In this document: positions 1 to 64,000 of the stretch, one piece after another
Numbering within the stretch: position 1 is the first letter of the stretch
How the letters are laid out: each line of letters begins with the position of its first letter
Assembly (NCBI RefSeq): GCF_000420945.1
Contig: NZ_ATVX01000009.1
Location: 62,001 to 126,000, forward strand
Length of the DNA: 64,000 nucleotides
Reading direction: 5' to 3'
DNA from: Butyrivibrio sp. VCB2006
Lineage (GTDB): Bacteria > Bacillota > Clostridia > Lachnospirales > Lachnospiraceae
Position numbers and translations under genes: made by a program
Notes under the pieces: generated by a model
Database searches by the model: none
Told to the model about the DNA's origin: nothing
The model's input: the letters and a program-made list of their open reading frames with translations, nothing else

Positions 1-2183
1 CCGGTCGGAACACCTCCCCACTTTCTGAATCGCTTCCAAAATTCCACAAAGTATATGGCTGTCTGCGGGTCGCGCAGCATCAAGTGAAATTCGTCTATGT
101 CCAGTAGAGTCTTTTTCTTCTGATCTCTGTTAAAAGAGACTCTGGTCCATATGAAATTTATCAGTATGACAAGAGCTACCTCCCTCAGATTTGCAGTAAG
201 ACGCTTTATGTTAAAGCAGACCACTCTGTTGTTAAGGTCTATGTCCGTATGATGATTGAAAACATTCAGCGTACCTGTAATGTATATCTGGAAACAATCA
301 GCAATTCTCTGCGCTTTGGGATTAGGATGTTTCCTGAGCGCCTCGTAGAAGTCGCTTAGCGTAGGCATCTCCTCTGCTGTAGGATTTCTTTTCATGCCAT
401 ACCAGTACTTCTCCCGAAGCTCCTCATACATATTCTTGGCAATCTCATCCACAATACTGGCCTCGTCGCCTTCCAAACCAGCTCTCACGCCATTTATCTT
501 CTGACTTGCCACCTGCTCTGCGATTGAGAGAAGGAACTGGCTCTTCATTGCGATAGGATCCTCATCCTTAAATCCGACGTCAAAGTTGATATCCATTGGA
601 TTTATGTGCTGCATAGAAGATGCTGAGAAATCCACCACCTGGCCGCCGATCAGCTCAACCATTCCCTGATACTCATCTTCCGGGTCGATGACCATGATGT
701 CGCAAGAATCATAGTTAAGGAAATACATCAGCTTTTCACGCTTTCCGGCAAAAGACTTGCCACCTCCCGGGACACCCAGATACAGGCCATTGGGATTCTT
801 AAGTGCTGTCCTGTCTGCCAGGATCAGCTCTTTTGTCAGCGGGTTTATGCCATAATATGGCGAATTTGGCATGAATATCTTTACTGCAGTAAATGGATTC
901 AGCATGGCAAGCTGGCTTGTCATAATGGTTCTCTGAATCTCAATCTTGTTTACACCCAATGGAAGAGTCGATACGAAACCCTGTTCCTGCTGATCTCTTA
1001 AAAGAATAAGCTGGCAGGACTGCTTATTTGCTATCTTCTCAACGCTCTTCCATACTGCCGTAAGCTCTTTTGGAGACTGAGCAAAGCATGTGACTAGGAT
1101 TGTCATGTTAAAGAGGTTCTCATTACTGGAGTTGATCTCCTTAAGCATTTTGGCAGTATCCTCACCATTTGCAGTCAACTCCGGGGGAAGAATATCGATA
1201 TCATAACCTTCGTTAGAGGCATGCTTTTGCTCTTTTATCTTGGAAGAGTTCAGCTGCATATTTCTTTTTTCGATATATTTCTTAGCCTTTACTCTGTCGA
1301 TCGGATCCAGATGAATGCTAATGATTATAGGTGTTTCAATGTTAAGAATATCTGTGATCATCCTGTCATCAACCAATGGGCAATCCAGTGACAGCAGGGA
1401 CACATTTCCGAACACATCACCCATTCTGAAATACTTACCGTTTACAGGGAATCTAAAGGACATAGGTGCTATGAAATCCTTGGTATTTAAGCCATCCTTC
1501 GACAAAACATTCCAGTTAAAGCGGAACTTATCATCCCCTTCCGGGTGCATAGCCGAATGCAGGACTTTTAATCGTTCTGCTCCATTAAGAACATGGCTTC
1601 TGGCCTTAAGTCCAGCCTTCTTAAAGTTCTCCTGCACCGCGCTGTCTACATCCTTCATTTTCTTGGCCGCCAGCTCAGGGTCCTTCTCTTCAATGACGTA
1701 AGTCAGATACCTGTTCTTTTTGATTCCTTTATTACCTTTTCTCTCCTTGTCTAAAAGGATCTCAGACAATTCATCCCTGAGCTCATCATAGCCATCATCC
1801 TGTCCAAGGATATATAGTGCTTTTCTTATTTCTTCCGGGGTTATCCTCGTATTCATGTAGGTCATTTCAACATGGGTATCCTCGGTAAAGTAGTTATAAA
1901 GGTCAGAAAGCTTGGAAAATACTGTCTTTTTATCTTCATTGTCTTTTAGTTCATAATTGATATCTTCAAAGGCAATGGTCTTGGAAAAACTGTATCCATC
2001 ATGCTGGCACATCCCATTACGGTACATCGCCTTATAGGGAATGGTGCCCTGCGCAGTCAGAGGAAACCTTCCTTCTTTCTGAGCTTTCCTTATGGCTTTC
2101 TCCAGCTTTTTGGCATCTTCTTTGGAGATTTTTCCATCTGTACCCTTTATGATCAGTTTTTTATTTTCTTTCTGTTTTCCCAT
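1..2183 (-). CDS. virB4: VirB4/TraE-family conjugation ATPase, C-terminus cut by window edge
   Basis: This ATPase powers assembly of, and transport through, the conjugative type IV secretion channel at the inner face of the membrane. About 727 codons are visible from the ATG at 2183 and the frame runs off base 1. A Walker A motif (GVPGGGKSF) lies near residue 470, a conserved VIDPEDEY segment follows near 494, and a Walker B/DEFH motif (LLDIDEFH) is near 693, the usual VirB4 order. It starts 9 bases after the PrgI stop, so it is co-transcribed with the genes to its right. Missing residues are probably only the end of the ATPase lobe. Family assignment is firm; the exact subfamily (Tn1549-like TraE) is inferred from the neighbours. 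Confidence 0.93.
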   Translation of the reverse strand, partial: MGKQKENKKLIIKGTDGKISKEDAKKLEKAIRKAQKEGRFPLTAQGTIPYKAMYRNGMCQHDGYSFSKTIAFEDINYELKDNEDKKTVFSKLSDLYNYFTEDTHVEMTYMNTRITPEEIRKALYILGQDDGYDELRDELSEILLDKERKGNKGIKKNRYLTYVIEEKDPELAAKKMKDVDSAVQENFKKAGLKARSHVLNGAERLKVLHSAMHPEGDDKFRFNWNVLSKDGLNTKDFIAPMSFRFPVNGKYFRMGDVFGNVSLLSLDCPLVDDRMITDILNIETPIIISIHLDPIDRVKAKKYIEKRNMQLNSSKIKEQKHASNEGYDIDILPPELTANGEDTAKMLKEINSSNENLFNMTILVTCFAQSPKELTAVWKSVEKIANKQSCQLILLRDQQEQGFVSTLPLGVNKIEIQRTIMTSQLAMLNPFTAVKIFMPNSPYYGINPLTKELILADRTALKNPNGLYLGVPGGGKSFAGKREKLMYFLNYDSCDIMVIDPEDEYQGMVELIGGQVVDFSASSMQHINPMDINFDVGFKDEDPIAMKSQFLLSIAEQVASQKINGVRAGLEGDEASIVDEIAKNMYEELREKYWYGMKRNPTAEEMPTLSDFYEALRKHPNPKAQRIADCFQIYITGTLNVFNHHTDIDLNNRVVCFNIKRLTANLREVALVILINFIWTRVSFNRDQKKKTLLDIDEFHLMLRDPQTAIYFVEFWKRFRKWGGVPT

Positions 2184-2192
2184 GAATCCACC

Positions 2193-2693
2193 TCAGGCTG
2201 TTATACTATTGTCTTTTTGTTCTTTATTTGCCCTAAACAGCCTTATTTTGTTATTAGCCTTAGTTTTATGCCTTAAGGTCTTTTCTTCTCTCTTTTTGGC
2301 TTTAAATGCCTTTTTCACGGCTGCCTTTCTGACAAAGCCCTTATACTTTTCCTCAAGCAGAATCTGCTTCTTTATCGCCGTATATCTGTTATCCGTTGAA
2401 AAAGGCCTGTTTGTCTGTGTTAGGAACACCAGACGCACCTTGTCGCGGATAAGCTTCTCCACGTATCTCCCATGCACATCCTCATAGGTTCCGCCGAAAA
2501 AGATCGGAATACTTATCAGGCAGATGATAAGGCATGCAAACGTATTGTCCATTCCGCTTTTCAGGCATAAAACGTATACTGGTGCATCAATCAGAATGAC
2601 AATTGCGAAGCATACAACCTGCCTGACAGTAAAACCGGAAATTGGCTTATCCTTGATCTTGTTCAGGTCACAATGATTCTCTGTATATGCCAT
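2193..2693 (-). CDS. prgI: PrgI-family (VirB3-like) conjugation protein
   Basis: A 166-residue protein with a short N-terminal tail, two hydrophobic segments (about residues 27-45 and 52-68) and a highly basic C-terminal half. This is the shape of PrgI proteins, which sit in the membrane beside VirB4 in Gram-positive conjugation systems. It lies between the VirB6-like and VirB4 genes with short gaps, the standard position. The call uses topology, size and synteny; no catalytic motif is expected. The Lys/Arg-rich tail is longer than in the shortest PrgI proteins. Confidence 0.8.
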   Translation of the reverse strand: MAYTENHCDLNKIKDKPISGFTVRQVVCFAIVILIDAPVYVLCLKSGMDNTFACLIICLISIPIFFGGTYEDVHGRYVEKLIRDKVRLVFLTQTNRPFSTDNRYTAIKKQILLEEKYKGFVRKAAVKKAFKAKKREEKTLRHKTKANNKIRLFRANKEQKDNSITA

Positions 2694-2716
2694 CTATCTT
2701 TTTCCTCCTAAATCGC

Positions 2717-3583
2717 TTAATGGGCTCCAAGAGTGACGTCTGCGACCTTCTTTGTTGAAAAGAGTCCCATACAGAGCGCCAATGTGTACATAAGAGTGCT
2801 CCACGCCATGGTGCTTATGGTCAGATCAGTCCTTGTAGCCAGCTCTGAGATCAGCACTTCAAATATCGCAATAATGATCAGTGTAAAGAAGCCTTGAAGT
2901 CCCAGTGATGCCAGATTTTTTAAATAGTTCTGACCAGTCTGGTTCTGTCCCTGATCCATAAGTGTTGCCATAGGTATCGCTGCAGCAGAGGAATACACAA
3001 GAATGCTGATTATCCTGAAATACATAGCCACTTTACACAGCACAGCAACAATGCTGACAAGAACCTTGCACATCATAAGCTGTATAGTCATACCCAGAAC
3101 TTTTCCTATGTCTGTAGGATCTACCAGATCAATCAGTTCATTTAGTTTGTCCTGAAGATTGATATCTGCTTCTGTCAGAGTTATGATCGCACCTGCTTTT
3201 GCCAGTATCCAGCCGACAACATCGAATATCGCAAGGACAATGTCATAGGTCTTTGTAACAAGCACGATTCCAATCGTCGTGTACAGGATCCATTTGAACA
3301 CAGGCATGAAAGTCATGTCCTTATATGTATTCTTATCCTCGATTATCTTGATAAAGTTGATGGTCATCAGATAACAGAGAATGAGGCACGCAACCGGCAC
3401 TATAGCTGTGTCAGATATTCTTCGTATCATTGTGAAAAGCGTAGCATCATATGTCCCGGGATTGACATCAATTAGACCTCTGACGTCGCCTGTCAGTCCT
3501 GATAACGCCTCAAAAAAGTCATTGGCCGCCCCCTTAAGCATTTCTAAAAACATCGCTTGAAAATAGTTACTTAGCCATTCCAT
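2717..3583 (-). CDS. VirB6/TrbL-like polytopic conjugation membrane protein
   Basis: A 288-residue integral membrane protein with an amphipathic start, about six hydrophobic segments and an acidic loop (around residues 130-160). Its size, topology and place between Maff2 and PrgI match the VirB6/TrbL-like channel protein of Tn1549-type elements. It would form part of the inner-membrane channel for the transferred DNA-protein complex. The C-terminal hydrophobic pair ends with a short polar tail. The call depends on synteny and topology, because this family is poorly conserved in sequence. Confidence 0.78.
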   Translation of the reverse strand: MEWLSNYFQAMFLEMLKGAANDFFEALSGLTGDVRGLIDVNPGTYDATLFTMIRRISDTAIVPVACLILCYLMTINFIKIIEDKNTYKDMTFMPVFKWILYTTIGIVLVTKTYDIVLAIFDVVGWILAKAGAIITLTEADINLQDKLNELIDLVDPTDIGKVLGMTIQLMMCKVLVSIVAVLCKVAMYFRIISILVYSSAAAIPMATLMDQGQNQTGQNYLKNLASLGLQGFFTLIIIAIFEVLISELATRTDLTISTMAWSTLMYTLALCMGLFSTKKVADVTLGAH

Positions 3584-3637
3584 TTTGTTTTTTCCCTTTA
3601 AGAAAAGGGCTTATTTCAGCCCTTTCCTTGCATGTTA

Positions 3638-3859
3638 TTAAGTTAATGTGATCATTCCAGAAAGCTTTGGTACAAGAACCTGTCCTACAGCGATGATGAT
3701 TGCACCACCGATGAACATGGCAATACCAGTTGCTCTTACAGCCGGGTTATTATCAGCCTGGGACTTACCTACTTCGATCAGGCCTCCAATAATTGTTGCT
3801 GCCCCCAAAAGTGTAACGATTGTCTGGAGCAAACCTACTCCTGTTGTAAAGAACTCCAT
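3638..3859 (-). CDS. Maff2-family small membrane protein (VirB2-like pilin candidate)
   Basis: A 73-residue protein with two long hydrophobic segments (about 6-26 and 42-62) separated by a short polar turn (EVGKSQADNN). That is the VirB2/Maff2 layout. In related elements the Maff2 gene sits between VirD4 and the VirB6-like gene, as here. It is preceded by a good Shine-Dalgarno sequence (minus strand AGGAGGAGAATC before the ATG). It probably forms the major surface or channel subunit of the conjugation apparatus; that role is inferred from family and position. Confidence 0.8.
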   Translation of the reverse strand: MEFFTTGVGLLQTIVTLLGAATIIGGLIEVGKSQADNNPAVRATGIAMFIGGAIIIAVGQVLVPKLSGMITLT

Positions 3860-3909
3860 GATTCTCCTCCTTTTTCAGTGTTTTTTATAAATAAAGCCTG
3901 TGGCTGTAT

Positions 3910-5739
3910 TTATCCTGCTTTACTTTCACTTTCATCAGAAAGGTCTATGACTGTTGTTTCATACTCAGTGTCTTCGCACAAAAAGCCCATTCTGTAGTTT
4001 TCAAGATAATCCTCGAGATTAAAGCTGTTCTTATCATCAGCATCAGCTGTGAATTTATAGAGCGGATGCTTGGAAGTGTCATATTTATCCGAATAAAACG
4101 GCGGTACTCCCCTGAGCTTTACGAGCAGCTTGTTTCCCGGCATGTTACCTATATCTTCAACACTCATAAGCTTTTTCCCAGCCTTCCTATAGCTGTTACC
4201 GCTGCTTCGCGTCTGGCCGTAGGTATCAGATTGCCCCAAAACATCTATAGTCTCCTGGCCCAAAAGATCTGACCAGTCTTTCCAGGAAGTAAACTCATTA
4301 CCTCCAAGGAATCCCTTAACGTCACAAGACGCTTCAATGTTCTCCGCCTTTTTATCTCCATAAAGGTCTATAAGCTGATTCTTTGCCTGGAAGAACATCC
4401 ACATGGAAATTCCTCTTGAACGAAGCTGTGATATAAGATGCTCAAGCTTTGGGACCTGCCCTGTGTTATAGGTCTCATCCCACAAGACTCTGACATGGTA
4501 CTTGAGATGTCCTCCACTAAGATCCGCCTTAGTTTTCAGCGTATTAAACATCTGTGATAGCGCCATCGAAACAAGGAAGTTAAATGTGGTATCTGAGTCA
4601 TCTATGATGAAAAACACAATGGTCTTCTCATCACCGATCTTATCCAGCTCAAGCTCATCAAATTCCATCTTTTCCCTAACAGTATCTATATCAAAGGGTG
4701 ATAATCTTGCTCCTACAGAAGCCAGAATGCTCCTTTTGGTCTTGCCAGCACCTATAAGGAACTTCTTATATTGCCTCACGGAATAGGTTTCACCATTTTC
4801 CTCTTCATGTTCCTCGAACAGGATGTCTACAGCGCATTTTTCAGCTTCCATTGAGGTATATTCTTCTTCCTCACCCTTATCGTTGATCCTTGTCTTCTTG
4901 ACAGGTACCGGATCTGTTACCTTGATCTTGGCTATAAGGTCCAACATTGTGATCATGTTTCTGGCATCAGTGACTTCTCTTTCGCAGATATATCCTATGA
5001 TTGCGTTATAGAGAAGTTTCTCTGCCTTGGGCCAGAAAGGGTCCTGTCCCTTTTCATCAGGCTCTTTTGTATTTTCCATGAGTGTTGATACCATTTTCTG
5101 GATATCAGTCTCTTTTTTTATATAAGCGAACGGGTTATAACCCATAGATTTATCAAAATCTATTGTGTTAAAGACCTTTATCTTATATCCCATCTTTGTA
5201 ATGAGGCTCCCGCAGCTATCAAGCAGCGTTCCTTTGGGATCAACTACCACGTAGCTTGAATGGAACTGTAAGAGATTGGGTAGCAACATACTAAATGTCT
5301 TACCAGCACCAGAGCCTCCGTAGAATATAGCATTCTTATTTCTGCCCATATACCAGGGCTTAACCTTTTCTTCCATCGTCAGGAACTCTGTTTTTGAAAG
5401 GATACAGTTCTCTCTAAACTTTGGATTTACGAATGGCTTTATATCTGCAGCTGTTCCGATCCTTGCATTTCCATATTCTTCGCCTGGTCTCATCTTCTTT
5501 CTGGTCGAATCCTTGTACCAGATATATAGGAACAAGAATGCACATCCCACGAGGCCCCATAACAGATCCCAGAGGTTAAAGGACAATATTGGCCAGCCGA
5601 ACAAATTGCCGTAGTCAATATTTGTTATCTTGTCCGAAGCGTTGTTTCCTTCTGCAACCCGATAGATGTAGCCAAACTTATCCATAAAGTAGAATGCAGC
5701 TGCATAAGGGATCAGTTTATATAACTTGCTCTTGTCCAT
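3910..5739 (-). CDS. virD4: VirD4/TraG-type conjugative coupling ATPase
   Basis: The coupling protein delivers relaxase-bound DNA to the secretion channel. This 609-residue copy has an N-terminal membrane segment (about 55-75), a Walker A motif (YGGSGAGKTFS, about 139-149), a segment DPKGTLLDSCG typical of TraG proteins shortly after, and a Walker B region (VLWDETYN) near 420. Length and motif order are normal. Its start codon overlaps the PcfB stop by one base (TAATG), so translation is probably coupled. The acidic tail (ESESKAG) is typical of substrate-recruiting C-termini. Confidence 0.95.
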   Translation of the reverse strand: MDKSKLYKLIPYAAAFYFMDKFGYIYRVAEGNNASDKITNIDYGNLFGWPILSFNLWDLLWGLVGCAFLFLYIWYKDSTRKKMRPGEEYGNARIGTAADIKPFVNPKFRENCILSKTEFLTMEEKVKPWYMGRNKNAIFYGGSGAGKTFSMLLPNLLQFHSSYVVVDPKGTLLDSCGSLITKMGYKIKVFNTIDFDKSMGYNPFAYIKKETDIQKMVSTLMENTKEPDEKGQDPFWPKAEKLLYNAIIGYICEREVTDARNMITMLDLIAKIKVTDPVPVKKTRINDKGEEEEYTSMEAEKCAVDILFEEHEEENGETYSVRQYKKFLIGAGKTKRSILASVGARLSPFDIDTVREKMEFDELELDKIGDEKTIVFFIIDDSDTTFNFLVSMALSQMFNTLKTKADLSGGHLKYHVRVLWDETYNTGQVPKLEHLISQLRSRGISMWMFFQAKNQLIDLYGDKKAENIEASCDVKGFLGGNEFTSWKDWSDLLGQETIDVLGQSDTYGQTRSSGNSYRKAGKKLMSVEDIGNMPGNKLLVKLRGVPPFYSDKYDTSKHPLYKFTADADDKNSFNLEDYLENYRMGFLCEDTEYETTVIDLSDESESKAG

Positions 5740-6410
5740 TACTTGGTACGCTCCATTGGCTCCAACTCCTTAACATCTATGTCGATATGCGAGTTGATTT
5801 CTTTGTTTACTGTATTTGCATGTTCTTCATAGAGCTTTAATCGCTCTTTTATACCTAAGGCTTCTTTTGTCTTAGCTTCTGTTGCTTTTGCCGGCTTCTT
5901 TTCGCCTGCAGTTACATCCTTTTCTGCTTCACGCTCAGCATTTCTCTCTGTTTCCTTTTCTGTCTGGTTACCAAGCAGCTCATTCTTCACATCCTGCTGA
6001 TATTTGTCCTTCACATAATCCTCAAACAGATGGCTCATTACCTCTGCATTTTTCCCAGAGAAAAAGAAATGCATTGTGTTCGGATCTACTGAATCCTTAA
6101 CTATGGCAAAGTCCACACCGTTCTTTTTGCAGGTACGTGAGAACTCTTTGAAATCTGTCTGATTTACATCCAGCTTTCCTATAGGTCCGGAGTGATTTTT
6201 ATCGAACTTCAAAAACTTCTTGAGCGCTTTTGGACCCTCATAAACTCTTGTACGGTTGTGAAACTTGTTATAGGCCTGCCCTATCAAAAAAGCTGCTGCT
6301 TTACCGCCAATCTTAAGCCCCTTTTTACCTAATTTAACTGCGACATGAATTGTTGTTTTTGCGCCTATAGCGCTAACCCTTTTAGCATCTTCCTCTGTCA
6401 TTTCTAGCAC
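5739..6410 (-). CDS. pcfB: PcfB-family (DUF3801) conjugation accessory protein
   Basis: A 223-residue soluble protein just upstream of virD4. The core (about 25-135), including the segment HFFFSGKNAEVM, resembles PcfB/DUF3801 proteins, which in pheromone plasmids help the relaxase dock onto the coupling protein. A low-complexity Glu/Lys stretch follows (about 145-185), then an acidic C-terminus. The gene overlaps virD4 by one base and the upstream small gene by 29 bases, so the three are probably translated as a unit. I see no relaxase in the window; it would be expected outside, to the left. Confidence 0.78.
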   Translation of the reverse strand: MLEMTEEDAKRVSAIGAKTTIHVAVKLGKKGLKIGGKAAAFLIGQAYNKFHNRTRVYEGPKALKKFLKFDKNHSGPIGKLDVNQTDFKEFSRTCKKNGVDFAIVKDSVDPNTMHFFFSGKNAEVMSHLFEDYVKDKYQQDVKNELLGNQTEKETERNAEREAEKDVTAGEKKPAKATEAKTKEALGIKERLKLYEEHANTVNKEINSHIDIDVKELEPMERTK

Positions 6411-6597
6411 GCCTCCACTTTTCCAGGTCTTCTATGAACGATAAAATATGCTTTCTTTGTTCATTAGCCAGATTAAGCGATTTGATCCTTGTTCTTATCT
6501 CTTCTATGGATTCTTTCTTTTCCAGAAGCCGATACATTATTTCAGACTCAATTTTGTTGATTAGTTCATTTCTCCAGATCTGATCTCCAACGCTCAT
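6382..6597 (-). CDS. small helical protein of unknown function at head of transfer operon
   Basis: A 71-residue charged protein that looks almost entirely helical and has no recognised motif. It overlaps the start of pcfB by 29 bases and follows the HTH gene by 15 bases, so it belongs to the transfer operon. A length near 70 and a coiled-coil-like Glu/Lys pattern would fit an accessory or regulatory factor, but no function can be assigned. Confidence 0.55.
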   Translation of the reverse strand: MSVGDQIWRNELINKIESEIMYRLLEKKESIEEIRTRIKSLNLANEQRKHILSFIEDLEKWRRARNDRGRC

Positions 6598-6612
6598 CTC
6601 TTACCCCCACTC

Positions 6613-6822
6613 TCACGTTAAATCCGACTCGTTTATTACAAATTCCCCTATTTCTACTCCAAGGCATCTGCATAGCAGTTCATACTCTGCAAACTTAAAT
6701 GCCCGTTCTCCGTTCACTTTTTTGTATAGGCTGTGCCTGCTCATTCCACAGGCATTTGCTATCTCTCCGAATTTGATACCGGAATTCCTGATAGCTTCAT
6801 GAAGCTTTTCATAATCTAGCAT
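6613..6822 (-). CDS. small XRE-type helix-turn-helix protein
   Basis: A 69-residue protein built almost entirely of one helix-turn-helix domain (recognition region around IANACGMSRHSLYKKVNG, residues 22-39), like minimal phage or plasmid repressors. It is the first gene of the leftward transfer operon and is divergent from another XRE gene at 7089. It therefore probably regulates transfer genes, its own promoter, or both. The minus-strand Shine-Dalgarno is weak, which fits a low-level regulator. Confidence 0.72.
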   Translation of the reverse strand: MLDYEKLHEAIRNSGIKFGEIANACGMSRHSLYKKVNGERAFKFAEYELLCRCLGVEIGEFVINESDLT

Positions 6823-7088
6823 TATATACCAACCAAACTTATATCATATAATTTACATTCATCTTTCCGAGTCAATAATATATTTCCTTTGTTTTGATTT
6901 GTCAACAAAAATATTAACAAAAGTTATACTGTATAAGTTTCAACGCAATATATAATGTTTATATTCAATTTTCTAAAAGTTCTCTAAAATCGCGCAAATT
7001 AAACAAACTTAATCGTTTTTGTTTCTTTTTTGTGCTATAATTCTCATTGCTTATATATAATTTTAATTCATATTTTGGAGATATTATT
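6823..7088. promoter_or_regulatory. divergent promoter region between two HTH genes
   Basis: This AT-rich gap drives the leftward transfer operon and the rightward XRE gene. An extended -10 element (TGCTATAAT, 7033-7041) precedes the rightward gene by about 50 bases; its -35 is poor, as expected for extended -10 promoters. Several near-repeats of TTAACAAAA and AAACAAACTTAA could be operator half-sites for the two flanking HTH proteins. That binding is inference. Confidence 0.5.
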
Positions 7089-7412
7089 ATGGACGTTCTT
7101 TACGAGAATATTGCTAGACTTAGACGTGAACAGGGCCTCAGACAGGCGGATCTGGCACAGAAAGTTGGCTATTCAGCCAACACCATGATTGCCCACATAG
7201 AGCAAGGTACTGTTGATCTTCCCTACTCAAAGATACAGGGCTTTGCGAAAGCTTTGAATGTTACTGTTCCGCAGCTTATAGGTTATGAATCAGATGAATT
7301 TACAACCAAGATGGCTACTCTTTCAGAAGAGGGCAAACAATTTTTAAGACAATGTCTGGACTTTGCGCTCTTCACTTACGGTACAGAGTCTAAAGATTCT
7401 GAAGAGAAATAA
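7089..7412 (+). CDS. XRE-family transcriptional regulator
   Basis: A 107-residue protein with an N-terminal helix-turn-helix (about residues 9-62, including LRQADLAQKVGYSANTMIAHIEQG) and a short C-terminal tail, a common plasmid regulator layout. The ATG at 7089 is chosen over one 42 bases upstream because GGAG lies at 7077-7080, eight bases before it, and the domain starts right after it. It is divergent from the transfer operon, suggesting control of transfer or of its own promoter. Confidence 0.8.
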   Translation: MDVLYENIARLRREQGLRQADLAQKVGYSANTMIAHIEQGTVDLPYSKIQGFAKALNVTVPQLIGYESDEFTTKMATLSEEGKQFLRQCLDFALFTYGTESKDSEEK

Positions 7413-7426
7413 AAAGATGCGCCAGC

Positions 7427-7741
7427 TCACACTGGCGCAATATCTTTTGTCAGAAATTGTATTATGTCTTCGTTTACTTCTACCAAATAGACAAATAGCA
7501 TAACAAGTAGTTTATAGAGGACAAATATAACCGATGAGATTCCCATGGATATCAGTGCAACCTTAAATGTTCCTACTTGAGCAAACCAAAATACAAACCC
7601 TAGAATCGTGATAAGGGCCATCGCTCCTCCAATTATATAACCGAAGAATAAAATCCAGAATTCCCCGACCATATCCAGGAATTTTATGATTATGTAGATT
7701 GGTAAATACAGAATCAAAAGTATTATCTTTAATGCCTTCAT
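7427..7741 (-). CDS. small polytopic membrane protein, unknown function
   Basis: A 104-residue hydrophobic protein with about three membrane-spanning segments (roughly 3-20, 28-55 and 60-90) and few charged residues. A good ribosome site (GGAGGG) precedes the ATG. It converges with the XRE gene and follows the 87-residue gene to its right with a 26-base gap, so the two may be co-transcribed. No family is recognised; it could be a transfer accessory or exclusion-type protein, but nothing in the sequence proves this. Confidence 0.55.
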   Translation of the reverse strand: MKALKIILLILYLPIYIIIKFLDMVGEFWILFFGYIIGGAMALITILGFVFWFAQVGTFKVALISMGISSVIFVLYKLLVMLFVYLVEVNEDIIQFLTKDIAPV

Positions 7742-7767
7742 ATTCCCTCCGTCACAATACTTATCAT

Positions 7768-8031
7768 TCAGTTTCCCTGGGCCATCTCTAACAACCTGTT
7801 ATCTTCTTTACACTCTTCTACTTCTCCTACATAGTTCACCAGAACTGATCTAACAGGTTCGTCGAACCCTATCTCATCAATCACCTTAAGAATTGTTCTT
7901 CTCTTGATACTCATGGCTGCAGCTATGAATATTTCAGCCTTAAGCTCTACTATGTACCTACGGTCAAAATGGCAATTCTTTTTGACCTTATGTAGATTCT
8001 GTTTAAAGTCTTCTTTCGCATCAAATTGCAT
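7768..8031 (-). CDS. small soluble protein, unknown function
   Basis: An 87-residue protein with no recognised domain. The ATG at 8031 is preferred over one 15 bases further upstream because AGAGG lies seven bases before it. Its promoter must lie in the long AT-rich array that also precedes parA, so it may be affected by the partition proteins. The central segment (around IKRRTILKVIDEIGF) looks helical and could be a small DNA-binding fold, but the evidence is weak. Confidence 0.5.
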   Translation of the reverse strand: MQFDAKEDFKQNLHKVKKNCHFDRRYIVELKAEIFIAAAMSIKRRTILKVIDEIGFDEPVRSVLVNYVGEVEECKEDNRLLEMAQGN

Positions 8032-8049
8032 ATTCGCACCTCTCATTCT

Positions 8050-8656
8050 GGAATAGATGAATTAAAATTATATGAAAGTGTGCTTTAATACTGTTTTTAT
8101 ACCTTTAAACTTATAAAATATAATTAAAAATGCATTTTTAATATATTGCGTTTATTCTCTTCTGTCAATCCAATGTATCTCTATTAGATTTTCTAATAGA
8201 ATAATTGTTTAGATTATTTATCCTCTATTCAAATTACATGTCTCTAATAGACTTGCTAATAGATATCTAATAGACTTCTATTAGATATTTGTAATAAAAT
8301 CCTATTATAGTTTCTATTAGCATGTCTAATATTATAATATATTAGTTATTCTAATATGTATTCTAATTTATTATCTAATAATTCTGTATATTAATATATC
8401 TATTATATTATCTAATCTATTTTATATTATATCCTACAATATATTATCTTATACATTTTATATTTCTATTTACAATATGTATTGCATTTTATATTTGAAT
8501 TACTATTTGTATTTTATATTATAATATGTTATTCTATTATATATTAGATTTGAGAATTTATTATATTACACAATACAATATATATTTGTAATGTATTTTG
8601 CATTAGGCATCCAATTATATATTGCAATAGATATTCTATTAGATTATCTATTAGTG
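8050..8656. repeat. AT-rich CTAATAG/CTATTAG repeat array, probable partition centromere/operator
   Basis: About 600 bases of extremely AT-rich sequence directly upstream of parA. The heptamer CTAATAG, or its complement CTATTAG, occurs at 8181, 8193, 8244, 8256, 8267, 8278, 8314, 8636 and 8648. Within clusters the spacing is 11-12 bases, one helical turn, so the sites face the same side of the DNA. Many near-copies (TCTAATAT, TCTAATC) fill the rest. Small ribbon-helix-helix ParB proteins bind short phased repeats of this kind upstream of parA. I infer that this is parS plus the parAB operator. Confidence 0.65.
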
Positions 8657-8668
8657 CAGGAGGATTAA

Positions 8669-9475
8669 ATGGCAATAAAGATAGCAGTAGCAAATCAAAA
8701 GGGCGGAGTAGGTAAAACCACAACAGCAGTAAACCTTGCAGATGCATTAAGACACTTCAACTATAAGGTACTGTTCATAGATCTTGACCCACAGCATAAC
8801 TCAACCAGCACCTATGGAGCTGTAATAGAAGATGAGAACACCATAGTAGATCTGTTGAAGAAGGACTGTACTGCAAAAGAAGCTATTCAGACAACTCCTT
8901 TAGGAGACATAATCGCAGGAGATGGCCTTCTGGCAACAGAAGAGAACTACTTTAATTCACAAAAAGCCAGAGAGAGGATTCTTAAGAGCCAGTTAAAAGA
9001 ACTGGAAGATGATTACGATTTCATCATCATGGATACACCGCCAAACCTTGGAATCTATATGATAAATGCTCTTACAGCCGCTGATGGCTGCATTATTCCT
9101 ATAAAAGCAGAGCAATATGCTATAGATGGTCTTGGACTTCTTATTGAGACAATAAACGAAGTAATTGATCTTTTAAATGAAAACCTCAAAATCTATGGTG
9201 TCCTGATGACTTCATATGACGCAAGAAATGGTCTGGATGTAGGAATAAAAGAAGCTCTTCCGGAAGTGGGCGAAGCAAGAGGATTTAAAGCATTCGATAC
9301 ACAGATCCGTATCAGCCAGGATGTTAAGAAAGCCCAGGCAATCAGAGATTCCGTTGATGAAGACGGCAACCTTATAGTGGCAAACAGATCACTTTTTGAA
9401 AACTTTAAAGCAAGTAACGCAGCTGTAGACTATGTTAATTTCACAAAAGAAGTATTGGAGGTAATCAATGGCTAA
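8669..9475 (+). CDS. parA: ParA partition ATPase
   Basis: A 268-residue Walker-type ATPase that segregates plasmid copies over the nucleoid. It has the deviant Walker A motif near the N-terminus (KGGVGKTTTAVNLA, residues 11-24), an A-prime motif (DLDPQHNST) and a Walker B region (DFIIMDTPP, about 117-125). It lacks an N-terminal helix-turn-helix extension, placing it with type Ib (short) ParA proteins, whose partner is a small RHH protein, as found next door. The Shine-Dalgarno AGGAGG precedes the ATG, and CTATTAG sites lie within 35 bases, so autoregulation by the partner is likely. Confidence 0.95.
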   Translation: MAIKIAVANQKGGVGKTTTAVNLADALRHFNYKVLFIDLDPQHNSTSTYGAVIEDENTIVDLLKKDCTAKEAIQTTPLGDIIAGDGLLATEENYFNSQKARERILKSQLKELEDDYDFIIMDTPPNLGIYMINALTAADGCIIPIKAEQYAIDGLGLLIETINEVIDLLNENLKIYGVLMTSYDARNGLDVGIKEALPEVGEARGFKAFDTQIRISQDVKKAQAIRDSVDEDGNLIVANRSLFENFKASNAAVDYVNFTKEVLEVING

Positions 9476-9875
9476 GCACACACAGAAAAACGATGCACTT
9501 GGAATGTTTGGTAACACAAAACCAGTAAATATCAAGAAACAGCCTGCAAAAGAGACTCCAAAGAAAGCTGAAATTGTAGAGGAAGCAGAGAAGAAAGCTC
9601 CATCACCTAAAGCTGAAAAGGTAGAAGAGAAGATTCCTGAAAAGAAGACAGAACCAAAAGTTGAGCAGGAAGCTAATCCTGTAGAAACACCAGCATTGTC
9701 AGGAATGGGATTAAAGCTTACAATGGATCTGGAGAAGAAAGAACGCACTAAGAGAACAAGATGTTTCTATCTTAGCGATGAAACTTATGAAAAGCTTGTA
9801 GAAATGTCAAAAAAGAGTCAGTCAAATGCTTCTGAGTATCTGGAATTCATTTTAAAGCAGGTACTGTTTAATTAA
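9468..9875 (+). CDS. parB: small ParB-like centromere-binding protein (ribbon-helix-helix)
   Basis: A 135-residue protein overlapping parA by eight bases. The first 85 residues are low-complexity and rich in Lys, Glu and Pro, so probably disordered. The last 45 (from RTRCFYLSDETYEKLVEMSK) look like a ribbon-helix-helix fold. This matches type Ib ParB proteins, in which a flexible tail stimulates ParA and the RHH domain binds phased repeats. The likely target is the CTAATAG array upstream of parA. The family call rests on position, size and fold pattern. Confidence 0.8.
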   Translation: MAKHTQKNDALGMFGNTKPVNIKKQPAKETPKKAEIVEEAEKKAPSPKAEKVEEKIPEKKTEPKVEQEANPVETPALSGMGLKLTMDLEKKERTKRTRCFYLSDETYEKLVEMSKKSQSNASEYLEFILKQVLFN

Positions 9876-9879
9876 GGAT

Positions 9880-9888
9880 TTATCCACA
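9880..9888 (+). promoter_or_regulatory. perfect DnaA box, left end of origin
   Basis: TTATCCACA, the consensus DnaA box, immediately followed by a reverse iteron. With the box at 10240 it forms the outer part of an inverted repeat about 23 bases long, with one mismatch between the arms (9880-9902 against 10226-10248). The AT-rich segment at 9903-9970 lies inside the pair. Confidence 0.75.
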
Positions 9889-10239
9889 ACCAATAATTAC
9901 GTTTTTAGATTGCTTATATAAATATATATTAATAAACAACAACAGAGAAAAATTAATTTGTTTGTTTAGGGACTGCGAAAGCCCAGTATTTAAGCCAATT
10001 GTAGCGATTTGGAAAGTAAGAAATGGATTAATAGAGCGTAGCTGTTGGTTACACGTAACGTAGAAAATGGATTATATTGGCGGTAAGAATGGTGATTGTC
10101 AGAAAAAACATACACCAATCTTACCGCTTTTTGTACCCATAAATAACGTAAATGCAGGTAAATACGTAAAGTCTGGATACAAATGATGACCTGGAAAGGG
10201 CAGTAGAAAGGCTTATTCCGAAAGTACGTAATAATTGGT

Positions 10240-10248
10240 TGTGGATAA
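10240..10248 (-). promoter_or_regulatory. perfect DnaA box, inverted partner
   Basis: TGTGGATAA, a consensus DnaA box on the minus strand, immediately preceded by the forward iteron at 10226. Together with the 9880 box it brackets about 340 bases of origin sequence. Because a DnaA gene is encoded on this same replicon, either the host DnaA or the local one could bind here. Confidence 0.75.
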
Positions 10249-11080
10249 CTCGGAATATACACCTAAAACTACGCATTTAGATCAAAATAGGTGTTTTTAA
10301 CGTAATTTTTGGTGTATATATCATTGACCAAACCGGTTAAGAATCATAAGGAGCCTATATTTGAGCTTATATATAACGAGAAATATCTACGTAGAAATTG
10401 GATGTATAATCAGTACACCAAAAATTACGTTTTTAGACTCAAAAACAGTGTCTCAGGATACTTTTGGGCAAAATCTAGATTGAAGAATATCCAGTATTTA
10501 TGCGTCATGTAGAAATCTACGTAAAAATTGGTGTATAGGGAATATGAGTGTACCAATTTTTACGTGTTCAGAACCAGATAAGAACTATCTACGTAGAAAA
10601 TGGATTAATATAATAGAATATCGACTATATCGGTCAATATATTAAAAATCACGTTGATGCCAGATATAGTACACGATTGAAGCATTATTAGACAGAAGTA
10701 TGTATACACCAAAAATTACGTAGATGGGCTTAGATGATCTTCGTTAGAAGTAAAAGCGTAAAAAATGGTGCATGTTTTTTGTGGCAAATACTCCAGATAA
10801 ATAGAAAGAAGGATATATAAACGTAGTTTTTGGATTGAAAGATACACCAAAAGCTACGTTTTTTGCATAGAAGGCCGGAATACAAACTACGTAGAGTTTG
10901 GTGGCTAGAATCAATCCAATCTCTACTGATTTTTCTTTAAAAGCGTAGTAAATGGTTGTAAAATATAAACCAAACGCTACGCTTTTTGTTGACATCGGCG
11001 TAGAGCTTGGTTTATTCTAAAATCAAGGGTAAATACGTAGAAAATGGTTTAATGAACGTAGTAATTGGTGGGGGAATTAG

Positions 11081-12418
11081 ATGAGTAAGGCAAATGAGCC
11101 GCTTTATAATTTGAGCTTGGTAAAATCAAATGACATGATTTCAGCCAAGTATAAGGCGACACTTCTTGAAAACCAGGTTATGGCCATTGCTTTAACCAGA
11201 ATAGAAGTGAATGAGAATGATAAAGAGCATCCTTTAGTAGCCCGGCTGTATCCGAGAGAACTCAAAAAACTAGTAAGTGATGACAGACATATATATAGAG
11301 ATCTTAAAGATCTTGCGAAGACAATAACCGGACATACGATGTTTCTTGAGGATGGAAAGGGAAACTTCAAGGCTTTTTCTGTAGTTCCTAATGCTATCTA
11401 TAAGGATGGAGTCTTTAGTATTATCTTTAACAGTGAGCTTAAAGAGCATATCTTAGGACTGGAGAAGAACTATACAACGTTGGAATTGTCAGTAATGACT
11501 GATTTTGAAAGGAACTCTTCATTCCGTATATATGAGCTACTAAAGAAGGATCTTTACAAGAGTAAGCCCGATGTTAATGACGGAAGAGTAGATGTACAGT
11601 ACAATCTGTCAGAGTTCAGATTCATGATTGGCCTTGCAAATGGTGATGATCCGATAGTTGCTAAGGTTATGGCCAGACAAGGGCAGAATATTGATTGGGA
11701 TGCTGTTTATGCGAAACTCCCCAAAGACAGCAAGAAATATGATCCCTGGTACGAGGTTCAGAGAAATGTCCTTAGACCTGCTCAGAAGGAACTCAAAGAA
11801 AAGAGCGATATAAGGTTTGAGTATGAAGGCCTGAAGAATGGCAAGAAAACAGCAGAGATTCTTTTCCATATCTATCCTAATAAGCCTTCAATTTCTGTTA
11901 TTTCCAAGTCCAAGGTTATAGAGAGGGAACAGCTTAACAGACAGCTTGAAATCCCTTACGATCTGGAACAGTTTGCGCCGCTATATGATGAATTTATAGG
12001 TCATAACGAGTTGACCAAGGAAGATATTGATCTGCTTCTTGTAAAAGCTGATTTCGACAGCAAGAAAGTTATAGCTGCGATCGATTATGCTGATGAGCAG
12101 CCACATGTATATAACTACATGGGATTTCTTATTAGAGCTATCGAAGAAGGCTACACGCAAACATTTACAATTAATGGAGATGCAGAAAAAGGCGCAGGAT
12201 TCGTCAAATTTAAGGAAGCGTATAAAGAAGGCAAGAGGACAGGAGATATTCAGAAGGCTGCCTGGGAAAGAATTCAGAAAAATGATGACTTCCAGGAGTT
12301 TGAGGCAATGATTGTCGAGAACGGACTGACTATAGAGCAGCTTGTTTCAATCTATTCTCTTGATGAGGTAATAAAGTTCTATTCAGACTGGAAATTCGGC
12401 AGACCACTGAACTTTTAA
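11081..12418 (+). CDS. rep: Rep_3-family replication initiator
   Basis: A 445-residue initiator of the Rep_3 (RepB/RepE-like winged-helix) superfamily. The N-terminal half starts with the typical pattern of a long helix followed by ENQVMAIALTR, then FSVVPNAIYKDGVFSIIFNSEL and FERNSSFRIYELLKK, all features of the first winged helix. A second winged-helix region covers about residues 170-275, and the C-terminal 170 residues are a less conserved extension. It binds iterons, and 22 of them lie directly upstream. A hairpin terminator follows at once. It is the most likely main initiator of this replicon. Confidence 0.9.
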   Translation: MSKANEPLYNLSLVKSNDMISAKYKATLLENQVMAIALTRIEVNENDKEHPLVARLYPRELKKLVSDDRHIYRDLKDLAKTITGHTMFLEDGKGNFKAFSVVPNAIYKDGVFSIIFNSELKEHILGLEKNYTTLELSVMTDFERNSSFRIYELLKKDLYKSKPDVNDGRVDVQYNLSEFRFMIGLANGDDPIVAKVMARQGQNIDWDAVYAKLPKDSKKYDPWYEVQRNVLRPAQKELKEKSDIRFEYEGLKNGKKTAEILFHIYPNKPSISVISKSKVIEREQLNRQLEIPYDLEQFAPLYDEFIGHNELTKEDIDLLLVKADFDSKKVIAAIDYADEQPHVYNYMGFLIRAIEEGYTQTFTINGDAEKGAGFVKFKEAYKEGKRTGDIQKAAWERIQKNDDFQEFEAMIVENGLTIEQLVSIYSLDEVIKFYSDWKFGRPLNF

Positions 12419-12425
12419 GACTATA

Positions 12426-12465
12426 AGACGTTCTAATAGAAACCCTATTAGAACGTCTATTTTTT
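12426..12465 (+). terminator. rep terminator carrying two CTAATAG-type motifs
   Basis: A perfect 14-bp stem (12426-12439 with 12445-12458), a five-base loop and a T-run. The arms contain CTAATAG (12433) and CTATTAG (12445), 12 bases apart, the same motif and spacing as in the array upstream of parA. It may serve both as terminator and as partition-protein site. Confidence 0.8.
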
Positions 12466-12553
12466 GATAAAAAGGACTAATTTTAACGTGTTGATAATTT
12501 ATTAACGATTTGCTATAATGCGAGATAGCTTGCGTCGAAGGGAGGAGTGTGCA

Positions 12554-12781
12554 ATGTGTAATTATTGTGTTCCTGGAAGTGAAAAGCTTGAAGAATGCAT
12601 CTATAACAAGAAGATAGATGCAGGCATTCTAGGGGGACTATTCCTTGACATGAGAGTTGATAGTGACAACAGCGCGGTAAGAGTAGACATCGGCAATTCG
12701 AATGGTGAGGGAGCTGGAGACTTAATCAAAATCAATTATTGCCCTTTTTGTGGCAGGGATTTGAACGAGGAAGCCAGCTAA
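12554..12781 (+). CDS. small zinc-ribbon protein, unknown function
   Basis: A 75-residue protein with cysteine pairs at the two ends (CNYC at residues 2-5 and CPFCGRDL near the C-terminus), which could hold one zinc ion. Small proteins ending in CPFCGR-L are frequent in phages and plasmids of Firmicutes, mostly uncharacterised. The ATG at 12554 is preferred over one 36 bases upstream because GGGAGG precedes it at the right distance. It is followed by a terminator and so is a single-gene unit. Confidence 0.62.
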   Translation: MCNYCVPGSEKLEECIYNKKIDAGILGGLFLDMRVDSDNSAVRVDIGNSNGEGAGDLIKINYCPFCGRDLNEEAS

Positions 12782-13163
12782 AGTATTGAGGCTAGTGTTG
12801 ATATAAATGTGTGAAAGAAGGCAGATCAGATCATTCTGGTCTGCTATTTTTTTACAGCCAAACAAAGGGTATAATATAGCAGTTGATGGCCGGGGAAAAG
12901 TTGACTAAAAAGGAAGAGATGACCGTTTACCTGCTCTATCTGAAGAACGATTAGAGAAACGCCATGGATAACACATGATATCTATAAATGCTACAGTAAC
13001 AACCCTTTTATAATAAGGCATTAAACCAAATATTAAATCGCGCTTTAACAAGTTAAAATTTGAAATCAAAGGCGTTTTTGAGGTGTTTTTGTACATGGAA
13101 TGTATTTTAAAGGTGACTAAAAAGGGAATGATATTTAAACCTTGTATCGAATAAGGAATCATA
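12782..13163. other. gene-free interval with terminator and helicase promoter
   Basis: A factor-independent terminator lies at 12821-12852: a 10-bp stem with one G-U pair, a TCAT loop, then TATTTTTTT. The remaining 300 bases hold no convincing reading frame. A stretch around 13060-13105 is rich in G and T and may contain the promoter for the helicase gene, but I cannot define its boxes. Confidence 0.5.
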
Positions 13164-15302
13164 ATGACAGATCAGGAATTTATAGCCAAATATGGAAGCA
13201 AACTAAATACTCAGCAGCTGGAAGCTGTCAGGGCCACGGAAGGACCGGTGCTTCTTCTTGCTGTTCCAGGGAGCGGTAAGACCACGGTTCTGGTCAATCG
13301 ACTTGGATACATGCTCTATGTTAAGGGGATTGATCCTTCAAATATCCTAACTCTTACCTATACAGTGGCAGCTACGAGGGATATGGCAGAACGTTTTACA
13401 GCTCTTTTTGGAGAGGATATCTCTGACAGGCTTGAGTTCAGGACCATAAATGGAATATGTGCCAAGATCATAGCTCACTATGGAAGACTTATCGGCAAGA
13501 CTTCATTTGAGCTTATCACTGACGAAAAGATCTCCGGTAAGCTCCTTACTGACATCTTTGTGAAAATCATGAAGGAGTACCCCACAGAGAGCGATATAAA
13601 GACAGTACGGACGCTTATCACCTACTGCAAGAACATGATGCTCGAGCCTAAAGAGATTAAAGAGCTGGGTGAAAATGAAGGAATAGAGCTTCTGGATATC
13701 TACGAGAGCTACAATCGTGAGCTCAAGGCCAGAAGTCTTATGGACTATGATGATCAGATGATCTATGCCTACAGGATGCTTAAAGGTTCAAAAGATTTAT
13801 TAGAGTTCTACAGGGATAAGTATCGCTATATCTGTGTGGATGAAGCCCAGGACACCTCAAAGGTTCAGCATATGATAATAGCTCTTTTGTCAGGTGAAAA
13901 GGGCAATCTGTTTATGGTAGGGGATGAGGACCAGAGTATATATGGATTCAGAGCAGCATATCCTGATGCGCTTCTTCATTTCGAGAAGGAGCATCGTGGA
14001 GCCAAAGTCCTTATCATGGACAAGAACTACAGGTCCAATGCCAAGATTGTAGAAACGGCAGACAGATTCATTCAAAAGAACTTCAGCCGTCATGAAAAGC
14101 ATATGTGCGCTACAAGGGAGGCAGAGAGCGACATCAGCTTTATATCCTTAAGTACCAGGGAATCTCAGTATAAGTACCTGCTGGAGATGGCAAAAGACGT
14201 AAAGACCCAGACAGCAGTACTTTATAGGGATAATGAGAGCATTTTGCCGCTTGTAGATCTGCTACTTAGGGAAAATGTTCCTTACAGGATAAAGAATGCA
14301 GACATGGCTTTCTTTACACACAGAGTAGTGGTAGATGCTGTAAATATCCTGAAGTTCTGCCTTAACCCTTCAGATCCCGAGTTGTTTATGAGGATATACT
14401 TCAAGTTCCAGACCTTCCTTCGTAAACCTGACGCTGAAGCCATGTGCAGGATAGCGGATGGCAGGCATATAGGGATCTTGGACGCTGCAGAGTATGTTGA
14501 TATCAATAAGCACGTTTTGGGCAATGTTAGGGCTCTCAGGACTCACTTTAGGAATATGGCCTCAGAATCCACTTATAAAGCCATAAACAGGATAGACAGG
14601 TTTATGGGCTATGGAGATTACCTTCGGGATAACAATATTGATGACAACAAGCTCTTTATCCTGAAGATGATATCTAAGAATGAGCCTACGATAGAAGGAT
14701 TTCTTGAAAGGCTTGAAGAACTGCGCCAGATCCTTACTGATGGTGAGGTCAATTACAAAAGCAAGCTGATACTTTCTACCATACATTCCAGCAAGGGCCT
14801 TGAGTATGACACTGTGTACCTGATGGACGTAATAAATGGTGTATTCCCAAGTAAGATCATTGGCTTTAAGTCGGCTTCCCCAAAGGAAAAGCGTGATTAT
14901 GAGGAGGAGCGAAGGATCTTTTACGTTGGAATTACCAGGGCAAAGGATAAGCTCTGCATATTCAAGTACGGCGATGAGGCTTCCATATTTGTCTCAGAGA
15001 TAAATCCTGAGCAAAAGCCCATAAAGAAAGAGAAGGTAAAACGGAAGAAGGAGAATGTACTTCGTAAGCCGACTCCTCTTTTAAAGAATAGGCCCGCGGT
15101 TACAAGTAAGGATAATGTCCCGGATAGTCTTATTATAGGTGAGCGTATATCATCTCCCAGGTACGGAGAAGGCACCATTACTGATGTTGTTTGGGATGAC
15201 GATGAGATTCCTATGAAGTTTACCGTGGAGTTTGATTCTGGGAATGAGAGGATATTCATGTATCCCTTTGCTTTTACGACAGGGATGAAGGTAATAGAGT
15301 GA
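13164..15302 (+). CDS. UvrD/Rep-type superfamily 1 DNA helicase
   Basis: A 712-residue 3'-5' helicase of the UvrD/PcrA/Rep group. The Q motif (LNTQQLEAV), Walker A (AVPGSGKTTVL, about 32-42), motif II (DEAQD, about 226-230), motif III (GDEDQSIYGFR), motif IV (NYRSN) and motif VI (EERRIFYVGITRAKD, near 585) are all intact, so it should be active. It ends with a basic linker and a Tudor-like SPRYGEGTI segment as in PcrA. It could aid plasmid replication or recombination. It overlaps the next gene by four bases or lies just upstream of it, depending on that gene's start. Confidence 0.92.
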   Translation: MTDQEFIAKYGSKLNTQQLEAVRATEGPVLLLAVPGSGKTTVLVNRLGYMLYVKGIDPSNILTLTYTVAATRDMAERFTALFGEDISDRLEFRTINGICAKIIAHYGRLIGKTSFELITDEKISGKLLTDIFVKIMKEYPTESDIKTVRTLITYCKNMMLEPKEIKELGENEGIELLDIYESYNRELKARSLMDYDDQMIYAYRMLKGSKDLLEFYRDKYRYICVDEAQDTSKVQHMIIALLSGEKGNLFMVGDEDQSIYGFRAAYPDALLHFEKEHRGAKVLIMDKNYRSNAKIVETADRFIQKNFSRHEKHMCATREAESDISFISLSTRESQYKYLLEMAKDVKTQTAVLYRDNESILPLVDLLLRENVPYRIKNADMAFFTHRVVVDAVNILKFCLNPSDPELFMRIYFKFQTFLRKPDAEAMCRIADGRHIGILDAAEYVDINKHVLGNVRALRTHFRNMASESTYKAINRIDRFMGYGDYLRDNNIDDNKLFILKMISKNEPTIEGFLERLEELRQILTDGEVNYKSKLILSTIHSSKGLEYDTVYLMDVINGVFPSKIIGFKSASPKEKRDYEEERRIFYVGITRAKDKLCIFKYGDEASIFVSEINPEQKPIKKEKVKRKKENVLRKPTPLLKNRPAVTSKDNVPDSLIIGERISSPRYGEGTITDVVWDDDEIPMKFTVEFDSGNERIFMYPFAFTTGMKVIE

Positions 15303-15316
15303 GAGGCGATGGTAAG

Positions 15317-16006
15317 GTGACAGTAAGAAAACGGATAAGAAAGATCTTTACAAAGCAGGAGCAGATGTCAGAAGCTCTTTTTCTGAATCTTATCCTGGCA
15401 TTTAGCGGCGGTTTTCAGGACGCATACACCTACATGGTGAGGGATAATGTATTTGCCAATGCTCAGACCGGAAATGTAGTGCTTATGAGCACTTATCTCA
15501 TGCAGGGACTGTGGCAAAGAGGACTGATGTACCTGTTTCCGCTGTTTTCCTTCATGGCAGGTATATTTATCTCTGATAACGTAGGCTTTTATTATCGGAA
15601 TGCGAAAAAGATACACTGGAGACAGGGGATAGTAGCTGTAGAAGCGTTGATAATGTTGATTGCGGCATTTCTTCCGCAAAACCTGAATATGCTCTGTAAC
15701 TGTCTCATCTCTTTTTCCTGCGCGCTGCAGGTGCAGTCCTTTAAGAAAGTGCATGGAAATGTGTATGCCAGCACCATGTGCATCGGAAACATAAGGAGCG
15801 GAGTGGTGTCTTTTTCCAAGTATCTTAAGACCAAGGATGTTAAGGATATCAGAAAAGCAGGAGACTATTTTGCAGTGATAGTGACTTTTGCAATAGGAGC
15901 CGGATTTGGCGGCAATCTATCAGAGCTATACATGGAAAAGACAATCCTCGTATCTTGTGTGTTGTTAATCATCTGCTCGTTTCTTATGGATCTTGATAAA
16001 GACTGA
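15317..16006 (+). CDS. YoaK/DUF1275-family membrane protein
   Basis: A 229-residue membrane protein with six predicted segments. The N-terminal motif (FSGGFQDAYTYM...FANAQTGNVV) is the signature of the DUF1275 (YoaK) family, whose function is unknown; a transport role is often suggested. The GTG at 15317 is chosen because GAGAGG ends ten bases before it; a GTG at 15299 overlapping the helicase stop (GTGA) is the alternative. It probably shares the helicase transcript. It has no visible link to replication and looks like accessory cargo. Confidence 0.82.
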   Translation: MTVRKRIRKIFTKQEQMSEALFLNLILAFSGGFQDAYTYMVRDNVFANAQTGNVVLMSTYLMQGLWQRGLMYLFPLFSFMAGIFISDNVGFYYRNAKKIHWRQGIVAVEALIMLIAAFLPQNLNMLCNCLISFSCALQVQSFKKVHGNVYASTMCIGNIRSGVVSFSKYLKTKDVKDIRKAGDYFAVIVTFAIGAGFGGNLSELYMEKTILVSCVLLIICSFLMDLDKD

Positions 16007-16050
16007 TATTGCTGCAGTCTAGGTACATGTTTAACGGAGAGGAGACCATA

Positions 16051-16341
16051 ATGAACGTAACCAGGATAGAGGATGATCGCTTAAAACCATGCCCATTCTG
16101 CGGTGAGAAACCGTGGCTGGCGCAGAGTTATGCAAAATATGGCTTTTGTAGCAGCCTGGATGAATTACCAGAGGGAGCTGAAGCCAGGGAGAATAGAGGA
16201 ACAGAAGAAGACCCCAGTATCTTATGGGAAATGAAGACTTATCGTGTGAAGTGTGGCACATCTAAATGCTTTGGAAATCACTCGCAGTATTATTATCTTA
16301 GCATAGATGAAGCATTAAAATATTGGAATAACAGGGTTTGA
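16051..16341 (+). CDS. small zinc-finger protein, Lar-like
   Basis: A 96-residue protein with CPFCGEKPWL near the N-terminus, a second Cys pair (VKCGTSKCFGNH) and the C-terminal motif EALKYWNNR. This is the layout of the Lar (restriction alleviation) family and its many phage and plasmid relatives. It might reduce host restriction, but most family members are untested. The ATG at 16051 follows GGAGAGG by eight bases, so the upstream TTG and ATG are disfavoured. Confidence 0.7.
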   Translation: MNVTRIEDDRLKPCPFCGEKPWLAQSYAKYGFCSSLDELPEGAEARENRGTEEDPSILWEMKTYRVKCGTSKCFGNHSQYYYLSIDEALKYWNNRV

Positions 16342-16352
16342 GAGGAGATTGT

Positions 16353-17363
16353 ATGAAAAAAGTTGAGATTATTGCGCTGATAGGTGCTATTACAGTATTG
16401 TCTGCAGGTTGTGGCAGCAAGCCTGCAGATGTGTCGGGTAAAGAAACAGCAATAGAGACTGCCACTGCGGAGGATTCAGTAAAAGAGAGCCTTCAGGCGC
16501 CGGTAGTAAAGGACGGAGTGATGGAGCCGGGAGAAGATGCCATAAACGTTGTATTTGAGTGGAATCCTGTTGATGGTGCAGATGGCTACGAAGTCCTCGA
16601 AGAGAATAAGTTTTGTGAAGAAGATGAGTATCGAGAAGTGACCGAGGATAGCACATCTGTTATCACTGATACCTCTTATGTTACCGGAGCGCAGGATGAC
16701 TTTGATTTCAGGATTAAGGTAAGAGCTTACCGGGGAGACGGTGAAAACAGGGAATATAGTGAGTGGAGTGACTACTCATATGGCAGTTCCTACGATAAAG
16801 CGGACAAGGTATCAGGCATTGAGTCTTCAACAGGATCTGCCACACCTGAAGAAGCAGATGCTCTGTTTAAGCAGGCTATAAACGGGGAAATTATTGTCAA
16901 TGCAGTCTACGAGGACGGGACTGATATTTCTTTCTGGATACCTGATCTGCCACAAGACCCTGAGGAGTGGGACAGTTATTCTGTTGGCGAGAGAGTAGAC
17001 CTTGATAACGACGGAGTTAATGAGCTTATTCTAAACGGACCCTATGGCGGCAAATACCTGGATGCAAGGGACGGCGGAGTTTATCAGCTCGCTGAGGGAG
17101 AAGGAACTGCTGGGCAGCTGTATTACGCGGAATATGATGGAAAGACATATATCTGTCACGTGGACAATTCTCATGGCGGCAGAGAGATCTTTTTGATGGA
17201 CCAGTACAATGGGAATGGCGCAATCGTAGAATCTACGTCGCTTACAGCTGAATACTGGGACTACGTAGAGTTTACTGCGGATGCTGCTGTATGCCATTTT
17301 GGAGACGAGGAAATATCGGTTGAAAGATATCTGGAACTAAGAAAAGAGATTTTTAAGTATTAA
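16353..17363 (+). CDS. secreted lipoprotein, fibronectin-III-like, unknown function
   Basis: A 336-residue lipoprotein: signal peptide with lipobox LSAGC (Cys near residue 20), a Thr/Glu-rich linker, then an Fn3-like beta region (VFEWNPVDGADGYEVLEE, about 65-150) and a C-terminal domain with an FG-GAP/EF-hand-like acidic loop (DLDNDGVNELIL). The ATG at 16353 is preceded by GAGAGGAG. It starts about 11 bases after the Lar-like gene. It should be anchored on the outer face of the membrane. Substrate or partner unknown. Confidence 0.75.
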   Translation: MKKVEIIALIGAITVLSAGCGSKPADVSGKETAIETATAEDSVKESLQAPVVKDGVMEPGEDAINVVFEWNPVDGADGYEVLEENKFCEEDEYREVTEDSTSVITDTSYVTGAQDDFDFRIKVRAYRGDGENREYSEWSDYSYGSSYDKADKVSGIESSTGSATPEEADALFKQAINGEIIVNAVYEDGTDISFWIPDLPQDPEEWDSYSVGERVDLDNDGVNELILNGPYGGKYLDARDGGVYQLAEGEGTAGQLYYAEYDGKTYICHVDNSHGGREIFLMDQYNGNGAIVESTSLTAEYWDYVEFTADAAVCHFGDEEISVERYLELRKEIFKY

Positions 17364-17430
17364 AGATGAATACAGAAATGACTAAACTGCAGGACATCTT
17401 GCCTTTTTGGGAAAAACTGTATATAATTCT

Positions 17431-17473
17431 AATTAACCGAAATGGATTTGGGCTAAATTGATTTCGGTTAATT
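17431..17473. promoter_or_regulatory. 13-bp inverted repeat upstream of ATPase gene
   Basis: Perfect arms AATTAACCGAAAT (17431-17443) and ATTTCGGTTAATT (17461-17473) separated by 17 bases, ending 25 bases before the ATPase start. The arm core TTTCGGTTAA resembles TTTCGGCTAA in the palindrome just upstream of the DUF4143 ATPase at 33234. It could be an operator or an mRNA leader hairpin. Confidence 0.6.
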
Positions 17474-17498
17474 GCATTTAGGTGGATGGAGGATAAAC

Positions 17499-18881
17499 AT
17501 GAAGGATATATTCCGAGGTCGATCTGCTGAGCTTAAGATACTTGATAAAAAATTCAAACAAAAGGGCTTTGTAATGACGGTTTTGTACGGCCGAAGAAGA
17601 GTAGGCAAAACGAAACTGGTTAATAAGTTTATTCAGGATCATGACTGTAAGAGCATCTCTTTCACAGCAGTCGAGCGAGAAGAGTCTGAATTACTGTCAA
17701 TGATGACAGAGGCTGTCCTTACGGCGCTAGCACCGGATATGCTTGGAGATATCAGCTTTAACAGTTTTGAGAAATTATTTGATTTCATCGGCAGACAGGC
17801 TGAAAGGGAGAGAATAGTTTTCTTTATAGATGAATACCCATATCTGGCAAAGCAATGTCCATATATTCAGTCAGTTCTGCAGAAGACCATAGATACAAGG
17901 TGGAACACGGGGAATCTGTTTTTTATTCTGTGTGGTTCTCTTGTCAGTTTCATGAAAGAAGAGGTACTTGCAGAGTCTGCTCCATTACATGGCAGAAGCA
18001 ATTTAGAGCTTAAGCTCAGACCATTCAATTATCTGGAGACAGCAGATTTCCTCGAGGGATTTTCGAATGAAGACAAAGCTATATGCTATGGGCTAACGAA
18101 TGGTGTAGCGAAATATCTAGAACAATTTGATACGAGTTTGTCATTAGAAGAGAACATTATAGACCAGTTCTACTCTGTAGGAGGTTATTTCTCTGAAGAG
18201 CAGGTTAAGACGGTTGTTTCAAGCGAAAAACAGAGCCCTGCTCTTTATAATTCGATTATTTCGGCGGTGGCTACAGGGCATACAAAGAATGGAGAAATAG
18301 CCACTTATATCGGTTCTGATGATGTAACGTATCCATTAAAGGTCCTTGTTGGTGCAGAAATACTGGAAAAAAGGATGTCTAAGAAGCCGTACTATGTACT
18401 AAATGATAGCATGCTGGAATTTTGGTTTAGATATGTTAACAGGGCAACCAGTCTCATAAATGCAGGCAGAGGAGAAACATATTATCATTCCAATGTTAAG
18501 GAACATCTGCATGATTTCATGGGAAAAGTATTTGAAAAGATGGCTAAAGAGTATCTTATATTGAATGCCGGACTTAATGGATTGCCGGTTTTGACAGAGA
18601 TAACTGATTATCAGGCATCAGTTCTTGATGAGAACAAGGAGCAGATGCAGATAGAGATCGATCTTCTTGGAAAGAACGACAAGAACATTATGTTGGTTGG
18701 CGAGTGTAAGTTTAAGAATTCCCCGTTCGATAAAGAAGAGTTTGAATGGTTCATGGACAAAATTAAATACATACCTGCGTCAGCTCCAGTGATATGTATT
18801 TTTTCTCTTGGTGGTTTTACAAAGTACGTAAAGGAAAATGCGGGAACGTGCATGCTAATCGGCATTGATGATATGTATTGA
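17499..18881 (+). CDS. AAA ATPase with C-terminal DUF234/PD-(D/E)XK-like domain
   Basis: A 460-residue protein of the archaeal-type ATPase group. Walker A (YGRRRVGKTKLV) lies near residue 29, Walker B (IVFFIDEYPYLAK) near 107, and a sensor-like segment (FFILCGSLVSFM) near 142. The C-terminal 150 residues include EIDLLGKNDKNIMLVGECKF, a nuclease-type D-ECK core typical of DUF234. Such proteins are common in Clostridia and rumen bacteria; their role is unknown. The ATG at 17499 follows TGGAGG. A long inverted repeat sits upstream, as for the related ATPase at 31992. Confidence 0.82.
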   Translation: MKDIFRGRSAELKILDKKFKQKGFVMTVLYGRRRVGKTKLVNKFIQDHDCKSISFTAVEREESELLSMMTEAVLTALAPDMLGDISFNSFEKLFDFIGRQAERERIVFFIDEYPYLAKQCPYIQSVLQKTIDTRWNTGNLFFILCGSLVSFMKEEVLAESAPLHGRSNLELKLRPFNYLETADFLEGFSNEDKAICYGLTNGVAKYLEQFDTSLSLEENIIDQFYSVGGYFSEEQVKTVVSSEKQSPALYNSIISAVATGHTKNGEIATYIGSDDVTYPLKVLVGAEILEKRMSKKPYYVLNDSMLEFWFRYVNRATSLINAGRGETYYHSNVKEHLHDFMGKVFEKMAKEYLILNAGLNGLPVLTEITDYQASVLDENKEQMQIEIDLLGKNDKNIMLVGECKFKNSPFDKEEFEWFMDKIKYIPASAPVICIFSLGGFTKYVKENAGTCMLIGIDDMY

Positions 18882-18904
18882 ACATCCCAGAAGAGTGCAG
18901 AATA

Positions 18905-19618
18905 ATGCTAAAAGATAAAGATATTCGGGAACCGCTTTTTGACTTCCTTGAGGATACATATGGGAAAGTCCGGATAATTGAAGAAAAGACCATGGGTCGC
19001 TCCAGAGCGGATCTTGTGATGGTTACAGAAGACAGCCTCGTTGGTATTGAGATAAAGAGCGATGCTGATACCTATGCAAGGTTGGTGACTCAGGTAAAGG
19101 ACTACGACAAGTACTATGATTACAACATTGCTGTAGTTGGTTCCAGCCATGGGATCCATATAAAAGAGCATGTTCCGGTGCATTGGGGCATAATCACCGT
19201 TGAAGAGGTGGATGGAGTACCTGATTTTTACATGCTAAGAAAGCCTGAAACCAACCCAAACATGAAGCTTGAGAATAAGCTTAAGATCCTTTGGAGACCT
19301 GAGCTTGCTCTTATTCAGGAAAAGTATGGAATGGCAAAGTACAAGGAAAAGAGCAAGTCTTTTGTAATTGATAAGATCAGCGCTCTTGTTCCGGATATTG
19401 TTACTATGGAGGCCCTGTCCGGTACTATCAGCAATATTCTCTTTGAAAGAGACTACAGCAAGGTGGCGGAAACCCTTACAGAGTACCGCAAGGGAGAGCT
19501 TCAGAAGGCTATAGAAAAAGAGACTGATCCTAAGAAAAAGCTTGAACTCATGGTAGAACAGGCTGAAAAGAGTAATAACTTTACTAAAAAGACCAAGAGA
19601 AGACGCAGGAGAAGATAA
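18905..19618 (+). CDS. PD-(D/E)XK nuclease-like protein with basic tail
   Basis: A 237-residue protein whose N-terminal half has an alpha-beta core with RADLVMVTEDSLVGIEIKS, the D-(E/D)xK arrangement of sce7726- and RecB-like nucleases. The protein ends in a run of arginines and lysines that would bind nucleic acid. It follows the ATPase gene closely; a TTG at 18878 would overlap that gene's stop, but the ATG at 18905 is preferred although its Shine-Dalgarno is weak. It could be a DNA repair or defence enzyme working with the ATPase; that pairing is inference. Confidence 0.65.
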   Translation: MLKDKDIREPLFDFLEDTYGKVRIIEEKTMGRSRADLVMVTEDSLVGIEIKSDADTYARLVTQVKDYDKYYDYNIAVVGSSHGIHIKEHVPVHWGIITVEEVDGVPDFYMLRKPETNPNMKLENKLKILWRPELALIQEKYGMAKYKEKSKSFVIDKISALVPDIVTMEALSGTISNILFERDYSKVAETLTEYRKGELQKAIEKETDPKKKLELMVEQAEKSNNFTKKTKRRRRRR

Positions 19619-19672
19619 GATGGCATCGCCAGTTAGTATAAAGAGTGCAACTGCGAAGAAAGCGCAGAAAAC

Positions 19673-20572
19673 ATGAAAGAGATAAATATCAAAGGCATTC
19701 TTCTTACAATAATCGGAGCAGCTTGCTGGGGGTTGTCCGGATCCGTGGGGCAGTACTTATTTGACGTTCAGGGGATGGACAGCAGATGGCTGGTGCCGAT
19801 AAGGCTTGGAGTATCGGGAATACTCATACTGATTTACTGTTTTATAAAATATGGTAAAACAACTCTTAATCCCTGGAAGACCAGAAACAGGGCGGTTCTT
19901 ATGGTCGTATATGGCGTTCTGGGCGTATCGGCCTGTCAGTTCCTGTATTTCCTTACGATTGAGCTGTCAAATGCAGCTATAGGAACGATTTTACAGGATC
20001 TGGCACCTCTTTTTATTCTGGGATATACCTGCATAACCATGAAAAGAAAGCCGGGGGCTTTTGAGGTTATATCAATCATACTGGCGATGCTTGGAGTATT
20101 TCTTTTAACTACTCATGGAAGTATAGATAACATGTCTGTCTCAGCGCCGGCGCTTATTGCAGGAGTCGGAAGTGCGTTTTGTGTTATGGTCTACAACGTT
20201 CTTGCACCAAAGCTTTCAGATGACATACCGGTCATTGTGGCCCAGGGATGGTCATTCCTTATGGGAGGCATCGCAACTGCGCTGTTATTCAGAACATGGA
20301 CTATAGATTATAAGCCAGGATTTATGGGCTTACTTGGTATCGCTTTTGTTGTTGTCATAGGAAATATCTGCGCTTTTACTTTGTATATCAGTGGTGTGAA
20401 GCAGATAGGCCCACAAAAGGCAATCTTGTATAGCTTCGCAGAGCCAATAACTGCAGCAATCATTTCCGTTACTGTGCTTGGAACGTCGTTTACTGTATTT
20501 GATGCATTGGGATTTTTGTTGATCTTTGCTATGCTGTGGCTTATAACATTGTTTGGTAAAAAACAAAGCTAA
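19673..20572 (+). CDS. EamA/DMT-superfamily transporter
   Basis: A 299-residue membrane protein with ten hydrophobic segments in two EamA repeats (second repeat from about residue 155, start AGVGSAFCVMVYNVL), the normal size for drug/metabolite transporters of the RhaT/YdcZ-like group. It probably exports or imports a small metabolite. Substrate cannot be read from the sequence. It lies 54 bases after the nuclease-like gene and may share its transcript. Confidence 0.88.
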   Translation: MKEINIKGILLTIIGAACWGLSGSVGQYLFDVQGMDSRWLVPIRLGVSGILILIYCFIKYGKTTLNPWKTRNRAVLMVVYGVLGVSACQFLYFLTIELSNAAIGTILQDLAPLFILGYTCITMKRKPGAFEVISIILAMLGVFLLTTHGSIDNMSVSAPALIAGVGSAFCVMVYNVLAPKLSDDIPVIVAQGWSFLMGGIATALLFRTWTIDYKPGFMGLLGIAFVVVIGNICAFTLYISGVKQIGPQKAILYSFAEPITAAIISVTVLGTSFTVFDALGFLLIFAMLWLITLFGKKQS

Positions 20573-20687
20573 AATAAAGGATTGCTTTTATCGTTTTGTT
20601 ATTCATATTTTATCGAATATTAACATAATAATGATAGAATTAAATATGAACATTTAAGGCAAAGTACAACGATAAGGCGAGTGTATC

Positions 20688-22910
20688 ATGAAATCAAAAA
20701 GGATCTATACTACTATCAGCATAGCCCTCCTTTTCCTGGTAATCTGTCTGGGCGTCTTTTTGACGCCTGTTTTTGCTTCGTCTGATTCTCCTGCTACAGT
20801 ATTTACAATTGGTGTGCCTGTAGATAGATGTCCTATGTTCTATCTTGATACAGCCACCGGCGAGATTGCAGGAATCGGCGTTGATCTTATGGAATCCGCT
20901 GCCAAAGAGGCTGGTTTCAATGTCACATTCAAAGCTATAAGTGAATCAAATCTTAAGGAAGCCCTTGATAGTACTGAGTACGATCTTGTTATGCCCTTTG
21001 GAAGTGCTGTTTCAAGTGCATCTGGTCAAGCGACCATCGTATCGGACAATCTCATCCAGACCCCATTTACCCTTGTGACTACAGATAAGCACTCTATTTC
21101 TGACATAAATACCATCAGAGTAGGCATGCTAAAATCACAGGGCGGAGTAGCAGAAACTGTAAAGCAGTTATACCCTGGAATAACGATAAACCTTTACAAT
21201 TCCATGGCTGATTGCATTAAAGCGCTTAGAAATGAAGAGGTAGATGCACTTTTACATAACTCATATGCGTGGAGCTATGTGCTTCAAAAGCCATCCTATA
21301 AGGATCTTAAAGTACAGCCTTCTGCCATGTTTTCCATGGATTTTCGTGCCGGAACTCTTGAAACCCCCGAGGGAAGAAAACGCATTGAACTTCTAAACGA
21401 AGGAATTGCAGCTATTCCTGAAACCAAAAAGCAGGCTATAGCCCTTGATTACACGACCAGAGATCTTTATGTGTATACTTTCGGAGACTATCTATTCCAA
21501 TATAAGTACTTCCTTATTGCTGGGACCATCCTTTTTGCTGCCCTTGTTATAATGCTTGTCTTAAGACAGAAAGCATATTTTGAAGAGCAGAAGGAAAAGA
21601 TGCGTCTAATGGAGGATATTGATCCTCTCACCGGTGTACTTAGTCACAATGGTTTCCGTAAAAAGGTAGAGGAACTTCTTACCAATAATCCTGACACACC
21701 ATATACGATATCTTATAACAACATAAAAGACTTTAAGTTCATCAACGACAGCTTTGGATGGAAGGCCGGAGATGAGCTGTTAAAATTTTGGACTGAGAGA
21801 AGCCTTGAAGTACTTACCGATAAAGAAGCTATAGGAAGGTATGATGGAGATCATTTTGTTATCCTTCGATGTATTGGCGGCAATGAACAGATTCTTCAGG
21901 ATGAAAAATATATTTTGACTCCTGTTCGCAATTATTTTAGCGATCGTGGAAAAGACTTTGTTGTAAGGCTCTGCTCTGGTATTTATGTTCTTATGCCTGA
22001 TGACTATAAAGACATAAACGTGGATAAGATGCTTGATTATGCCCGCATTGCAGAAAGAAAAGTCAGAGAATCCAAGAAAGAAGGATTTGAGTTTTATAAC
22101 CCAAAGCAGTGGGACATGGGAAGGAAAAGTGCTGGTATCGCAAGTCGCCTTCCTGCAGCTATTGAGTCTGGGGAAATACAAGTATGGTATCAGCCACAGG
22201 TCAACTATAAGACTGGGATGATAACTGGTGCAGAGGCTCTTTGCCGCTGGAAAAGCAAGAAGGATGGAAACATTTCTCCGGGAGAATTTATTCCGGTTTT
22301 GGAAGATGCTGGGCTTATCTATGATCTTGACTGTCACGTTTGGGACACTGTGTGTAAAGATCTAAAACGATGGAATGATCAGGGCAGACAACTGTGTGTA
22401 TCAGTAAACCTATCAAGACTTGATATAGTAAAGAACCCTGATGTAGCCGACCACTTTAATACATTAAAAGAGTTCTATAACCTATCGCCTGGTCAACTTC
22501 GTATTGAGATAACGGAAAGCGCATATGTCGAAAACTCCGATACCATCATCAAAACAACAACCAAACTTCGTGAAGCAGGCTTTGAAGTTGAAATGGACGA
22601 CTTTGGAAGTGGTTACTCATCACTGAATATGTTAAAAGAAGTTATCCTTGATCGCATAAAGCTTGATCTTCGATTTATTACCGGTTCAGGCGACCAAAAG
22701 ATGGGTCGGACAATACTTAGCTACATGGTCCAGATGATCCATGCTATTGGAACTTCTATTATCGCAGAAGGTGTTGAGACACTGGAACAGGCTGATTTCC
22801 TCGGAAGTCTTGGATGTGAGGAAATGCAGGGATATTATTTCTACAAGCCTATGCCGGTAGATGAGTTTGAAGCATTAACAGCATATCCCTCAAAGAAACA
22901 AAGTCAATAG
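20688..22910 (+). CDS. periplasmic-binding-domain sensor with degenerate GGDEF and intact EAL
   Basis: A 740-residue c-di-GMP enzyme. It has a signal peptide (about 1-30), an extracytoplasmic amino-acid-type substrate-binding domain (about 38-255), one membrane segment (about 262-284), a GGDEF domain (about 300-460) and an EAL domain (about 480-730). The GGDEF signature reads GRYDGDHF, so cyclase activity is doubtful. EAL residues look intact: EALCRW, EITES, DDFGSGYSS, AEGVE and QGYYFYKP. It is therefore probably a ligand-controlled phosphodiesterase lowering c-di-GMP. A terminator follows. Confidence 0.9.
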   Translation: MKSKRIYTTISIALLFLVICLGVFLTPVFASSDSPATVFTIGVPVDRCPMFYLDTATGEIAGIGVDLMESAAKEAGFNVTFKAISESNLKEALDSTEYDLVMPFGSAVSSASGQATIVSDNLIQTPFTLVTTDKHSISDINTIRVGMLKSQGGVAETVKQLYPGITINLYNSMADCIKALRNEEVDALLHNSYAWSYVLQKPSYKDLKVQPSAMFSMDFRAGTLETPEGRKRIELLNEGIAAIPETKKQAIALDYTTRDLYVYTFGDYLFQYKYFLIAGTILFAALVIMLVLRQKAYFEEQKEKMRLMEDIDPLTGVLSHNGFRKKVEELLTNNPDTPYTISYNNIKDFKFINDSFGWKAGDELLKFWTERSLEVLTDKEAIGRYDGDHFVILRCIGGNEQILQDEKYILTPVRNYFSDRGKDFVVRLCSGIYVLMPDDYKDINVDKMLDYARIAERKVRESKKEGFEFYNPKQWDMGRKSAGIASRLPAAIESGEIQVWYQPQVNYKTGMITGAEALCRWKSKKDGNISPGEFIPVLEDAGLIYDLDCHVWDTVCKDLKRWNDQGRQLCVSVNLSRLDIVKNPDVADHFNTLKEFYNLSPGQLRIEITESAYVENSDTIIKTTTKLREAGFEVEMDDFGSGYSSLNMLKEVILDRIKLDLRFITGSGDQKMGRTILSYMVQMIHAIGTSIIAEGVETLEQADFLGSLGCEEMQGYYFYKPMPVDEFEALTAYPSKKQSQ

Positions 22911-22915
22911 AAACT

Positions 22916-22960
22916 AATGCCAGGCAAGGGAACACCTCTCATGCCTGGCATTATTGTTGT
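22916..22960. terminator. bidirectional terminator between EAL gene and rpiB-like gene
   Basis: An 11-bp perfect stem (22916-22926 with 22942-22952) around a 15-base loop, followed on the plus strand by TATTGTTGTTT. It lies between two converging genes and can serve both. Confidence 0.75.
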
Positions 22961-22964
22961 TTCG

Positions 22965-23435
22965 TTAAATAATCTGATCAAGGGGTACACAGTGCTTGTC
23001 GTTTATGTCACACACTTTTTTGACTCTGTTTCTGTACTTCTCTTCCATGAGTGGCGCAGTGTTTAGCCATGTCTTTACAACCTCCATAGCCATAAGACCG
23101 CCAATTATCTTGGCTCCAAGGCACAGGATGTTTGAATCCGTATGCTGGCGAGCTAATGTGGCACATAAAGGATCCTGGCATACGGCGGCATAACAGCCAT
23201 TTATCTTGTTTGCAATAAGGGCGCTTCCATAGCCCACGCCATCACAGAAAATGCCTCTCTCGCACTCCCCTTTAGCAACTGCAAGCGCTGCAGGATATAC
23301 AAAGTCAGAGAGATCACAGCTCTTTTCATCATAGGTCCCGAAGTCCTCAACTTCATAGCCTTCTTTTATGAGATAAGCCTTGATTTCGTTCTTCATTGCG
23401 GTGCCAGCGTGATCGTTTGCCATAGCAATCTTCAT
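22965..23435 (-). CDS. rpiB: RpiB/LacA/LacB-family sugar-phosphate isomerase
   Basis: A 156-residue enzyme that interconverts ribose or galactose phosphate aldose and ketose forms. It has the N-terminal ANDHAG motif, the catalytic cysteine region (GIFCDGVGYGSA, about residues 62-73, a variant of CGTGIG) and the conserved NILCLGAKIIG segment. The family is RpiB or LacAB-like; the altered motif around the cysteine suggests a specialised substrate. It is a single gene between a shared terminator and a 360-base non-coding stretch. Confidence 0.88.
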   Translation of the reverse strand: MKIAMANDHAGTAMKNEIKAYLIKEGYEVEDFGTYDEKSCDLSDFVYPAALAVAKGECERGIFCDGVGYGSALIANKINGCYAAVCQDPLCATLARQHTDSNILCLGAKIIGGLMAMEVVKTWLNTAPLMEEKYRNRVKKVCDINDKHCVPLDQII

Positions 23436-23797
23436 GGGTTAGCCCTCCTAAGCTTTTCTTTGATTATATCATGGGCTAAGCCTGGTATGTAGCTTGGCAG
23501 ACTTCCAGGTATTAGATTCATGTTTTTAAAGTTGGTTTTAGGTTGAAGCTGTATTATATGGCTATAAGGATATACAGATCCTTACCCCACACATACTTTC
23601 ATAACACTTTTGGGCTGCCTTCGTGGTAGCCCCACCTCTCAAAATTAGTCAGGAGAGCCAGGCTCTTATCATAAAAGAGAAATAAGACATCAGTTTTCGC
23701 TGATGCGGATATGTAAAAGCATATCGATGAAGCATAGAATAATACAAACAGAGCATTGTAAGGAAAATCAATGCCGATGATAAAAGAGGTTAAAGAT
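23436..23797. other. gene-free interval with hairpin-CACCTC element
   Basis: No convincing gene. A hairpin GGGCTGCC-TTCGT-GGTAGCCC (23612-23632) is followed by CACCTCTC and preceded by TTTCATAACAC. The same layout recurs at 25272-25313 and 33390-33427. The last 60 bases hold the leader of the next gene, with AGAGG before its ATG. Confidence 0.45.
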
Positions 23798-24223
23798 ATG
23801 GACAAGATCAGACAATTTGGTAATCAGATGCAGTACAGGATGGCACAGTTCATGTATGGCCGCAACGGGTTTGATACACTGGCGCGGACATGCAATGGAA
23901 TAGCGATCTTTCTGTTGGTAATAAACCTGTTTGCTCAGAGCAGGATAGTATATCTCTTGTGGCTTGTATTCTTTTCTTATGCATGCTTTAGGGTATATTC
24001 AAGAAACATATCTAAAAGATATGCTGAGAATCAGAAGTTCCTTAATATGACTGAGGTTCCAAGAAGATATGTTAAGCTATTTAAACTTCAGTGGCATGAC
24101 AGAAAAGTGAGCAGATATTACATCTGCAAGAACTGCCATCAGCAGATAAGAGTACCAAAAGGAAAGGGCAGGATTGAGATCAGATGCCCTAAGTGCAGCG
24201 AACGTTTCATTAAAAAGACCTGA
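23798..24223 (+). CDS. membrane protein with C-terminal zinc ribbon
   Basis: A 141-residue protein with two adjacent membrane segments (about 37-70) and a C-terminal zinc ribbon ([17 protein letters not shown]...RCPKCSERF). The family is found in many Lachnospiraceae and is uncharacterised. The ATG at 23798 follows AGAGG. It lies 20 bases before the J-domain gene, and the two are probably an operon; a role in membrane protein quality control is possible. Confidence 0.72.
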
Positions 24224-24243
24224 TCGGTCTGGAGGATAATGTT

Positions 24244-24702
24244 ATGATGATGGATCCCTACAAGGTTCTTGGAGTAGCCCCGGGGGCTTCAGAAGAAGAG
24301 ATCAAAAAAGCACACAGAACGCTTGCGAAAAAGTATCATCCGGACTTGAATCCCGGAAATGCAGCAGCTGCTGAAAAGATGAATGAGATAAATGCAGCTT
24401 ACGATATTCTTACAAAACCGGGTGCTGAGAGATACAGACAGGCACAGACATATACGCAGGAGCGTACCTATGCCGAGAAAGAGGAGACTCCTTTCGAAGA
24501 GTACGGAACATACTGGCAGTGGGGTACTCAGGATCTTGGCAGAGGCTATAACAGACCGGAAGAGAGCTGGAATACCTGGAACAACTGGACCGGTTGGAAC
24601 AGGACTCCGGTATATGGCACCTCCATTCTTGGAAAGATCTTCAGATGGTTTATCATCCTGCAGCTACTGTCAATGTTCTTCAGGATGTTCATGTTCTTTT
24701 AA
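24244..24702 (+). CDS. J-domain (DnaJ-like) protein with C-terminal membrane tail
   Basis: A 152-residue protein with an intact J domain (residues 4-66, HPD motif in [10 protein letters not shown]), a Tyr/Trp/Gly-rich middle and a hydrophobic C-terminal segment (about 128-150). It would recruit a DnaK chaperone to the membrane. GGAGG at 24231-24235 supports the start. It forms an operon with the preceding zinc-ribbon membrane protein. Confidence 0.9.
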
Positions 24703-24881
24703 CGATAATGAAATGAAGTCAGCTGATATGCATTCTTTTATGTGTATCAGCTTTCTTTTGCGAAAAAAGAAAAATAAGGATAGGCTTTTCTGCTAACCGG
24801 ATATGTATTACCAATATGGGCAGACATATAATCATCTCATAAGAACAAAACAACCAGATTCATTTATAAGAGGTGTGGGTT

Positions 24882-25148
24882 ATGACTGAAAAGAGATTAT
24901 ATAAAAGTGCAGATAAAAAGATATCAGGTGTATGTGGTGGAATTGCTGAGTACTTCGGCATAGATCCTGCAATCGTAAGGATCATCTGGGCATGCACATT
25001 CCTGTTTACAGGCGCTGGGTTAATTGCATACATTGTTGCAGCAATAGTGATGAATGAAAATCCTGGATATGAGGAAGATCACAGCGAAGACAGGTACACA
25101 TATTCTTATGACTCAGAAACTATCAAAGGCTTCAAGCCGGAAGTATAG
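24882..25148 (+). CDS. pspC: PspC-domain membrane protein
   Basis: An 88-residue protein with the PspC signature: KRLYKSADKKISGVCGGIAE followed by FGIDPAIVRIIW and a hydrophobic segment ending YIVAAIVM, then an acidic tail. PspC proteins take part in envelope stress responses. The ATG at 24882 has AGAGGTG upstream. A strong terminator follows, so it ends this transcription unit. Confidence 0.9.
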   Translation: MTEKRLYKSADKKISGVCGGIAEYFGIDPAIVRIIWACTFLFTGAGLIAYIVAAIVMNENPGYEEDHSEDRYTYSYDSETIKGFKPEV

Positions 25149-25166
25149 TTCTGTTCATATATCAGG

Positions 25167-25196
25167 CCCTCTGGTCAGATGACCAGGGGGTTTTTT
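25167..25196 (+). terminator. terminator after pspC
   Basis: An 11-bp stem with one G-U pair (25167-25177 with 25180-25190), a two-base loop as written, and six T residues. Strong factor-independent terminator. Confidence 0.85.
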
Positions 25197-25504
25197 ATGT
25201 TTTTAGGTAATTTATAGGTTTGTACGGTATTGTGAACTTGTCAGGGGACATGGGTCCGCCTGATCACACACATTCATAACACATGGGTCGCCCTTGATTG
25301 GGCGGCCACCTCCAGACTTTACGCCTCACTTATGTGGGGCTTTTTTCATGAAATGGCGGTGCTATATTGCGAAAGCACCGGAGCTTTTGCTTTGTGGCAC
25401 CACTTTTAAGGGCATGGAAGGCGCGGAAGGGGAGAAGTAGAGCGCGCCTTTTATCCTATAAGGGAACCCCAGACACCCTCGCCCGTTCCCTTAGACCTTC
25501 CCAA
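25197..25504. other. gene-free interval with hairpins and a second terminator
   Basis: It holds a hairpin followed by ACCTCC (25285-25314; see the matching elements at 23612 and 33398), then a terminator GCCTCAC-TTAT-GTGGGGC-TTTTTT at 25323-25346. A terminator with no gene in front suggests a small RNA from about 25200 to 25346. Bases 25425-25495 contain a stem-loop with GGAGAAGTAGAGCG and a GGAACCCCAGACACC segment related to the repeats at 27.9-28.3 kb. Confidence 0.45.
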
Positions 25505-25813
25505 TTATTCTTCGTCCCAGTCGTATTTAAATTCGTAGCCGTCCTCTGGCTCGCCTATCTCATAGCCGAGTTCATCGGATAGCTTCTCTTTTAATTCCGC
25601 GAACCAGTCGTCCCATATTTCCTCTGGTACATCTCCATAGAACTGGATCCCTGAAGGCTCTACTGAGGCTTCTATGTTTATTCCTTCTCCTGTCCAGAGT
25701 GGAGTATCTGAAGTCTCGTCATAGTATTCCATGCTTCTATAGACCTCATCTATCTTTTCCCATACCCAGTCTGGTGCTGTATAGTGGATGTTCAGGTTTG
25801 CATTTACTATCAT
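25505..25813 (-). CDS. small acidic protein, unknown function
   Basis: A 102-residue, strongly acidic protein rich in Trp, Tyr, Asp and Glu, with no recognised domain. The reading frame has protein-like composition and a start preceded by GGAGG (minus strand, AAGGAGGCCCC). It stands alone between structured non-coding regions. Size and charge would fit an immunity or anti-restriction (DNA-mimic) protein, but no motif proves it. Confidence 0.55.
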   Translation of the reverse strand: MIVNANLNIHYTAPDWVWEKIDEVYRSMEYYDETSDTPLWTGEGINIEASVEPSGIQFYGDVPEEIWDDWFAELKEKLSDELGYEIGEPEDGYEFKYDWDEE

Positions 25814-26577
25814 GGGGCCTCCTTACAATGGGTTTTTGTCATATTCTTATAATGCGTTTTTTATTCCTTCTCTTTTTACTCTAGCATACTATTTGACTTT
25901 CTCTATGTTCTTTCTTTTCTTGTGGTTCTATTATTTTCTCTAATATGCTTTCTTATAGATATTCTAATACATTCTTTTGCGGGGCTTTTTGCGTGGGTTT
26001 TTGCATTGGATTTGCTTACAAGAGATCTTTTTTCTGGATCATTTGTGTACCATTCCGAGCAGCTTCGCAGGTCTGCCCGAGCTCCCAGACCAATATGCCC
26101 CTGACTTCCACCAAGGAAGTCTGAATACGTGGCATACAAGGAATTATTATAGTCCCCTTCTCCAACGGGTTCCCGGGGGAACCCCCTCTTTTTTCGTGCG
26201 TATTTTCCTGGTGCTTTCCTGCCTTTCATGTATAAATGCACTTTCCCAGTCCACCGCCTATCGGTTTGCTGATGTGCATCGTAACAGTGTCAGTCCCACC
26301 AGCAAGGGCTGCCCTACGGCGTCTCGCTTACTTGTCCCTTGCAGGTGGTCCTGCCACCGTTCCTGAAGATGCACGCAAACCCGATAGATAGGCGATGAAC
26401 TCAGAAAGCACATTTATTAACACATGAAAGGATGGAAAAAAGCACATGGAAAATATCGCACGAAAAAAGGATCGCTCCCCTCCAGAAAAGCTCAGAATCT
26501 TGAAAGCACATTTCAAGGGCTTTGAAAGCCTGAAAACAGAAAACCAAAATCAAAACATATATAAGGAGAAAATGACA
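25814..26577. other. gene-free interval with large structured-RNA candidate
   Basis: About 760 bases with no convincing gene. A hairpin GGGTTCC-CGGG-GGAACCC with a following T-run is at 26165-26194. Bases 26254-26394 form a nested fold: outer arms CGCCTATCGGTTTGC and GCAAACCCGATAGATAGGCG, then TGTGCATC with GATGCACG, then CCACC-A-GCAAGGG with CCCTTGC-A-GGTGG. This suggests a structured RNA or a transfer-origin-like DNA structure just before the DUF5688 gene. The last 50 bases hold that gene's leader with AAGGAG. Confidence 0.45.
26255..26394 (+). ncRNA. candidate structured RNA upstream of DUF5688/ArdC genes
   Basis: About 140 bases can fold into nested stems whose outer arms (26255-26269 with 26375-26394) enclose a second helix (26273-26280 with 26367-26374) and an inner helix around 26297-26348. 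Several arms are interrupted by single mismatches, as in real RNA folds. No open frame uses the segment. Strand and function are unknown; it may be a leader RNA of the downstream operon. Confidence 0.4.
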
Positions 26578-27414
26578 ATGATTACAAAGAACATGATTAT
26601 CGAGGGACTTGAAAACAGAGGTTACATCGTGGATGCACACACTTGCATCAAGAATGGAATTGAGAAAGAGGGTCTTTGCATCAAGAAGAATGCAGATGAT
26701 ACAATCGCACCCACTGTTTACGCTGATGAACTTATCGAGAGAGCAGAACTTAGCGGAATGGGAGTTGAGCAGGTCATTGACAGTGTTGTTGCCATGATTT
26801 CAAGGGAGTTTACTTTTGACGTTGAGAAGATTAACGACGTGGAGTATTTCAAGACCAATGCACGCATCGGAGTGCAGAGAGAGGGCAGCGAGGACCTTGT
26901 AAAGAGACCCACACAGTTTGAGGGCATCGAGGAATACATCTACATTGCTGATGAACACGAGGGAGAGAGCTTTTCAATCAAGGTAAGACCGCAGATGCTC
27001 GATATGTGGAGGATTGACGAAGAGACCGCTTTTGTAAGGGCAGAGGAGAACACCCACAAGGACACAAAGATAACACCACTTGGCGATGTGATAAGGAACA
27101 TGATGGGCGATGATTTTGCTGATGAATTTGGAGAGGAAGCAAACAGTGTTGCGCCGATGTATGTTATCAGCAACAAGAGCCAGGTCAAGGGAGCAAGTGC
27201 GATGCTCGATACAAAGGCAATCAAGGAACTTGCGGACAGAATAGGGGTTCACGAGTTTGTACTTCTTCCGAGCAGTATCCACGAGTGCATCTTGGTTCCC
27301 AAGTTTGAGGATATGAGCCTTGATGTATTCAATAACATGGTAACAGAAGTCAACGAAACGACTGTTGACCCCATGGACAAACTCGTTGACAGAGCATATC
27401 TTCTGACCGCATAA
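26578..27414 (+). CDS. DUF5688-family protein
   Basis: A 278-residue soluble protein that I recognise as similar to DUF5688 proteins, which are common on mobile elements of Clostridia beside ArdC-like genes. It has a short N-terminal helix region, then a mixed alpha-beta body with SVAPMYVISNKSQVKGA and LLPSSIHECILVP. The ATG at 26578 is chosen because AAGGAG lies nine bases upstream; the ATG at 26572 is too close. It forms an operon with the ArdC-like gene. Base composition is higher in G+C than in neighbouring plasmid genes. Function unknown. Confidence 0.7.
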   Translation: MITKNMIIEGLENRGYIVDAHTCIKNGIEKEGLCIKKNADDTIAPTVYADELIERAELSGMGVEQVIDSVVAMISREFTFDVEKINDVEYFKTNARIGVQREGSEDLVKRPTQFEGIEEYIYIADEHEGESFSIKVRPQMLDMWRIDEETAFVRAEENTHKDTKITPLGDVIRNMMGDDFADEFGEEANSVAPMYVISNKSQVKGASAMLDTKAIKELADRIGVHEFVLLPSSIHECILVPKFEDMSLDVFNNMVTEVNETTVDPMDKLVDRAYLLTA

Positions 27415-27478
27415 GGCTAAAAAGACATAAAGCAGGGAGAGGGGAAACCCTCTTTCCTGCGGAAAGGAGAACGAGGAA

Positions 27479-27811
27479 ATGACAAACGAACAGATTATAT
27501 TTAACAACCGCATGGAACTTATGAAAGAGGGTATAATAGGAACCACCGGCAAGAACATCGTTATCGAGGATGAAGAGGGAAGAAAGACCCTCACCAAAGA
27601 GCCGGAGCAGATACACACATACATGGAATGGAAAAGGCGGGGTTACACCGTAAAGCACGGAGAAAAAGCCGTTTCCGAGATCCCCATTTGGAAGTGCATG
27701 GGAGGACATAAAGGAAAGGAGGGAGAAGAACAGGGGAAGATGTTCATGAAACAGGCTTTTTTCTTTAAGGCATCCCAGGTAGAGCCGACAGAAGAGAGCA
27801 AGGCAGTTTAA
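27479..27811 (+). CDS. ArdC N-terminal-like small protein
   Basis: A 110-residue protein with the pattern of the ArdC N-terminal single-stranded-DNA-binding domain: YMEWKRRGYTVKHGEKAVSE, IPIWKC, then MFMKQAFFFKASQVEP. Full ArdC antirestriction proteins add a metalloprotease domain that is absent here. It may protect incoming single-stranded DNA during conjugation. It follows the DUF5688 gene by 64 bases and has a Shine-Dalgarno. The stand-alone form is common on mobile elements. Confidence 0.75.
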   Translation: MTNEQIIFNNRMELMKEGIIGTTGKNIVIEDEEGRKTLTKEPEQIHTYMEWKRRGYTVKHGEKAVSEIPIWKCMGGHKGKEGEEQGKMFMKQAFFFKASQVEPTEESKAV

Positions 27812-28367
27812 TACGGAGAAAAAAATGCAGCGGGCGGGAATTTATCACAGAAATCCTTTTGGCACCTGGCTGCATTTTTTGGTGGGGGAGCCGAGCCTGC
27901 CCTTTCCCCCACGCCCCCTTCCCCACACGGATAGCTGGTCCGCGGAGCGGGAGAATTTAGTGCGTCCCAGCTATCCGTGCATCGGGCGGCGATGGAGACG
28001 GGAGAACTAAGTTCGCCGCCCGAATAAAGTCAGGAACCCCCCGACACCCCGGCCATAAAGAAGACTGATAGGCCGCGCCCGGTTCCCGACACCCTCCCCA
28101 GGCAACGCCCCGCGGGGGCTAAAAAGCAGAAGATAGCCAGTCTGCTAAAAGGGTATGATCAGATGCATCCTGGCTATCAGATGCGGCGGGCGGCTATTGA
28201 AAAGGGAGAATTAAGCTCGCCGCCCGAACAAAGTCAGGAACTCCCCCGACACCCTGGCCATAAAGAAGACTGATATGACACGCCCGGTTCCCGACACCTT
28301 CCCCACAAGGGCGTATGATAGAAAAGAATAACGGAGATGTCTGGGCAGACATCTCCGCGTAGATAGG
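27812..28367. repeat. GC-rich stem-loop repeat region
   Basis: A 550-base non-coding stretch of higher G+C. Two copies of a roughly 117-base unit lie at 27984-28100 and 28188-28305, with most positions identical. Each has a stem-loop whose loop contains GGGAGAAYTAAG, followed by AAAGTCAGGAAC, CCGACACC, GGCCATAAAGAAGACTGATA and GCCCGGTTCCCGACACC. A related stem-loop with GGGAGAATTTAG is at 27926-27979 (13-bp stem). The boundary with the minus-strand gene at 28368 has a hairpin-like AGATGTCTGGGCAGACATCT segment (28336-28355) that can terminate it. Confidence 0.6.
28336..28362. terminator. hairpin downstream of the 571-residue gene
   Basis: GGAGATGTCTG-GG-CAGACATCTCC (about 28334-28357) is a perfect 11-bp stem just beyond the stop of the minus-strand gene. 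No long T-run follows on either strand, so termination is probable but not certain. Confidence 0.55.
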
Positions 28368-30083
28368 TTAATTCTTTGCTTTTTTGAAAGAGGATAGTTC
28401 TTTTTCAACAGTTTTACTAGGGATCATCCCGCTTTTGTATATTACTGCGACTTCGGCTAGGACGGTTGCTGAGTTTTGCTTGAATGAGATTTTATTAGAA
28501 ACCCAGCACATATTATATTCATTATGAAATGTAATCGTTTTGCCAAATAATTGTATATATTCGAATTCGGAATCCCACTTTACAATCTTATTTTCCTTTA
28601 TAAGCTGCCTAAGAACTTTCGTATCTTCTGCCGTGCATTTCATTGTTACGTTTTGATTTGTTAGTCTAACGAATCCTTTGTCGATGATAGTATATAAAGC
28701 TTCTGCAAAATATGCATCATCACGTTTCATATCCCGGACATCAAAAACTGTTCTATATGTCGCTTCGATTTTATATACTTTCTTGAAAAAATCGAGAAGT
28801 TTAAGGGAATCATCTAACAGTGTTTCGTTATCTGAAGCAAAACTCGTGGTGGAAATAAACTCTGTGTATGCTCCTTTATTTATACATTTATAGAAAGTCA
28901 GTTTTTCTGCGGCTTTCATCTTGGATAGCGTTGAGTAGTATCCTATGTTGTCTAATGAAGAGCTGGGATTTTTGATATTTATCTTGAGAGTGGTCTCTGA
29001 TCTAGTGATATCCTTTTTTATCTTTGGAACTTTGAATATGATGCTCATTACTATGTGTGGGTCGTCATCAGATGTGAATGATGCATAAATACTGTCACCC
29101 TGTACTTCGCGTTCTATCTTATAGTTGTATAAAGGAAGTATGGTTTCTCCATATTCATTTCTAAGTTCAAGCGGAAGAGTGTTTCCTGTAGCTTGGATGA
29201 ACAGCACGCCTGGGCATGCTGGGATGGCGGAATCATCGTATTGTGCTGAATACATATCCGGTAGCAGGGTTGATTCTCCGACAAATAGTTTGTTTTCTAT
29301 ATGCCTTAATAGGTTTTGGGCATAGTCATATATATCTAAGCTACAGATTGGTAATTCTAGTTTTTTTCCTGAGAAAACAAGATAACTGAATAAGGAATCA
29401 AAATTTTCATACTCATCAGGGAGGGAGTTCTTGGCAACTTTGAGCCGCAAGATAAACGAGTGACGAGGATCTTTTGCTGTTAAAGACACATTGTAGTTTT
29501 CGCTAGGTATATTGAAACTCAACATTTGCCCAAGATTAATTGGCTTTGAGGGTAAATTGCCTTCAATAGAACGCAAGCGATCGTTGATCTGTTTAAGATA
29601 GCTTTGATCATTTTCTGTTGCCATCGCGCCGTCCATCGAAGTCATTGGCTTGGCTCTGTTGCTGACGCTTAGACAGTACATGAAAGTATGTGCAAGAAAT
29701 AAGCCTTCCTCATTTTCTTTGTAAAGATCAATATACTCCTTTCGTTTGATATCGCTTATAACAAATGAAGTCTGAATCGCATTGTATATTTCTTTACTCC
29801 AATCATGACCTGTATGCGGGTTTAGTTTTGGAACAATTTCTTTAATAAAGTATTTCTCATAAAAAGCAATAACTGTTTTCTTCTGGACGATATCTACTAT
29901 TGATCCATCGACGTCTTTTGATCTGTTTACCAATCTGGAAAAGTAAGTGTCACTGAAGTCGATATTCAGATTGAATCTTTCGTTTAATGGTGAAAAGAGC
30001 AGGGTTGCCTCATCAAACTGAGTGCTTAATCCGCTGATTCTACCATGTGCTGCTTTTATATAAAAAGAAATGTTTAAATCCAT
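28368..30083 (-). CDS. large protein of unknown function
   Basis: A 571-residue soluble protein I do not recognise. The N-terminal 130 residues look helical; the middle (about 190-370) is rich in beta segments and contains LRLKVAKNSLPDEYENFDSL; the C-terminal 180 residues contain HTH-like helices around TNQNVTMKCTAEDTKVLRQL. The ATG at 30083 follows AAGGAG on the minus strand; an upstream ATG adds 15 unlikely residues. It is divergent from the DUF4417-deaminase operon. Its size and place among accessory genes could suit a defence or toxin-related protein, but no motif supports this. Confidence 0.7.
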   Translation of the reverse strand: MDLNISFYIKAAHGRISGLSTQFDEATLLFSPLNERFNLNIDFSDTYFSRLVNRSKDVDGSIVDIVQKKTVIAFYEKYFIKEIVPKLNPHTGHDWSKEIYNAIQTSFVISDIKRKEYIDLYKENEEGLFLAHTFMYCLSVSNRAKPMTSMDGAMATENDQSYLKQINDRLRSIEGNLPSKPINLGQMLSFNIPSENYNVSLTAKDPRHSFILRLKVAKNSLPDEYENFDSLFSYLVFSGKKLELPICSLDIYDYAQNLLRHIENKLFVGESTLLPDMYSAQYDDSAIPACPGVLFIQATGNTLPLELRNEYGETILPLYNYKIEREVQGDSIYASFTSDDDPHIVMSIIFKVPKIKKDITRSETTLKINIKNPSSSLDNIGYYSTLSKMKAAEKLTFYKCINKGAYTEFISTTSFASDNETLLDDSLKLLDFFKKVYKIEATYRTVFDVRDMKRDDAYFAEALYTIIDKGFVRLTNQNVTMKCTAEDTKVLRQLIKENKIVKWDSEFEYIQLFGKTITFHNEYNMCWVSNKISFKQNSATVLAEVAVIYKSGMIPSKTVEKELSSFKKAKN

Positions 30084-30198
30084 ATTTTTTCTCCTTGAAA
30101 AAAAGATGCAAAAACTGTGCAAAATCAATGCAAGTACATTTTTACCCTTCTATTTTAGCCTAGAAATATGAAGTTCACCAATAAAGGAGGGTATGCAA
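30084..30198. promoter_or_regulatory. divergent promoter region, unknown gene versus DUF4417 operon
   Basis: A 115-base AT-rich gap with Shine-Dalgarno sequences at both ends (AAGGAG on the minus strand, AAAGGAGG at 30183-30190 on the plus strand). Promoter elements must lie here for both operons, but no box stands out. Confidence 0.4.
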
Positions 30199-30879
30199 AT
30201 GAAGAAAAGAAGATTCGATATGGATGATGGTTTTAGGCCTGAGATTGTGGAGGGGGCTAGGTTTGAAGGAATATTGGAGATATCTGTCATAGAAAAGCCT
30301 GATCAAATTGTAATTCCAGAAAGCATTGTCCCTTTTAGTCGTGTCACAGCGGAGATAATTGGCAACACAGCTCTTTGCTTTAATGACATGGATGTTATCT
30401 TTGCGGATGTTATACGCAGGCCAGAAGAGTATATGGAAGTTATCGATAGGTATCCAATTGTGATAAGCCCAGATGTGTCGATGTACAGAGATCAACCCCT
30501 GTCTACGCAGATAATGAATGTATATCGGAATAGAGCTATAGGTTACTATTTGCAATCAAAGGGAAAATATGTCGTACCACAGATTCGCTGGGGAGATGAG
30601 AGGACATACACAAAGATGGTACTTCCTGAAAAGGTGGCATTTCTTGGAGCACCGAGGAATAGCATAGTTATGATTAGCCCATATGGATGCATCCAGGGGA
30701 AGGACAATAAGATGCATTTTAAAAACGGGCTTTATGCGATGCTAGAGGAGCTTGAACCGCAGGTTGTCTTAGTATATGGAAACATGCCTGATACAGTGTT
30801 CGCGGAATATCTTAAGTATACGCGATTTGTTCACTTTGAGGATTATACATCCAGGAGGTGCAAAGATGGGAAGCGGTGA
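30199..30879 (+). CDS. DUF4417-family protein
   Basis: A 226-residue protein of the DUF4417 family, seen in phages and mobile elements of Firmicutes. The conserved core (ISPDVSMYRDQPLSTQI, YRNRAIGYYLQSKG, VPQIRWGDERTY, VLVYGNMPD) is intact. The related family is thought to act on DNA or RNA, but no activity is established. The ATG at 30199 follows AAAGGAGG by eight bases. It overlaps the deaminase gene by 14 bases, implying coupled expression. Confidence 0.82.
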   Translation: MKKRRFDMDDGFRPEIVEGARFEGILEISVIEKPDQIVIPESIVPFSRVTAEIIGNTALCFNDMDVIFADVIRRPEEYMEVIDRYPIVISPDVSMYRDQPLSTQIMNVYRNRAIGYYLQSKGKYVVPQIRWGDERTYTKMVLPEKVAFLGAPRNSIVMISPYGCIQGKDNKMHFKNGLYAMLEELEPQVVLVYGNMPDTVFAEYLKYTRFVHFEDYTSRRCKDGKR

Positions 30880-31381
30880 AGGAGGAAGATATTCCGGTAC
30901 AAGTGGAGCTAAGGCTGGCAGAGGTCCCTTTGCTAGGGTTATGCATTCGCGTGTAAGTAGTTGGGCAAATAAAAAGGCGTCTTTCTTAGACGGAGTATCG
31001 AAACGACAAAGAGATAAGTTTACTACGGCGACAGTAGTGTATGACGAATCTACCGGAAAGTATTATTATGGAATGAATAGGGGAATTCAGATAGACAACG
31101 ATAAGAAAAATCCTATTTTGTTTGGGGACGGTAATCGAAAAGGAATTCTTCCAGAGAAGTCGCTGAATCAGTACTCGGTGGGTAACTGTGCAGAAGTGCA
31201 TGCTGTGAATAAAGCATTGAATGCGGGCGCCAATCTTAAAGATTTGCATATTACTACTATTCACACAACAAAGTCTAGCATGGGGGATCCCAAGAGAGCA
31301 TGTGAAAACTGTACATATACATTTAAAGGGAAAGTAAAACATAATAATACTGGTTGGTATAAAAAGGAGACGGGAAAATGA
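30866..31381 (+). CDS. YwqJ-like deaminase, candidate stand-alone toxin
   Basis: A 171-residue protein with a Gly/Ser-rich start and a cytidine-deaminase-like core: CAEVHAVNKALNAG (zinc-binding C-AE pair, about 107-120) and ACENC (about 152-156). This matches YwqJ-type deaminases usually found at the C-terminus of polymorphic toxins. Here it has no secretion or pre-toxin domain. The ATG at 30866 has AGGAGG upstream. It overlaps the next gene by four bases (ATGA), and that gene is a good immunity candidate. Substrate (nucleic acid or free nucleotide) is unknown. Confidence 0.72.
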   Translation: MGSGEGGRYSGTSGAKAGRGPFARVMHSRVSSWANKKASFLDGVSKRQRDKFTTATVVYDESTGKYYYGMNRGIQIDNDKKNPILFGDGNRKGILPEKSLNQYSVGNCAEVHAVNKALNAGANLKDLHITTIHTTKSSMGDPKRACENCTYTFKGKVKHNNTGWYKKETGK

Positions 31382-31920
31382 TTAGAGAACAACTGGCATC
31401 AATATCTATGAATGGACGAATGGCATATGGCATCATGTGTGTAGAGCAGTTTCTTTTATCATTATATCCAGACAGGGATTGGACTATCCTTTCGGAACAG
31501 ATGTGGCCGGTAACCAATATGTTCTGGGATGAATGGAATGAAAGATTTATGGAGATAATTCCTAAGTATCTCTTTGAATTTGAAAACTACAAAGAAGCTG
31601 AGTTTGAGTATTTGTCTGAAAATGATTATGCAGAGTTCGTGAAATTGTATTCTGGAATATCTGATGGGGAAAAGGAAGATGTTTCTGACCCTGTTAATTT
31701 CTTGCTCTTGGCCTTATACCGCATTGAAGAAGTTTATGCATATGCGAGCATACCTGGGAAGGGCGAAGAGTGCTTGGATATTCTCGATGAAATGATGTCT
31801 GTACTAAATGATGCATCCGTAAAATTGCCGGATGTAAATAAAGTGGCGTTTTCATCATTTGATGAAAAGAATGGATGGGGAGAGTCCTTTGAAGGGCGAG
31901 ACTTGTCATTTGTATTATGA
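31378..31920 (+). CDS. probable immunity protein for the deaminase
   Basis: A 180-residue acidic, helix-rich protein with no recognised domain. It starts inside the stop of the deaminase gene (ATGA overlap), as expected for a toxin-immunity pair. The acidic character and the lack of a signal peptide or membrane segment fit a cytoplasmic inhibitor. The immunity role is inferred from position only. Confidence 0.6.
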   Translation: MIREQLASISMNGRMAYGIMCVEQFLLSLYPDRDWTILSEQMWPVTNMFWDEWNERFMEIIPKYLFEFENYKEAEFEYLSENDYAEFVKLYSGISDGEKEDVSDPVNFLLLALYRIEEVYAYASIPGKGEECLDILDEMMSVLNDASVKLPDVNKVAFSSFDEKNGWGESFEGRDLSFVL

Positions 31921-31940
31921 TTATTTGGAATACAAGTTGG

Positions 31941-31985
31941 GCATTTCGGCCAAAATCCGATTGAATCGGATTTTGGCCGAAATGC
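31941..31985. repeat. 22-bp-arm palindrome downstream of DUF4143 ATPase
   Basis: Perfect arms at 31941-31962 and 31964-31985 around one central base, followed by TTTTC. It can terminate the plus-strand immunity gene and the minus-strand ATPase. Its outer arm TTTCGGCCAAAAT is close to TTTCGGCTAAAAT in the palindrome on the other side of the ATPase gene. Confidence 0.85.
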
Positions 31986-31991
31986 TTTTCT

Positions 31992-33224
31992 TTATATATA
32001 CCACACAGGAACTATCAGGTTATTACTGTCTACTGCTGAAAGCTCAGGTTTCATGCATATAATCGCGCCAGAGCCTCTTGGTGTTGTTGCTTTGTCTAAT
32101 ACTGAGAAAGCACCTACCAGCTCAGTGCCGGGATTGACCGATCTTTTGACCTCTATTGGATGGAGCATTCCATCACTTTCAAGGATCATATCCACTTCTT
32201 TATTGTCTTTATCCCTGTAATACCAGAAGAGGCAGTCCTTGGCTGCGTTTTTATAGGATTTGATGATCTCCATGACAACGTAGTTTTCAAGGATGTGTCC
32301 TGCCAGGGCGCCGTTTGCAAGGATCTCCGGTGATGAATATTTTGTCAGGTAAGCCACAAGGCCGGTATCAAAGAAATACAGTTTTGGTGTCTTGATTGTT
32401 CTATGGAGCAGGTTGTTGCTGTATGGCCGAAGCAGTGTGATGATCTCTGACTTTTCCAGTACCTGTAGCCAGCGCTTTGCGGTATCATCGTTTATTCCGA
32501 CGTCTCCTGCTATGGCATGTACATTAAGCACCTCGCCTATCCTTGATGCAGCTGACCTTATGAAGTCCTGAAATAAGAGCTTGTCTACTCCCTGGATCAG
32601 GTCGCTTACATCTCTTTCGATATATGTCTGGATGTAACTGCTGTAGTAAACATCCCTGTCAGAAAACTTTCCGCTGATAAGACCGGGCATCCCGCCCATC
32701 CAGATGCGTTCATATATTTCATCTAGTGTTGCCGGAGCATGTGTCTTTTTACGCTTCTTAAGTTCGTTAAGATCAACAGAAAATGGCCTGGAGTCATCTT
32801 TTCCATATGCCTCGTGCTGGGAAAGTGGAGGGAGCCTTAGTATCGCTACTCTTCCTGCTAATGACTCCTGCGCCAGGTCCATGAGCTTGAAGGCTTGAGA
32901 CCCTGTCAGCCAGAATGATCCCGGGGCAGCACCCTTGTCTATTGCGATCTTGATATATGAAAAGAGCTCAGGAGCATACTGCACTTCATCGATCATGACA
33001 GGAGGTTCGTGGATCTGCAGAAACATTGCAGGATCTTTCTTGGCAAGAGCACGCTCTTCCAGATCATCTAATGTGACGATCTCCCTTTCTTCTCCACGTT
33101 CCTTCATGATGGTCTCGAACAAAGTGCTCTTTCCGACCTGTCTTGCACCTGTGATCAGGATGGCCGAGTATTCTTTGTTAAGCTCTATTATCTTGGATTT
33201 AAGATCTCTTTCGATATGTCTCAT
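31992..33224 (-). CDS. AAA_14/DUF4143-family ATPase
   Basis: A 410-residue ATPase: Walker A near residue 26 (ITGARQVGKSTLF), Walker B near 77 (PVMIDEVQYAPELF), a sensor-like WLTGSQAF near 104, a winged-helix-like segment and a C-terminal PD-(D/E)XK-like region (EVDMILESDGMLHPIEVKRS, about 350-370). The family is widespread and its role is uncertain. The gene is bracketed by two related long palindromes; the right one ends ten bases before the ATG. Confidence 0.88.
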   Translation of the reverse strand: MRHIERDLKSKIIELNKEYSAILITGARQVGKSTLFETIMKERGEEREIVTLDDLEERALAKKDPAMFLQIHEPPVMIDEVQYAPELFSYIKIAIDKGAAPGSFWLTGSQAFKLMDLAQESLAGRVAILRLPPLSQHEAYGKDDSRPFSVDLNELKKRKKTHAPATLDEIYERIWMGGMPGLISGKFSDRDVYYSSYIQTYIERDVSDLIQGVDKLLFQDFIRSAASRIGEVLNVHAIAGDVGINDDTAKRWLQVLEKSEIITLLRPYSNNLLHRTIKTPKLYFFDTGLVAYLTKYSSPEILANGALAGHILENYVVMEIIKSYKNAAKDCLFWYYRDKDNKEVDMILESDGMLHPIEVKRSVNPGTELVGAFSVLDKATTPRGSGAIICMKPELSAVDSNNLIVPVWYI

Positions 33225-33600
33225 GATAAATCCTTTCGGCTAAAATATGATTCAATCATATTTTAGCCGAAAATGATTGCCATATCAATAGGGGTGGGAT
33301 ATTAACAATTTGTTCAATCTATGTTAAAGGCATGTTAATGCTCTTTTGATACCATGTCTTTAGACAGTTAAGCAAATACTTTTTCTTTTTCATAATCGGG
33401 CGGCGCCAGAAGGCACCGCCCACCTCCTTTTTATGGGGAGATGGGAACTGCTATCAGATAAGAGATGATATACGAATGTATATGAAAGTGATATGCATTT
33501 GTATATAAAAGATGAAAACGAAGATACCTGGGATGACAGGCATCTTCGTTTTTTGCTAGGTAAAAAGCACCGCTCCGGGGTGCGTATGATCTTGTTGGTG
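33225..33600. other. gene-free interval with palindrome, hairpin-ACCTCC element and terminators
   Basis: Holds the palindrome at 33234-33272, a GC hairpin (33398-33421) followed by ACCTCC, a 14-bp stem with one mismatch at 33514-33550 followed by TTTTTT (terminator on the plus strand, possibly on both), and a small hairpin at 33567-33583 that terminates the minus-strand small membrane gene. A terminator without an upstream gene suggests a small RNA between about 33400 and 33555. Confidence 0.45.
33234..33272. promoter_or_regulatory. 19-bp-arm palindrome upstream of DUF4143 ATPase
   Basis: Perfect arms TTTCGGCTAAAATATGATT (33234-33252) and its complement (33254-33272) around one base. It ends ten bases before the minus-strand ATG, so the mRNA would carry a hairpin right before its ribosome site (AAAGGA). 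Operator or translational control element. Confidence 0.75.
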
Positions 33601-33783
33601 TCAGAATATTATAACTGCAAATGCTGCAAACAGGCTGCTTACAATAGCAGATGCAGACGCGATCATAATGACCTTTTCTTTGACAGCAGATACGTCAAAG
33701 TATTTGTTATGTATCCTTATGGTATTTATGATCTTTGGGGAATTCTTGTGATAGTAACAGGTTGATGAATTTGAACTGTACAT
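33601..33783 (-). CDS. small single-span membrane protein
   Basis: A 60-residue protein with a polar N-terminus and a C-terminal membrane segment (about 38-60: VIMIASASAIVSSLFAAFAV). The ATG at 33783 follows GGAGG by eight bases, better than an upstream ATG. A small hairpin with T-run lies downstream on the minus strand. The combination of start, segment and terminator makes a real gene likely; function unknown. Confidence 0.5.
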   Translation of the reverse strand: MYSSNSSTCYYHKNSPKIINTIRIHNKYFDVSAVKEKVIMIASASAIVSSLFAAFAVIIF

Positions 33784-34037
33784 GGGCATGTCCTCCATTG
33801 TACGAAGGAAATAAACTTACCTTGTGACTCGAAACAATGAAACAAAAATACAATATCTTGTGTCCTCTAAGAGCATTATATACTAGATATTCTAAAATTA
33901 GTGTTAACAATTCGAAAGAATTTATTAAACGTTTTAGCAGTGATAATGCAGGGTGGCATCGTCTTTTTTTACATGACCAGGCTGCTGTCGCGCCATTTTG
34001 ATAAGATGGCTCAAATACTTTTTGAAGGGAAATAGCT

Positions 34038-34247
34038 ATGGAAGAGCGGCTGGTATGTGAGACGTGCGGATGTACTTTCTTTGACCAAGAGGATGAAGGA
34101 TATTATTGCTCAGACTGTGAGCGGTTCTATTCATTCTGCGAAGCATTTGAGTTAATGGACAGGCAGGCTTATAGGGAATATGAAGCTGCTATTGAGGCAA
34201 GTACTGTGCTCTTCTCGATCGCGTGGGTGTTTAGATGGGATACATAG
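34038..34247 (+). CDS. small zinc-ribbon protein upstream of dnaX
   Basis: A 69-residue protein with two CxxC pairs (CETCGC and CSDCERF, residues 8-13 and 26-32) that would form one zinc ribbon, then a helical tail. Its end overlaps the dnaX start by 13 bases, so the two are translationally linked. It may help the clamp loader or bind DNA, but no function is known. Confidence 0.65.
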   Translation: MEERLVCETCGCTFFDQEDEGYYCSDCERFYSFCEAFELMDRQAYREYEAAIEASTVLFSIAWVFRWDT

Positions 34248-35410
34248 CGCTTTACAGGAAGTTCAGACCGCAGAATTATGACGAGGTTAAGGGTCAGGAT
34301 CATATCGTTAAGGCACTTAGGAATCAGGTAAAACATGACGTGGTCTCTCATGCATATCTTTTTCATGGTACGAGGGGGACCGGAAAGACAACGATGGCCA
34401 GGATCTTTGCGAAGGCGGTTAACTGTGAGAACCCAGTGGATGGTAATCCTTGCGGAGGGTGCGAGTTTTGCAGATCTATCATGGATGGAAGTAGTGCAAA
34501 TGTTATTGAGATAGATGCGGCTTCTAATAACAAGGTCAGTGACATCAAAAGGATCCTTGAGGATGTTTCGTATCCGCCAATAAATGGGAAATGGAAGATA
34601 TACATTATTGATGAGGTCCATTCGCTTAAGGGACAGAGGGGAGAGGCTTTTGATATGCTTCTAAAGACCCTGGAAGAGCCTCCGGCGCATGCGGTTTTCA
34701 TCATGGCAACGACAGATCCTCAAAAAGTCCCTGCGACCATTCTATCCAGGTGCCAGCGGTATGAATTTCGGAGGATCTCAGTTGACCTTATAAAGATGAC
34801 GCTTCAGAGTGTGGCGGCCTCTGAAGGGATAGATGCTGAAAACAGGGCGCTGGAATACATTGCGAGAGTGGCAGATGGGTCTATGAGAGATGCGCTGAGT
34901 ATATTGGAGCATTTCGTGACAATAGGCGAAGATAGGCAGCTTACGTACAACTTTGTGGTTAAGGCTTTGGCTAAGAGTGATATGGAGAAGATGCATAAGC
35001 TGTTTCAGGCGCTATATCACAAGGATCTTCGGACATCAGTACTGATCTTATCAGAAGCTAATAGTAGCGGAATCAATCTATTTGGGTTTATAAACGACTT
35101 CGTCTGGTTCCTTAGAAGTATTATGATCGCGCAGGTGACGGAAAATCTTGAGGATTTCTTTGATGCACCGGAGGAGACGATAAGATCTGTAAAGGAACTT
35201 GCTGGGAGTGTGGATCAGTATACGATTAATGAACTGGTAAGGATTTTTTCGGATCTGTCTTCTAACATAGCTCGTTCAGGTCAAAAGAGGGTAATGATAG
35301 AAGCTCTGTTTGTCCGGCTTTGTAGGAAAGATGAGAAAAAAACTATGGAGGACAGGATAAGCCTTCTTGAGGAGCATGAAAAAGACATTAGAAATCAAAT
35401 AAGCATATAG
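34235..35410 (+). CDS. dnaX: DNA polymerase III clamp-loader subunit, gamma-length DnaX
   Basis: A 391-residue clamp-loader ATPase. Walker A (GTRGTGKTT, about 45-53), a four-Cys zinc finger (CENPVDGNPCGGCEFC, about 64-79), Walker B (IIDEVHSLKG, about 119-128), sensor 1 and the SRC motif (LSRCQRYEF) are intact. It ends after domain III and lacks the tau-type C-terminus that contacts DnaB and the polymerase, so it resembles gamma. It is encoded on the plasmid beside other replisome genes and likely joins the host or plasmid clamp loader. Strong hairpins follow. Confidence 0.93.
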   Translation: MGYIALYRKFRPQNYDEVKGQDHIVKALRNQVKHDVVSHAYLFHGTRGTGKTTMARIFAKAVNCENPVDGNPCGGCEFCRSIMDGSSANVIEIDAASNNKVSDIKRILEDVSYPPINGKWKIYIIDEVHSLKGQRGEAFDMLLKTLEEPPAHAVFIMATTDPQKVPATILSRCQRYEFRRISVDLIKMTLQSVAASEGIDAENRALEYIARVADGSMRDALSILEHFVTIGEDRQLTYNFVVKALAKSDMEKMHKLFQALYHKDLRTSVLILSEANSSGINLFGFINDFVWFLRSIMIAQVTENLEDFFDAPEETIRSVKELAGSVDQYTINELVRIFSDLSSNIARSGQKRVMIEALFVRLCRKDEKKTMEDRISLLEEHEKDIRNQISI

Positions 35411-35414
35411 ATCA

Positions 35415-35463
35415 GGCGGGCCTTCGGGCCCGCCAATTCATGTACAAAAAAAGGTACATGAAA
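35415..35463 (+). terminator. double hairpin after dnaX
   Basis: A perfect 8-bp GC stem with a TTCG tetraloop (35415-35434), followed by a second hairpin TTCATGTAC-A-rich loop-GTACATGAA (35437-35462). The second has the A-rich loop shared by the hairpins at 38949, 39671, 43271 and 44813. Confidence 0.75.
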
Positions 35464-35521
35464 TCTTTTATAATGAGGTTATAAAACAATGAGAAGGCAC
35501 TTAAACACAGGAGATACAGGA

Positions 35522-35872
35522 ATGTGCAAAGAGGGACCAAGAGGAGTTTTCTGGCTTGTAGAAGATGAACTTATTATTGCCAGATATGAAGAATGGGCAA
35601 CCGAAGGCCTGTCAAAGGCTGGAAACAACTACAATCATGAGAGGCTTTGGGAGAGTGTTAAGCCAAGGGGATGTAATAAGAAATACAACTATTATCCTCG
35701 GGGAAGAGTGGAAGTCTCGAACAAGGGAAAACCGCTTGTTTATATGAGTCCTTATATAGGGAACGAGCAGGTACAAGAGGTTCTGGAGGTATTTGGGATA
35801 AATGAAGCCCCCATAATACATATAGATGGCAGCAAGCACTACCATTGCCACTTTGATGAGGAGATGCCTTGA
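35522..35872 (+). CDS. small protein, unknown function
   Basis: A 116-residue soluble protein without a recognised domain. The ATG at 35522 follows AGGAG by eight bases and is preferred over an ATG 33 bases upstream, though TGAGG also precedes that one. The C-terminus has a His-rich segment (HIDGSKHYHCHFDEE) that might bind metal. A TATAAT-like element lies about 50 bases before. It forms a single-gene unit between the dnaX hairpins and the phosphatase promoter. Confidence 0.55.
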   Translation: MCKEGPRGVFWLVEDELIIARYEEWATEGLSKAGNNYNHERLWESVKPRGCNKKYNYYPRGRVEVSNKGKPLVYMSPYIGNEQVQEVLEVFGINEAPIIHIDGSKHYHCHFDEEMP

Positions 35873-35892
35873 TATACTTAAGGTATGACGTG

Positions 35893-35909
35893 TGGACATA
35901 TTTTGTCCT
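35893..35909. promoter_or_regulatory. TGGACA-N5-TGTCCT palindrome, copy 1 (phosphatase gene)
   Basis: A 17-base palindromic site 42 bases before the phosphatase start, followed six bases after TGTCC by a -10-like TATAGT. Shared with copies at 48529, 58343 and 60295. Confidence 0.6.
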
Positions 35910-35951
35910 CGTTTTATAGTAAAGTATTATAAGGCTTTTTTAGGGGGTACT

Positions 35952-36707
35952 ATGTCAACATATGTAGTGGCAGATATACATGGACAAATGAATACGTTTC
36001 TGGCTGGTCTCAAGGCTATTGAGTTCTCGCATGAGGATCAGCTGTTTGTCCTGGGTGATGCCATAGACAGAGGCCTTGATGGAATCAAGATTCTCCAAAA
36101 GATCATGGCAGAGGCTAATATGGACCTGATTATTGGAAATCATGAGTTCATGATGCTAAATTCTGTGGACCCCGGAGGCAAGAATGAGTGGAACGGAAAA
36201 GACTGGGACCTTTGGCTATTTTACAATGGTGGTGACAAGACGTACGCGCAGTATGAGACCTTGAAGAAAGCTGAAAGAAAAGAACTTTTAAAATGGCTTA
36301 ATGACCGGTATGTTATGGTGACATTGGAATTGGAAGGCAGAAAGATTTGTCTTTCCCATTCATATTATAAGAATGGTCTTGAGAATCTGAAGTACAAGGA
36401 TATGAACTACCAGGATGTTTGGAACATTGTCTGGACGTCCATATATCGTGATGATTTCGAGACTAAGGGCGATAACATATACGCTGACTATGATTATACA
36501 TTTGTCACAGGACATGTTCCGGTACAGAGGATTCGCAAATGGATTGAGGTTGAGGATGATTTTGGGTGCCTGAAGTCTTTTCGAAAAGGAAATTTAATCG
36601 ATATCGATGGAGGCTGTTCTTTCGGAGAAATCGATGAAGTTGATAACGGATTGATCTTCTTACGACTTGAGGATATGGAGGAGTTCCCAGTACCTTACGT
36701 TGGTTGA
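35952..36707 (+). CDS. PPP-family metallophosphatase
   Basis: A 251-residue phosphatase with the PPP motifs near the N-terminus: DIHGQMNTF (D-H-G), GDAIDRG (GDxxDRG) and GNHEF (GNHE), then GHVPVQ for the C-terminal metal His. It is PrpE/ApaH-like and could act on phosphoproteins or dinucleotides. The ATG at 35952 follows AGGGGG. Its promoter carries the shared palindrome, so it may be co-regulated with the polC operon and the kinase operon. It converges with ftsZ over a shared terminator. Confidence 0.85.
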   Translation: MSTYVVADIHGQMNTFLAGLKAIEFSHEDQLFVLGDAIDRGLDGIKILQKIMAEANMDLIIGNHEFMMLNSVDPGGKNEWNGKDWDLWLFYNGGDKTYAQYETLKKAERKELLKWLNDRYVMVTLELEGRKICLSHSYYKNGLENLKYKDMNYQDVWNIVWTSIYRDDFETKGDNIYADYDYTFVTGHVPVQRIRKWIEVEDDFGCLKSFRKGNLIDIDGGCSFGEIDEVDNGLIFLRLEDMEEFPVPYVG

Positions 36708-36733
36708 TTAAAGCCAGGTTTCCCTGGCTTTAA
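36708..36733. terminator. bidirectional terminator, phosphatase and ftsZ
   Basis: A perfect 11-bp stem TTAAAGCCAGG (36708-36718) with CCTGGCTTTAA (36723-36733) and a four-base loop; the A/T ends give a U-run in either direction. Confidence 0.8.
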
Positions 36734-36737
36734 TAGT

Positions 36738-37916
36738 TTAGCTTGGCTTATGGAGCAAAAACTCTGGAATTTGCAGTTGGACAGGCTTCGGCTTTGGTTT
36801 CGACTGAAGAGTAGAAACAGTCGGGATGTCTGATGCCTGCTTTGCATTCTTTAGGAAGTCCAGGTTGGGATTTATCTGAGGAGCGGGCTCTTTAGGCGTG
36901 ACGAGTACTTTTGTGGCAAATTCTTTTGGGTCAGGAGTTGAGGGTTCCTGAACAGTAGAAACCTGCTTCATTCCAGTTGCAATAACTGTTACGACTATTT
37001 CCTCAGAAGATGGATCGCCGCTTACAGTACCCCAGAAGATGTTAACATTGTCGCCAGCCTGCTCTCTTATGTAGGAAACAGCTTTATTAAGAGCAACAAG
37101 GTCGACTCTTCCGCTAGTGTTCAGAAGTATATTGGATGCTCCGGTTATTCTGGTGTCGAGAAGTTGAGAGCTGATAGCTTTTTCTACAGCATCAACTATT
37201 GTCTCTTCTCCGGAAGCTATTCCGATGCCAAATAAGCCGTAACCTTTGTCTTTAAGTGTGGATCTGAGGTCGTTAAAGTCAAGGTTTATTGTTCCGTGAT
37301 TGAAGATGATATTAGTGATGCCTTCGACTGTGTATCTCAGAACTGAATCACACAGGGTGAAGGCTTCATCAAGAAAGAACTGCTTATCAGTGATTGTGAG
37401 GAGCTTGTCATTAGGAATGACCAGCAGAGTGTCGATGTTCTGCTCAAGTTTTTTTAACCCCGTCTGAGCTGCATAGACTCTGGGCTTGCTCTCGAAAGAG
37501 AAGGGCATTGTAACTACTGCAACGGTAAGGATTCCCAGGTTTTTACAAATCTGAGCTACGACCGGAATGGCGCCGGTTCCAGTGCCGCCACCCATTCCGC
37601 AGGTTAGGATTACCATATTTGCATCATGGACGAGCTCTGCTATATCTTCTTCGCTCTCTTTTGCGGCGGACTCCCCTACAGTAGGGTCGCCGCCGGCACC
37701 GAACCCTTGCGTGAGTTTTGTGCCGAGCTGAAGTCGTTTGGTGGCTGGACATTTATCCAGAGTCATGGAATCAGTATTAAGTGCTGCGTATGTAACATAA
37801 TCGGATGCCTTTTCGATCATCCTTGTTATGGCGTTGTTTCCCCCACCGCCAATGCCAATGACCATGACTTTTGGCATGGTTTTGCTGTTTGCAAAAGATT
37901 CTTTTATCTCAAGCAT
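36738..37916 (-). CDS. ftsZ: plasmid-encoded FtsZ
   Basis: A 392-residue tubulin-family GTPase. The glycine-rich P-loop is [10 protein letters not shown], the tubulin signature GGGTGTGA, and the T7 loop NLDFNDLR keeps the GTP-hydrolysis residues. After a flexible linker (about 320-380) it ends with [10 protein letters not shown], close to the FtsZ C-terminal peptide that binds FtsA and other partners. It is thus a full FtsZ, not a TubZ or RepX. The ATG at 37916 follows GGGAGG. It is divergent from an XRE/ImmA pair over palindromic operators. Confidence 0.92.
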
Positions 37917-38080
37917 GTTTACCTCCCGTTTGCACAAGTGCAAGTTTGGCGTAATGATGATTTGCATTTATGCAAGTAATGTTATGATTTACAATATAGC
38001 GTTTATGCAAATCAATGTCAATAATAATTTGCATAAATGCAAATTTTGGTGTATGATGTACCACAGACGAGGTAACGCAT
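37917..38080. promoter_or_regulatory. divergent ftsZ / XRE promoter with TTGCAY-RTGCAA operators
   Basis: Three 14-base palindromes: TTGCACAAGTGCAA (37930-37943), TTGCATTTATGCAA (37962-37975) and TTGCATAAATGCAA (38029-38042), plus a weaker TAGCGTTTATGCAA (37997-38010). They are spaced about 32-35 bases, three helical turns. The XRE regulator at 38081 is the obvious binder, giving joint control of ftsZ and itself. Confidence 0.75.
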
Positions 38081-38524
38081 ATGCAGATTGGTGAAAGACT
38101 TAAAAACAAAAGAAAAGAACTGGGAATATCTGTAGAGAGCATTGCAGAGCAGCTTGGTGTGTCCTATACGACCATATATCGCTATGAAGCATCAAGCATA
38201 AGCAAGATTCCTGTGGAAACATTTGATAAGATATGCAAGATCTTAGGTGTCACACCGGCTGAACTGATGGGGAATGAAGAGGCCACTGATGCTGACAAAG
38301 AAGAGATTGCAAAGCTGCCAAATCATTTTGAGAATCCGCAGGAAGCAATTGAATTTATTCTAAAAACACCGACGCTTGCTGCGTTTGGTGGTTATGACCC
38401 TACCCAGATGGATGAGGAGACAATCGTCGAATTTGCAAATGAGCTACTGGGCCATTTAAAAGTTATGAGTCATAGATATCAGACAAAGGGGGCTCCGGGG
38501 GATGAGAAAGCAGGAAATCGTTGA
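38081..38524 (+). CDS. XRE-family repressor (ImmR-like)
   Basis: A 147-residue regulator with an N-terminal helix-turn-helix (about 5-60: ISVESIAEQLGVSYTTIYRYE) and a C-terminal helical region. It overlaps the ImmA-like peptidase gene by 23 bases. The pair matches the ImmR/ImmA switch of mobile elements, in which the peptidase cleaves the repressor. The palindromes upstream are probable operators. A link to ftsZ control is inferred from the divergent arrangement. Confidence 0.85.
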   Translation: MQIGERLKNKRKELGISVESIAEQLGVSYTTIYRYEASSISKIPVETFDKICKILGVTPAELMGNEEATDADKEEIAKLPNHFENPQEAIEFILKTPTLAAFGGYDPTQMDEETIVEFANELLGHLKVMSHRYQTKGAPGDEKAGNR

Positions 38525-38930
38525 TTTTGCAAATGGACTGAGGAATACATATCATACCAATGATCCATTTGAGATAGCCAAGATCTGGGGAATAAGAATA
38601 TTAGAGCGTGATCATGGATTCAAGGGCTTTAAAGCGCAGGCTGTTAAGTTCCGTGGATACGCACCATACATAGCAATAAACTCCAATTATACGGAGGCAT
38701 CAAAAAAAATCTTATGTGCCCATGAACTGGGTCATATCTTCTTACATGATGAGACACTGAATTACTTCGCTGATATTGGCGGAAAGATCAATATGCAGTC
38801 AGAATATGAGGCAAACCTCTTTGTGCTGGCTCTTTTGGAGGACCAGGCAAGACTGAAGGTGGATATGACAGAGATTCCGCCGTATCTGCTTCAGAATATA
38901 GTAGAGCAGAGCATAGAGCTTGAAAAATGA
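38502..38930 (+). CDS. immA: ImmA/IrrE-family metallopeptidase
   Basis: A 142-residue zinc peptidase with the HELGH motif (AHELGHIFLHDE, about 76-87) and a YAPYIAIN segment before it. In related elements the peptidase cuts its partner repressor to trigger gene expression under stress. Gene overlap with the XRE repressor supports that pairing. Cleavage would release the divergent ftsZ promoter; this is inference. Confidence 0.88.
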   Translation: MRKQEIVDFANGLRNTYHTNDPFEIAKIWGIRILERDHGFKGFKAQAVKFRGYAPYIAINSNYTEASKKILCAHELGHIFLHDETLNYFADIGGKINMQSEYEANLFVLALLEDQARLKVDMTEIPPYLLQNIVEQSIELEK

Positions 38931-38948
38931 ATATGAATTAGCTTATCT

Positions 38949-38978
38949 GGGGCATGTGCCAAAAAAGGCACATGCCCC
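38949..38978 (+). terminator. A-loop hairpin after immA
   Basis: A perfect 12-bp stem GGGGCATGTGCC (38949-38960) with its complement (38967-38978), loop AAAAAA. No strong T-run follows. One of a family of similar hairpins. Confidence 0.65.
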
Positions 38979-39012
38979 TTGCTATTATGTGAGTAGAAGA
39001 GGAGCACTGGTC

Positions 39013-39660
39013 ATGAGACGGTTGATTAAATCAAAGGACAATTTCATAACATGTCCATTAGAAAATATGTCTCTTAGAGTAGTTTTAGGGGAGCATTTTA
39101 TCCTTAAGGAGGATGAAGCCATAGTCTCAGATCCATTGTATAAAGTGATACCCAGTACTCCTGATGTCTTAGATGGTGAGCTTACACCATTGGATATAGA
39201 TCTTTTCATATGTGGTGATTATTCCTGGTACATTACGTACTGTGGAGATATGCAGCTTTCCGAAAGCGGCTTTGATCCAAGAAAGGTTTATGCAATTTCG
39301 GTGTTTTATGAAGAGGAAAGTTGCGGTAATAAAATGACGCTCCTGGCAAGAAGAGTTATTGCTAAGGATGAAAATGACAGAGAGGCCAACCTTCGTCTAA
39401 AGAATGATGTAAGTATGGCTCTTTATGAGCATCTTTCATATTTAAGGGATAATCGTATCGGCTGGATAGAAGCGGGTGATAATCTGGAAAAATGTGTCAG
39501 TATGGTATATACGCTCAAGGAAGTAATTGATCCGGAAGATTTGATGATAGAGGGTGTATTTAAGGATATGGTCATTAGCTTGGACCAGTTTCATTACGAT
39601 AGAACTCTGAAAAATGGAGAAGTGGCCTGGCTAATAGCCTATGGCCATAGGGATTGGTAA
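39013..39660 (+). CDS. protein of unknown function
   Basis: A 215-residue soluble protein without a recognised domain; mixed alpha-beta pattern with LDIDLFICGDYSWYITYCGD and ISVFYEEESCGNKMTLLARR. The ATG at 39013 follows GAGGAG by eight bases. An in-frame extension to 38920 would have to translate through the hairpin and overlap immA, and is rejected. It lies between two A-loop hairpins as its own cassette. Confidence 0.6.
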   Translation: MRRLIKSKDNFITCPLENMSLRVVLGEHFILKEDEAIVSDPLYKVIPSTPDVLDGELTPLDIDLFICGDYSWYITYCGDMQLSESGFDPRKVYAISVFYEEESCGNKMTLLARRVIAKDENDREANLRLKNDVSMALYEHLSYLRDNRIGWIEAGDNLEKCVSMVYTLKEVIDPEDLMIEGVFKDMVISLDQFHYDRTLKNGEVAWLIAYGHRDW

Positions 39661-39670
39661 AGAGCTTGAG

Positions 39671-39704
39671 GTGATGTGCTAAAAAAGGCACATCGCTTTT
39701 TTTA
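39671..39704 (+). terminator. A-loop hairpin terminator
   Basis: A 10-bp stem with two G-U pairs (39671-39680 with 39687-39696), loop AAAAAA, then a T-run TTTTTTT. Same GTGCTAAAAAAGGCAC core as at 43271 and 44813. Confidence 0.8.
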
Positions 39705-39839
39705 TTGTATTGCTGAAAGAAGTATAAATAATGTATTAAAAAGCGTTAACAAATGAACTTTCTTCGAATCGAGAGATGTAAAATGGACATGAAAACTGAT
39801 TTACTTGATAGCAACGATAAAGATTTGGAGGATTGCTCC

Positions 39840-40826
39840 ATGTACGGAACCGGCACTAAGAAAATGCTGAACATGCTTATTCTGGATATTCTGAAAGAGT
39901 ATTCCGACAGTGAGCATAGGTTGCTCCAGCAGGATATCATAGATCTGTTGATGTCCAATTATGGCTTTAGCTGTGAAAGAAGGGCGGTAAGCAACAACAT
40001 AAAATGCCTTAAGGAAATGGGTTATGACATTGTTGCAGACAAAGGGTATTATCTAAAAAGCCGCGAGTTTACTGATGCGGAGCTGCGTCTTTTAATTGAC
40101 AGTATATTTTCGTCCGGTTCTACCACAGATAAGGAAGCTCATCGCTTGGTAAAAAAGCTGGAGAGCTTTTCTAATAAGTACTTCAAATCTCATGTTTCTC
40201 ATATACATACTTCTTCAAGCGGCATGAATACAGCTAATTCACAGGTGATGGATTCAATAGCCATAATTGATACAGCTATTTCAAAGGGCAGGAAGATAAG
40301 CTTTTCCTATCTTCAATATGGTATTGACTTTAAGCTTCATCCCAAGCGCAGTGATCGGTATGTGGCGAGCCCATATCAGATGGTAAATCACAGGGGCAGA
40401 TACTATCTTATTGCTAATTATGAGGGAAAAGAAAACATTTCTCATTTCAGGATAGACAGGTTCAGTGATGTGGAGATTCTTGATGAAAAGCGTAGGCCAA
40501 TTAACAGCTTTGAGGGTTATGAGAATGGACTAGATATGTCTAAGTTTCTCTCTGAGCATGTTTATATGTATGGCGGCAAGAGCATACATGTGAAATTTAG
40601 GATAAATGAGCGCTTCATGGATAATCTGATAGACAATTTTGGCACGAACTTCAGGGCAGATCCTGATGGTGAAGAGGATATGATCGTATCCTTAAAAAGT
40701 AATCCAGACGCATTCTTCTATTGGGCGTTGCAATATGGCTTAAATGTGGAAGTGTTGGAGCCGGAGAGCATGAGAGAACGGATACTGAAGGCATGTAGAG
40801 AGATAGAGGCTAAGTATAAGAAATGA
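39840..40826 (+). CDS. WYL-domain transcriptional regulator
   Basis: A 328-residue regulator with an N-terminal winged helix (about 8-75, LLQQDIIDLLMSNYGFSCERRAVSN) and a WYL domain (about 130-210, with SPYQMVNHRGRYYLIAN and SHFRIDRF), plus a C-terminal WCX-like part. WYL proteins sense ligands, often nucleotides or nucleic acids, and often control defence loci. The ATG at 39840 has GGAGG eight bases before it; two earlier ATGs lack one. It overlaps the metallohydrolase gene by four bases (ATGA). Confidence 0.85.
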   Translation: MYGTGTKKMLNMLILDILKEYSDSEHRLLQQDIIDLLMSNYGFSCERRAVSNNIKCLKEMGYDIVADKGYYLKSREFTDAELRLLIDSIFSSGSTTDKEAHRLVKKLESFSNKYFKSHVSHIHTSSSGMNTANSQVMDSIAIIDTAISKGRKISFSYLQYGIDFKLHPKRSDRYVASPYQMVNHRGRYYLIANYEGKENISHFRIDRFSDVEILDEKRRPINSFEGYENGLDMSKFLSEHVYMYGGKSIHVKFRINERFMDNLIDNFGTNFRADPDGEEDMIVSLKSNPDAFFYWALQYGLNVEVLEPESMRERILKACREIEAKYKK

Positions 40827-42223
40827 TTAAAACCTATGAAAACATTAAAATTTTTCAGGGCGATCAGATTGGCGGTTGCGTAACTGTGATATCTTCCACA
40901 GTCAATGGTAAAACTCACAGGATTATGATAGATTATGGCTCCTCGTTGGAAGGAAGTGGAACAGTAAAAGATTTTGATTACCCCTGGGACAAAGAGCCGA
41001 TAGACGCTGTGTTCTTTACTCATTATCATGGCGATCATGTTGGTCGTATCGGTGAGATTCCAAAGAGCGTGAAGACGCTTTATATGGGTGAGACTGCACG
41101 AAAGGTAATGATCAACATTCAACGTGCTCTGACTCGGACAAAGGATGGAGACGCTGCAAGAGCGGAATTAGAACTTCTTAATGACGACGGAAGGATTCGC
41201 ACCTTCAAGAAGGCCAGGTGTATTTATAAGCACATAACGGATATTCCAGGATTCAAGATTGAACCCTATAGTGTGGACCATTCTGCATATGATGCATATA
41301 TGTTCCTCATAGAGGTGGAGGATGACTCAGTACCTGGTGGCAAGACGATAATCTTGCACACCGGAGATTTCAGAGGCCATGGCAGAAGGGGTAAAGCTAT
41401 GCTTCCGGTAATAAACTACTACATCCGTAGATATGGAAACAAGGAAGGTACAGGAAAACCCAAGAGAGATGTGGATGTACTTATTACTGAAGGAACAATG
41501 ATCAGTAGATCCGATGAGCCGGTTCTAACTGAATTCGAGCTTCAGTTAGAGGCGACGAAGTATCTGCATGAGCACAAATATGCTTTCTTGATCTGCTCGT
41601 CCACCAATCTTGATTCCCTTGCAAGCTTTTACCAGGCAGCGCAGGATGCGTCTGTTCCTTACGGTAGATATCTTTATACCTACAATAACTATTTCAAAAC
41701 ACAGCTAGATACATTCACAAAGACCGCTGGCAAGTATACTGATCTCTACAAGTTCGAGAATGTATATGAGTTGGAATTGGAAAGAGAGCTTAAGAGGCCT
41801 GAGTGGACAAAGAAAAAGACACAGAAAGAACTTATGGAATACACGGGTTTTCTTGCCGTAATTAAACCAGCTGAGTGGTGTGAGAAGTTTGTTGATCCTT
41901 TTATTGAAGATTATAAGAATGGACACATAAATGAGATGCCTGTAATAATCTATTCAATGTGGGACGGCTATATAGACAAAACAAAGGGTGCCAGAAAAGA
42001 TGAATGGATTAAGTTCATAGAGCGCCAGGAAGCTAAAGGCGTAGAAATCAAGCATCTTCATACGAGTGGCCATGCATCGGTGCAGATGCTCACCGATGTA
42101 ATAAAGGCAGTTAATCCAACAAGAGCTGTCATTCCAATGCATACAGAGGATGCGGAAGGATTTAAGTATCTGGATATGGATGAGGGATTAAAAGACAAAG
42201 TGTTTATAGAAAGGAGCTGCTGA
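40823..42223 (+). CDS. metallo-beta-lactamase/beta-CASP-like hydrolase
   Basis: A 466-residue metallohydrolase. The metal motif THYHGDHVG (HxHxDH) is near residue 68; further ligands are in LHTGDFRGHG and, at the C-terminus, TSGHASVQM and IPMHTED, which fit a beta-CASP-type nuclease such as RNase J or a Cft2-like enzyme. It is probably a DNA or RNA nuclease. Its start overlaps the WYL stop (ATGA) and its stop overlaps the next start (TGATG), so the three genes form one tight operon. Confidence 0.82.
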   Translation: MIKTYENIKIFQGDQIGGCVTVISSTVNGKTHRIMIDYGSSLEGSGTVKDFDYPWDKEPIDAVFFTHYHGDHVGRIGEIPKSVKTLYMGETARKVMINIQRALTRTKDGDAARAELELLNDDGRIRTFKKARCIYKHITDIPGFKIEPYSVDHSAYDAYMFLIEVEDDSVPGGKTIILHTGDFRGHGRRGKAMLPVINYYIRRYGNKEGTGKPKRDVDVLITEGTMISRSDEPVLTEFELQLEATKYLHEHKYAFLICSSTNLDSLASFYQAAQDASVPYGRYLYTYNNYFKTQLDTFTKTAGKYTDLYKFENVYELELERELKRPEWTKKKTQKELMEYTGFLAVIKPAEWCEKFVDPFIEDYKNGHINEMPVIIYSMWDGYIDKTKGARKDEWIKFIERQEAKGVEIKHLHTSGHASVQMLTDVIKAVNPTRAVIPMHTEDAEGFKYLDMDEGLKDKVFIERSC

Positions 42224-43245
42224 TGATTGAAAAGAATATTCGCGCCTTATCAAAGGATTTTATGGAGGATTTGCTTGAGGGTCCTTTAACACCTCTTCTT
42301 CAGCGAGTATTAAAAGATGATACTTTATGCATGGAACTGAGAGGAAAGACTGTGGATATCTATTATAGAGGCGGTGCATTATATGTTGTTGAAGAGCTAG
42401 GCAATCATAAATATAAAGTTTCGTATAATAGGAATTATGATGGTGATTCTGATATGAGTGATAAGGAGGCGGATCTTGTAGAAATCAAGACGATTGGCCA
42501 GGCAGTGGAGGATGTTCCAAGGCATAAGCAGGATATGGACTTTTATTTTGCCAAACATCAGAAACTTGAACGCGAATTCCAACAATTGATAGTGCGGGAA
42601 AATAATAATTCTGGAAAAGTCACGGATGCAACAGATTATTATATTCTTGATATTGAATATGCCTTTAATGGAAGTAATGATTGCGGAGATAAGATAAGTG
42701 CAAGGTATGACATGTTGGCAGTAAGATGGCCATCTGAAGGACCAGCGCGAAAAAAGCGAGATAGTTTACCAATCTCTTTTATAGAAGTTAAATATGGAGA
42801 TGGTGCTATGGGTAGTGGAACAGATTTATCTGTGGCAGGAATACGTACGCATATTAATGACTATATTATTTTTCGGAAAGATAATGCGTTGCTCAATCAT
42901 CTAGCAAATGACATGGCAAAAGTGTTCAATCAGAAACATATGCTTGGTCTTATAAGTAGCTATCCTGAAAAGAGAGGGAAACTAAATATTTCATTATCAT
43001 GTGATAAGCCTGAATTCTTGCTTATGTTAGTGAACCATGATCCAGCAAAGAGTACAATGATTTCAGAAATAAAGGCGGCAATTATGGATTGGAATGATAA
43101 ACCGGAAAGCATTTATCTCGATGAAATAAAAGTGGTTCAATCATCACTTGTGGGTCATGGTTTATATGGATTAGATAGAAATGGGGACAGCAGATTTAAG
43201 AGCATTAGAGAATATTACAAAGAAGTGACTGGTGAAAATATTTAG
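42223..43245 (+). CDS. PD-(D/E)XK-like protein of unknown function
   Basis: A 340-residue protein that overlaps the metallohydrolase gene by one base. The centre contains DYYILDIEYAF, ARYDMLAVRW and, 20 residues on, ISFIEVKYG, an E...D...ExK arrangement expected of PD-(D/E)XK nucleases (about residues 145-190). The N-terminal 110 residues look like a separate small domain. No family name comes to mind. Together with the WYL regulator and beta-CASP enzyme it looks like a nuclease-based system, perhaps defence. Confidence 0.62.
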   Translation: MIEKNIRALSKDFMEDLLEGPLTPLLQRVLKDDTLCMELRGKTVDIYYRGGALYVVEELGNHKYKVSYNRNYDGDSDMSDKEADLVEIKTIGQAVEDVPRHKQDMDFYFAKHQKLEREFQQLIVRENNNSGKVTDATDYYILDIEYAFNGSNDCGDKISARYDMLAVRWPSEGPARKKRDSLPISFIEVKYGDGAMGSGTDLSVAGIRTHINDYIIFRKDNALLNHLANDMAKVFNQKHMLGLISSYPEKRGKLNISLSCDKPEFLLMLVNHDPAKSTMISEIKAAIMDWNDKPESIYLDEIKVVQSSLVGHGLYGLDRNGDSRFKSIREYYKEVTGENI

Positions 43246-43270
43246 TTTATCGGCAAATACGGCAATATAA

Positions 43271-43305
43271 GCAATGTGCTAAAAAGGGCGCATTGCTTTT
43301 TTTAT
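43271..43305 (+). terminator. A-loop hairpin terminator
   Basis: A 10-bp stem with G-U pairs (43271-43280 with 43287-43296), A-rich loop, then TTTTTTT. It ends the WYL operon. Core GTGCTAAAAAGGGCGC is close to that at 39671. Confidence 0.8.
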
Positions 43306-43373
43306 TATATGTTTGATAAATAGCATGTTCGGCGATTATGACTTCAATAACAGAAAAGAAAGGGAAGTAGATA

Positions 43374-44807
43374 ATGGTTAAAGAGATGAAAGATATAGTT
43401 TTATCACAAGAGTATAAATTCGGCGAAGACTATAAGAAATTTACCGTAACAACTCAAAGGAGCGTTGGTGATGGGAGATCTAGTGTGAAGGTAACGGATG
43501 CTACAATCTATGATGGACCTGATGCTGGAATAACAATCCATAACCCCGTTTCGTATTTTTCTGGGCTGTGTGAGGAGGGGCTGTTGAGCGGCTTGGTACC
43601 AGATGGCAAAACTGCTTTGGAAGTATTGGAAAACCTGTGCCAAAGAGGTTTTTCTGAGAAATATTCCAATGCACCTGAGGACGTACATGCACGCCTGGCA
43701 CATGAGATTGAAGTTATAAAACAAAAAGGAATGGTAGGCGGATTCCTTATTATTCAGGATTTCATCAAATATGCGAGATCGAAGAATATTATGATATCTC
43801 CGGGGAGCGGAGCTCTACCAGGTTGCCTTGTATCATATTGCCTTGGAATAACGAGAATAGACCCAATAAAGGAAAACCTTTCTTTTGAACGCTTCTTAAA
43901 CATAGAAAAAGAGACACAATCTTACTGCATAAGAATTGATGCAGAGAAAGGGGGCAAGCCTTTAATATTCGACTATCTTTCTGAAAAGTATGGAAGCGGA
44001 ATGCCTGAGCTTTTAGAAATGTTGGAAGTTAGCATTAAAGAATGGGTGGAGCTTTCGATTGTCAAAGATACTCTTGAGAATATATCAGGGAGCAAAGGGG
44101 AGAGGATAGACTTAGCAGGTATTGATGAAGACGACCCAGCCGTGTTTGACCATCTACTTTCAGGTGACACGGAGGGTATTTTCTTCTTTGACAAGAATGA
44201 TCCGCATTCATATTCAACGTGGTGGCATCTTGATGACAATGGTAAATGGCATGAATATCATGAACCATTGGTAGCTAAGAACGCTGATTTGTATGAGGCA
44301 ATACGGCCTAAAAATATGGATGAGCTCATGGCGGCAATAGCCTTGGACAGGCCTTTGCCTGAAGAACATGTAGGGAAGTATCTGCACAACATAAAGAATC
44401 CGCAGAATATTACATATGAATGTCAGGTGCTCGGAGCAATTTTGGCTACAACATATGGCTGTGTGATCTATCAGGAACAACTTATGAGGATATTACAGGA
44501 TATAGGGGGCTTTTCTCCAGAAAAAAGTGACTTATGCCGTAGAGACTTATCGAAGAGGATGCAATCCACTCTGGAAGAATGGAGAGAGGACTTTGTAAAT
44601 GGAGCTACATCATCAAAGATTATAGGAACTGATACTGCAAATGCCATATTTAACGAGCTTTGGGATGCAGCGAGATGTAGCTTTAATAAATCGCATGTGG
44701 CCGCTTTTTCACTGATGATATATGAAATGGCCTGGCTTAAGGTCCATTATAGATCCGAGTTCATGGAAGCGGTTGAGAAATACAGAGGCAAAAAATCTGA
44801 TATTTAA
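43374..44807 (+). CDS. reduced, catalytically degenerate DnaE-like polymerase III alpha protein
   Basis: A 477-residue relative of the DnaE palm and fingers. Recognisable DnaE segments are GLLSGLVPDGKTALE, the polymerase start PGSGALPGCLVSYCLGITRIDPI (about 140-165), FERFLN (about 171), LLSGDTEGIFFFD, YGCVIYQEQLMRI and FNKSHVAAFSLMIYEMAWLK. The motif that should read PDIDIDF reads YCIRIDA, so both catalytic aspartates are lost, and the KxDxLGL segment with the third is absent. The PHP and C-terminal clamp-binding domains are also missing. It cannot polymerise by the known mechanism; a regulatory or decoy role is inferred. Confidence 0.82.
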   Translation: MVKEMKDIVLSQEYKFGEDYKKFTVTTQRSVGDGRSSVKVTDATIYDGPDAGITIHNPVSYFSGLCEEGLLSGLVPDGKTALEVLENLCQRGFSEKYSNAPEDVHARLAHEIEVIKQKGMVGGFLIIQDFIKYARSKNIMISPGSGALPGCLVSYCLGITRIDPIKENLSFERFLNIEKETQSYCIRIDAEKGGKPLIFDYLSEKYGSGMPELLEMLEVSIKEWVELSIVKDTLENISGSKGERIDLAGIDEDDPAVFDHLLSGDTEGIFFFDKNDPHSYSTWWHLDDNGKWHEYHEPLVAKNADLYEAIRPKNMDELMAAIALDRPLPEEHVGKYLHNIKNPQNITYECQVLGAILATTYGCVIYQEQLMRILQDIGGFSPEKSDLCRRDLSKRMQSTLEEWREDFVNGATSSKIIGTDTANAIFNELWDAARCSFNKSHVAAFSLMIYEMAWLKVHYRSEFMEAVEKYRGKKSDI

Positions 44808-44812
44808 CAGTA

Positions 44813-44848
44813 AAAAGTGATGTGCTAAAAAATGCACATCACTTTTTC
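44813..44848 (+). terminator. A-loop hairpin terminator after DnaE-like gene
   Basis: A perfect 13-bp stem AAAAGTGATGTGC (44813-44825) with its complement (44834-44846), loop TAAAAAAT, ending in TTTTT. Another member of the GTGC-TAAAAAA hairpin family. Confidence 0.8.
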
Positions 44849-44904
44849 TATCATGTGACTATAAAAGTACACGCTGTTTTTAGATTTAGGAAAGGAACAC
44901 AAAA

Positions 44905-46167
44905 ATGAATGATTACTTTGAAGAGATAAAAGGCTACGCAGAAATAAAAAGGGAACTGACTATTATTATTGATATGCTCAATAATCCAGAGGTATACAAA
45001 GAACTTGGTGCGAATATGGATAATGGTGTAATCATTGTGGGCAGTCCCGGGACCGGAAAAAGCACTATGGTAAATAGTTTGATCAAGGCTATAAATCGGA
45101 AGGCATATGTATTAAGGAAAAAGGTCTCAGATGGGAAGTTTTTAGATGAGGTGGTAGAGACATTTAAAACCGCTGCCGAAAATGCGCCCTCCATTGTTTT
45201 CATGGATGATTTGGATAAGTTTTCAGATAAAGATGATAGTGAGGATGCTGAAGAATTTGTTGCTGTACAGTCCTGTATAGATGAGGTAAAAGGTAAAGAT
45301 GTCTTTGTTATTGCAACTGCTAACGGCACGAGAAAGATTCCTGATTCCCTGCTTCGTCCGGGAAGACTTGGGAGGAGAATAAATACTCGAGAGCCAAAGG
45401 ACTATGAGGCTGCAGAGATAGTTAGGTTTTACCTCGACAAAATTGGTATGAAAGGAAAATTGGATGAAGTTTCAATAGCAAAGCTCCTATCAGGAGAGTC
45501 ATGCGCAACACTTGAATGTGTAATAAAAAATGCTGCGATGAATGCTGCTTTTAATAGGCAGAAGGTCGTTGATATGAATAACATAGTTGAGGCCTTTCTT
45601 ACACAAGAGTTTGGAGCAGAATTATTTGATCCACACATGAGCCAGGAGACTTTGACACGTGTGGCATATCATGAAGCTGGACATGCAATGGTGGCTGAAA
45701 TTTTGGATCCTGGTAGTGTAAGTATAGCCTCGATAAGGCAAGCAGATGATGACAAGGCTGGATTTGTAAGGTACTACAGGAGGGAAGAAAAAGAAAGGAC
45801 ATGTGAGTATAGAGAAAACATGATTAAGATCTCCCTTGCTGGAAGAGCGGTTACAGAGCTGGTGTTTGGAGAAGTTGATGAAGGGGCTACTGGTGATCTG
45901 GATAATGCTTTTTCTAGTGCGAGAGTGTTAGCGGATAATCTATGTGTTTATGGATTTCAGAATTGGATTGACGACCGGAGTATTCATGACTTTTCGGCTG
46001 AGAATCGTAATAGAACTATGGCAATGATACTTGAGAGAAACTATATAGAGGTTAAAAAGATTATTGCTGATAACAGACCGCTACTTGAGAGAATTGTAGA
46101 TGAACTTCTGAAAAAAACGACTCTTATTTATTCTGATATTCAGGCAATATGCAGCAGCTTTCGTTGA
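44905..46167 (+). CDS. soluble FtsH-like AAA protease
   Basis: A 420-residue protein with an AAA module (Walker A GSPGTGKST near residue 51, Walker B IVFMDDLDKF near 97, arginine-finger RPGRLGRR near 150) and an M41-type protease domain (HEAGH near 254; third ligand region EGATGDLDNAF near 331). It keeps the FtsH order but lacks both N-terminal membrane segments. So it should be a cytoplasmic ATP-driven zinc protease. It is 13 bases upstream of the ParB-SMC-hinge gene, suggesting joint action. Confidence 0.85.
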   Translation: MNDYFEEIKGYAEIKRELTIIIDMLNNPEVYKELGANMDNGVIIVGSPGTGKSTMVNSLIKAINRKAYVLRKKVSDGKFLDEVVETFKTAAENAPSIVFMDDLDKFSDKDDSEDAEEFVAVQSCIDEVKGKDVFVIATANGTRKIPDSLLRPGRLGRRINTREPKDYEAAEIVRFYLDKIGMKGKLDEVSIAKLLSGESCATLECVIKNAAMNAAFNRQKVVDMNNIVEAFLTQEFGAELFDPHMSQETLTRVAYHEAGHAMVAEILDPGSVSIASIRQADDDKAGFVRYYRREEKERTCEYRENMIKISLAGRAVTELVFGEVDEGATGDLDNAFSSARVLADNLCVYGFQNWIDDRSIHDFSAENRNRTMAMILERNYIEVKKIIADNRPLLERIVDELLKKTTLIYSDIQAICSSFR

Positions 46168-46180
46168 TGGAAGGAGCCTT

Positions 46181-47155
46181 ATGGAAAAAATGAATTGTGA
46201 AATTACTGAAAATATAACTGAAATCGACATAACAGCGGTTAAATATATCGACCAAGAACCTGCAAAAGTAACCAATGAGAGAAATCTGGAAGAACTTGCT
46301 GAGAGTATCAAGGAGGTTGGAGTTATAAATCCCCTCATAGTATATGAGGAAAACGGAGCATACATATTGGGTGGAGGTGTAAGAAGGTGGCTGGCAGCTA
46401 AGATGGCCGGGCTTAAAACTATACCAGCAATAGTCATGCCCAAAGACAATATAGTAAAATTCGCGGACAACGTAGAGGAAGTGAGTGTTAATGATGAAGC
46501 AGTAAGAAGAATTAAAGAACTGTATCAAAAAGAAAGTTCAGAGCTTGCTACTCTCACTAGCTTAACAGAGAGTTATGAGGGTTATAGAGAAAGCGTCAAG
46601 AGGGTTATGAAAAGAAGGGCTGACACCAAAGGAATTGTTGGTGTGGTTGCGGATATCTTTAGGACGGAACCAAAATACGAGACAGCTGTTGAGGTGGCGT
46701 TGGGTGATAGTATTCAGAGCATTGTTACTGATAATGAAGAAACCGCCAAGAAGATGATCAAGTATCTTAGAGAATCCAAGGTGGGAAGAGCCAACTTTAT
46801 TCCGCTTACAGCCGTTGATAACCCTTCACAAGTTAAGACGAAGGAAATCTTTAATGAGCCTGGGGTCCTTGGAACAGTAAATGAGCTGGTTCATACAGAC
46901 CCTCAGTATGAGGGAGTTGCCAAGTTGTTACTGGGTGAGATCATCGCAGTGGACAACATCGATAATGCGGTAAAAGTCGCCTGTAAGTATAAGTACACAA
47001 TAAAGATTGTGACGTTTAATGGGGATTTTATTTCTCCCGGCGGAATTATCAGTGGAGGCGCATTCAAAGATAAGCGAATTGCAAGACGAAGGAAGCTGGA
47101 AGATCTTAAGAGAAATGTTTCTATATACAAAACATATGTTGACGAGTTTTGCTGA
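46181..47155 (+). CDS. fusion of ParB-type N-terminal domain with SMC hinge
   Basis: A 324-residue protein of unusual make-up. Residues about 15-90 match the ParB/Srx N-terminal domain (NLEELAESIKEVGVINPLIV, then GGGVRRWLAAKMAGLKTIPAIV, where ParB has GERRW). Residues about 120-320 match an SMC hinge with the short coils on each side: SYEGYRESVKRV, GIVGVVADIF, YETAVEVALGDSIQSIVT, then LLLGEIIAVDNIDNA and SPGGIISGG. There is no SMC ATPase head, long coil or ParB DNA-binding HTH. AAGGAG precedes the ATG by four bases. It may dimerise through the hinge and bind host SMC or ParB; this is inference. Confidence 0.85.
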   Translation: MEKMNCEITENITEIDITAVKYIDQEPAKVTNERNLEELAESIKEVGVINPLIVYEENGAYILGGGVRRWLAAKMAGLKTIPAIVMPKDNIVKFADNVEEVSVNDEAVRRIKELYQKESSELATLTSLTESYEGYRESVKRVMKRRADTKGIVGVVADIFRTEPKYETAVEVALGDSIQSIVTDNEETAKKMIKYLRESKVGRANFIPLTAVDNPSQVKTKEIFNEPGVLGTVNELVHTDPQYEGVAKLLLGEIIAVDNIDNAVKVACKYKYTIKIVTFNGDFISPGGIISGGAFKDKRIARRRKLEDLKRNVSIYKTYVDEFC

Positions 47156-47236
47156 TAACTGAGATGAGGGGTACAACCCTGTTGTCGCGAGGGGGTGCTA
47201 TTCTTGATAAAACGATACGGAATTGAGGACATAGAA

Positions 47237-47857
47237 ATGATGACCATTAACGGAATAAGTAAGAACTGGGACAGGCTGATCCAGTGTTTTGGGCTGACCG
47301 AGACCCAGGTAAAAGAGGTCGAAAAGAATGTCCCAACTGGAAGCTGCGAAGTTATGAAGGTGGATTGTTTTACAGATATCATTGCAATGCCACAGATGGT
47401 GGCGATTGTTGTCTGGGATGAGATGTCTGAGATAGACAAAGGCTCTTTTGAGGAGTTTTACACTGAGATATCACCATTCCCCGAGACTCTTGTAGTGATT
47501 GGTAATGCAGATTTGAATTCAGAGCTGAAACGGCAGGTGCTGGAGTATGATTCCTATGAATCGCTGACGCAGAACCTTAAATATGTTCTACTTGGAGCAT
47601 ATAAGAAGACCAAGAAGAACGAGAACTTTAGCTCTAATCTAGCAAATGCATTATTTATCCTAAAAGAGATCAAGAACAGACCCTATATCACAACAAAACA
47701 ACTCGCAGATGCCTTGGAACTATCTCCTAGGACAGTTCAGCGCTATATTGAGACACTTCGCGTGGCTGGGGAGTGGATAGACTATGATATGTCCCATAAA
47801 GGCTGGAAGCTTGGGGCTTGCGAGTCGTTTTTTACAGAAGGCGTGTGGGAAGATTGA
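47237..47857 (+). CDS. HTH protein with novel N-terminal domain
   Basis: A 206-residue protein. The C-terminal 70 residues are a winged helix of the HTH_11 type (TTKQLADALELSPRTVQRYIETLRVAG), as in WYL and DeoR regulators. The N-terminal 120 residues are unrecognised. Start is uncertain: the ATG at 47237 has GAGGA seven bases before; a TTG at 47204 with GAGGGGG eight bases before is also credible. It follows the ParB-SMC gene closely and may regulate or partner it. Confidence 0.62.
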   Translation: MMTINGISKNWDRLIQCFGLTETQVKEVEKNVPTGSCEVMKVDCFTDIIAMPQMVAIVVWDEMSEIDKGSFEEFYTEISPFPETLVVIGNADLNSELKRQVLEYDSYESLTQNLKYVLLGAYKKTKKNENFSSNLANALFILKEIKNRPYITTKQLADALELSPRTVQRYIETLRVAGEWIDYDMSHKGWKLGACESFFTEGVWED

Positions 47858-47868
47858 TATGATTAAGT

Positions 47869-47900
47869 GATGAGGATGCAGCGACAGCTGCATCCTCATC
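47869..47900. terminator. bidirectional terminator
   Basis: A perfect 13-bp stem GATGAGGATGCAG (47869-47881) with CTGCATCCTCATC (47888-47900), loop CGACAG, between converging genes. Confidence 0.75.
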
Positions 47901-47905
47901 ATTGC

Positions 47906-48403
47906 TTAATCCTTCTTACAAATTTGAATCACGTCTCGCCCATTGGCCTCAGCATACTTTATTGTTTCAAGGGTACCGCCCGTAGCACCGGTATACACCG
48001 CTATAACCCTTGACGAATGGTCGACCATCCACTCGTTTCTAGCAAAGAAAGCTGCTCTTCCAGGCTTATTTCTAATAAATACGTGGTCATCTGCCAGTTT
48101 GAAAATCTCATTATACCTCTCAATCCAGTCGCTTTCCCATTGTCTTTCCATTCCAGGGAACGCACATGCAGCAAAGAGTCTTATATCTTCGTACTCTTTT
48201 TTCTTCTTTAAGATTATCTCTGCCGCCCAGATATCAACTCCTCTTTGCATACCGCTAATAAAATCGGTATATCCATTCTCAATCGCGGCATCTATCTGCT
48301 GGTCAAGCCAATTGACAACCTCCTCTTCACTGTATTGATTTAGGCGTTCCGGTCTATGACCGGTAAATGAACAAGCATGCTTTACATCTATTTCTTTCAT
48401 CAT
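47906..48403 (-). CDS. SLOG-family (DUF1273/YpsA-like) protein
   Basis: A 165-residue protein with CSFTGHRPERL near the N-terminus, DFISGMQRGVDIWAAE in the middle and AVYTGATGGTLETIKYAE near the end, the layout of the YpsA/YoqJ branch of SLOG proteins, which bind nucleotides and may be stress or defence sensors. The ATG at 48403 follows GGAGG on the minus strand; longer versions start in hydrophobic, unlikely sequence. It is divergent from the polC operon. Confidence 0.85.
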   Translation of the reverse strand: MMKEIDVKHACSFTGHRPERLNQYSEEEVVNWLDQQIDAAIENGYTDFISGMQRGVDIWAAEIILKKKKEYEDIRLFAACAFPGMERQWESDWIERYNEIFKLADDHVFIRNKPGRAAFFARNEWMVDHSSRVIAVYTGATGGTLETIKYAEANGRDVIQICKKD

Positions 48404-48528
48404 CAGGTCCCTCCTTGTCATGAGAAGGGTATCAAACACTATGTGAAAAAATATGTTCATGCCGCCAAGTATGATAAAACCGAGGTTATATAAGTGGACC
48501 AAAAAATAACAACAGTAATGAATGTGAG

Positions 48529-48545
48529 TGGTCAGAAGTTGTCCA
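48529..48545. promoter_or_regulatory. TGGTCA-N5-TGTCCA palindrome, copy 2 (polC operon)
   Basis: A 17-base palindromic site followed 11 bases after TGTCC by a -10-like TATACT (48556-48561), about 65 bases before the first gene of the polC operon. Position overlaps the expected RNA polymerase site, fitting a repressor operator. Confidence 0.65.
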
Positions 48546-48627
48546 CCTCATTTTCTATACTAAACAATGGGTTTTATCACCCTTTGTTTTGAGGAAGAAT
48601 GCCGTATTTATGCGGCTTGGAGGGGTT

Positions 48628-48912
48628 ATGGGTAGAAAGAAGGACAAGAGAAAATGGGATCCTGACGAGATTGAATTTGATCTCGATAAGCTCTCGGAAT
48701 ATATGAAAAATCTTAAGCCCGGGCAGTACGCTGATGTGGACGATATGGTTGCTCAGTGTACGTCTACAGATCTTAATCTGGAAAAACTCTCCAGATATGT
48801 CAGTGGGATAAGGCCTGGGGAATACCTGGTGTTTGATAAGCTTGTTATTTCGTGTTCCGAGGATGGTTTTGAAATACAGGAGATTGATGTTGAGGGGGAA
48901 AATGATTCATGA
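48628..48912 (+). CDS. small protein preceding polC
   Basis: A 94-residue acidic protein containing two similar halves: FDLDKLSEYMKNLKPGQYADVDDMV and LNLEKLSRYVSGIRPGEYLVFDKLV, an internal duplication. The ATG at 48628 follows GGAGGGG. It overlaps polC by four bases (ATGA), so it is the first gene of the replisome operon. No family is recognised; coupling suggests a role with PolC. Confidence 0.65.
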   Translation: MGRKKDKRKWDPDEIEFDLDKLSEYMKNLKPGQYADVDDMVAQCTSTDLNLEKLSRYVSGIRPGEYLVFDKLVISCSEDGFEIQEIDVEGENDS

Positions 48913-51900
48913 ATAAGCCTTTTCTGCAGGCATTTCCAACGCTTGCGTTGGATGCATCTACAAAAGACATCTTTAAAGATGTCGTCATAGATAAGATCTC
49001 ATCAACCAGAAAGCAGGATTTTATTCGTATTTATATCTCCAGCAGCATTCTGATCGAGAAACCAGAGATATATAAGGTAGAAAAAGAAATAAAAGATCAG
49101 CTCTTTTCCGGGCTGTCCGTTACAGTAAAGATTTACGAGAAGTACGACCTGTCCTCACAGTATACTCCAGAGTATTTGTTTGAACTGTATCGTGACAGTA
49201 TCTTTGTTGAGCTCAAAGCTTATGACCCCATAGAATACACGCTGGTTAGGAAGGCTGACTTCTGGTTTGGCGAGGATTATAAGGTTGTCATTTACCTTGA
49301 AGATACTGTCATTGCCAGGAAGAAAGCTCAGGATATAGCCCGCGTCTTTGAAAAGATATTTAACGAGCGTTGTGGATTGGGAGCTTCTGTGAGTGTTGAG
49401 TATAAAGAGCCTTCAGAGGAAACAACCAAAGCCAACTACTCAGAAGAAGTAGTTGTGAGGGCCGTTAAGGCAGTAGAAGCGACAGATAAAGAAAAGCCGG
49501 AGGCTGAACCCAAGGAAAAGAAAGACTCCAAGGCCAAAGGAAAGGGCTTTGGAAATGGGAAGGGCTCTTATAAGAACGGATACTTTGTCAGATCCAAGCT
49601 TCCTGATGATCCCAACGTTATATATGGAAAGAACTTTGAGGATGAGGCTACTGCGATTGAGAATATCCTCGGCGATGGAGATGAGGTAACTATTCGAGGC
49701 AAGGTTCTAAGCTATGAATGCAAGCCATATAAGCAGAATGAACGTGCGATTCTTATGTTTGTCGTATCGGATTTTACTGACAGCATAAAGGTCAAAATCT
49801 TTGTGGCGGCTGAAGCTGTGCCTGAGCTTGAGAAAAAGATTTATCCTGGAGCCTTCCTTAAGATCAAGGGAATGGCACTGATGGATAAGTTCGATCATGA
49901 AGTGTCTATGCAGAGCATTACCGGCATAAAGACGATTCCTGATTTCACAGAGAAAAGAGTAGATAACTCTGCGGAAAAGAGAGTTGAACTACACTGCCAT
50001 ACAAAAATGAGCGACATGGATGGTGTATCAAGCGCAGGAGATATCATAGCTCAGGCATATGCATGGGGGATGCCTGGTATAGCCATAACAGACCACGGTG
50101 TTGTTCAGGGACTGACAGAAGGGTATCACTACATTCAGAAGTATAAGGATAAGCATAAGGACTCTGATATTGACCAGTTCAAGATGATTCTTGGAGTGGA
50201 GGGTTACCTTGTTGATGACTTTTTCAAGATAGTTCTTAACAACAAGGGACAGCGGTTGAAGGGCAGTACCCTGGTCGTATTTGATCTCGAAACCATAGGA
50301 TTGTCTCCTGTAAAGGGCAAGATAATCGAGATTGGGGCGGTGAAGATAAAAGAAGGAACAGTGATCGGGCGCTTTTCGCAGTTTGTTGATCCCAAGATTC
50401 CGATACCGCCCTACACAACCAGGCTTACTAGCATTACAGATGACATGGTTATTGGTGAACCTACAATAGAGCAGGCTTTGCCAAAGTTCTTGGATTTTTG
50501 CGGAGACTGCGTTCTTGTAGGCCACAATGTTTCTTTTGATATCGGTTTTATTAAGGAAAACTGTAAGCGACTTGGGATTGAGAAAGAGTTCACTTGTATA
50601 GATACTATGGGCCTTTCCAGAGCTTTTTATCCGGAGCAGGCAAGACACAATCTTGATGCTGTGTGTAAAAAGCTTGAAGTTGTAAATGAGCACCACCACA
50701 GAGCAATAGCTGATGCTGAGTGCACTGCGCAGATATATGAAAAGTTTGAGCAGAAGCTTTTTGAAAGAGAAATCTTTGACCTGGAGAAGCTAAAAGAATT
50801 GGAGGAGCTTAGCCCAGAGGCCATAAAGAGACTGCCGTCTCATCACGTAATTCTATTGGCGACTGACGTTATCGGAAGGACTAACCTGTATACCCTTATC
50901 AGCAAATCCCACCTGGATTATTTCCATGGAAAACCGCGTATGCCAAAGAGCGAGATCATGAAGTACAGGGAGGAACTGATCATTGGATCCGCATGCTGCG
51001 CAGGAGAGGTGTATGAAGCTGTTCTTGGAGGAAAACCAGAGGATGAGATTGCCAAGATAGTAGAATTTTACGATTACCTTGAGATTCAGCCGATTGCCAA
51101 TAACCGTTTCATGATTGGCAGCGAGAAATTCGAAGGGATTACCTCAGAGGAAGATCTTAGAGATATAAACCGCGAGATTGTTGCGCTTGGAGAAAAGTAT
51201 AACAAGCCCGTTGTCGCAACTTGTGACGTACATTTCTTAAATCCGGAGGATGAGATATACAGGCGAGTCATCATGAAGATAAAGGGTATGGATGACGAGG
51301 AGCCTGCGCCTTTGTATCTTCGGACTACAGAGGAGATGCTTAAGGAGTTTGAGTATCTCGGAGATGAAAAGGCCAGAGAGGTTGTAATAGAAAATTCTAA
51401 TAGAATTGCTAATAGATGTAAAAATATAGCTCCTGTAAGGCCCGATAAATGTCCGCCTGTTATCGAGAACTCTGATGAGACCCTCAGGAAGATATGCTAC
51501 GAAAAGATTCACGAAATCTATGGCGAGCAGCTTCCGCCAATAGTTGAAGAGAGACTGGAAAAAGAGCTTAAGTCCATTATAGGCAACGGCTATGCGGTTC
51601 TTTACATTATTGCTCAGAAGCTCGTATGGAAATCCTTGGAAGATGGATATCTCGTTGGATCCAGAGGATCAGTAGGGTCATCTTTTGTGGCCTTTGCAGC
51701 TGGAATCACTGAGGTTAACTCTCTGCCGCCGCACTATCTATGCCCCAACTGTAAATACAGTGACTTTGACAGTGAGGACGTTCTGAAGTACTCAGGAAAC
51801 TCAGGTTGTGACATGCCTGATAAGATGTGTCCGAAGTGCGGTACCAAGATGAAGAAGGATGGCTTTGACATTCCGTTTGAGACATTCCTGGGCTTTAAGG

Positions 51901-53369
51901 GAGACAAAGAGCCTGATATCGACCTTAACTTTTCCGGTGAATACCAGGCCAAAGCCCATAAGTACACGGAAGTTATCTTTGGAGAAGGCCAGACCTTCAG
52001 AGCCGGAACTATAGCATCTGTTGCGGACAAAACTGCCTACGGATATGTAAAGAAGTATTTCGAGCTGGAGAATATCACAAAGAGGAATGCAGAGGTGGAA
52101 CGTATCGCCCAGGGATGTATTGGAGTACGTCGTGGAACCGGTCAGCATCCGGGGGGCATTATTGTCCTTCCGGTAGGTGAGAACATACACAGTTTTACAC
52201 CAATTCAGCACCCGGCTAATGATGTGCATACGCCTATAATCACTACACATTTTGACTACCACTCGATAGATCATAACTTGCTGAAGCTAGATATTCTTGG
52301 ACATGATGATCCTACTATGATCAGGTTCTTAAATGACTGCACAGGACGAGATCCGCAGGAGGTGCCACTTGACGATGAGAAGGTAATGTCTCTTTTCATG
52401 AATACAGAGGCGTTGGGTATCACTCCAAAGCAGATAAGCGGCACCAAGCTTGGCTGTTTGGGGCTTCCTGAGTTTGGAACGGACTTTGCCATGAACATGG
52501 TTATTGATGCTGCGCCTCAGTCCTTTTCAGATCTTATAAGGATTTCAGGTCTTTCTCATGGTACTGATGTATGGTTGGGCAATGCGAAAGACCTTATAGA
52601 AGCTGGTACAGCAACTCTTAGCTCCTGCATTTGTTGTAGAGACGATATCATGGTCTACCTGATTCACATGGGACTTGATAAGTCAGAGTCCTTCAAGATC
52701 ATGGAGGCTGTGCGTAAAGGAAAGGTTGCTGCGGGCAAGGAGAACAACTGGGAGGATTGGAAGAAAGACATGCTGGATCACGGTGTCCCTGAGTGGTACA
52801 TCGAGTCCTGCCAGAAGATCCAGTACATGTTCCCCAAGGCTCATGCTGCAGCCTACGTAATGATGGCCTGGAGAATCGCTTATTTCAAGGTTTATATGCC
52901 GGAAGCCTTTTATGCCGCATGGTTTTCAATAAGAGCGAAGGCAATAAATTACGAGAGGATGTTCCAGGGGCTTACGACCTTGAGGCGACATATGGCCGAG
53001 TACAGGGAAAAAGGGGATGAAATGACTGCCGCTGAGGAGGATGAACTTGCTGCTATGAGGCTGGCAGAGGAAATGTATGAAAGAGGTATTGAAGTAGAGC
53101 CTATCGATATCTATAGGGCTGATTCCAGGTCTTTTAAAGTATTCGGAAAAAAGATTATGCCGAGCCTTAAGAGTATCGACAAGCTTGGTGAAAAGGCTGC
53201 AGATCAGATAGTTGAGGCTGCGAAGAACGGTCCATTTACATCAAGGGATGACTTTAAGGCAAGAACCAAGTGCCCACAGGTTGTCATGGATACTATGCAT
53301 CGCCTTGGTATGTTTGGGGATCTTCCGGAATCGAGTCAGCTCAGCATCTTTGATCTGATGGGAAAATAG
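48909..53369 (+). CDS. polC: Gram-positive DNA polymerase III alpha subunit, PolC
   Basis: A complete 1486-residue replicative polymerase. Order: N-terminal domains, an OB fold (about 245-340), a PHP part (ELHCHTKMSDMDG near 359, continuing after the exonuclease), a DEDD 3'-5' exonuclease inserted in PHP (VVFDLETIGLSP near 455), a zinc finger (CPNC...CPKCGTKM, about 943-980), the palm motif with catalytic residues (PDIDLNF near 1000) and a C-terminal LSIFDLMGK. All active-site motifs look intact. PolC is usually chromosomal, so a second, plasmid copy is notable. It overlaps the previous gene and precedes dnaA by 17 bases. Confidence 0.96.
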   Translation: MNKPFLQAFPTLALDASTKDIFKDVVIDKISSTRKQDFIRIYISSSILIEKPEIYKVEKEIKDQLFSGLSVTVKIYEKYDLSSQYTPEYLFELYRDSIFVELKAYDPIEYTLVRKADFWFGEDYKVVIYLEDTVIARKKAQDIARVFEKIFNERCGLGASVSVEYKEPSEETTKANYSEEVVVRAVKAVEATDKEKPEAEPKEKKDSKAKGKGFGNGKGSYKNGYFVRSKLPDDPNVIYGKNFEDEATAIENILGDGDEVTIRGKVLSYECKPYKQNERAILMFVVSDFTDSIKVKIFVAAEAVPELEKKIYPGAFLKIKGMALMDKFDHEVSMQSITGIKTIPDFTEKRVDNSAEKRVELHCHTKMSDMDGVSSAGDIIAQAYAWGMPGIAITDHGVVQGLTEGYHYIQKYKDKHKDSDIDQFKMILGVEGYLVDDFFKIVLNNKGQRLKGSTLVVFDLETIGLSPVKGKIIEIGAVKIKEGTVIGRFSQFVDPKIPIPPYTTRLTSITDDMVIGEPTIEQALPKFLDFCGDCVLVGHNVSFDIGFIKENCKRLGIEKEFTCIDTMGLSRAFYPEQARHNLDAVCKKLEVVNEHHHRAIADAECTAQIYEKFEQKLFEREIFDLEKLKELEELSPEAIKRLPSHHVILLATDVIGRTNLYTLISKSHLDYFHGKPRMPKSEIMKYREELIIGSACCAGEVYEAVLGGKPEDEIAKIVEFYDYLEIQPIANNRFMIGSEKFEGITSEEDLRDINREIVALGEKYNKPVVATCDVHFLNPEDEIYRRVIMKIKGMDDEEPAPLYLRTTEEMLKEFEYLGDEKAREVVIENSNRIANRCKNIAPVRPDKCPPVIENSDETLRKICYEKIHEIYGEQLPPIVEERLEKELKSIIGNGYAVLYIIAQKLVWKSLEDGYLVGSRGSVGSSFVAFAAGITEVNSLPPHYLCPNCKYSDFDSEDVLKYSGNSGCDMPDKMCPKCGTKMKKDGFDIPFETFLGFKGDKEPDIDLNFSGEYQAKAHKYTEVIFGEGQTFRAGTIASVADKTAYGYVKKYFELENITKRNAEVERIAQGCIGVRRGTGQHPGGIIVLPVGENIHSFTPIQHPANDVHTPIITTHFDYHSIDHNLLKLDILGHDDPTMIRFLNDCTGRDPQEVPLDDEKVMSLFMNTEALGITPKQISGTKLGCLGLPEFGTDFAMNMVIDAAPQSFSDLIRISGLSHGTDVWLGNAKDLIEAGTATLSSCICCRDDIMVYLIHMGLDKSESFKIMEAVRKGKVAAGKENNWEDWKKDMLDHGVPEWYIESCQKIQYMFPKAHAAAYVMMAWRIAYFKVYMPEAFYAAWFSIRAKAINYERMFQGLTTLRRHMAEYREKGDEMTAAEEDELAAMRLAEEMYERGIEVEPIDIYRADSRSFKVFGKKIMPSLKSIDKLGEKAADQIVEAAKNGPFTSRDDFKARTKCPQVVMDTMHRLGMFGDLPESSQLSIFDLMGK

Positions 53370-53386
53370 GAAGTTAGGAGAAGACC

Positions 53387-54775
53387 ATGACTGATGATGT
53401 TTCAATAAGCAATCGAATAGAGGAAAAGTGGGACGAAATTAAGCAGATAGTTCGAAAGGAGTGCTGTCTCACCAATATATCCTATGGCACGTGGATAGAG
53501 CCATTGGAGTTTTTGCGATATACAGATGGCGTGGCTTATGTACTTCTTCCGCAGAACAATGCCATGGCAATGGACTATGTAAAAAACAGGTTTTACAGCT
53601 TTTTTGTTGAAGCTATGGCTGCTGCTGCGGAGCTGGACGGCCTGATAGATGAGTTGTCAGTGGAGTTCACGTTTGACGCTGAAGAAGTAACAGCGAGAAA
53701 CGAAGAAAAGATGTCTGAAGAGAAACTGGCACAGCTAAGGGCGAGCCTGAAACCCAAGTTTACCTTTGAAAGCTTCGTTGTTGGAGGTAGCAACAGGTTT
53801 GCTTATAGCGCTGCTGTGGCTGTAGCTGAAGACCCAGGGGCTATATACAATCCGCTGTTTTTATATGGAGGACCGGGGCTTGGTAAGACACATCTTCTTC
53901 AAGCCATAGGTAATTACATCTGTAGAACGGCGCCTGAGCAGAAAGTCTTATATGTTACTTCTGAGGATTTCACCAATGAGGTTATTGAGTACATCAGGAC
54001 AGGGCAGGTAGATGAACTGCATGAAAAATACAGGACGGTAGATGTACTGTTGATTGATGACGTTCAGTTCATAATTGGCAAGAAGGCTACGCAGCTTGAG
54101 TTTTTCCATACCTTTAATACTTTATATCAGGATGGGAAACAGATAGTTCTTTCCTCGGATCGTCATCCAAAAGAAATAGAGGCTCTGGATGAGAGATTCA
54201 GGTCGCGCTTTGAGATGGGATTGACTTCAGATATCCAAAAGCCCGACTACGAGACCAGAATGGCAATTTTGCGAAAGCTCCATGAGGGAAAAATTCTTGA
54301 TATTGATGACAGCGTTTTTGAGTATATAGCAAATGGGGTTGTTTCTAATGTCAGGGAGCTTGAAGGTGCTTACACAAAGGTTGTTGCTTATTCAAGGCTT
54401 AATAAGTTAGAGCACATTGGAGAAGAAGAGGCAAAGCTCGCTCTCCGGGATGATATCGAGGTTGGAAGAGCAAGAAATATCCCTCCGTCAGTAATCATAA
54501 GCACTGTAGCAGAGCAGTATAACGTGAGTGTTGATCTTCTTAAGTCCAAAAAGAGGAGTAATGATATTGTTCTTCCAAGGCAGCTTGCAATGTATTTAAT
54601 CAGGGAATATACGGATACAACGCTCGCTGGCATAGGAAAAGAGTTGGGTGGAAGAGATCACTCAACAGTAAAGAACAGTATTGAGAGGATAACCGACATG
54701 CTCTCCACAGATGAAGATGTCAATCAAAAGATAGATGTTATCTGTATGAAGCTGAACCTCAACAAAAAGGAGTAG
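53387..54775 (+). CDS. dnaA: plasmid-encoded DnaA replication initiator
   Basis: A complete 462-residue DnaA. Domain I (about 10-85), a short linker, domain III with Walker A (YGGPGLGKTHLL near 166), Walker B (VLLIDDVQF near 223), the arginine-finger box RFRSRFEMGL (near 268), and domain IV with the signature GGRDHSTVKNSIERI (near 430). It should bind the TTATCCACA boxes found at the iteron origin. A plasmid copy may let the replicon set its own initiation timing. It lies between polC and a truncated DnaA-like gene. Confidence 0.96.
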   Translation: MTDDVSISNRIEEKWDEIKQIVRKECCLTNISYGTWIEPLEFLRYTDGVAYVLLPQNNAMAMDYVKNRFYSFFVEAMAAAAELDGLIDELSVEFTFDAEEVTARNEEKMSEEKLAQLRASLKPKFTFESFVVGGSNRFAYSAAVAVAEDPGAIYNPLFLYGGPGLGKTHLLQAIGNYICRTAPEQKVLYVTSEDFTNEVIEYIRTGQVDELHEKYRTVDVLLIDDVQFIIGKKATQLEFFHTFNTLYQDGKQIVLSSDRHPKEIEALDERFRSRFEMGLTSDIQKPDYETRMAILRKLHEGKILDIDDSVFEYIANGVVSNVRELEGAYTKVVAYSRLNKLEHIGEEEAKLALRDDIEVGRARNIPPSVIISTVAEQYNVSVDLLKSKKRSNDIVLPRQLAMYLIREYTDTTLAGIGKELGGRDHSTVKNSIERITDMLSTDEDVNQKIDVICMKLNLNKKE

Positions 54776-54777
54776 TT

Positions 54778-55296
54778 ATGTATGCGAGAAATAGAGTGTA
54801 TACATTTGAAAACTTTGACGTAGACAGAAGAAATAAGTTTGCGTTCGAGGCAGCTAAGGAAGTCACAAACGAACCAGGTGGCAGATTTAATCCTCTTTAT
54901 CTGTATGGGAAAAGATATGACGGCAAGACACATCTGTTAAAGGCAATGGAGCGAGACCTTCGCGAGAAAAAGCCTCTTTTGGATGTCCTATATGTAAGAG
55001 GTGAAGATTTTGATAACGACCTGCTAAGCGCAATTTCTTCAAACCAATATGGGATAGGAATCAAATTGTTCCGCGAAAAGTACCGAAATGTAGATGTGCT
55101 TCTGGTGGATGACATTGATTATTTTATGGAAAGACGAGTGGTCCTAAATGAATTCATAAATACCTTTGATTCCCTTTATTTACAAGGAAAACAAATAGTC
55201 TTTTCAGCAGACAGGAGGCCTACTGACCTGGGGGAGACGGACAAACTGTTCAGAGGAAAGCTTGAAATGGGACTGGTAATAGGGATAAGGAACTAA
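54778..55296 (+). CDS. truncated DnaA-like AAA protein
   Basis: A 172-residue paralogue of the dnaA domain III just upstream, starting two bases after the dnaA stop. It matches from YTFENFDVDRRNKFAFEAA through Walker B (VLLVDDIDYF) to the region of the arginine finger (KLFRGKLEMGL instead of RFRSRFEMGL), then ends. Walker A reads GKRYDGKTH, lacking the GxGKT glycine. DNA-binding domain IV and domain I are absent. It may bind DnaA and modulate it, as Hda or SirA do by other means. That function is inference. Confidence 0.85.
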   Translation: MYARNRVYTFENFDVDRRNKFAFEAAKEVTNEPGGRFNPLYLYGKRYDGKTHLLKAMERDLREKKPLLDVLYVRGEDFDNDLLSAISSNQYGIGIKLFREKYRNVDVLLVDDIDYFMERRVVLNEFINTFDSLYLQGKQIVFSADRRPTDLGETDKLFRGKLEMGLVIGIRN

Positions 55297-55322
55297 AAAA
55301 CAGTATACGAGGGAGGAAGACA

Positions 55323-56672
55323 ATGAAGGATGAAAATGTATTGCGGCGGGTTCCGCCGAATAATCAGGAAGCAGAGCAATCTGTAATAGGGGCAATGATA
55401 CTTGACAGAGGCGCAATCAAAACAGCTGCTGAAATACTGATTGAAGATGATTTCTATTACAGACAGCTGGGAACGATGTTCTCTACGATGGTAGAGCTGG
55501 AGAAAGAGGAAAGCGCTGTTGATCCGGTTACTCTGCAAAATCGACTCAGAGAAAAGAATGTTTCTCCTGAGGTTTGTAGTGGCGAGTTTATCGCAGGGCT
55601 GGTAGAAAAAGTACCGACATCAGCCAATGTAAAGTATTACGCCAACATCGTAAAAAATAAGTCTATGCTACGTAAGTTGATCAAGGCATGTAATGATGCT
55701 GAGAACGCGTGCTATACAGAATCTGATAATGTGATTGGGGTTTTAAACGATGCTGAGAAAACAGTACTGGATGTAACTCAGAAGAGAAGTGCAGGAGATG
55801 TTGTCCCTATCGATCAAATTGTCATGGATGCACTTAACCTTATGGAAAAGGCAAGCAAAATGCAGGGGCATGTTACCGGTGTTGCAACGGGCTTTACTGA
55901 TCTGGATTATAAGACCACTGGTTTTCATTCAGCGGATCTGGTGCTTATAGCTGCTCGTCCTGCTATGGGAAAGACTGCTTTTGCCTTAAACATGGCAGAG
56001 TACATGGCGCTACATGATAACAGATGCGTTGCAATCTTTTCTTTAGAGATGCCAAGAGTCCAGCTGGTCAACAGGCTTATTGCGATGGATTCCCGTGTTA
56101 ATTCAGAAAACATTAAGAGCGGAAATATGTCCGATGGAGAATGGAGCAGCGTTGTTGATAGTGCCAATGTTATAAGTAAGTCCAAGCTCATTATAGATGA
56201 TGCCCCTATAATCACTCTTCAGGATATTCAGGCAAAGTGTAGAAAATTCAAGGCACAGTCCGGATTGGACGCTGTCTTTATCGACTATTTACAGCTTGTG
56301 AAATATAAGCAGGGCAGAAATGGCCCATCTTCAAGGCAGGAGGAGGTTGCAGAGATTTCCAAATCGCTAAAAGCGCTTGCCAGAGAGCTTGAAATACCGA
56401 TTATTGCTCTTTCACAGCTGAATCGTGATACAGAGAAGAGAACGGATCATATCCCAATGCTGTCTGACCTTAGAGAATCAGGATCTATCGAGCAGGATGC
56501 TGATATGGTGATGTTTATTCATAGAGAAGATGTATATGATCACGACTGTGAAGAAAAGAACGTTGCCCAGATTATTATCGCGAAGCAGAGAAGTGGCCCT
56601 ACAGGAACGGTAAAGCTGGCATGGCTTCCAGAGTATACGAAGTTTGCAAATCTTGCACCAGAGAGAAAATAG
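55323..56672 (+). CDS. dnaB: replicative DNA helicase DnaB (DnaC in Bacillus)
   Basis: A complete 449-residue hexameric helicase. N-terminal domain (about 5-105, start VPPNNQEAEQSVIGAMI), linker, then a RecA-like domain with Walker A (ARPAMGKTAFALN near 216), Walker B (LDAVFIDYLQL near 318) and later ELEIPIIALSQLNRDTEKR and DLRESGSIEQDADMV. All are intact. It follows the truncated DnaA gene by 26 bases and precedes its loader, completing an initiator-helicase-loader set. Confidence 0.96.
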   Translation: MKDENVLRRVPPNNQEAEQSVIGAMILDRGAIKTAAEILIEDDFYYRQLGTMFSTMVELEKEESAVDPVTLQNRLREKNVSPEVCSGEFIAGLVEKVPTSANVKYYANIVKNKSMLRKLIKACNDAENACYTESDNVIGVLNDAEKTVLDVTQKRSAGDVVPIDQIVMDALNLMEKASKMQGHVTGVATGFTDLDYKTTGFHSADLVLIAARPAMGKTAFALNMAEYMALHDNRCVAIFSLEMPRVQLVNRLIAMDSRVNSENIKSGNMSDGEWSSVVDSANVISKSKLIIDDAPIITLQDIQAKCRKFKAQSGLDAVFIDYLQLVKYKQGRNGPSSRQEEVAEISKSLKALARELEIPIIALSQLNRDTEKRTDHIPMLSDLRESGSIEQDADMVMFIHREDVYDHDCEEKNVAQIIIAKQRSGPTGTVKLAWLPEYTKFANLAPERK

Positions 56673-56698
56673 TTTATCAGTTTCGCGGAGGAGATAAC

Positions 56699-57694
56699 AT
56701 GCCACTTACTAATAACCAATACAACAGCATTATGCAGCAATATGAAGATTTGCGCATTCGCCACAGACGTGAGCGGGAGGAAAAGCTGCAAAAAATATAT
56801 GAGACCGTCCCCGGATATAAGGAGCTTGATGGGCAGACTTCTACTGCCAGTGTGGAGTTTGGCAGACGAATTATAGCCGGAGAGAAATTGGATAAAAACA
56901 TTTTGGATTCAAAATTAAAAGCTTTAGCCGCTCAAAAGGCGGAGCTTTTAAAGAACGCTGGCTATACAGCAGACTACCTGGACTTCGAATACAAGTGCAA
57001 GGATTGTAAGGATACAGGATATATAGGGAATGAAAAATGCCACTGCTTTAAGCAGAAGATAATTGAGACTCTATATGACAAGTCAAATCTCCGGGCGCTG
57101 ACCGAGGAGTGCAATTTTGCGAACATGACTGAGTCGTATTACAAGGGTGAGGATCTGGTTAAGTTCAGAGGATTAAGAAAGGCTGCTGAAGAGTTCATTG
57201 ATACCTTTAACACTGATTATAAGAATCTCTTTATATATGGTCCGGTTGGCACGGGTAAAAGCTTTATGACCATTTGTGTAGCAGATGAACTATTAAAGAG
57301 AGGAAACTCAGTTATTTACTTTGGCTCCATTGGCTTATTTGAGCTTATTTCGGAATATGCATTTGATTTCAATAACAAGGCCTGGTTAAGAGCGGTATAT
57401 GATGACCTGTACGACTGCGACCTCCTAGTTATTGATGACCTTGGGACAGAGATAACAGGCAATTTCGTGAGCAGAGAACTGTTTTCCCTGCTTGAAGAAC
57501 GGAAAAACCGCAAAAAATCAACAATCATTACCACAAATTACTCTCTTGAGGGTCTGCAGAGTATTTATTCTGACAGAATTTTTTCTAGGATTACTGGGAA
57601 TTATAAGATCCTCAAGTTGTCAGGACCGGATATCCGTAAAGAAAAGAAACTTGCCCAAAAAGACTTGGAAAGTAAGCGTAGTAATACTGACTGA
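56699..57694 (+). CDS. dnaI: helicase loader DnaC/DnaI-like
   Basis: A 331-residue AAA ATPase. An N-terminal helical part (about 1-95) is followed by a zinc-binding cluster (CKDCKDTGYIGNEKCHC, about 100-116, as in DnaI), and an AAA module with Walker A (YGPVGTGKSFM near 181) and Walker B (LLVIDDLGTE near 243). The ATG at 56699 follows GGAGG; an upstream in-frame start would overlap dnaB by 52 bases and is rejected. It would load the DnaB helicase at the origin. Confidence 0.93.
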   Translation: MPLTNNQYNSIMQQYEDLRIRHRREREEKLQKIYETVPGYKELDGQTSTASVEFGRRIIAGEKLDKNILDSKLKALAAQKAELLKNAGYTADYLDFEYKCKDCKDTGYIGNEKCHCFKQKIIETLYDKSNLRALTEECNFANMTESYYKGEDLVKFRGLRKAAEEFIDTFNTDYKNLFIYGPVGTGKSFMTICVADELLKRGNSVIYFGSIGLFELISEYAFDFNNKAWLRAVYDDLYDCDLLVIDDLGTEITGNFVSRELFSLLEERKNRKKSTIITTNYSLEGLQSIYSDRIFSRITGNYKILKLSGPDIRKEKKLAQKDLESKRSNTD

Positions 57695-57843
57695 TATGGT
57701 ATGCGACGTACCCGGAAGAGGCAGAAACCATGGATATTCCAGTGCTTTGGATAATCACAAATGAAGATGTTACCCCACCTTGGGGTAGGATTGCCAGGAT
57801 AAAATGCCAGGTAGTATAGTTGATGTATTAGGAGGTATTTGTC
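57695..57843. other. intergenic gap after replisome operon
   Basis: Contains a perfect 7-bp hairpin TACCCCA-CCT-TGGGGTA (57771-57787) without a T-run, two ATTGCCAGGAT/ATGCCAGG repeats, and a strong Shine-Dalgarno (AGGAGG) before the next ATG. It may weakly terminate the polC operon. Confidence 0.45.
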
Positions 57844-58305
57844 ATGGACAGTAACTATGATTTTCAGAAGTTTGCCGATTTTATGAATGATTGGAATTTA
57901 ATGGAGAAATTTAGCGATTCAGTACTGAAGGGACTGAGGTTTTCAGTAATCTTCCTTGAAGGAGAAGGAGCTTTTTGCGACTGGATGGTTAGCTTTACAT
58001 CTAATAAGAAAATGCAGCTTGCTGAAGCAGAAGAGACCAGGAAAGAGAGCCTTCGAAGGATATTTGGTGGCTATGATATCGAGTACGATCCGGATGACTA
58101 TTTTTTTGAAGTAGATGATGAAGAATTCATAGAAAACGCTGTGGATGAGTATAACGTTGCACCAACTGTAGAAGAGCTCATAGATACAACATTTGAGGCT
58201 CTTATAGATCTGGCGAAGAGCACAGCTTTTGATGATGATAATGCCAAGGATGTTGAAAAAAGGCTACTTGGTAAGAAGGCTGAGGCGATTGAAGCTATCG
58301 GTTGA
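57844..58305 (+). CDS. acidic protein, unknown function
   Basis: A 153-residue protein with very high Asp/Glu content in the middle (YDPDDYFFEVDDEEF, about 78-92) and helical ends. No family is recognised. AGGAGG precedes the ATG. It is followed by the terminator and promoter region of the second rep gene. The charge could mimic DNA, but this is only a possibility. Confidence 0.6.
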   Translation: MDSNYDFQKFADFMNDWNLMEKFSDSVLKGLRFSVIFLEGEGAFCDWMVSFTSNKKMQLAEAEETRKESLRRIFGGYDIEYDPDDYFFEVDDEEFIENAVDEYNVAPTVEELIDTTFEALIDLAKSTAFDDDNAKDVEKRLLGKKAEAIEAIG

Positions 58306-58337
58306 GTGAAAAATCATAAGAATATTGTAAAAATGCG

Positions 58338-58370
58338 CAGAGTGGTCAAAATATGTCCACTCTGTTTTTT
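58338..58370 (+). terminator. terminator overlapping the shared palindrome
   Basis: An 8-bp stem CAGAGTGG (58338-58345) with CCACTCTG (58357-58364) then TTTTTT. The stem contains the TGGTCA-N5-TGTCCA palindrome, so the element may both end the upstream transcript and act as operator. Confidence 0.6.
58343..58359. promoter_or_regulatory. TGGTCA-N5-TGTCCA palindrome, copy 3 (second rep)
   Basis: A 17-base palindromic site followed 11 bases after TGTCC by TATACT (58370-58375), 59 bases before the second Rep start. Same geometry as at the polC operon. Confidence 0.65.
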
Positions 58371-58418
58371 ATACTCTAAGGGGATGTATACATTTTGAAT
58401 TGTTGGGAGAGGTGAAGT

Positions 58419-59597
58419 ATGAAAACAGAAGAACGTAACGAGCTTATAGTTAGGAGCAAGGACTATAAGAAGTCAAATGAACTTATTAATGCGATGGGCA
58501 TAGGTACTGCTCTCAGCCAGAAGCTCTTTGCTGTTGGAATGCTTAACATGCATATAGATGAGACCAACAACGTTGTGGCAACAATACAGGGGACGCAGCT
58601 TAGAAAGCTGTTTAATTCAACCTCTGGGTCTCTGTATCAGCATATTGAAGAACTTTGTGACCAGCAGATCAAAGGCTCTACTATTTTCCAATGGCAATTA
58701 CTCTTCAAGGACAAGGAAAACGGGAAGATAGAAGCACACCAGGTTGTGACTGATGCAATTTTTGAAAAGGGTGTTCTTACTCTAAGGTATAACAACTACC
58801 TTACTGATAAGATCACGAATTTGAAGAAAGGCTACACGACACTAAGCCTTGCGGAGACGCTCAGCCTCAAGAGTGTATATTCCTTGAGAATGTATGAGAT
58901 TTTCAAGTCGGCCTATGATTATCAGAAAGCCTTAAAGAAGAATATTAACGAATGTGTCCTGGAGTATTCGCTGGTGGAACTAAAGCTGGAACTTGGAATA
59001 ATAACTACCGGTGGAAATAAGGAGATCAAAGCAGAGCTCGAGAAAGAATACCCCAACTACGAAAGAATTGGGGAAATTGTAGACTCCATGGGGGATAAGG
59101 CCAATAACAAATACAAGGAGTATAAGGTTTTTAACAGGAATGTCCTGAGTAAGGCAAAAGAAGAACTTAACGAGAAAACCTGCATCCAAATGGACTATGA
59201 GCCTATGAAGAGCGGCAAAAGAGCCACCGGAGTGAGGTTCTTCATTGCCAGAAAAGATCTTGTGGAAGAACCTGTAGAGCAGAAAGCTACATTGACTGAT
59301 GATCTTTTGGACGAGTTATATGACCTGATGCATGAGAACTTCAGGCTCAGAGAGATTCGGGAGATAGCAGATGCCGCGGAGTATGACGCTGAGAGGATTC
59401 GAAAAGCATACAACTATATGCTGAACTATAGCAATCCTATTGATAACGCAATAGCCTTTATGAAGGATTGCATTAAGAAGGAATACTACAATCAGGAAAA
59501 GAAGCCATTTTTCCCAAAGAAGAATTCATTTAACAATATTATGCAAAGAGACAACATCGATTTTGATGAGATGGAAAGACTATTGGTAGATAACTAA
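58419..59597 (+). CDS. second Rep_3-family initiator-like protein
   Basis: A 392-residue Rep_3 protein. Typical segments: LSQKLFAVGMLNM, FQWQLLFKDKENGKIEAHQVV, LTLRYNNYLTDKITNLKKGYTTLSLAETLSLKSVYSLRMYEIFK and NVLSKAKEELNEKTCIQMDYEP. It differs clearly from the initiator at 11081. No iteron array lies upstream, so it may use another origin, act as a regulator, or be a remnant of plasmid fusion. Start supported by GGAGAGG. It is co-transcribed with the 218-residue gene. Confidence 0.87.
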   Translation: MKTEERNELIVRSKDYKKSNELINAMGIGTALSQKLFAVGMLNMHIDETNNVVATIQGTQLRKLFNSTSGSLYQHIEELCDQQIKGSTIFQWQLLFKDKENGKIEAHQVVTDAIFEKGVLTLRYNNYLTDKITNLKKGYTTLSLAETLSLKSVYSLRMYEIFKSAYDYQKALKKNINECVLEYSLVELKLELGIITTGGNKEIKAELEKEYPNYERIGEIVDSMGDKANNKYKEYKVFNRNVLSKAKEELNEKTCIQMDYEPMKSGKRATGVRFFIARKDLVEEPVEQKATLTDDLLDELYDLMHENFRLREIREIADAAEYDAERIRKAYNYMLNYSNPIDNAIAFMKDCIKKEYYNQEKKPFFPKKNSFNNIMQRDNIDFDEMERLLVDN

Positions 59598-59611
59598 GAA
59601 CGAGGTGAATC

Positions 59612-60268
59612 ATGAGTAGTAAAGCAAAAAAGAAAAAACATAATGCATATAGCACAGGACTTTTTGCAGGAATGCCTGTCTTAGCAGAAAGAGCTGCTGA
59701 CTCAAATCGTAATGAGCTATCTAAGAAATTCATACAGGTGTCAAAAGAGTTTGACACTATGATGAATGAGGTTAATGGAAAGAGTAAGACTAAGAAATAT
59801 ATGACATTTTGGCTGGATTTTGAGGGGCAGAACCTGTTTGATCAGTATATCGATATGTCGTATTTAAGTGATGATTTTGAGGATGCCAATTTCTTTTTGG
59901 TTGATGCAGGTTCCAAGTATGAGGCGGCCAGGCAGTTTGTAACCGGGAAATATAATGACCTGATAAGACGAAATAAGAGATCCGAAATACAGAATATGTG
60001 TCTGGAATACATCTTTGAGGAACTGTCAGAGGGCGAACACGTTCAGGTAGAAGGCAAGATTGGGCACTTGATAAGTGCAATTGAGAATCTCATGGAAGCT
60101 TATGAGATTGATGATGCTTCCTCTGAAGAAATGGATCCATTTAAGATGTTCTTCAGTAAGAGTAATGTAAGCGAGCTTTTTACGCCAGAGGTAGAACTGG
60201 AGTTATTCATTAAGGAGAATATCCATAACGTTGGAGTGTTGGAATTAAAAACTTTTCTTCAAACATAA
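59612..60268 (+). CDS. protein of unknown function, co-transcribed with second rep
   Basis: A 218-residue protein with a basic N-terminal tail (SSKAKKKKHN) and an otherwise helical, acidic body. In its middle, KKYMTFWLDFEGQNLFDQYI resembles a small RHH-like turn, weakly suggesting a ParB-type accessory protein; I do not assert it. It starts 14 bases after the second rep, with a good ribosome site (CGAGGTGA). A role in copy number or partition is inferred from position. Confidence 0.55.
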   Translation: MSSKAKKKKHNAYSTGLFAGMPVLAERAADSNRNELSKKFIQVSKEFDTMMNEVNGKSKTKKYMTFWLDFEGQNLFDQYIDMSYLSDDFEDANFFLVDAGSKYEAARQFVTGKYNDLIRRNKRSEIQNMCLEYIFEELSEGEHVQVEGKIGHLISAIENLMEAYEIDDASSEEMDPFKMFFSKSNVSELFTPEVELELFIKENIHNVGVLELKTFLQT

Positions 60269-60294
60269 GGCAAATCCTAAATAATTTACAGGTG

Positions 60295-60311
60295 TAGACA
60301 ATCTTTGTCCT
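60295..60311. promoter_or_regulatory. TAGACA-N5-TGTCCT palindrome, copy 4 (kinase operon)
   Basis: A slightly degenerate copy of the palindrome (TAGACA for TGGACA), followed 11 bases after TGTCC by a -10-like TAATAT (60322-60327). It lies about 52 bases before the kinase start. Confidence 0.5.
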
Positions 60312-60363
60312 ATCTCTTTTGTAATATGTTGAATGAAAAAGAAAAGTGAATAGGAAAAGTCTT

Positions 60364-61710
60364 ATGAAAAGGAAGGATAAATCAAATAGTGAGTTCTCTG
60401 CAGGGAGTGAATTCTCCGCAAGGAGCGGAAACAAGTATTCAATACAAAGATTGATTGGCGAGGGTGGTCAAGGTTGCGTTTACGAGGCTTCTTGCGAGGG
60501 AGAAAAATATGCCCTCAAGTGGTATAAAACAGGAACGCAGGGAAGACCTGAACAGAAAGAAATCATAGAAAACCTGATCAGAAGAGCAAAACCGTCTGAG
60601 GCCTTTTTGTGGCCAATTGACCTAATTGAGCATGGGGATGAGTTCGGATATGTCATGCTATTAAGGCCGCCAGGGTATTTAAGCATTCCGGCTTTACTGT
60701 CAAGAAAAGCGGAGCCGTCATTTATGACAATCTGCAAGATTGGATATAATCTCGTGGCAAATTACAGAAAGCTCCATGCGAGCGGATATAGTTATTGCGA
60801 TATAAATTTCGGCAATGTTTTTTTTGACGCTGAGACAGGTGATGTTCTGATATGTGACAACGATAATGTGACTATAGATGGCATGAAGCAATCACTGGCA
60901 ATGGGAACTATAGGGTTTATGGCACCCGAATTGGTAATGGCATGTGAAAATCATACGTCAGAGCGCCCATCAACAGTCACTGATTTACATTCGCTTGCGG
61001 TGTTATTGTTTTATCTTTTTATGATTGCAGATCCATTCCAAGGGGAGCTTGTCAATAAGATAAGATGCTATGATCTGGCGGCAAAAGTTCAGATTTATGG
61101 CAAGAATCCAGTGTTTATTTTTGATCCTGTAGATAAGAGCAATAGACCAGTTAAAGGCATTGATGACAATGCCATTATTTTTTGGAATTTGTATCCGGAT
61201 TATTTTAAGGATTTGTTTGTCAGGACCTTTACAGACGGTTTACATTCACCCAAAAAGCGAGTGCAGGAAATTGAATGGCAGAATGCAATCATCAAAATGA
61301 TGGATGAGATGATCACTTGCCAGAATTGTGGGGCGGAAGTGTTTTACAATCCACTGATAGAAAAGTCGCATGCGGCTCATACGTGCTGGTTTTGTGGGAA
61401 CTCTTTATGTGTTCCAGCCAAGCTTGAAATTGGTGATATGACAATACTGTTGAATTCTGAGTCAAAGATATCAGAGCACCATATTAAAAGAAATTACAAC
61501 ATGGAAAAGACAGTTGCAAGAATTACAAGGCATCCAACTTATTCGAATGTCTGGGGACTAAAAAATGAAAGCACACAAAACTGGATATATGAAAACAGTA
61601 GTGGTGAACAACAAATAGTAAAACCAGGAAAGTCTGCAACAGTTTCTCACAATGCAAAAATACTGTTTGGAGAAGCAACTGGAGTATTTAGAACGAAAGG
61701 GGAACAATAA
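60364..61710 (+). CDS. serine/threonine protein kinase with C-terminal zinc finger
   Basis: A 448-residue kinase. Gly loop IGEGGQGCVYEA (about 26-37), catalytic Lys in YALKW, catalytic loop SYCDINFGNVFFD (about 140-152; the usual HRD Arg is replaced) and metal Asp in ICDNDNV where DFG is expected. After the kinase domain come two Cys pairs (CQNCGAEV and CWFCGNSL, about 320-346) and a C-terminal beta region. With the next two genes it forms a TerY-P-type triad. The ATG at 60364 is preferred over a GTG 18 bases upstream. Confidence 0.85.
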   Translation: MKRKDKSNSEFSAGSEFSARSGNKYSIQRLIGEGGQGCVYEASCEGEKYALKWYKTGTQGRPEQKEIIENLIRRAKPSEAFLWPIDLIEHGDEFGYVMLLRPPGYLSIPALLSRKAEPSFMTICKIGYNLVANYRKLHASGYSYCDINFGNVFFDAETGDVLICDNDNVTIDGMKQSLAMGTIGFMAPELVMACENHTSERPSTVTDLHSLAVLLFYLFMIADPFQGELVNKIRCYDLAAKVQIYGKNPVFIFDPVDKSNRPVKGIDDNAIIFWNLYPDYFKDLFVRTFTDGLHSPKKRVQEIEWQNAIIKMMDEMITCQNCGAEVFYNPLIEKSHAAHTCWFCGNSLCVPAKLEIGDMTILLNSESKISEHHIKRNYNMEKTVARITRHPTYSNVWGLKNESTQNWIYENSSGEQQIVKPGKSATVSHNAKILFGEATGVFRTKGEQ

Positions 61711-61712
61711 AA

Positions 61713-62402
61713 ATGAAACGACCAGGAAGAGAGTTGGCTAATAGATCTTTACACTTTATTTGGATGGTTGATTGCTCAGGATCAATGTCAGGGGACAAGA
61801 TATCAGCCGCAAATTACGCTATTAAGGATGCCATACCGGGTATGAGGCAAGCTGCTGAAGAAAATCCTAATGCGCAGCTTTTGGTAAGAGCGTTGAGGTT
61901 TGATAATGGTGCGTCCTGGATAACTCCTGCACCTACGCCCGTTGAAGATTTTGATTGGGATCCATTGGATGCAGCAGGTCTTACTGCGATGGGAGCTGCA
62001 TATGGGCTGCTATGCGATCAGCTGGAGATGCCTCCGATGCCAGAAAGAGCTCTTCCACCTGTAATTGTTATGCTCTCTGATGGTAATCCTACAGACGAGT
62101 ATAAAGCAAATCTGGATAGACTATTAAAGCTTGCGTGGGGAAAGAAAGCAGTTAGAATTGCTATCGCAATTGGAAATGATGTGGATAGAGCCATATTGGA
62201 GGAATTCACATGTAATCCAGAACTTGTTTTAAAGGCTGAGAATGCAGCGCAATTATCAAGTATGATCAAATGGGCTTCCACTGTCGCTAAGCAAGTATCT
62301 TCTCCAGTCAGCATGGCTGTTACGTCGGATACTGATGGTGGTGATATGCCAATCGATATATCTGGCATTTCCAGTGGTGATGCCTCAGTTTCTGTTTGGT
62401 GA
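61713..62402 (+). CDS. von Willebrand factor A protein (TerY-like)
   Basis: A 229-residue VWA-domain protein with an intact MIDAS motif (DCSGSMSG, about 19-26) and the later MLSDGNPTDEY. TerY proteins with this domain occur with a kinase and a PP2C phosphatase in tellurium-resistance and stress loci. It starts two bases after the kinase stop. It likely acts as a metal-dependent scaffold. Confidence 0.88.
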   Translation: MKRPGRELANRSLHFIWMVDCSGSMSGDKISAANYAIKDAIPGMRQAAEENPNAQLLVRALRFDNGASWITPAPTPVEDFDWDPLDAAGLTAMGAAYGLLCDQLEMPPMPERALPPVIVMLSDGNPTDEYKANLDRLLKLAWGKKAVRIAIAIGNDVDRAILEEFTCNPELVLKAENAAQLSSMIKWASTVAKQVSSPVSMAVTSDTDGGDMPIDISGISSGDASVSVW

Positions 62403-62414
62403 TAGGAGCATTCA

Positions 62415-63341
62415 ATGGGGATAAACACATATGCCAAGACGGTTCAAGGATCAAGCCACATCAGAGTCAAGAAAGTGTGTGAAGATTACTCCTGGTATGA
62501 TAAGCACAAGAATATGCGCGATTGGACCGTCTGCGCTGTAGCGGATGGTCATGGAAGTGATAAGTGTAAATATAGCCATGATGGATCAAGACTTGCTGTT
62601 GCAGCTTTCTGTAAAGTGGTTCGCGATGCTATGGAGAATGATTCTGAAACACTAAATCATATGCAGATAAATGAGCTTCTGTGCCAGGAGTTTGTTGTAA
62701 ATGTTAAGCGGGAGTGGAAGAAGAGAGTAATTGAACTCCATTTAGCAAATCAAAGAGAAACGGATAATTCTTCTATGAAGAGGACATCTGTTAAACTGGC
62801 ACATGTTAAAGCCGAGGACATGAACTACTCCAATAAAGAGATTGATTATTTGTTGTATGGAACTACATTGATCGGGGTAGTACAGGACAATGATAATACT
62901 ATGATATTTCAAATTGGAGACGGTGATGCGGTGTATGTGGACAGAAAAGGGGCTGTTCATCTGACAGAAAGCGATAATCTATTAGGCGTTGAAACACATT
63001 CCCTGGCAGAGGAAGATTACACTGATCACACGAAGTTAAAGATCTTGAATTTTGGTAAAACGGAAAAAAATCCGTTCATGATAATTCTAACCACGGATGG
63101 ATTTAGTAATTCATATACAGATGATAAAGCTTTTTTGGACACATGCTTTGAGTATTTTTATTTTGCAAAGAATAAAGGTTTCAAACGGCTATGTGATGGA
63201 TTAGGAGATAATAGGACTGGTTGGCTTAGAGAAATAAGCGATGGCGGTTGTGGTGATGATGTTTCGATTGCAATGCTGTATTATAAGCCAAATATAAAGG
63301 ATTATCTCAGACTTTTCACAAGGAAATACCTGAATGCCTAG
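62415..63341 (+). CDS. PP2C-family protein phosphatase
   Basis: A 308-residue PP2C phosphatase. Metal-binding motifs are ADGHGSDKC (about 43-51), GDGDAVYVD (about 175-183), TTDGFSNS (about 229-236) and GCGDDVS (about 276-282). A 50-residue insertion with many charged residues lies about 85-135. It would reverse the kinase reaction. It starts 13 bases after the VWA gene and overlaps the next gene by eight bases. Confidence 0.9.
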   Translation: MGINTYAKTVQGSSHIRVKKVCEDYSWYDKHKNMRDWTVCAVADGHGSDKCKYSHDGSRLAVAAFCKVVRDAMENDSETLNHMQINELLCQEFVVNVKREWKKRVIELHLANQRETDNSSMKRTSVKLAHVKAEDMNYSNKEIDYLLYGTTLIGVVQDNDNTMIFQIGDGDAVYVDRKGAVHLTESDNLLGVETHSLAEEDYTDHTKLKILNFGKTEKNPFMIILTTDGFSNSYTDDKAFLDTCFEYFYFAKNKGFKRLCDGLGDNRTGWLREISDGGCGDDVSIAMLYYKPNIKDYLRLFTRKYLNA

Positions 63342-64000
63342 GAAAAATGATGCTGAATTAAGACTGATTAGCACAATATTCTCTAGTCGGCAAAAGAAGA
63401 ATAATGAACTGTATACCAGATTTTCCGGAATAATGATTCCAAAATCACGACTTAATAAGGCGATAAAGCTTTACAATGAGCGGATCGTAAGTATCGATAC
63501 CATCTATCACGCTCATCGTACGGTCTTGGATCCAAAGAGTAAGGATTTTGAAGATAAGCTGATTCTGGTAGCAAATGCTCATGTTCGTGGGAAGATGTCG
63601 ATGGAGACTGTACAGGTGAAGCTTATAACTTACGGTATAGTTGATGCGTTCTGTGAAAAATGCGGCAGAAAGTCAGATGGGCAAGATAGAAAAGATGCTG
63701 CCAAACTGTGTGAGCATGAAATTGCTGTACTGAAATATATAGACGACTATCTTGTTGCGGGGAATGAGTATTTTGGAGCAGATTCCAACAATAATCTCAA
63801 ATATTATGCAGAGGTGCTTGCGGGAACCAGGAGTGTGGACTCTTTAAAGCTTGTTTCTCGAAAAAGCAGCTTGGAATCACGATATTTGGGTGATTTTCCT
63901 GGCATGAGTACGTTGATTGATAGGGTAACCGGAGTATTTCTGTCGGATTCATGTCTGTGGAGCAGTGATAAAAGAATCAAGGCAGTTATTCTTGATGTAA
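63334..64000 (+). CDS. fourth gene of the kinase operon, unknown function, cut by window edge
   Basis: At least 222 codons of an open frame starting at the ATG at 63334, overlapping the phosphatase by eight bases, with no stop before the window end. It has one CEKCGRK pair near residue 110 and a possible Cys-His pair (LCEHE) about 20 residues on, which could bind zinc. The body is helical. No family is recognised; operon position suggests it is a target or partner of the kinase-phosphatase pair. Confidence 0.65.
   Translation, partial: MPRKNDAELRLISTIFSSRQKKNNELYTRFSGIMIPKSRLNKAIKLYNERIVSIDTIYHAHRTVLDPKSKDFEDKLILVANAHVRGKMSMETVQVKLITYGIVDAFCEKCGRKSDGQDRKDAAKLCEHEIAVLKYIDDYLVAGNEYFGADSNNNLKYYAEVLAGTRSVDSLKLVSRKSSLESRYLGDFPGMSTLIDRVTGVFLSDSCLWSSDKRIKAVILDV

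Follow-up and report, generated by a model that had tools for sequence, protein, structure and literature searches.

ParB recruits SMC to chromosomes, and the interplay between the two is still being worked out. The partners of PadC, a ParB-fold protein of Myxococcus xanthus, are ParA and bactofilins. PadC binds CTP without hydrolyzing it, the residue corresponding to E78 of ParB is replaced, and the ENLQR motif is absent (PMC8494293). In ParB itself, nucleotide binding depends on the GxxR arginine in the P motif, and hydrolysis depends on E78 of GERR and E111 of ENLQR (PMC12704722, PMC8494293). Hydrolysis-dead ParB can still recruit Smc, whereas the G77S and R80A variants cannot (PMC8494293). 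Fusions of the ParB fold carried on mobile elements are already known (PMC12704722), as are headless hinge proteins in eukaryotes (PMC5651269). Here, we describe a Butyrivibrio gene that joins a ParB_N domain to an SMC hinge in a single frame.

The window, by which we mean the whole stretch of 64,000 nucleotides that was analyzed, corresponds to bases 62001–126000 of a 174,459-base contig in a 3.95-Mb genome; its features are listed in Table 1. A sequence-only reading of this DNA had claimed one uninterrupted frame of 324 codons, in which a ParB-type N-terminal domain precedes an SMC hinge with its lead-in and exit segments. The frame has the coordinates and size claimed (347 aa when measured stop to stop), and the profile search that the reading had suggested placed both halves well above the Pfam cut-offs, with 60.6 bits for ParB_N (cut-off 26.3) and 103.2 bits for SMC_hinge (cut-off 22.5) and no third family at E ≤ 0.1. 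Also as that reading had it, the SMC ATPase heads and long arms are absent from this 324-aa protein, which has no SMC_N match in Pfam, and Pfam detected neither the ParB HTH nor the ParB C-terminal dimer domain. In a phmmer search of PDB sequences, SMC hinge chains ranked first (5h69_A, 4.8e-32) and ParB chains were significant too (4umk_A, 5.5e-14). An AlphaFold2 model from a 27-row alignment (mean pLDDT 74, pTM 0.48) consists of a ParB fold at about residues 12–85, a helix at 88–130 that continues as the lead-in coil of SMC, then the hinge and, at 300–323, an exit helix; the domains in this model are credible, their placement relative to each other is not. Among the best 50 of 200 Foldseek matches to the model, the SMC hinges 5h69 and 1gxl were on top, and nucleotide-bound ParB structures (7bnk, 7bnr, 7bm8) and the plant hinge protein DMS3 (6oit) appeared further down. 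SMC homology extends from residue 99 to about 323, and thus the hinge came with its own lead-in and exit coils. The sequence AAGGAG lies 4 nt upstream of the ATG, and the frame starts 13 bp past the stop codon of an FtsH-like protease gene.

Table 1. Features of the fusion gene and its surroundings. Positions are those of the window unless a locus handle (L) precedes them; column 4 gives the basis of the assignment or a remark.
Feature	Position	Strand	Basis or remark
ParA	8669-9475		about 37 kb from fusion
RHH-like ParA partner	9468-9875		Pfam E 0.0017, below cut-off
Stretch exchanged in near-identical G004 plasmid	38992..47166	.	DNA comparison
WYL-domain regulator	39753..40826	+	Pfam
Metallo-beta-lactamase-fold protein	40823..42223	+	Pfam
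PD-(D/E)XK-like pattern protein	42223..43245	+	by eye: D163, E188, K190 invariant in 4 sequences
DNA polymerase III alpha fragment, 477 aa	43374..44807	+	Pfam; catalytic aspartate motif replaced
FtsH-like AAA+ M41 protease, 420 aa	44905..46167	+	Pfam AAA + Peptidase_M41
ParB_N–SMC hinge fusion gene P0001	46181..47155	+	324 codons/aa, single frame
ParB_N fold, residues 10-89	46208..46447	+	Pfam E 1.6e-16, alignment
ParB Box III (ENxQR) remnant, residues 96-100, DNVEE	46466..46480	+	alignment; SMC-derived coil starts here
SMC hinge lead-in coil, residues 99-149	46475..46627	+	SMC alignment
SMC hinge domain, residues 150-266	46628..46978	+	Pfam E 1.5e-29
P286-GG-IIS-GG293 motif	47036..47059	+	alignment
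Exit coil, residues 300-324	47078..47152	+	helix 300-323 in AlphaFold2 model
HTH protein, 220 aa	47195..47857	+	downstream of fusion; also in G004, without fusion there
Shortened polymerase III alpha proteins near FtsH-like genes, Butyrivibrio replicons	43374-44807; L114 11776-12771, 14184-15623
More shortened polymerase III alpha proteins near FtsH-like genes	L107 9630-10592; L108 7427-8635; L111 8807-9775

ParB and SMC relatives were combined in one MAFFT alignment with ParB rows trimmed to 78 residues and SMC rows limited to 10. In an alignment of the ParB half with its relatives, the equivalent of GERRW in the fusion is G66-V67-R68-R69-W70. The sequence-only reading had pointed to GGGVRRW in place of GERRW; the substitution is present, but it amounts to one E-to-V change rather than a new motif. 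The GxxR phosphate motif is retained as G66 and R69 (equivalent to G77 and R80), the E78 equivalent is V67, and ENLQR is mostly lost, reading DNVEE. Aspartate replaces E111 in 16 of 22 aligned GERR-type ParB rows as well, and thus what sets the fusion apart at the ENLQR site is the loss of QR alone. The sequence-only reading had raised ParB-like CTP switching; with E78 and most of ENLQR lost, a switch that hydrolyzes CTP is unlikely, and nucleotide binding without hydrolysis is possible. As 17 of the 28 proteins tested in PMC12704722 showed no binding, nucleotide binding by the fusion is far from certain. In the ParB_N tree, the fusion falls between the GERR-type and GHRR-type groups of ParB, and its branch is long. 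The best ParB of its own genome is 48% identical to the ParB part over 71 residues; the ParB of plasmid pCY186 matches less well, at 38% over 66 aa.

The hinge half shares 60% identity with the SMC of its own genome and up to 62% with other SMCs, and its closest named relatives are from Butyrivibrio. The four-glycine motif is retained (P286-GG-IIS-GG293), with the spacing of B. subtilis G657, G658, G662, and G663, an equivalence drawn from spacing and not from an alignment with B. subtilis SMC. Mutations at these four B. subtilis glycines reportedly break the hinge dimer. They are described as mutations of the hinge dimerization interface in PMC5526789. Elsewhere the hinge has diverged: G176D and R253E depart from residues invariant across 58 distinct SMC rows, and 17 of 74 near-invariant columns are changed compared to at most 9 in any of those rows. 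By conservation class, the fusion differs at 12/61 invariant columns, 20/53 columns in the 0.9–1 class, 28/59 in the 0.6–0.9 class, and 29/56 of the most variable columns. The changes at near-invariant columns may weaken dimerization or DNA binding. The hinge tree (59 rows) places the fusion among Butyrivibrio SMCs on a long branch of 0.87 substitutions per site; its precise position there is weakly supported.

Comparison of the fusion with 15 SMC hinge rows (some mutually identical, drawn from 65 located) gave differences of 0.26–0.29, 0.16–0.19, and 0.53–0.63 at codon positions 1, 2, and 3, respectively. NG86 dN was 0.25–0.28; dS was 1.8–2.9 in 8 rows and was saturated, and hence not computable, in the other 7. 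Third positions differ most and dS is far above dN, indicating that the protein is constrained, but, given its changes at conserved hinge columns, more loosely than a working SMC. The sequence-only reading had held that, if homologues always keep the two parts in separate genes, a sequencing artifact would be indicated. The parts were indeed separate elsewhere, yet a search of the fusion's own genome returned 2 hinge and 5 ParB_N matches, none of them closer to the parts of the fusion. As no closer donor copies were found in the genome, the fusion was not built by misassembly of host genes, and we rejected an assembly chimera. The G+C content of the fusion resembles that of its neighbors.

We searched for further examples in samples of the genus, family, and class, which overlap. 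Within the genus, 76 of 79 genomes yielded 80 hinge matches; the fusion alone lies in a short frame, and all other matches are in frames of at least 634 aa. In the family sample, 7 of 397 genomes gave 8 matches at E ≤ 1e-70, all except the fusion in SMC-length frames. At E ≤ 1e-38, 67 of 391 genomes in the class sample gave a match and, among the matches listed, all except the fusion are in frames of at least 699 aa. When 99 relatives were searched less stringently, 96 gave a match and, among the matches listed, no other short frame spanned both halves. On GTDB contigs, none of 43 relatives had a match starting before residue 66, and none of the 116 plasmid records or 28 phages that match the fusion covers 80% of the query; a distant fusion under the search thresholds could have escaped these searches. 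Scans of viral contigs with exact short patterns, which detect close relatives only, yielded 10 pattern stretches for the fusion, none of them a relative, and nothing for the FtsH-like protein. A viral origin was rejected. By their frames, the two best phage hits (H21 and H22) are SMC genes of full length, and the contigs that carry them also have bacterial housekeeping genes. Three weak hinge matches (G023:C6:1566, G008:C64:15007, and G060:C3:125308) lie in frames of 1,031–1,106 aa separate from the main SMC and are possibly second SMC-like proteins. There is thus one example of the fusion only, so conservation of the fusion itself cannot be demonstrated. The sequence-only reading knew of no described family with this make-up, and this impression stands: our literature search, which covered titles and abstract openings for part of the matching papers, found no ParB_N–SMC hinge combination, and the main text of a 2025 survey of ParB-fold fusions contains neither 'SMC' nor 'hinge' (PMC12704722).

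The contig shares a replication block with pCY186 of B. proteoclasticus B316 (PolC 74%, DnaB 81%, Rep3 76%, and FtsH-like protein 87%), and the window also encodes a TraG/VirD4-type protein, ParA, and two Rep3 proteins. From this gene content, we take the contig to be a megaplasmid related to pCY186. The proteins of pCY186 and pCY360 are described as being mostly of unknown function (PMC2914790). A near-identical plasmid in genome G004 matches the contig on both sides of the fusion region, with 92.7% DNA identity over 1,956 bases on one side and 96.8% over 12,461 bases on the other. Between these flanks, similarity is patchy only and G004 carries a different, partly related gene set, including another metallo-beta-lactamase protein (57%) and a 371-aa protein without a Pfam match. 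The right border of the exchange falls 12 bp past the fusion stop codon, where the 96.8% match resumes. The FtsH-like gene and the fusion are absent from the fetched stretch of the G004 plasmid, and a hinge search of the whole G004 genome found full-length SMC only. The plasmid also encodes a 409-aa member of the FtsZ family with tubulin and FtsZ_C domains (36738-37967), which is 97% identical over the 310 residues covered by the fetched G004 stretch. Elsewhere in the window, a full DnaA (53387-54775) is directly followed by a 172-aa lone DnaA ATPase domain (54778-55296), and genes for a protein kinase, a VWA protein, and a PP2C phosphatase are consecutive at 60346-63341.

Upstream of the fusion, the FtsH-like protease retains the Walker A sequence GSPGTGKST and HEAGH; its AAA domain begins at residue 42 and no membrane segment was seen by eye. 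The product of 42223..43245 has no Pfam match above cut-off. We compared the gene that directly follows the FtsH-like gene, hereafter the slot, across 10 close loci (at least 56% identity, window included). This gene is a replication or segregation homologue in 7 of the 10, with polymerase pieces in four. The slot gene is a polymerase fragment in pCY186 (gap 27), G008 (gap 17), and G103 (gap 9), those of pCY186 and G008 being 88% identical and hence not independent. G104 has an 89-aa polymerase piece (BLAST only, gap 128), G196 a 1,057-aa PolC-type protein that has the domains expected of a polymerase (PHP, palm, finger, and HHH; gap 6), and G408 a DnaA-type ATPase domain joined to an uncharacterized C-terminal part (gap 3; L158 8862-9980). 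The slots of G041 and G055 hold no recognized homologue, and that of the second replicon of G060 holds a PD-(D/E)XK protein (gap 240). A segregation protein thus occupies 1 of the 10 close slots, the ParB–hinge fusion of the window (gap 13).

Polymerase fragments near these FtsH-like genes have lost catalytic residues. Six were aligned: those upstream of the protease in the window (477 aa) and pCY186 (480 aa), a 332-aa fragment of pCY186, those of G008 and G103, and a 323-aa fragment further downstream in G104. None of the six retains either aspartate of PDIDxxF, four carry glutamate at one of them, and the second palm motif is absent from all six in the alignment. At 10 more distant FtsH-like loci (33–38% identity), none had a recognized replication or segregation homologue as the next gene (nine judged by Pfam or BLAST, and L165, 110 aa, by BLAST only); in two, DnaB- or PolC-like genes lie upstream of the FtsH-like gene instead. 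The background rate of such homology, by BLAST to six references, was 7 of 156 frames for C9, counted from base 2001, and 8 of 171 for pCY186, a measure that the 477- and 480-aa fragments escaped. The FtsH-like gene sits amid real replication genes in pCY186 and in the window contig, so clustering alone may account for part of what is seen in the slots; because genes of the replication block are clustered anyway, the pattern is suggestive and not a test.

The reading that we prefer, tentatively and at somewhat under an even chance, is that the fusion is a hinge-dimerized, non-hydrolyzing ParB-fold adaptor or competitor that acts on the ParB–SMC apparatus. We infer a homodimer that would be held by the SMC hinge and would bear two ParB-fold domains on SMC arm stubs. 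These domains may bind nucleotide and would not hydrolyze it, as in PadC; we propose that binding without hydrolysis would make the protein a scaffold rather than a motor or a recycling clamp. Such a scaffold could serve as adaptor or competitor on the segregation apparatus, either the host's or on the plasmid's behalf. Its setting would be a plasmid cassette beside an FtsH-like protease, the slots of sister plasmids holding other pieces or homologues of the replication machine, several of them catalytically dead. A hinge-dimerized carrier of two non-hydrolyzing ParB domains fits the sequence facts. Counting against this reading are the single example, the long hinge branch with its changed near-invariant columns and, for the slot, the possible clustering, the G196 polymerase with its expected domains, the lack of such homologues beside the more distant FtsH-like genes, and the presence of a segregation protein in only one close slot. 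It is rather unlikely that the slot reflects an unnamed Lachnospiraceae plasmid cassette, in which an anchorless FtsH-like protease is paired with an exchangeable, mostly dead mimic that hijacks or guards host machines. That such mimics would comprise polymerase III alpha, the DnaA ATPase domain, and ParB–SMC, with the fusion as one cargo, is likewise doubtful.

Among the alternatives, a plasmid segregation or compaction factor survives best, although we consider it unlikely. The protein would be a hinge-closed mini-clamp with the ParB domains as a nucleotide-held gate, and the adjacent HTH protein would give DNA specificity. The layout is that of ParB, with an N-gate at one end and a dimer domain at the other, and the gene is located in the plasmid's replication block. 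Yet the fusion has no HTH of its own and has lost the hydrolysis motifs, the plasmid carries ParA and an RHH-like partner elsewhere, and the near-identical G004 plasmid retains the HTH gene without the fusion. ParA is not adjacent to the fusion, and a role as the plasmid's own ParB is unsupported with no ParA nearby.

That the fusion is instead a bait or decoy in a conflict cassette, mimicking host SMC and ParB to catch proteins of invading phages or plasmids and coupled to the FtsH-like protease, appears quite improbable. The cassette does differ between near-identical plasmids, it has WYL-regulator, metallo-beta-lactamase, and nuclease-like neighbors, and dead host-like parts occupy the slot of several plasmids. 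However, a PADLOC scan of 10 proteins found no defined system and only partial or weak matches (WYL, IetA via its AAA domain, and LmuA at E 3.1e-5), the fusion itself matched a methyltransferase model at 1.7e-4, and no invader protein is known. That the fusion directly poisons host condensin, its hinge pairing with that of nascent SMC, is very unlikely. The fusion's 60% identity to the host hinge and retained glycine motif would suit a poison, but invariant hinge positions are altered, and subunit exchange between long-armed SMC hinge dimers is described as little, if any (PMC5526789), which weakens the idea. Equally improbable is that the two parts were joined recently by chance and the gene is decaying, or that the assembly is in error. 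The single occurrence and the long branches in both trees would favor this; against it are the open frame with its ribosome site, dS far above dN, neighbor-like G+C content, and the search of the genome, in which no closer donor copies were found.

A natural protein that combines a ParB nucleotide domain with an SMC hinge, free of motor, HTH, and hydrolysis motifs, would be a minimal tool with which to probe each piece. Should the slot pattern prove genuine, megaplasmids may harbor dead, interchangeable copies of replication and segregation parts of the host beside a protease, which would give plasmids a new means of acting on hosts or rivals.

Compared to known systems, the fusion resembles PadC in its ParB fold and in the replacement of the residue at the E78 position; ENLQR is absent from PadC and mostly lost from the fusion. 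We know of no SMC hinge in PadC and, to our knowledge, no ParB domain occurs in DMS3 or SMCHD1. Like the orphan ParB-CTPase-fold fusions described in PMC12704722, the fusion lies away from parAB on a mobile element, has a divergent Box III, and carries an extra domain; an SMC hinge is not among the partners named in the main text of that survey. It shares with DMS3 and SMCHD1 a hinge without SMC ATPase heads; unlike the fusion, both are eukaryotic, and SMCHD1 has a GHKL ATPase (PMC5651269). By sequence, the nearest relative of its hinge is Butyrivibrio SMC and a related ParB_N is found in GERR-type ParB, which, unlike the two halves of the fusion, are encoded by separate genes, the SMC in frames of about 1,190 aa.
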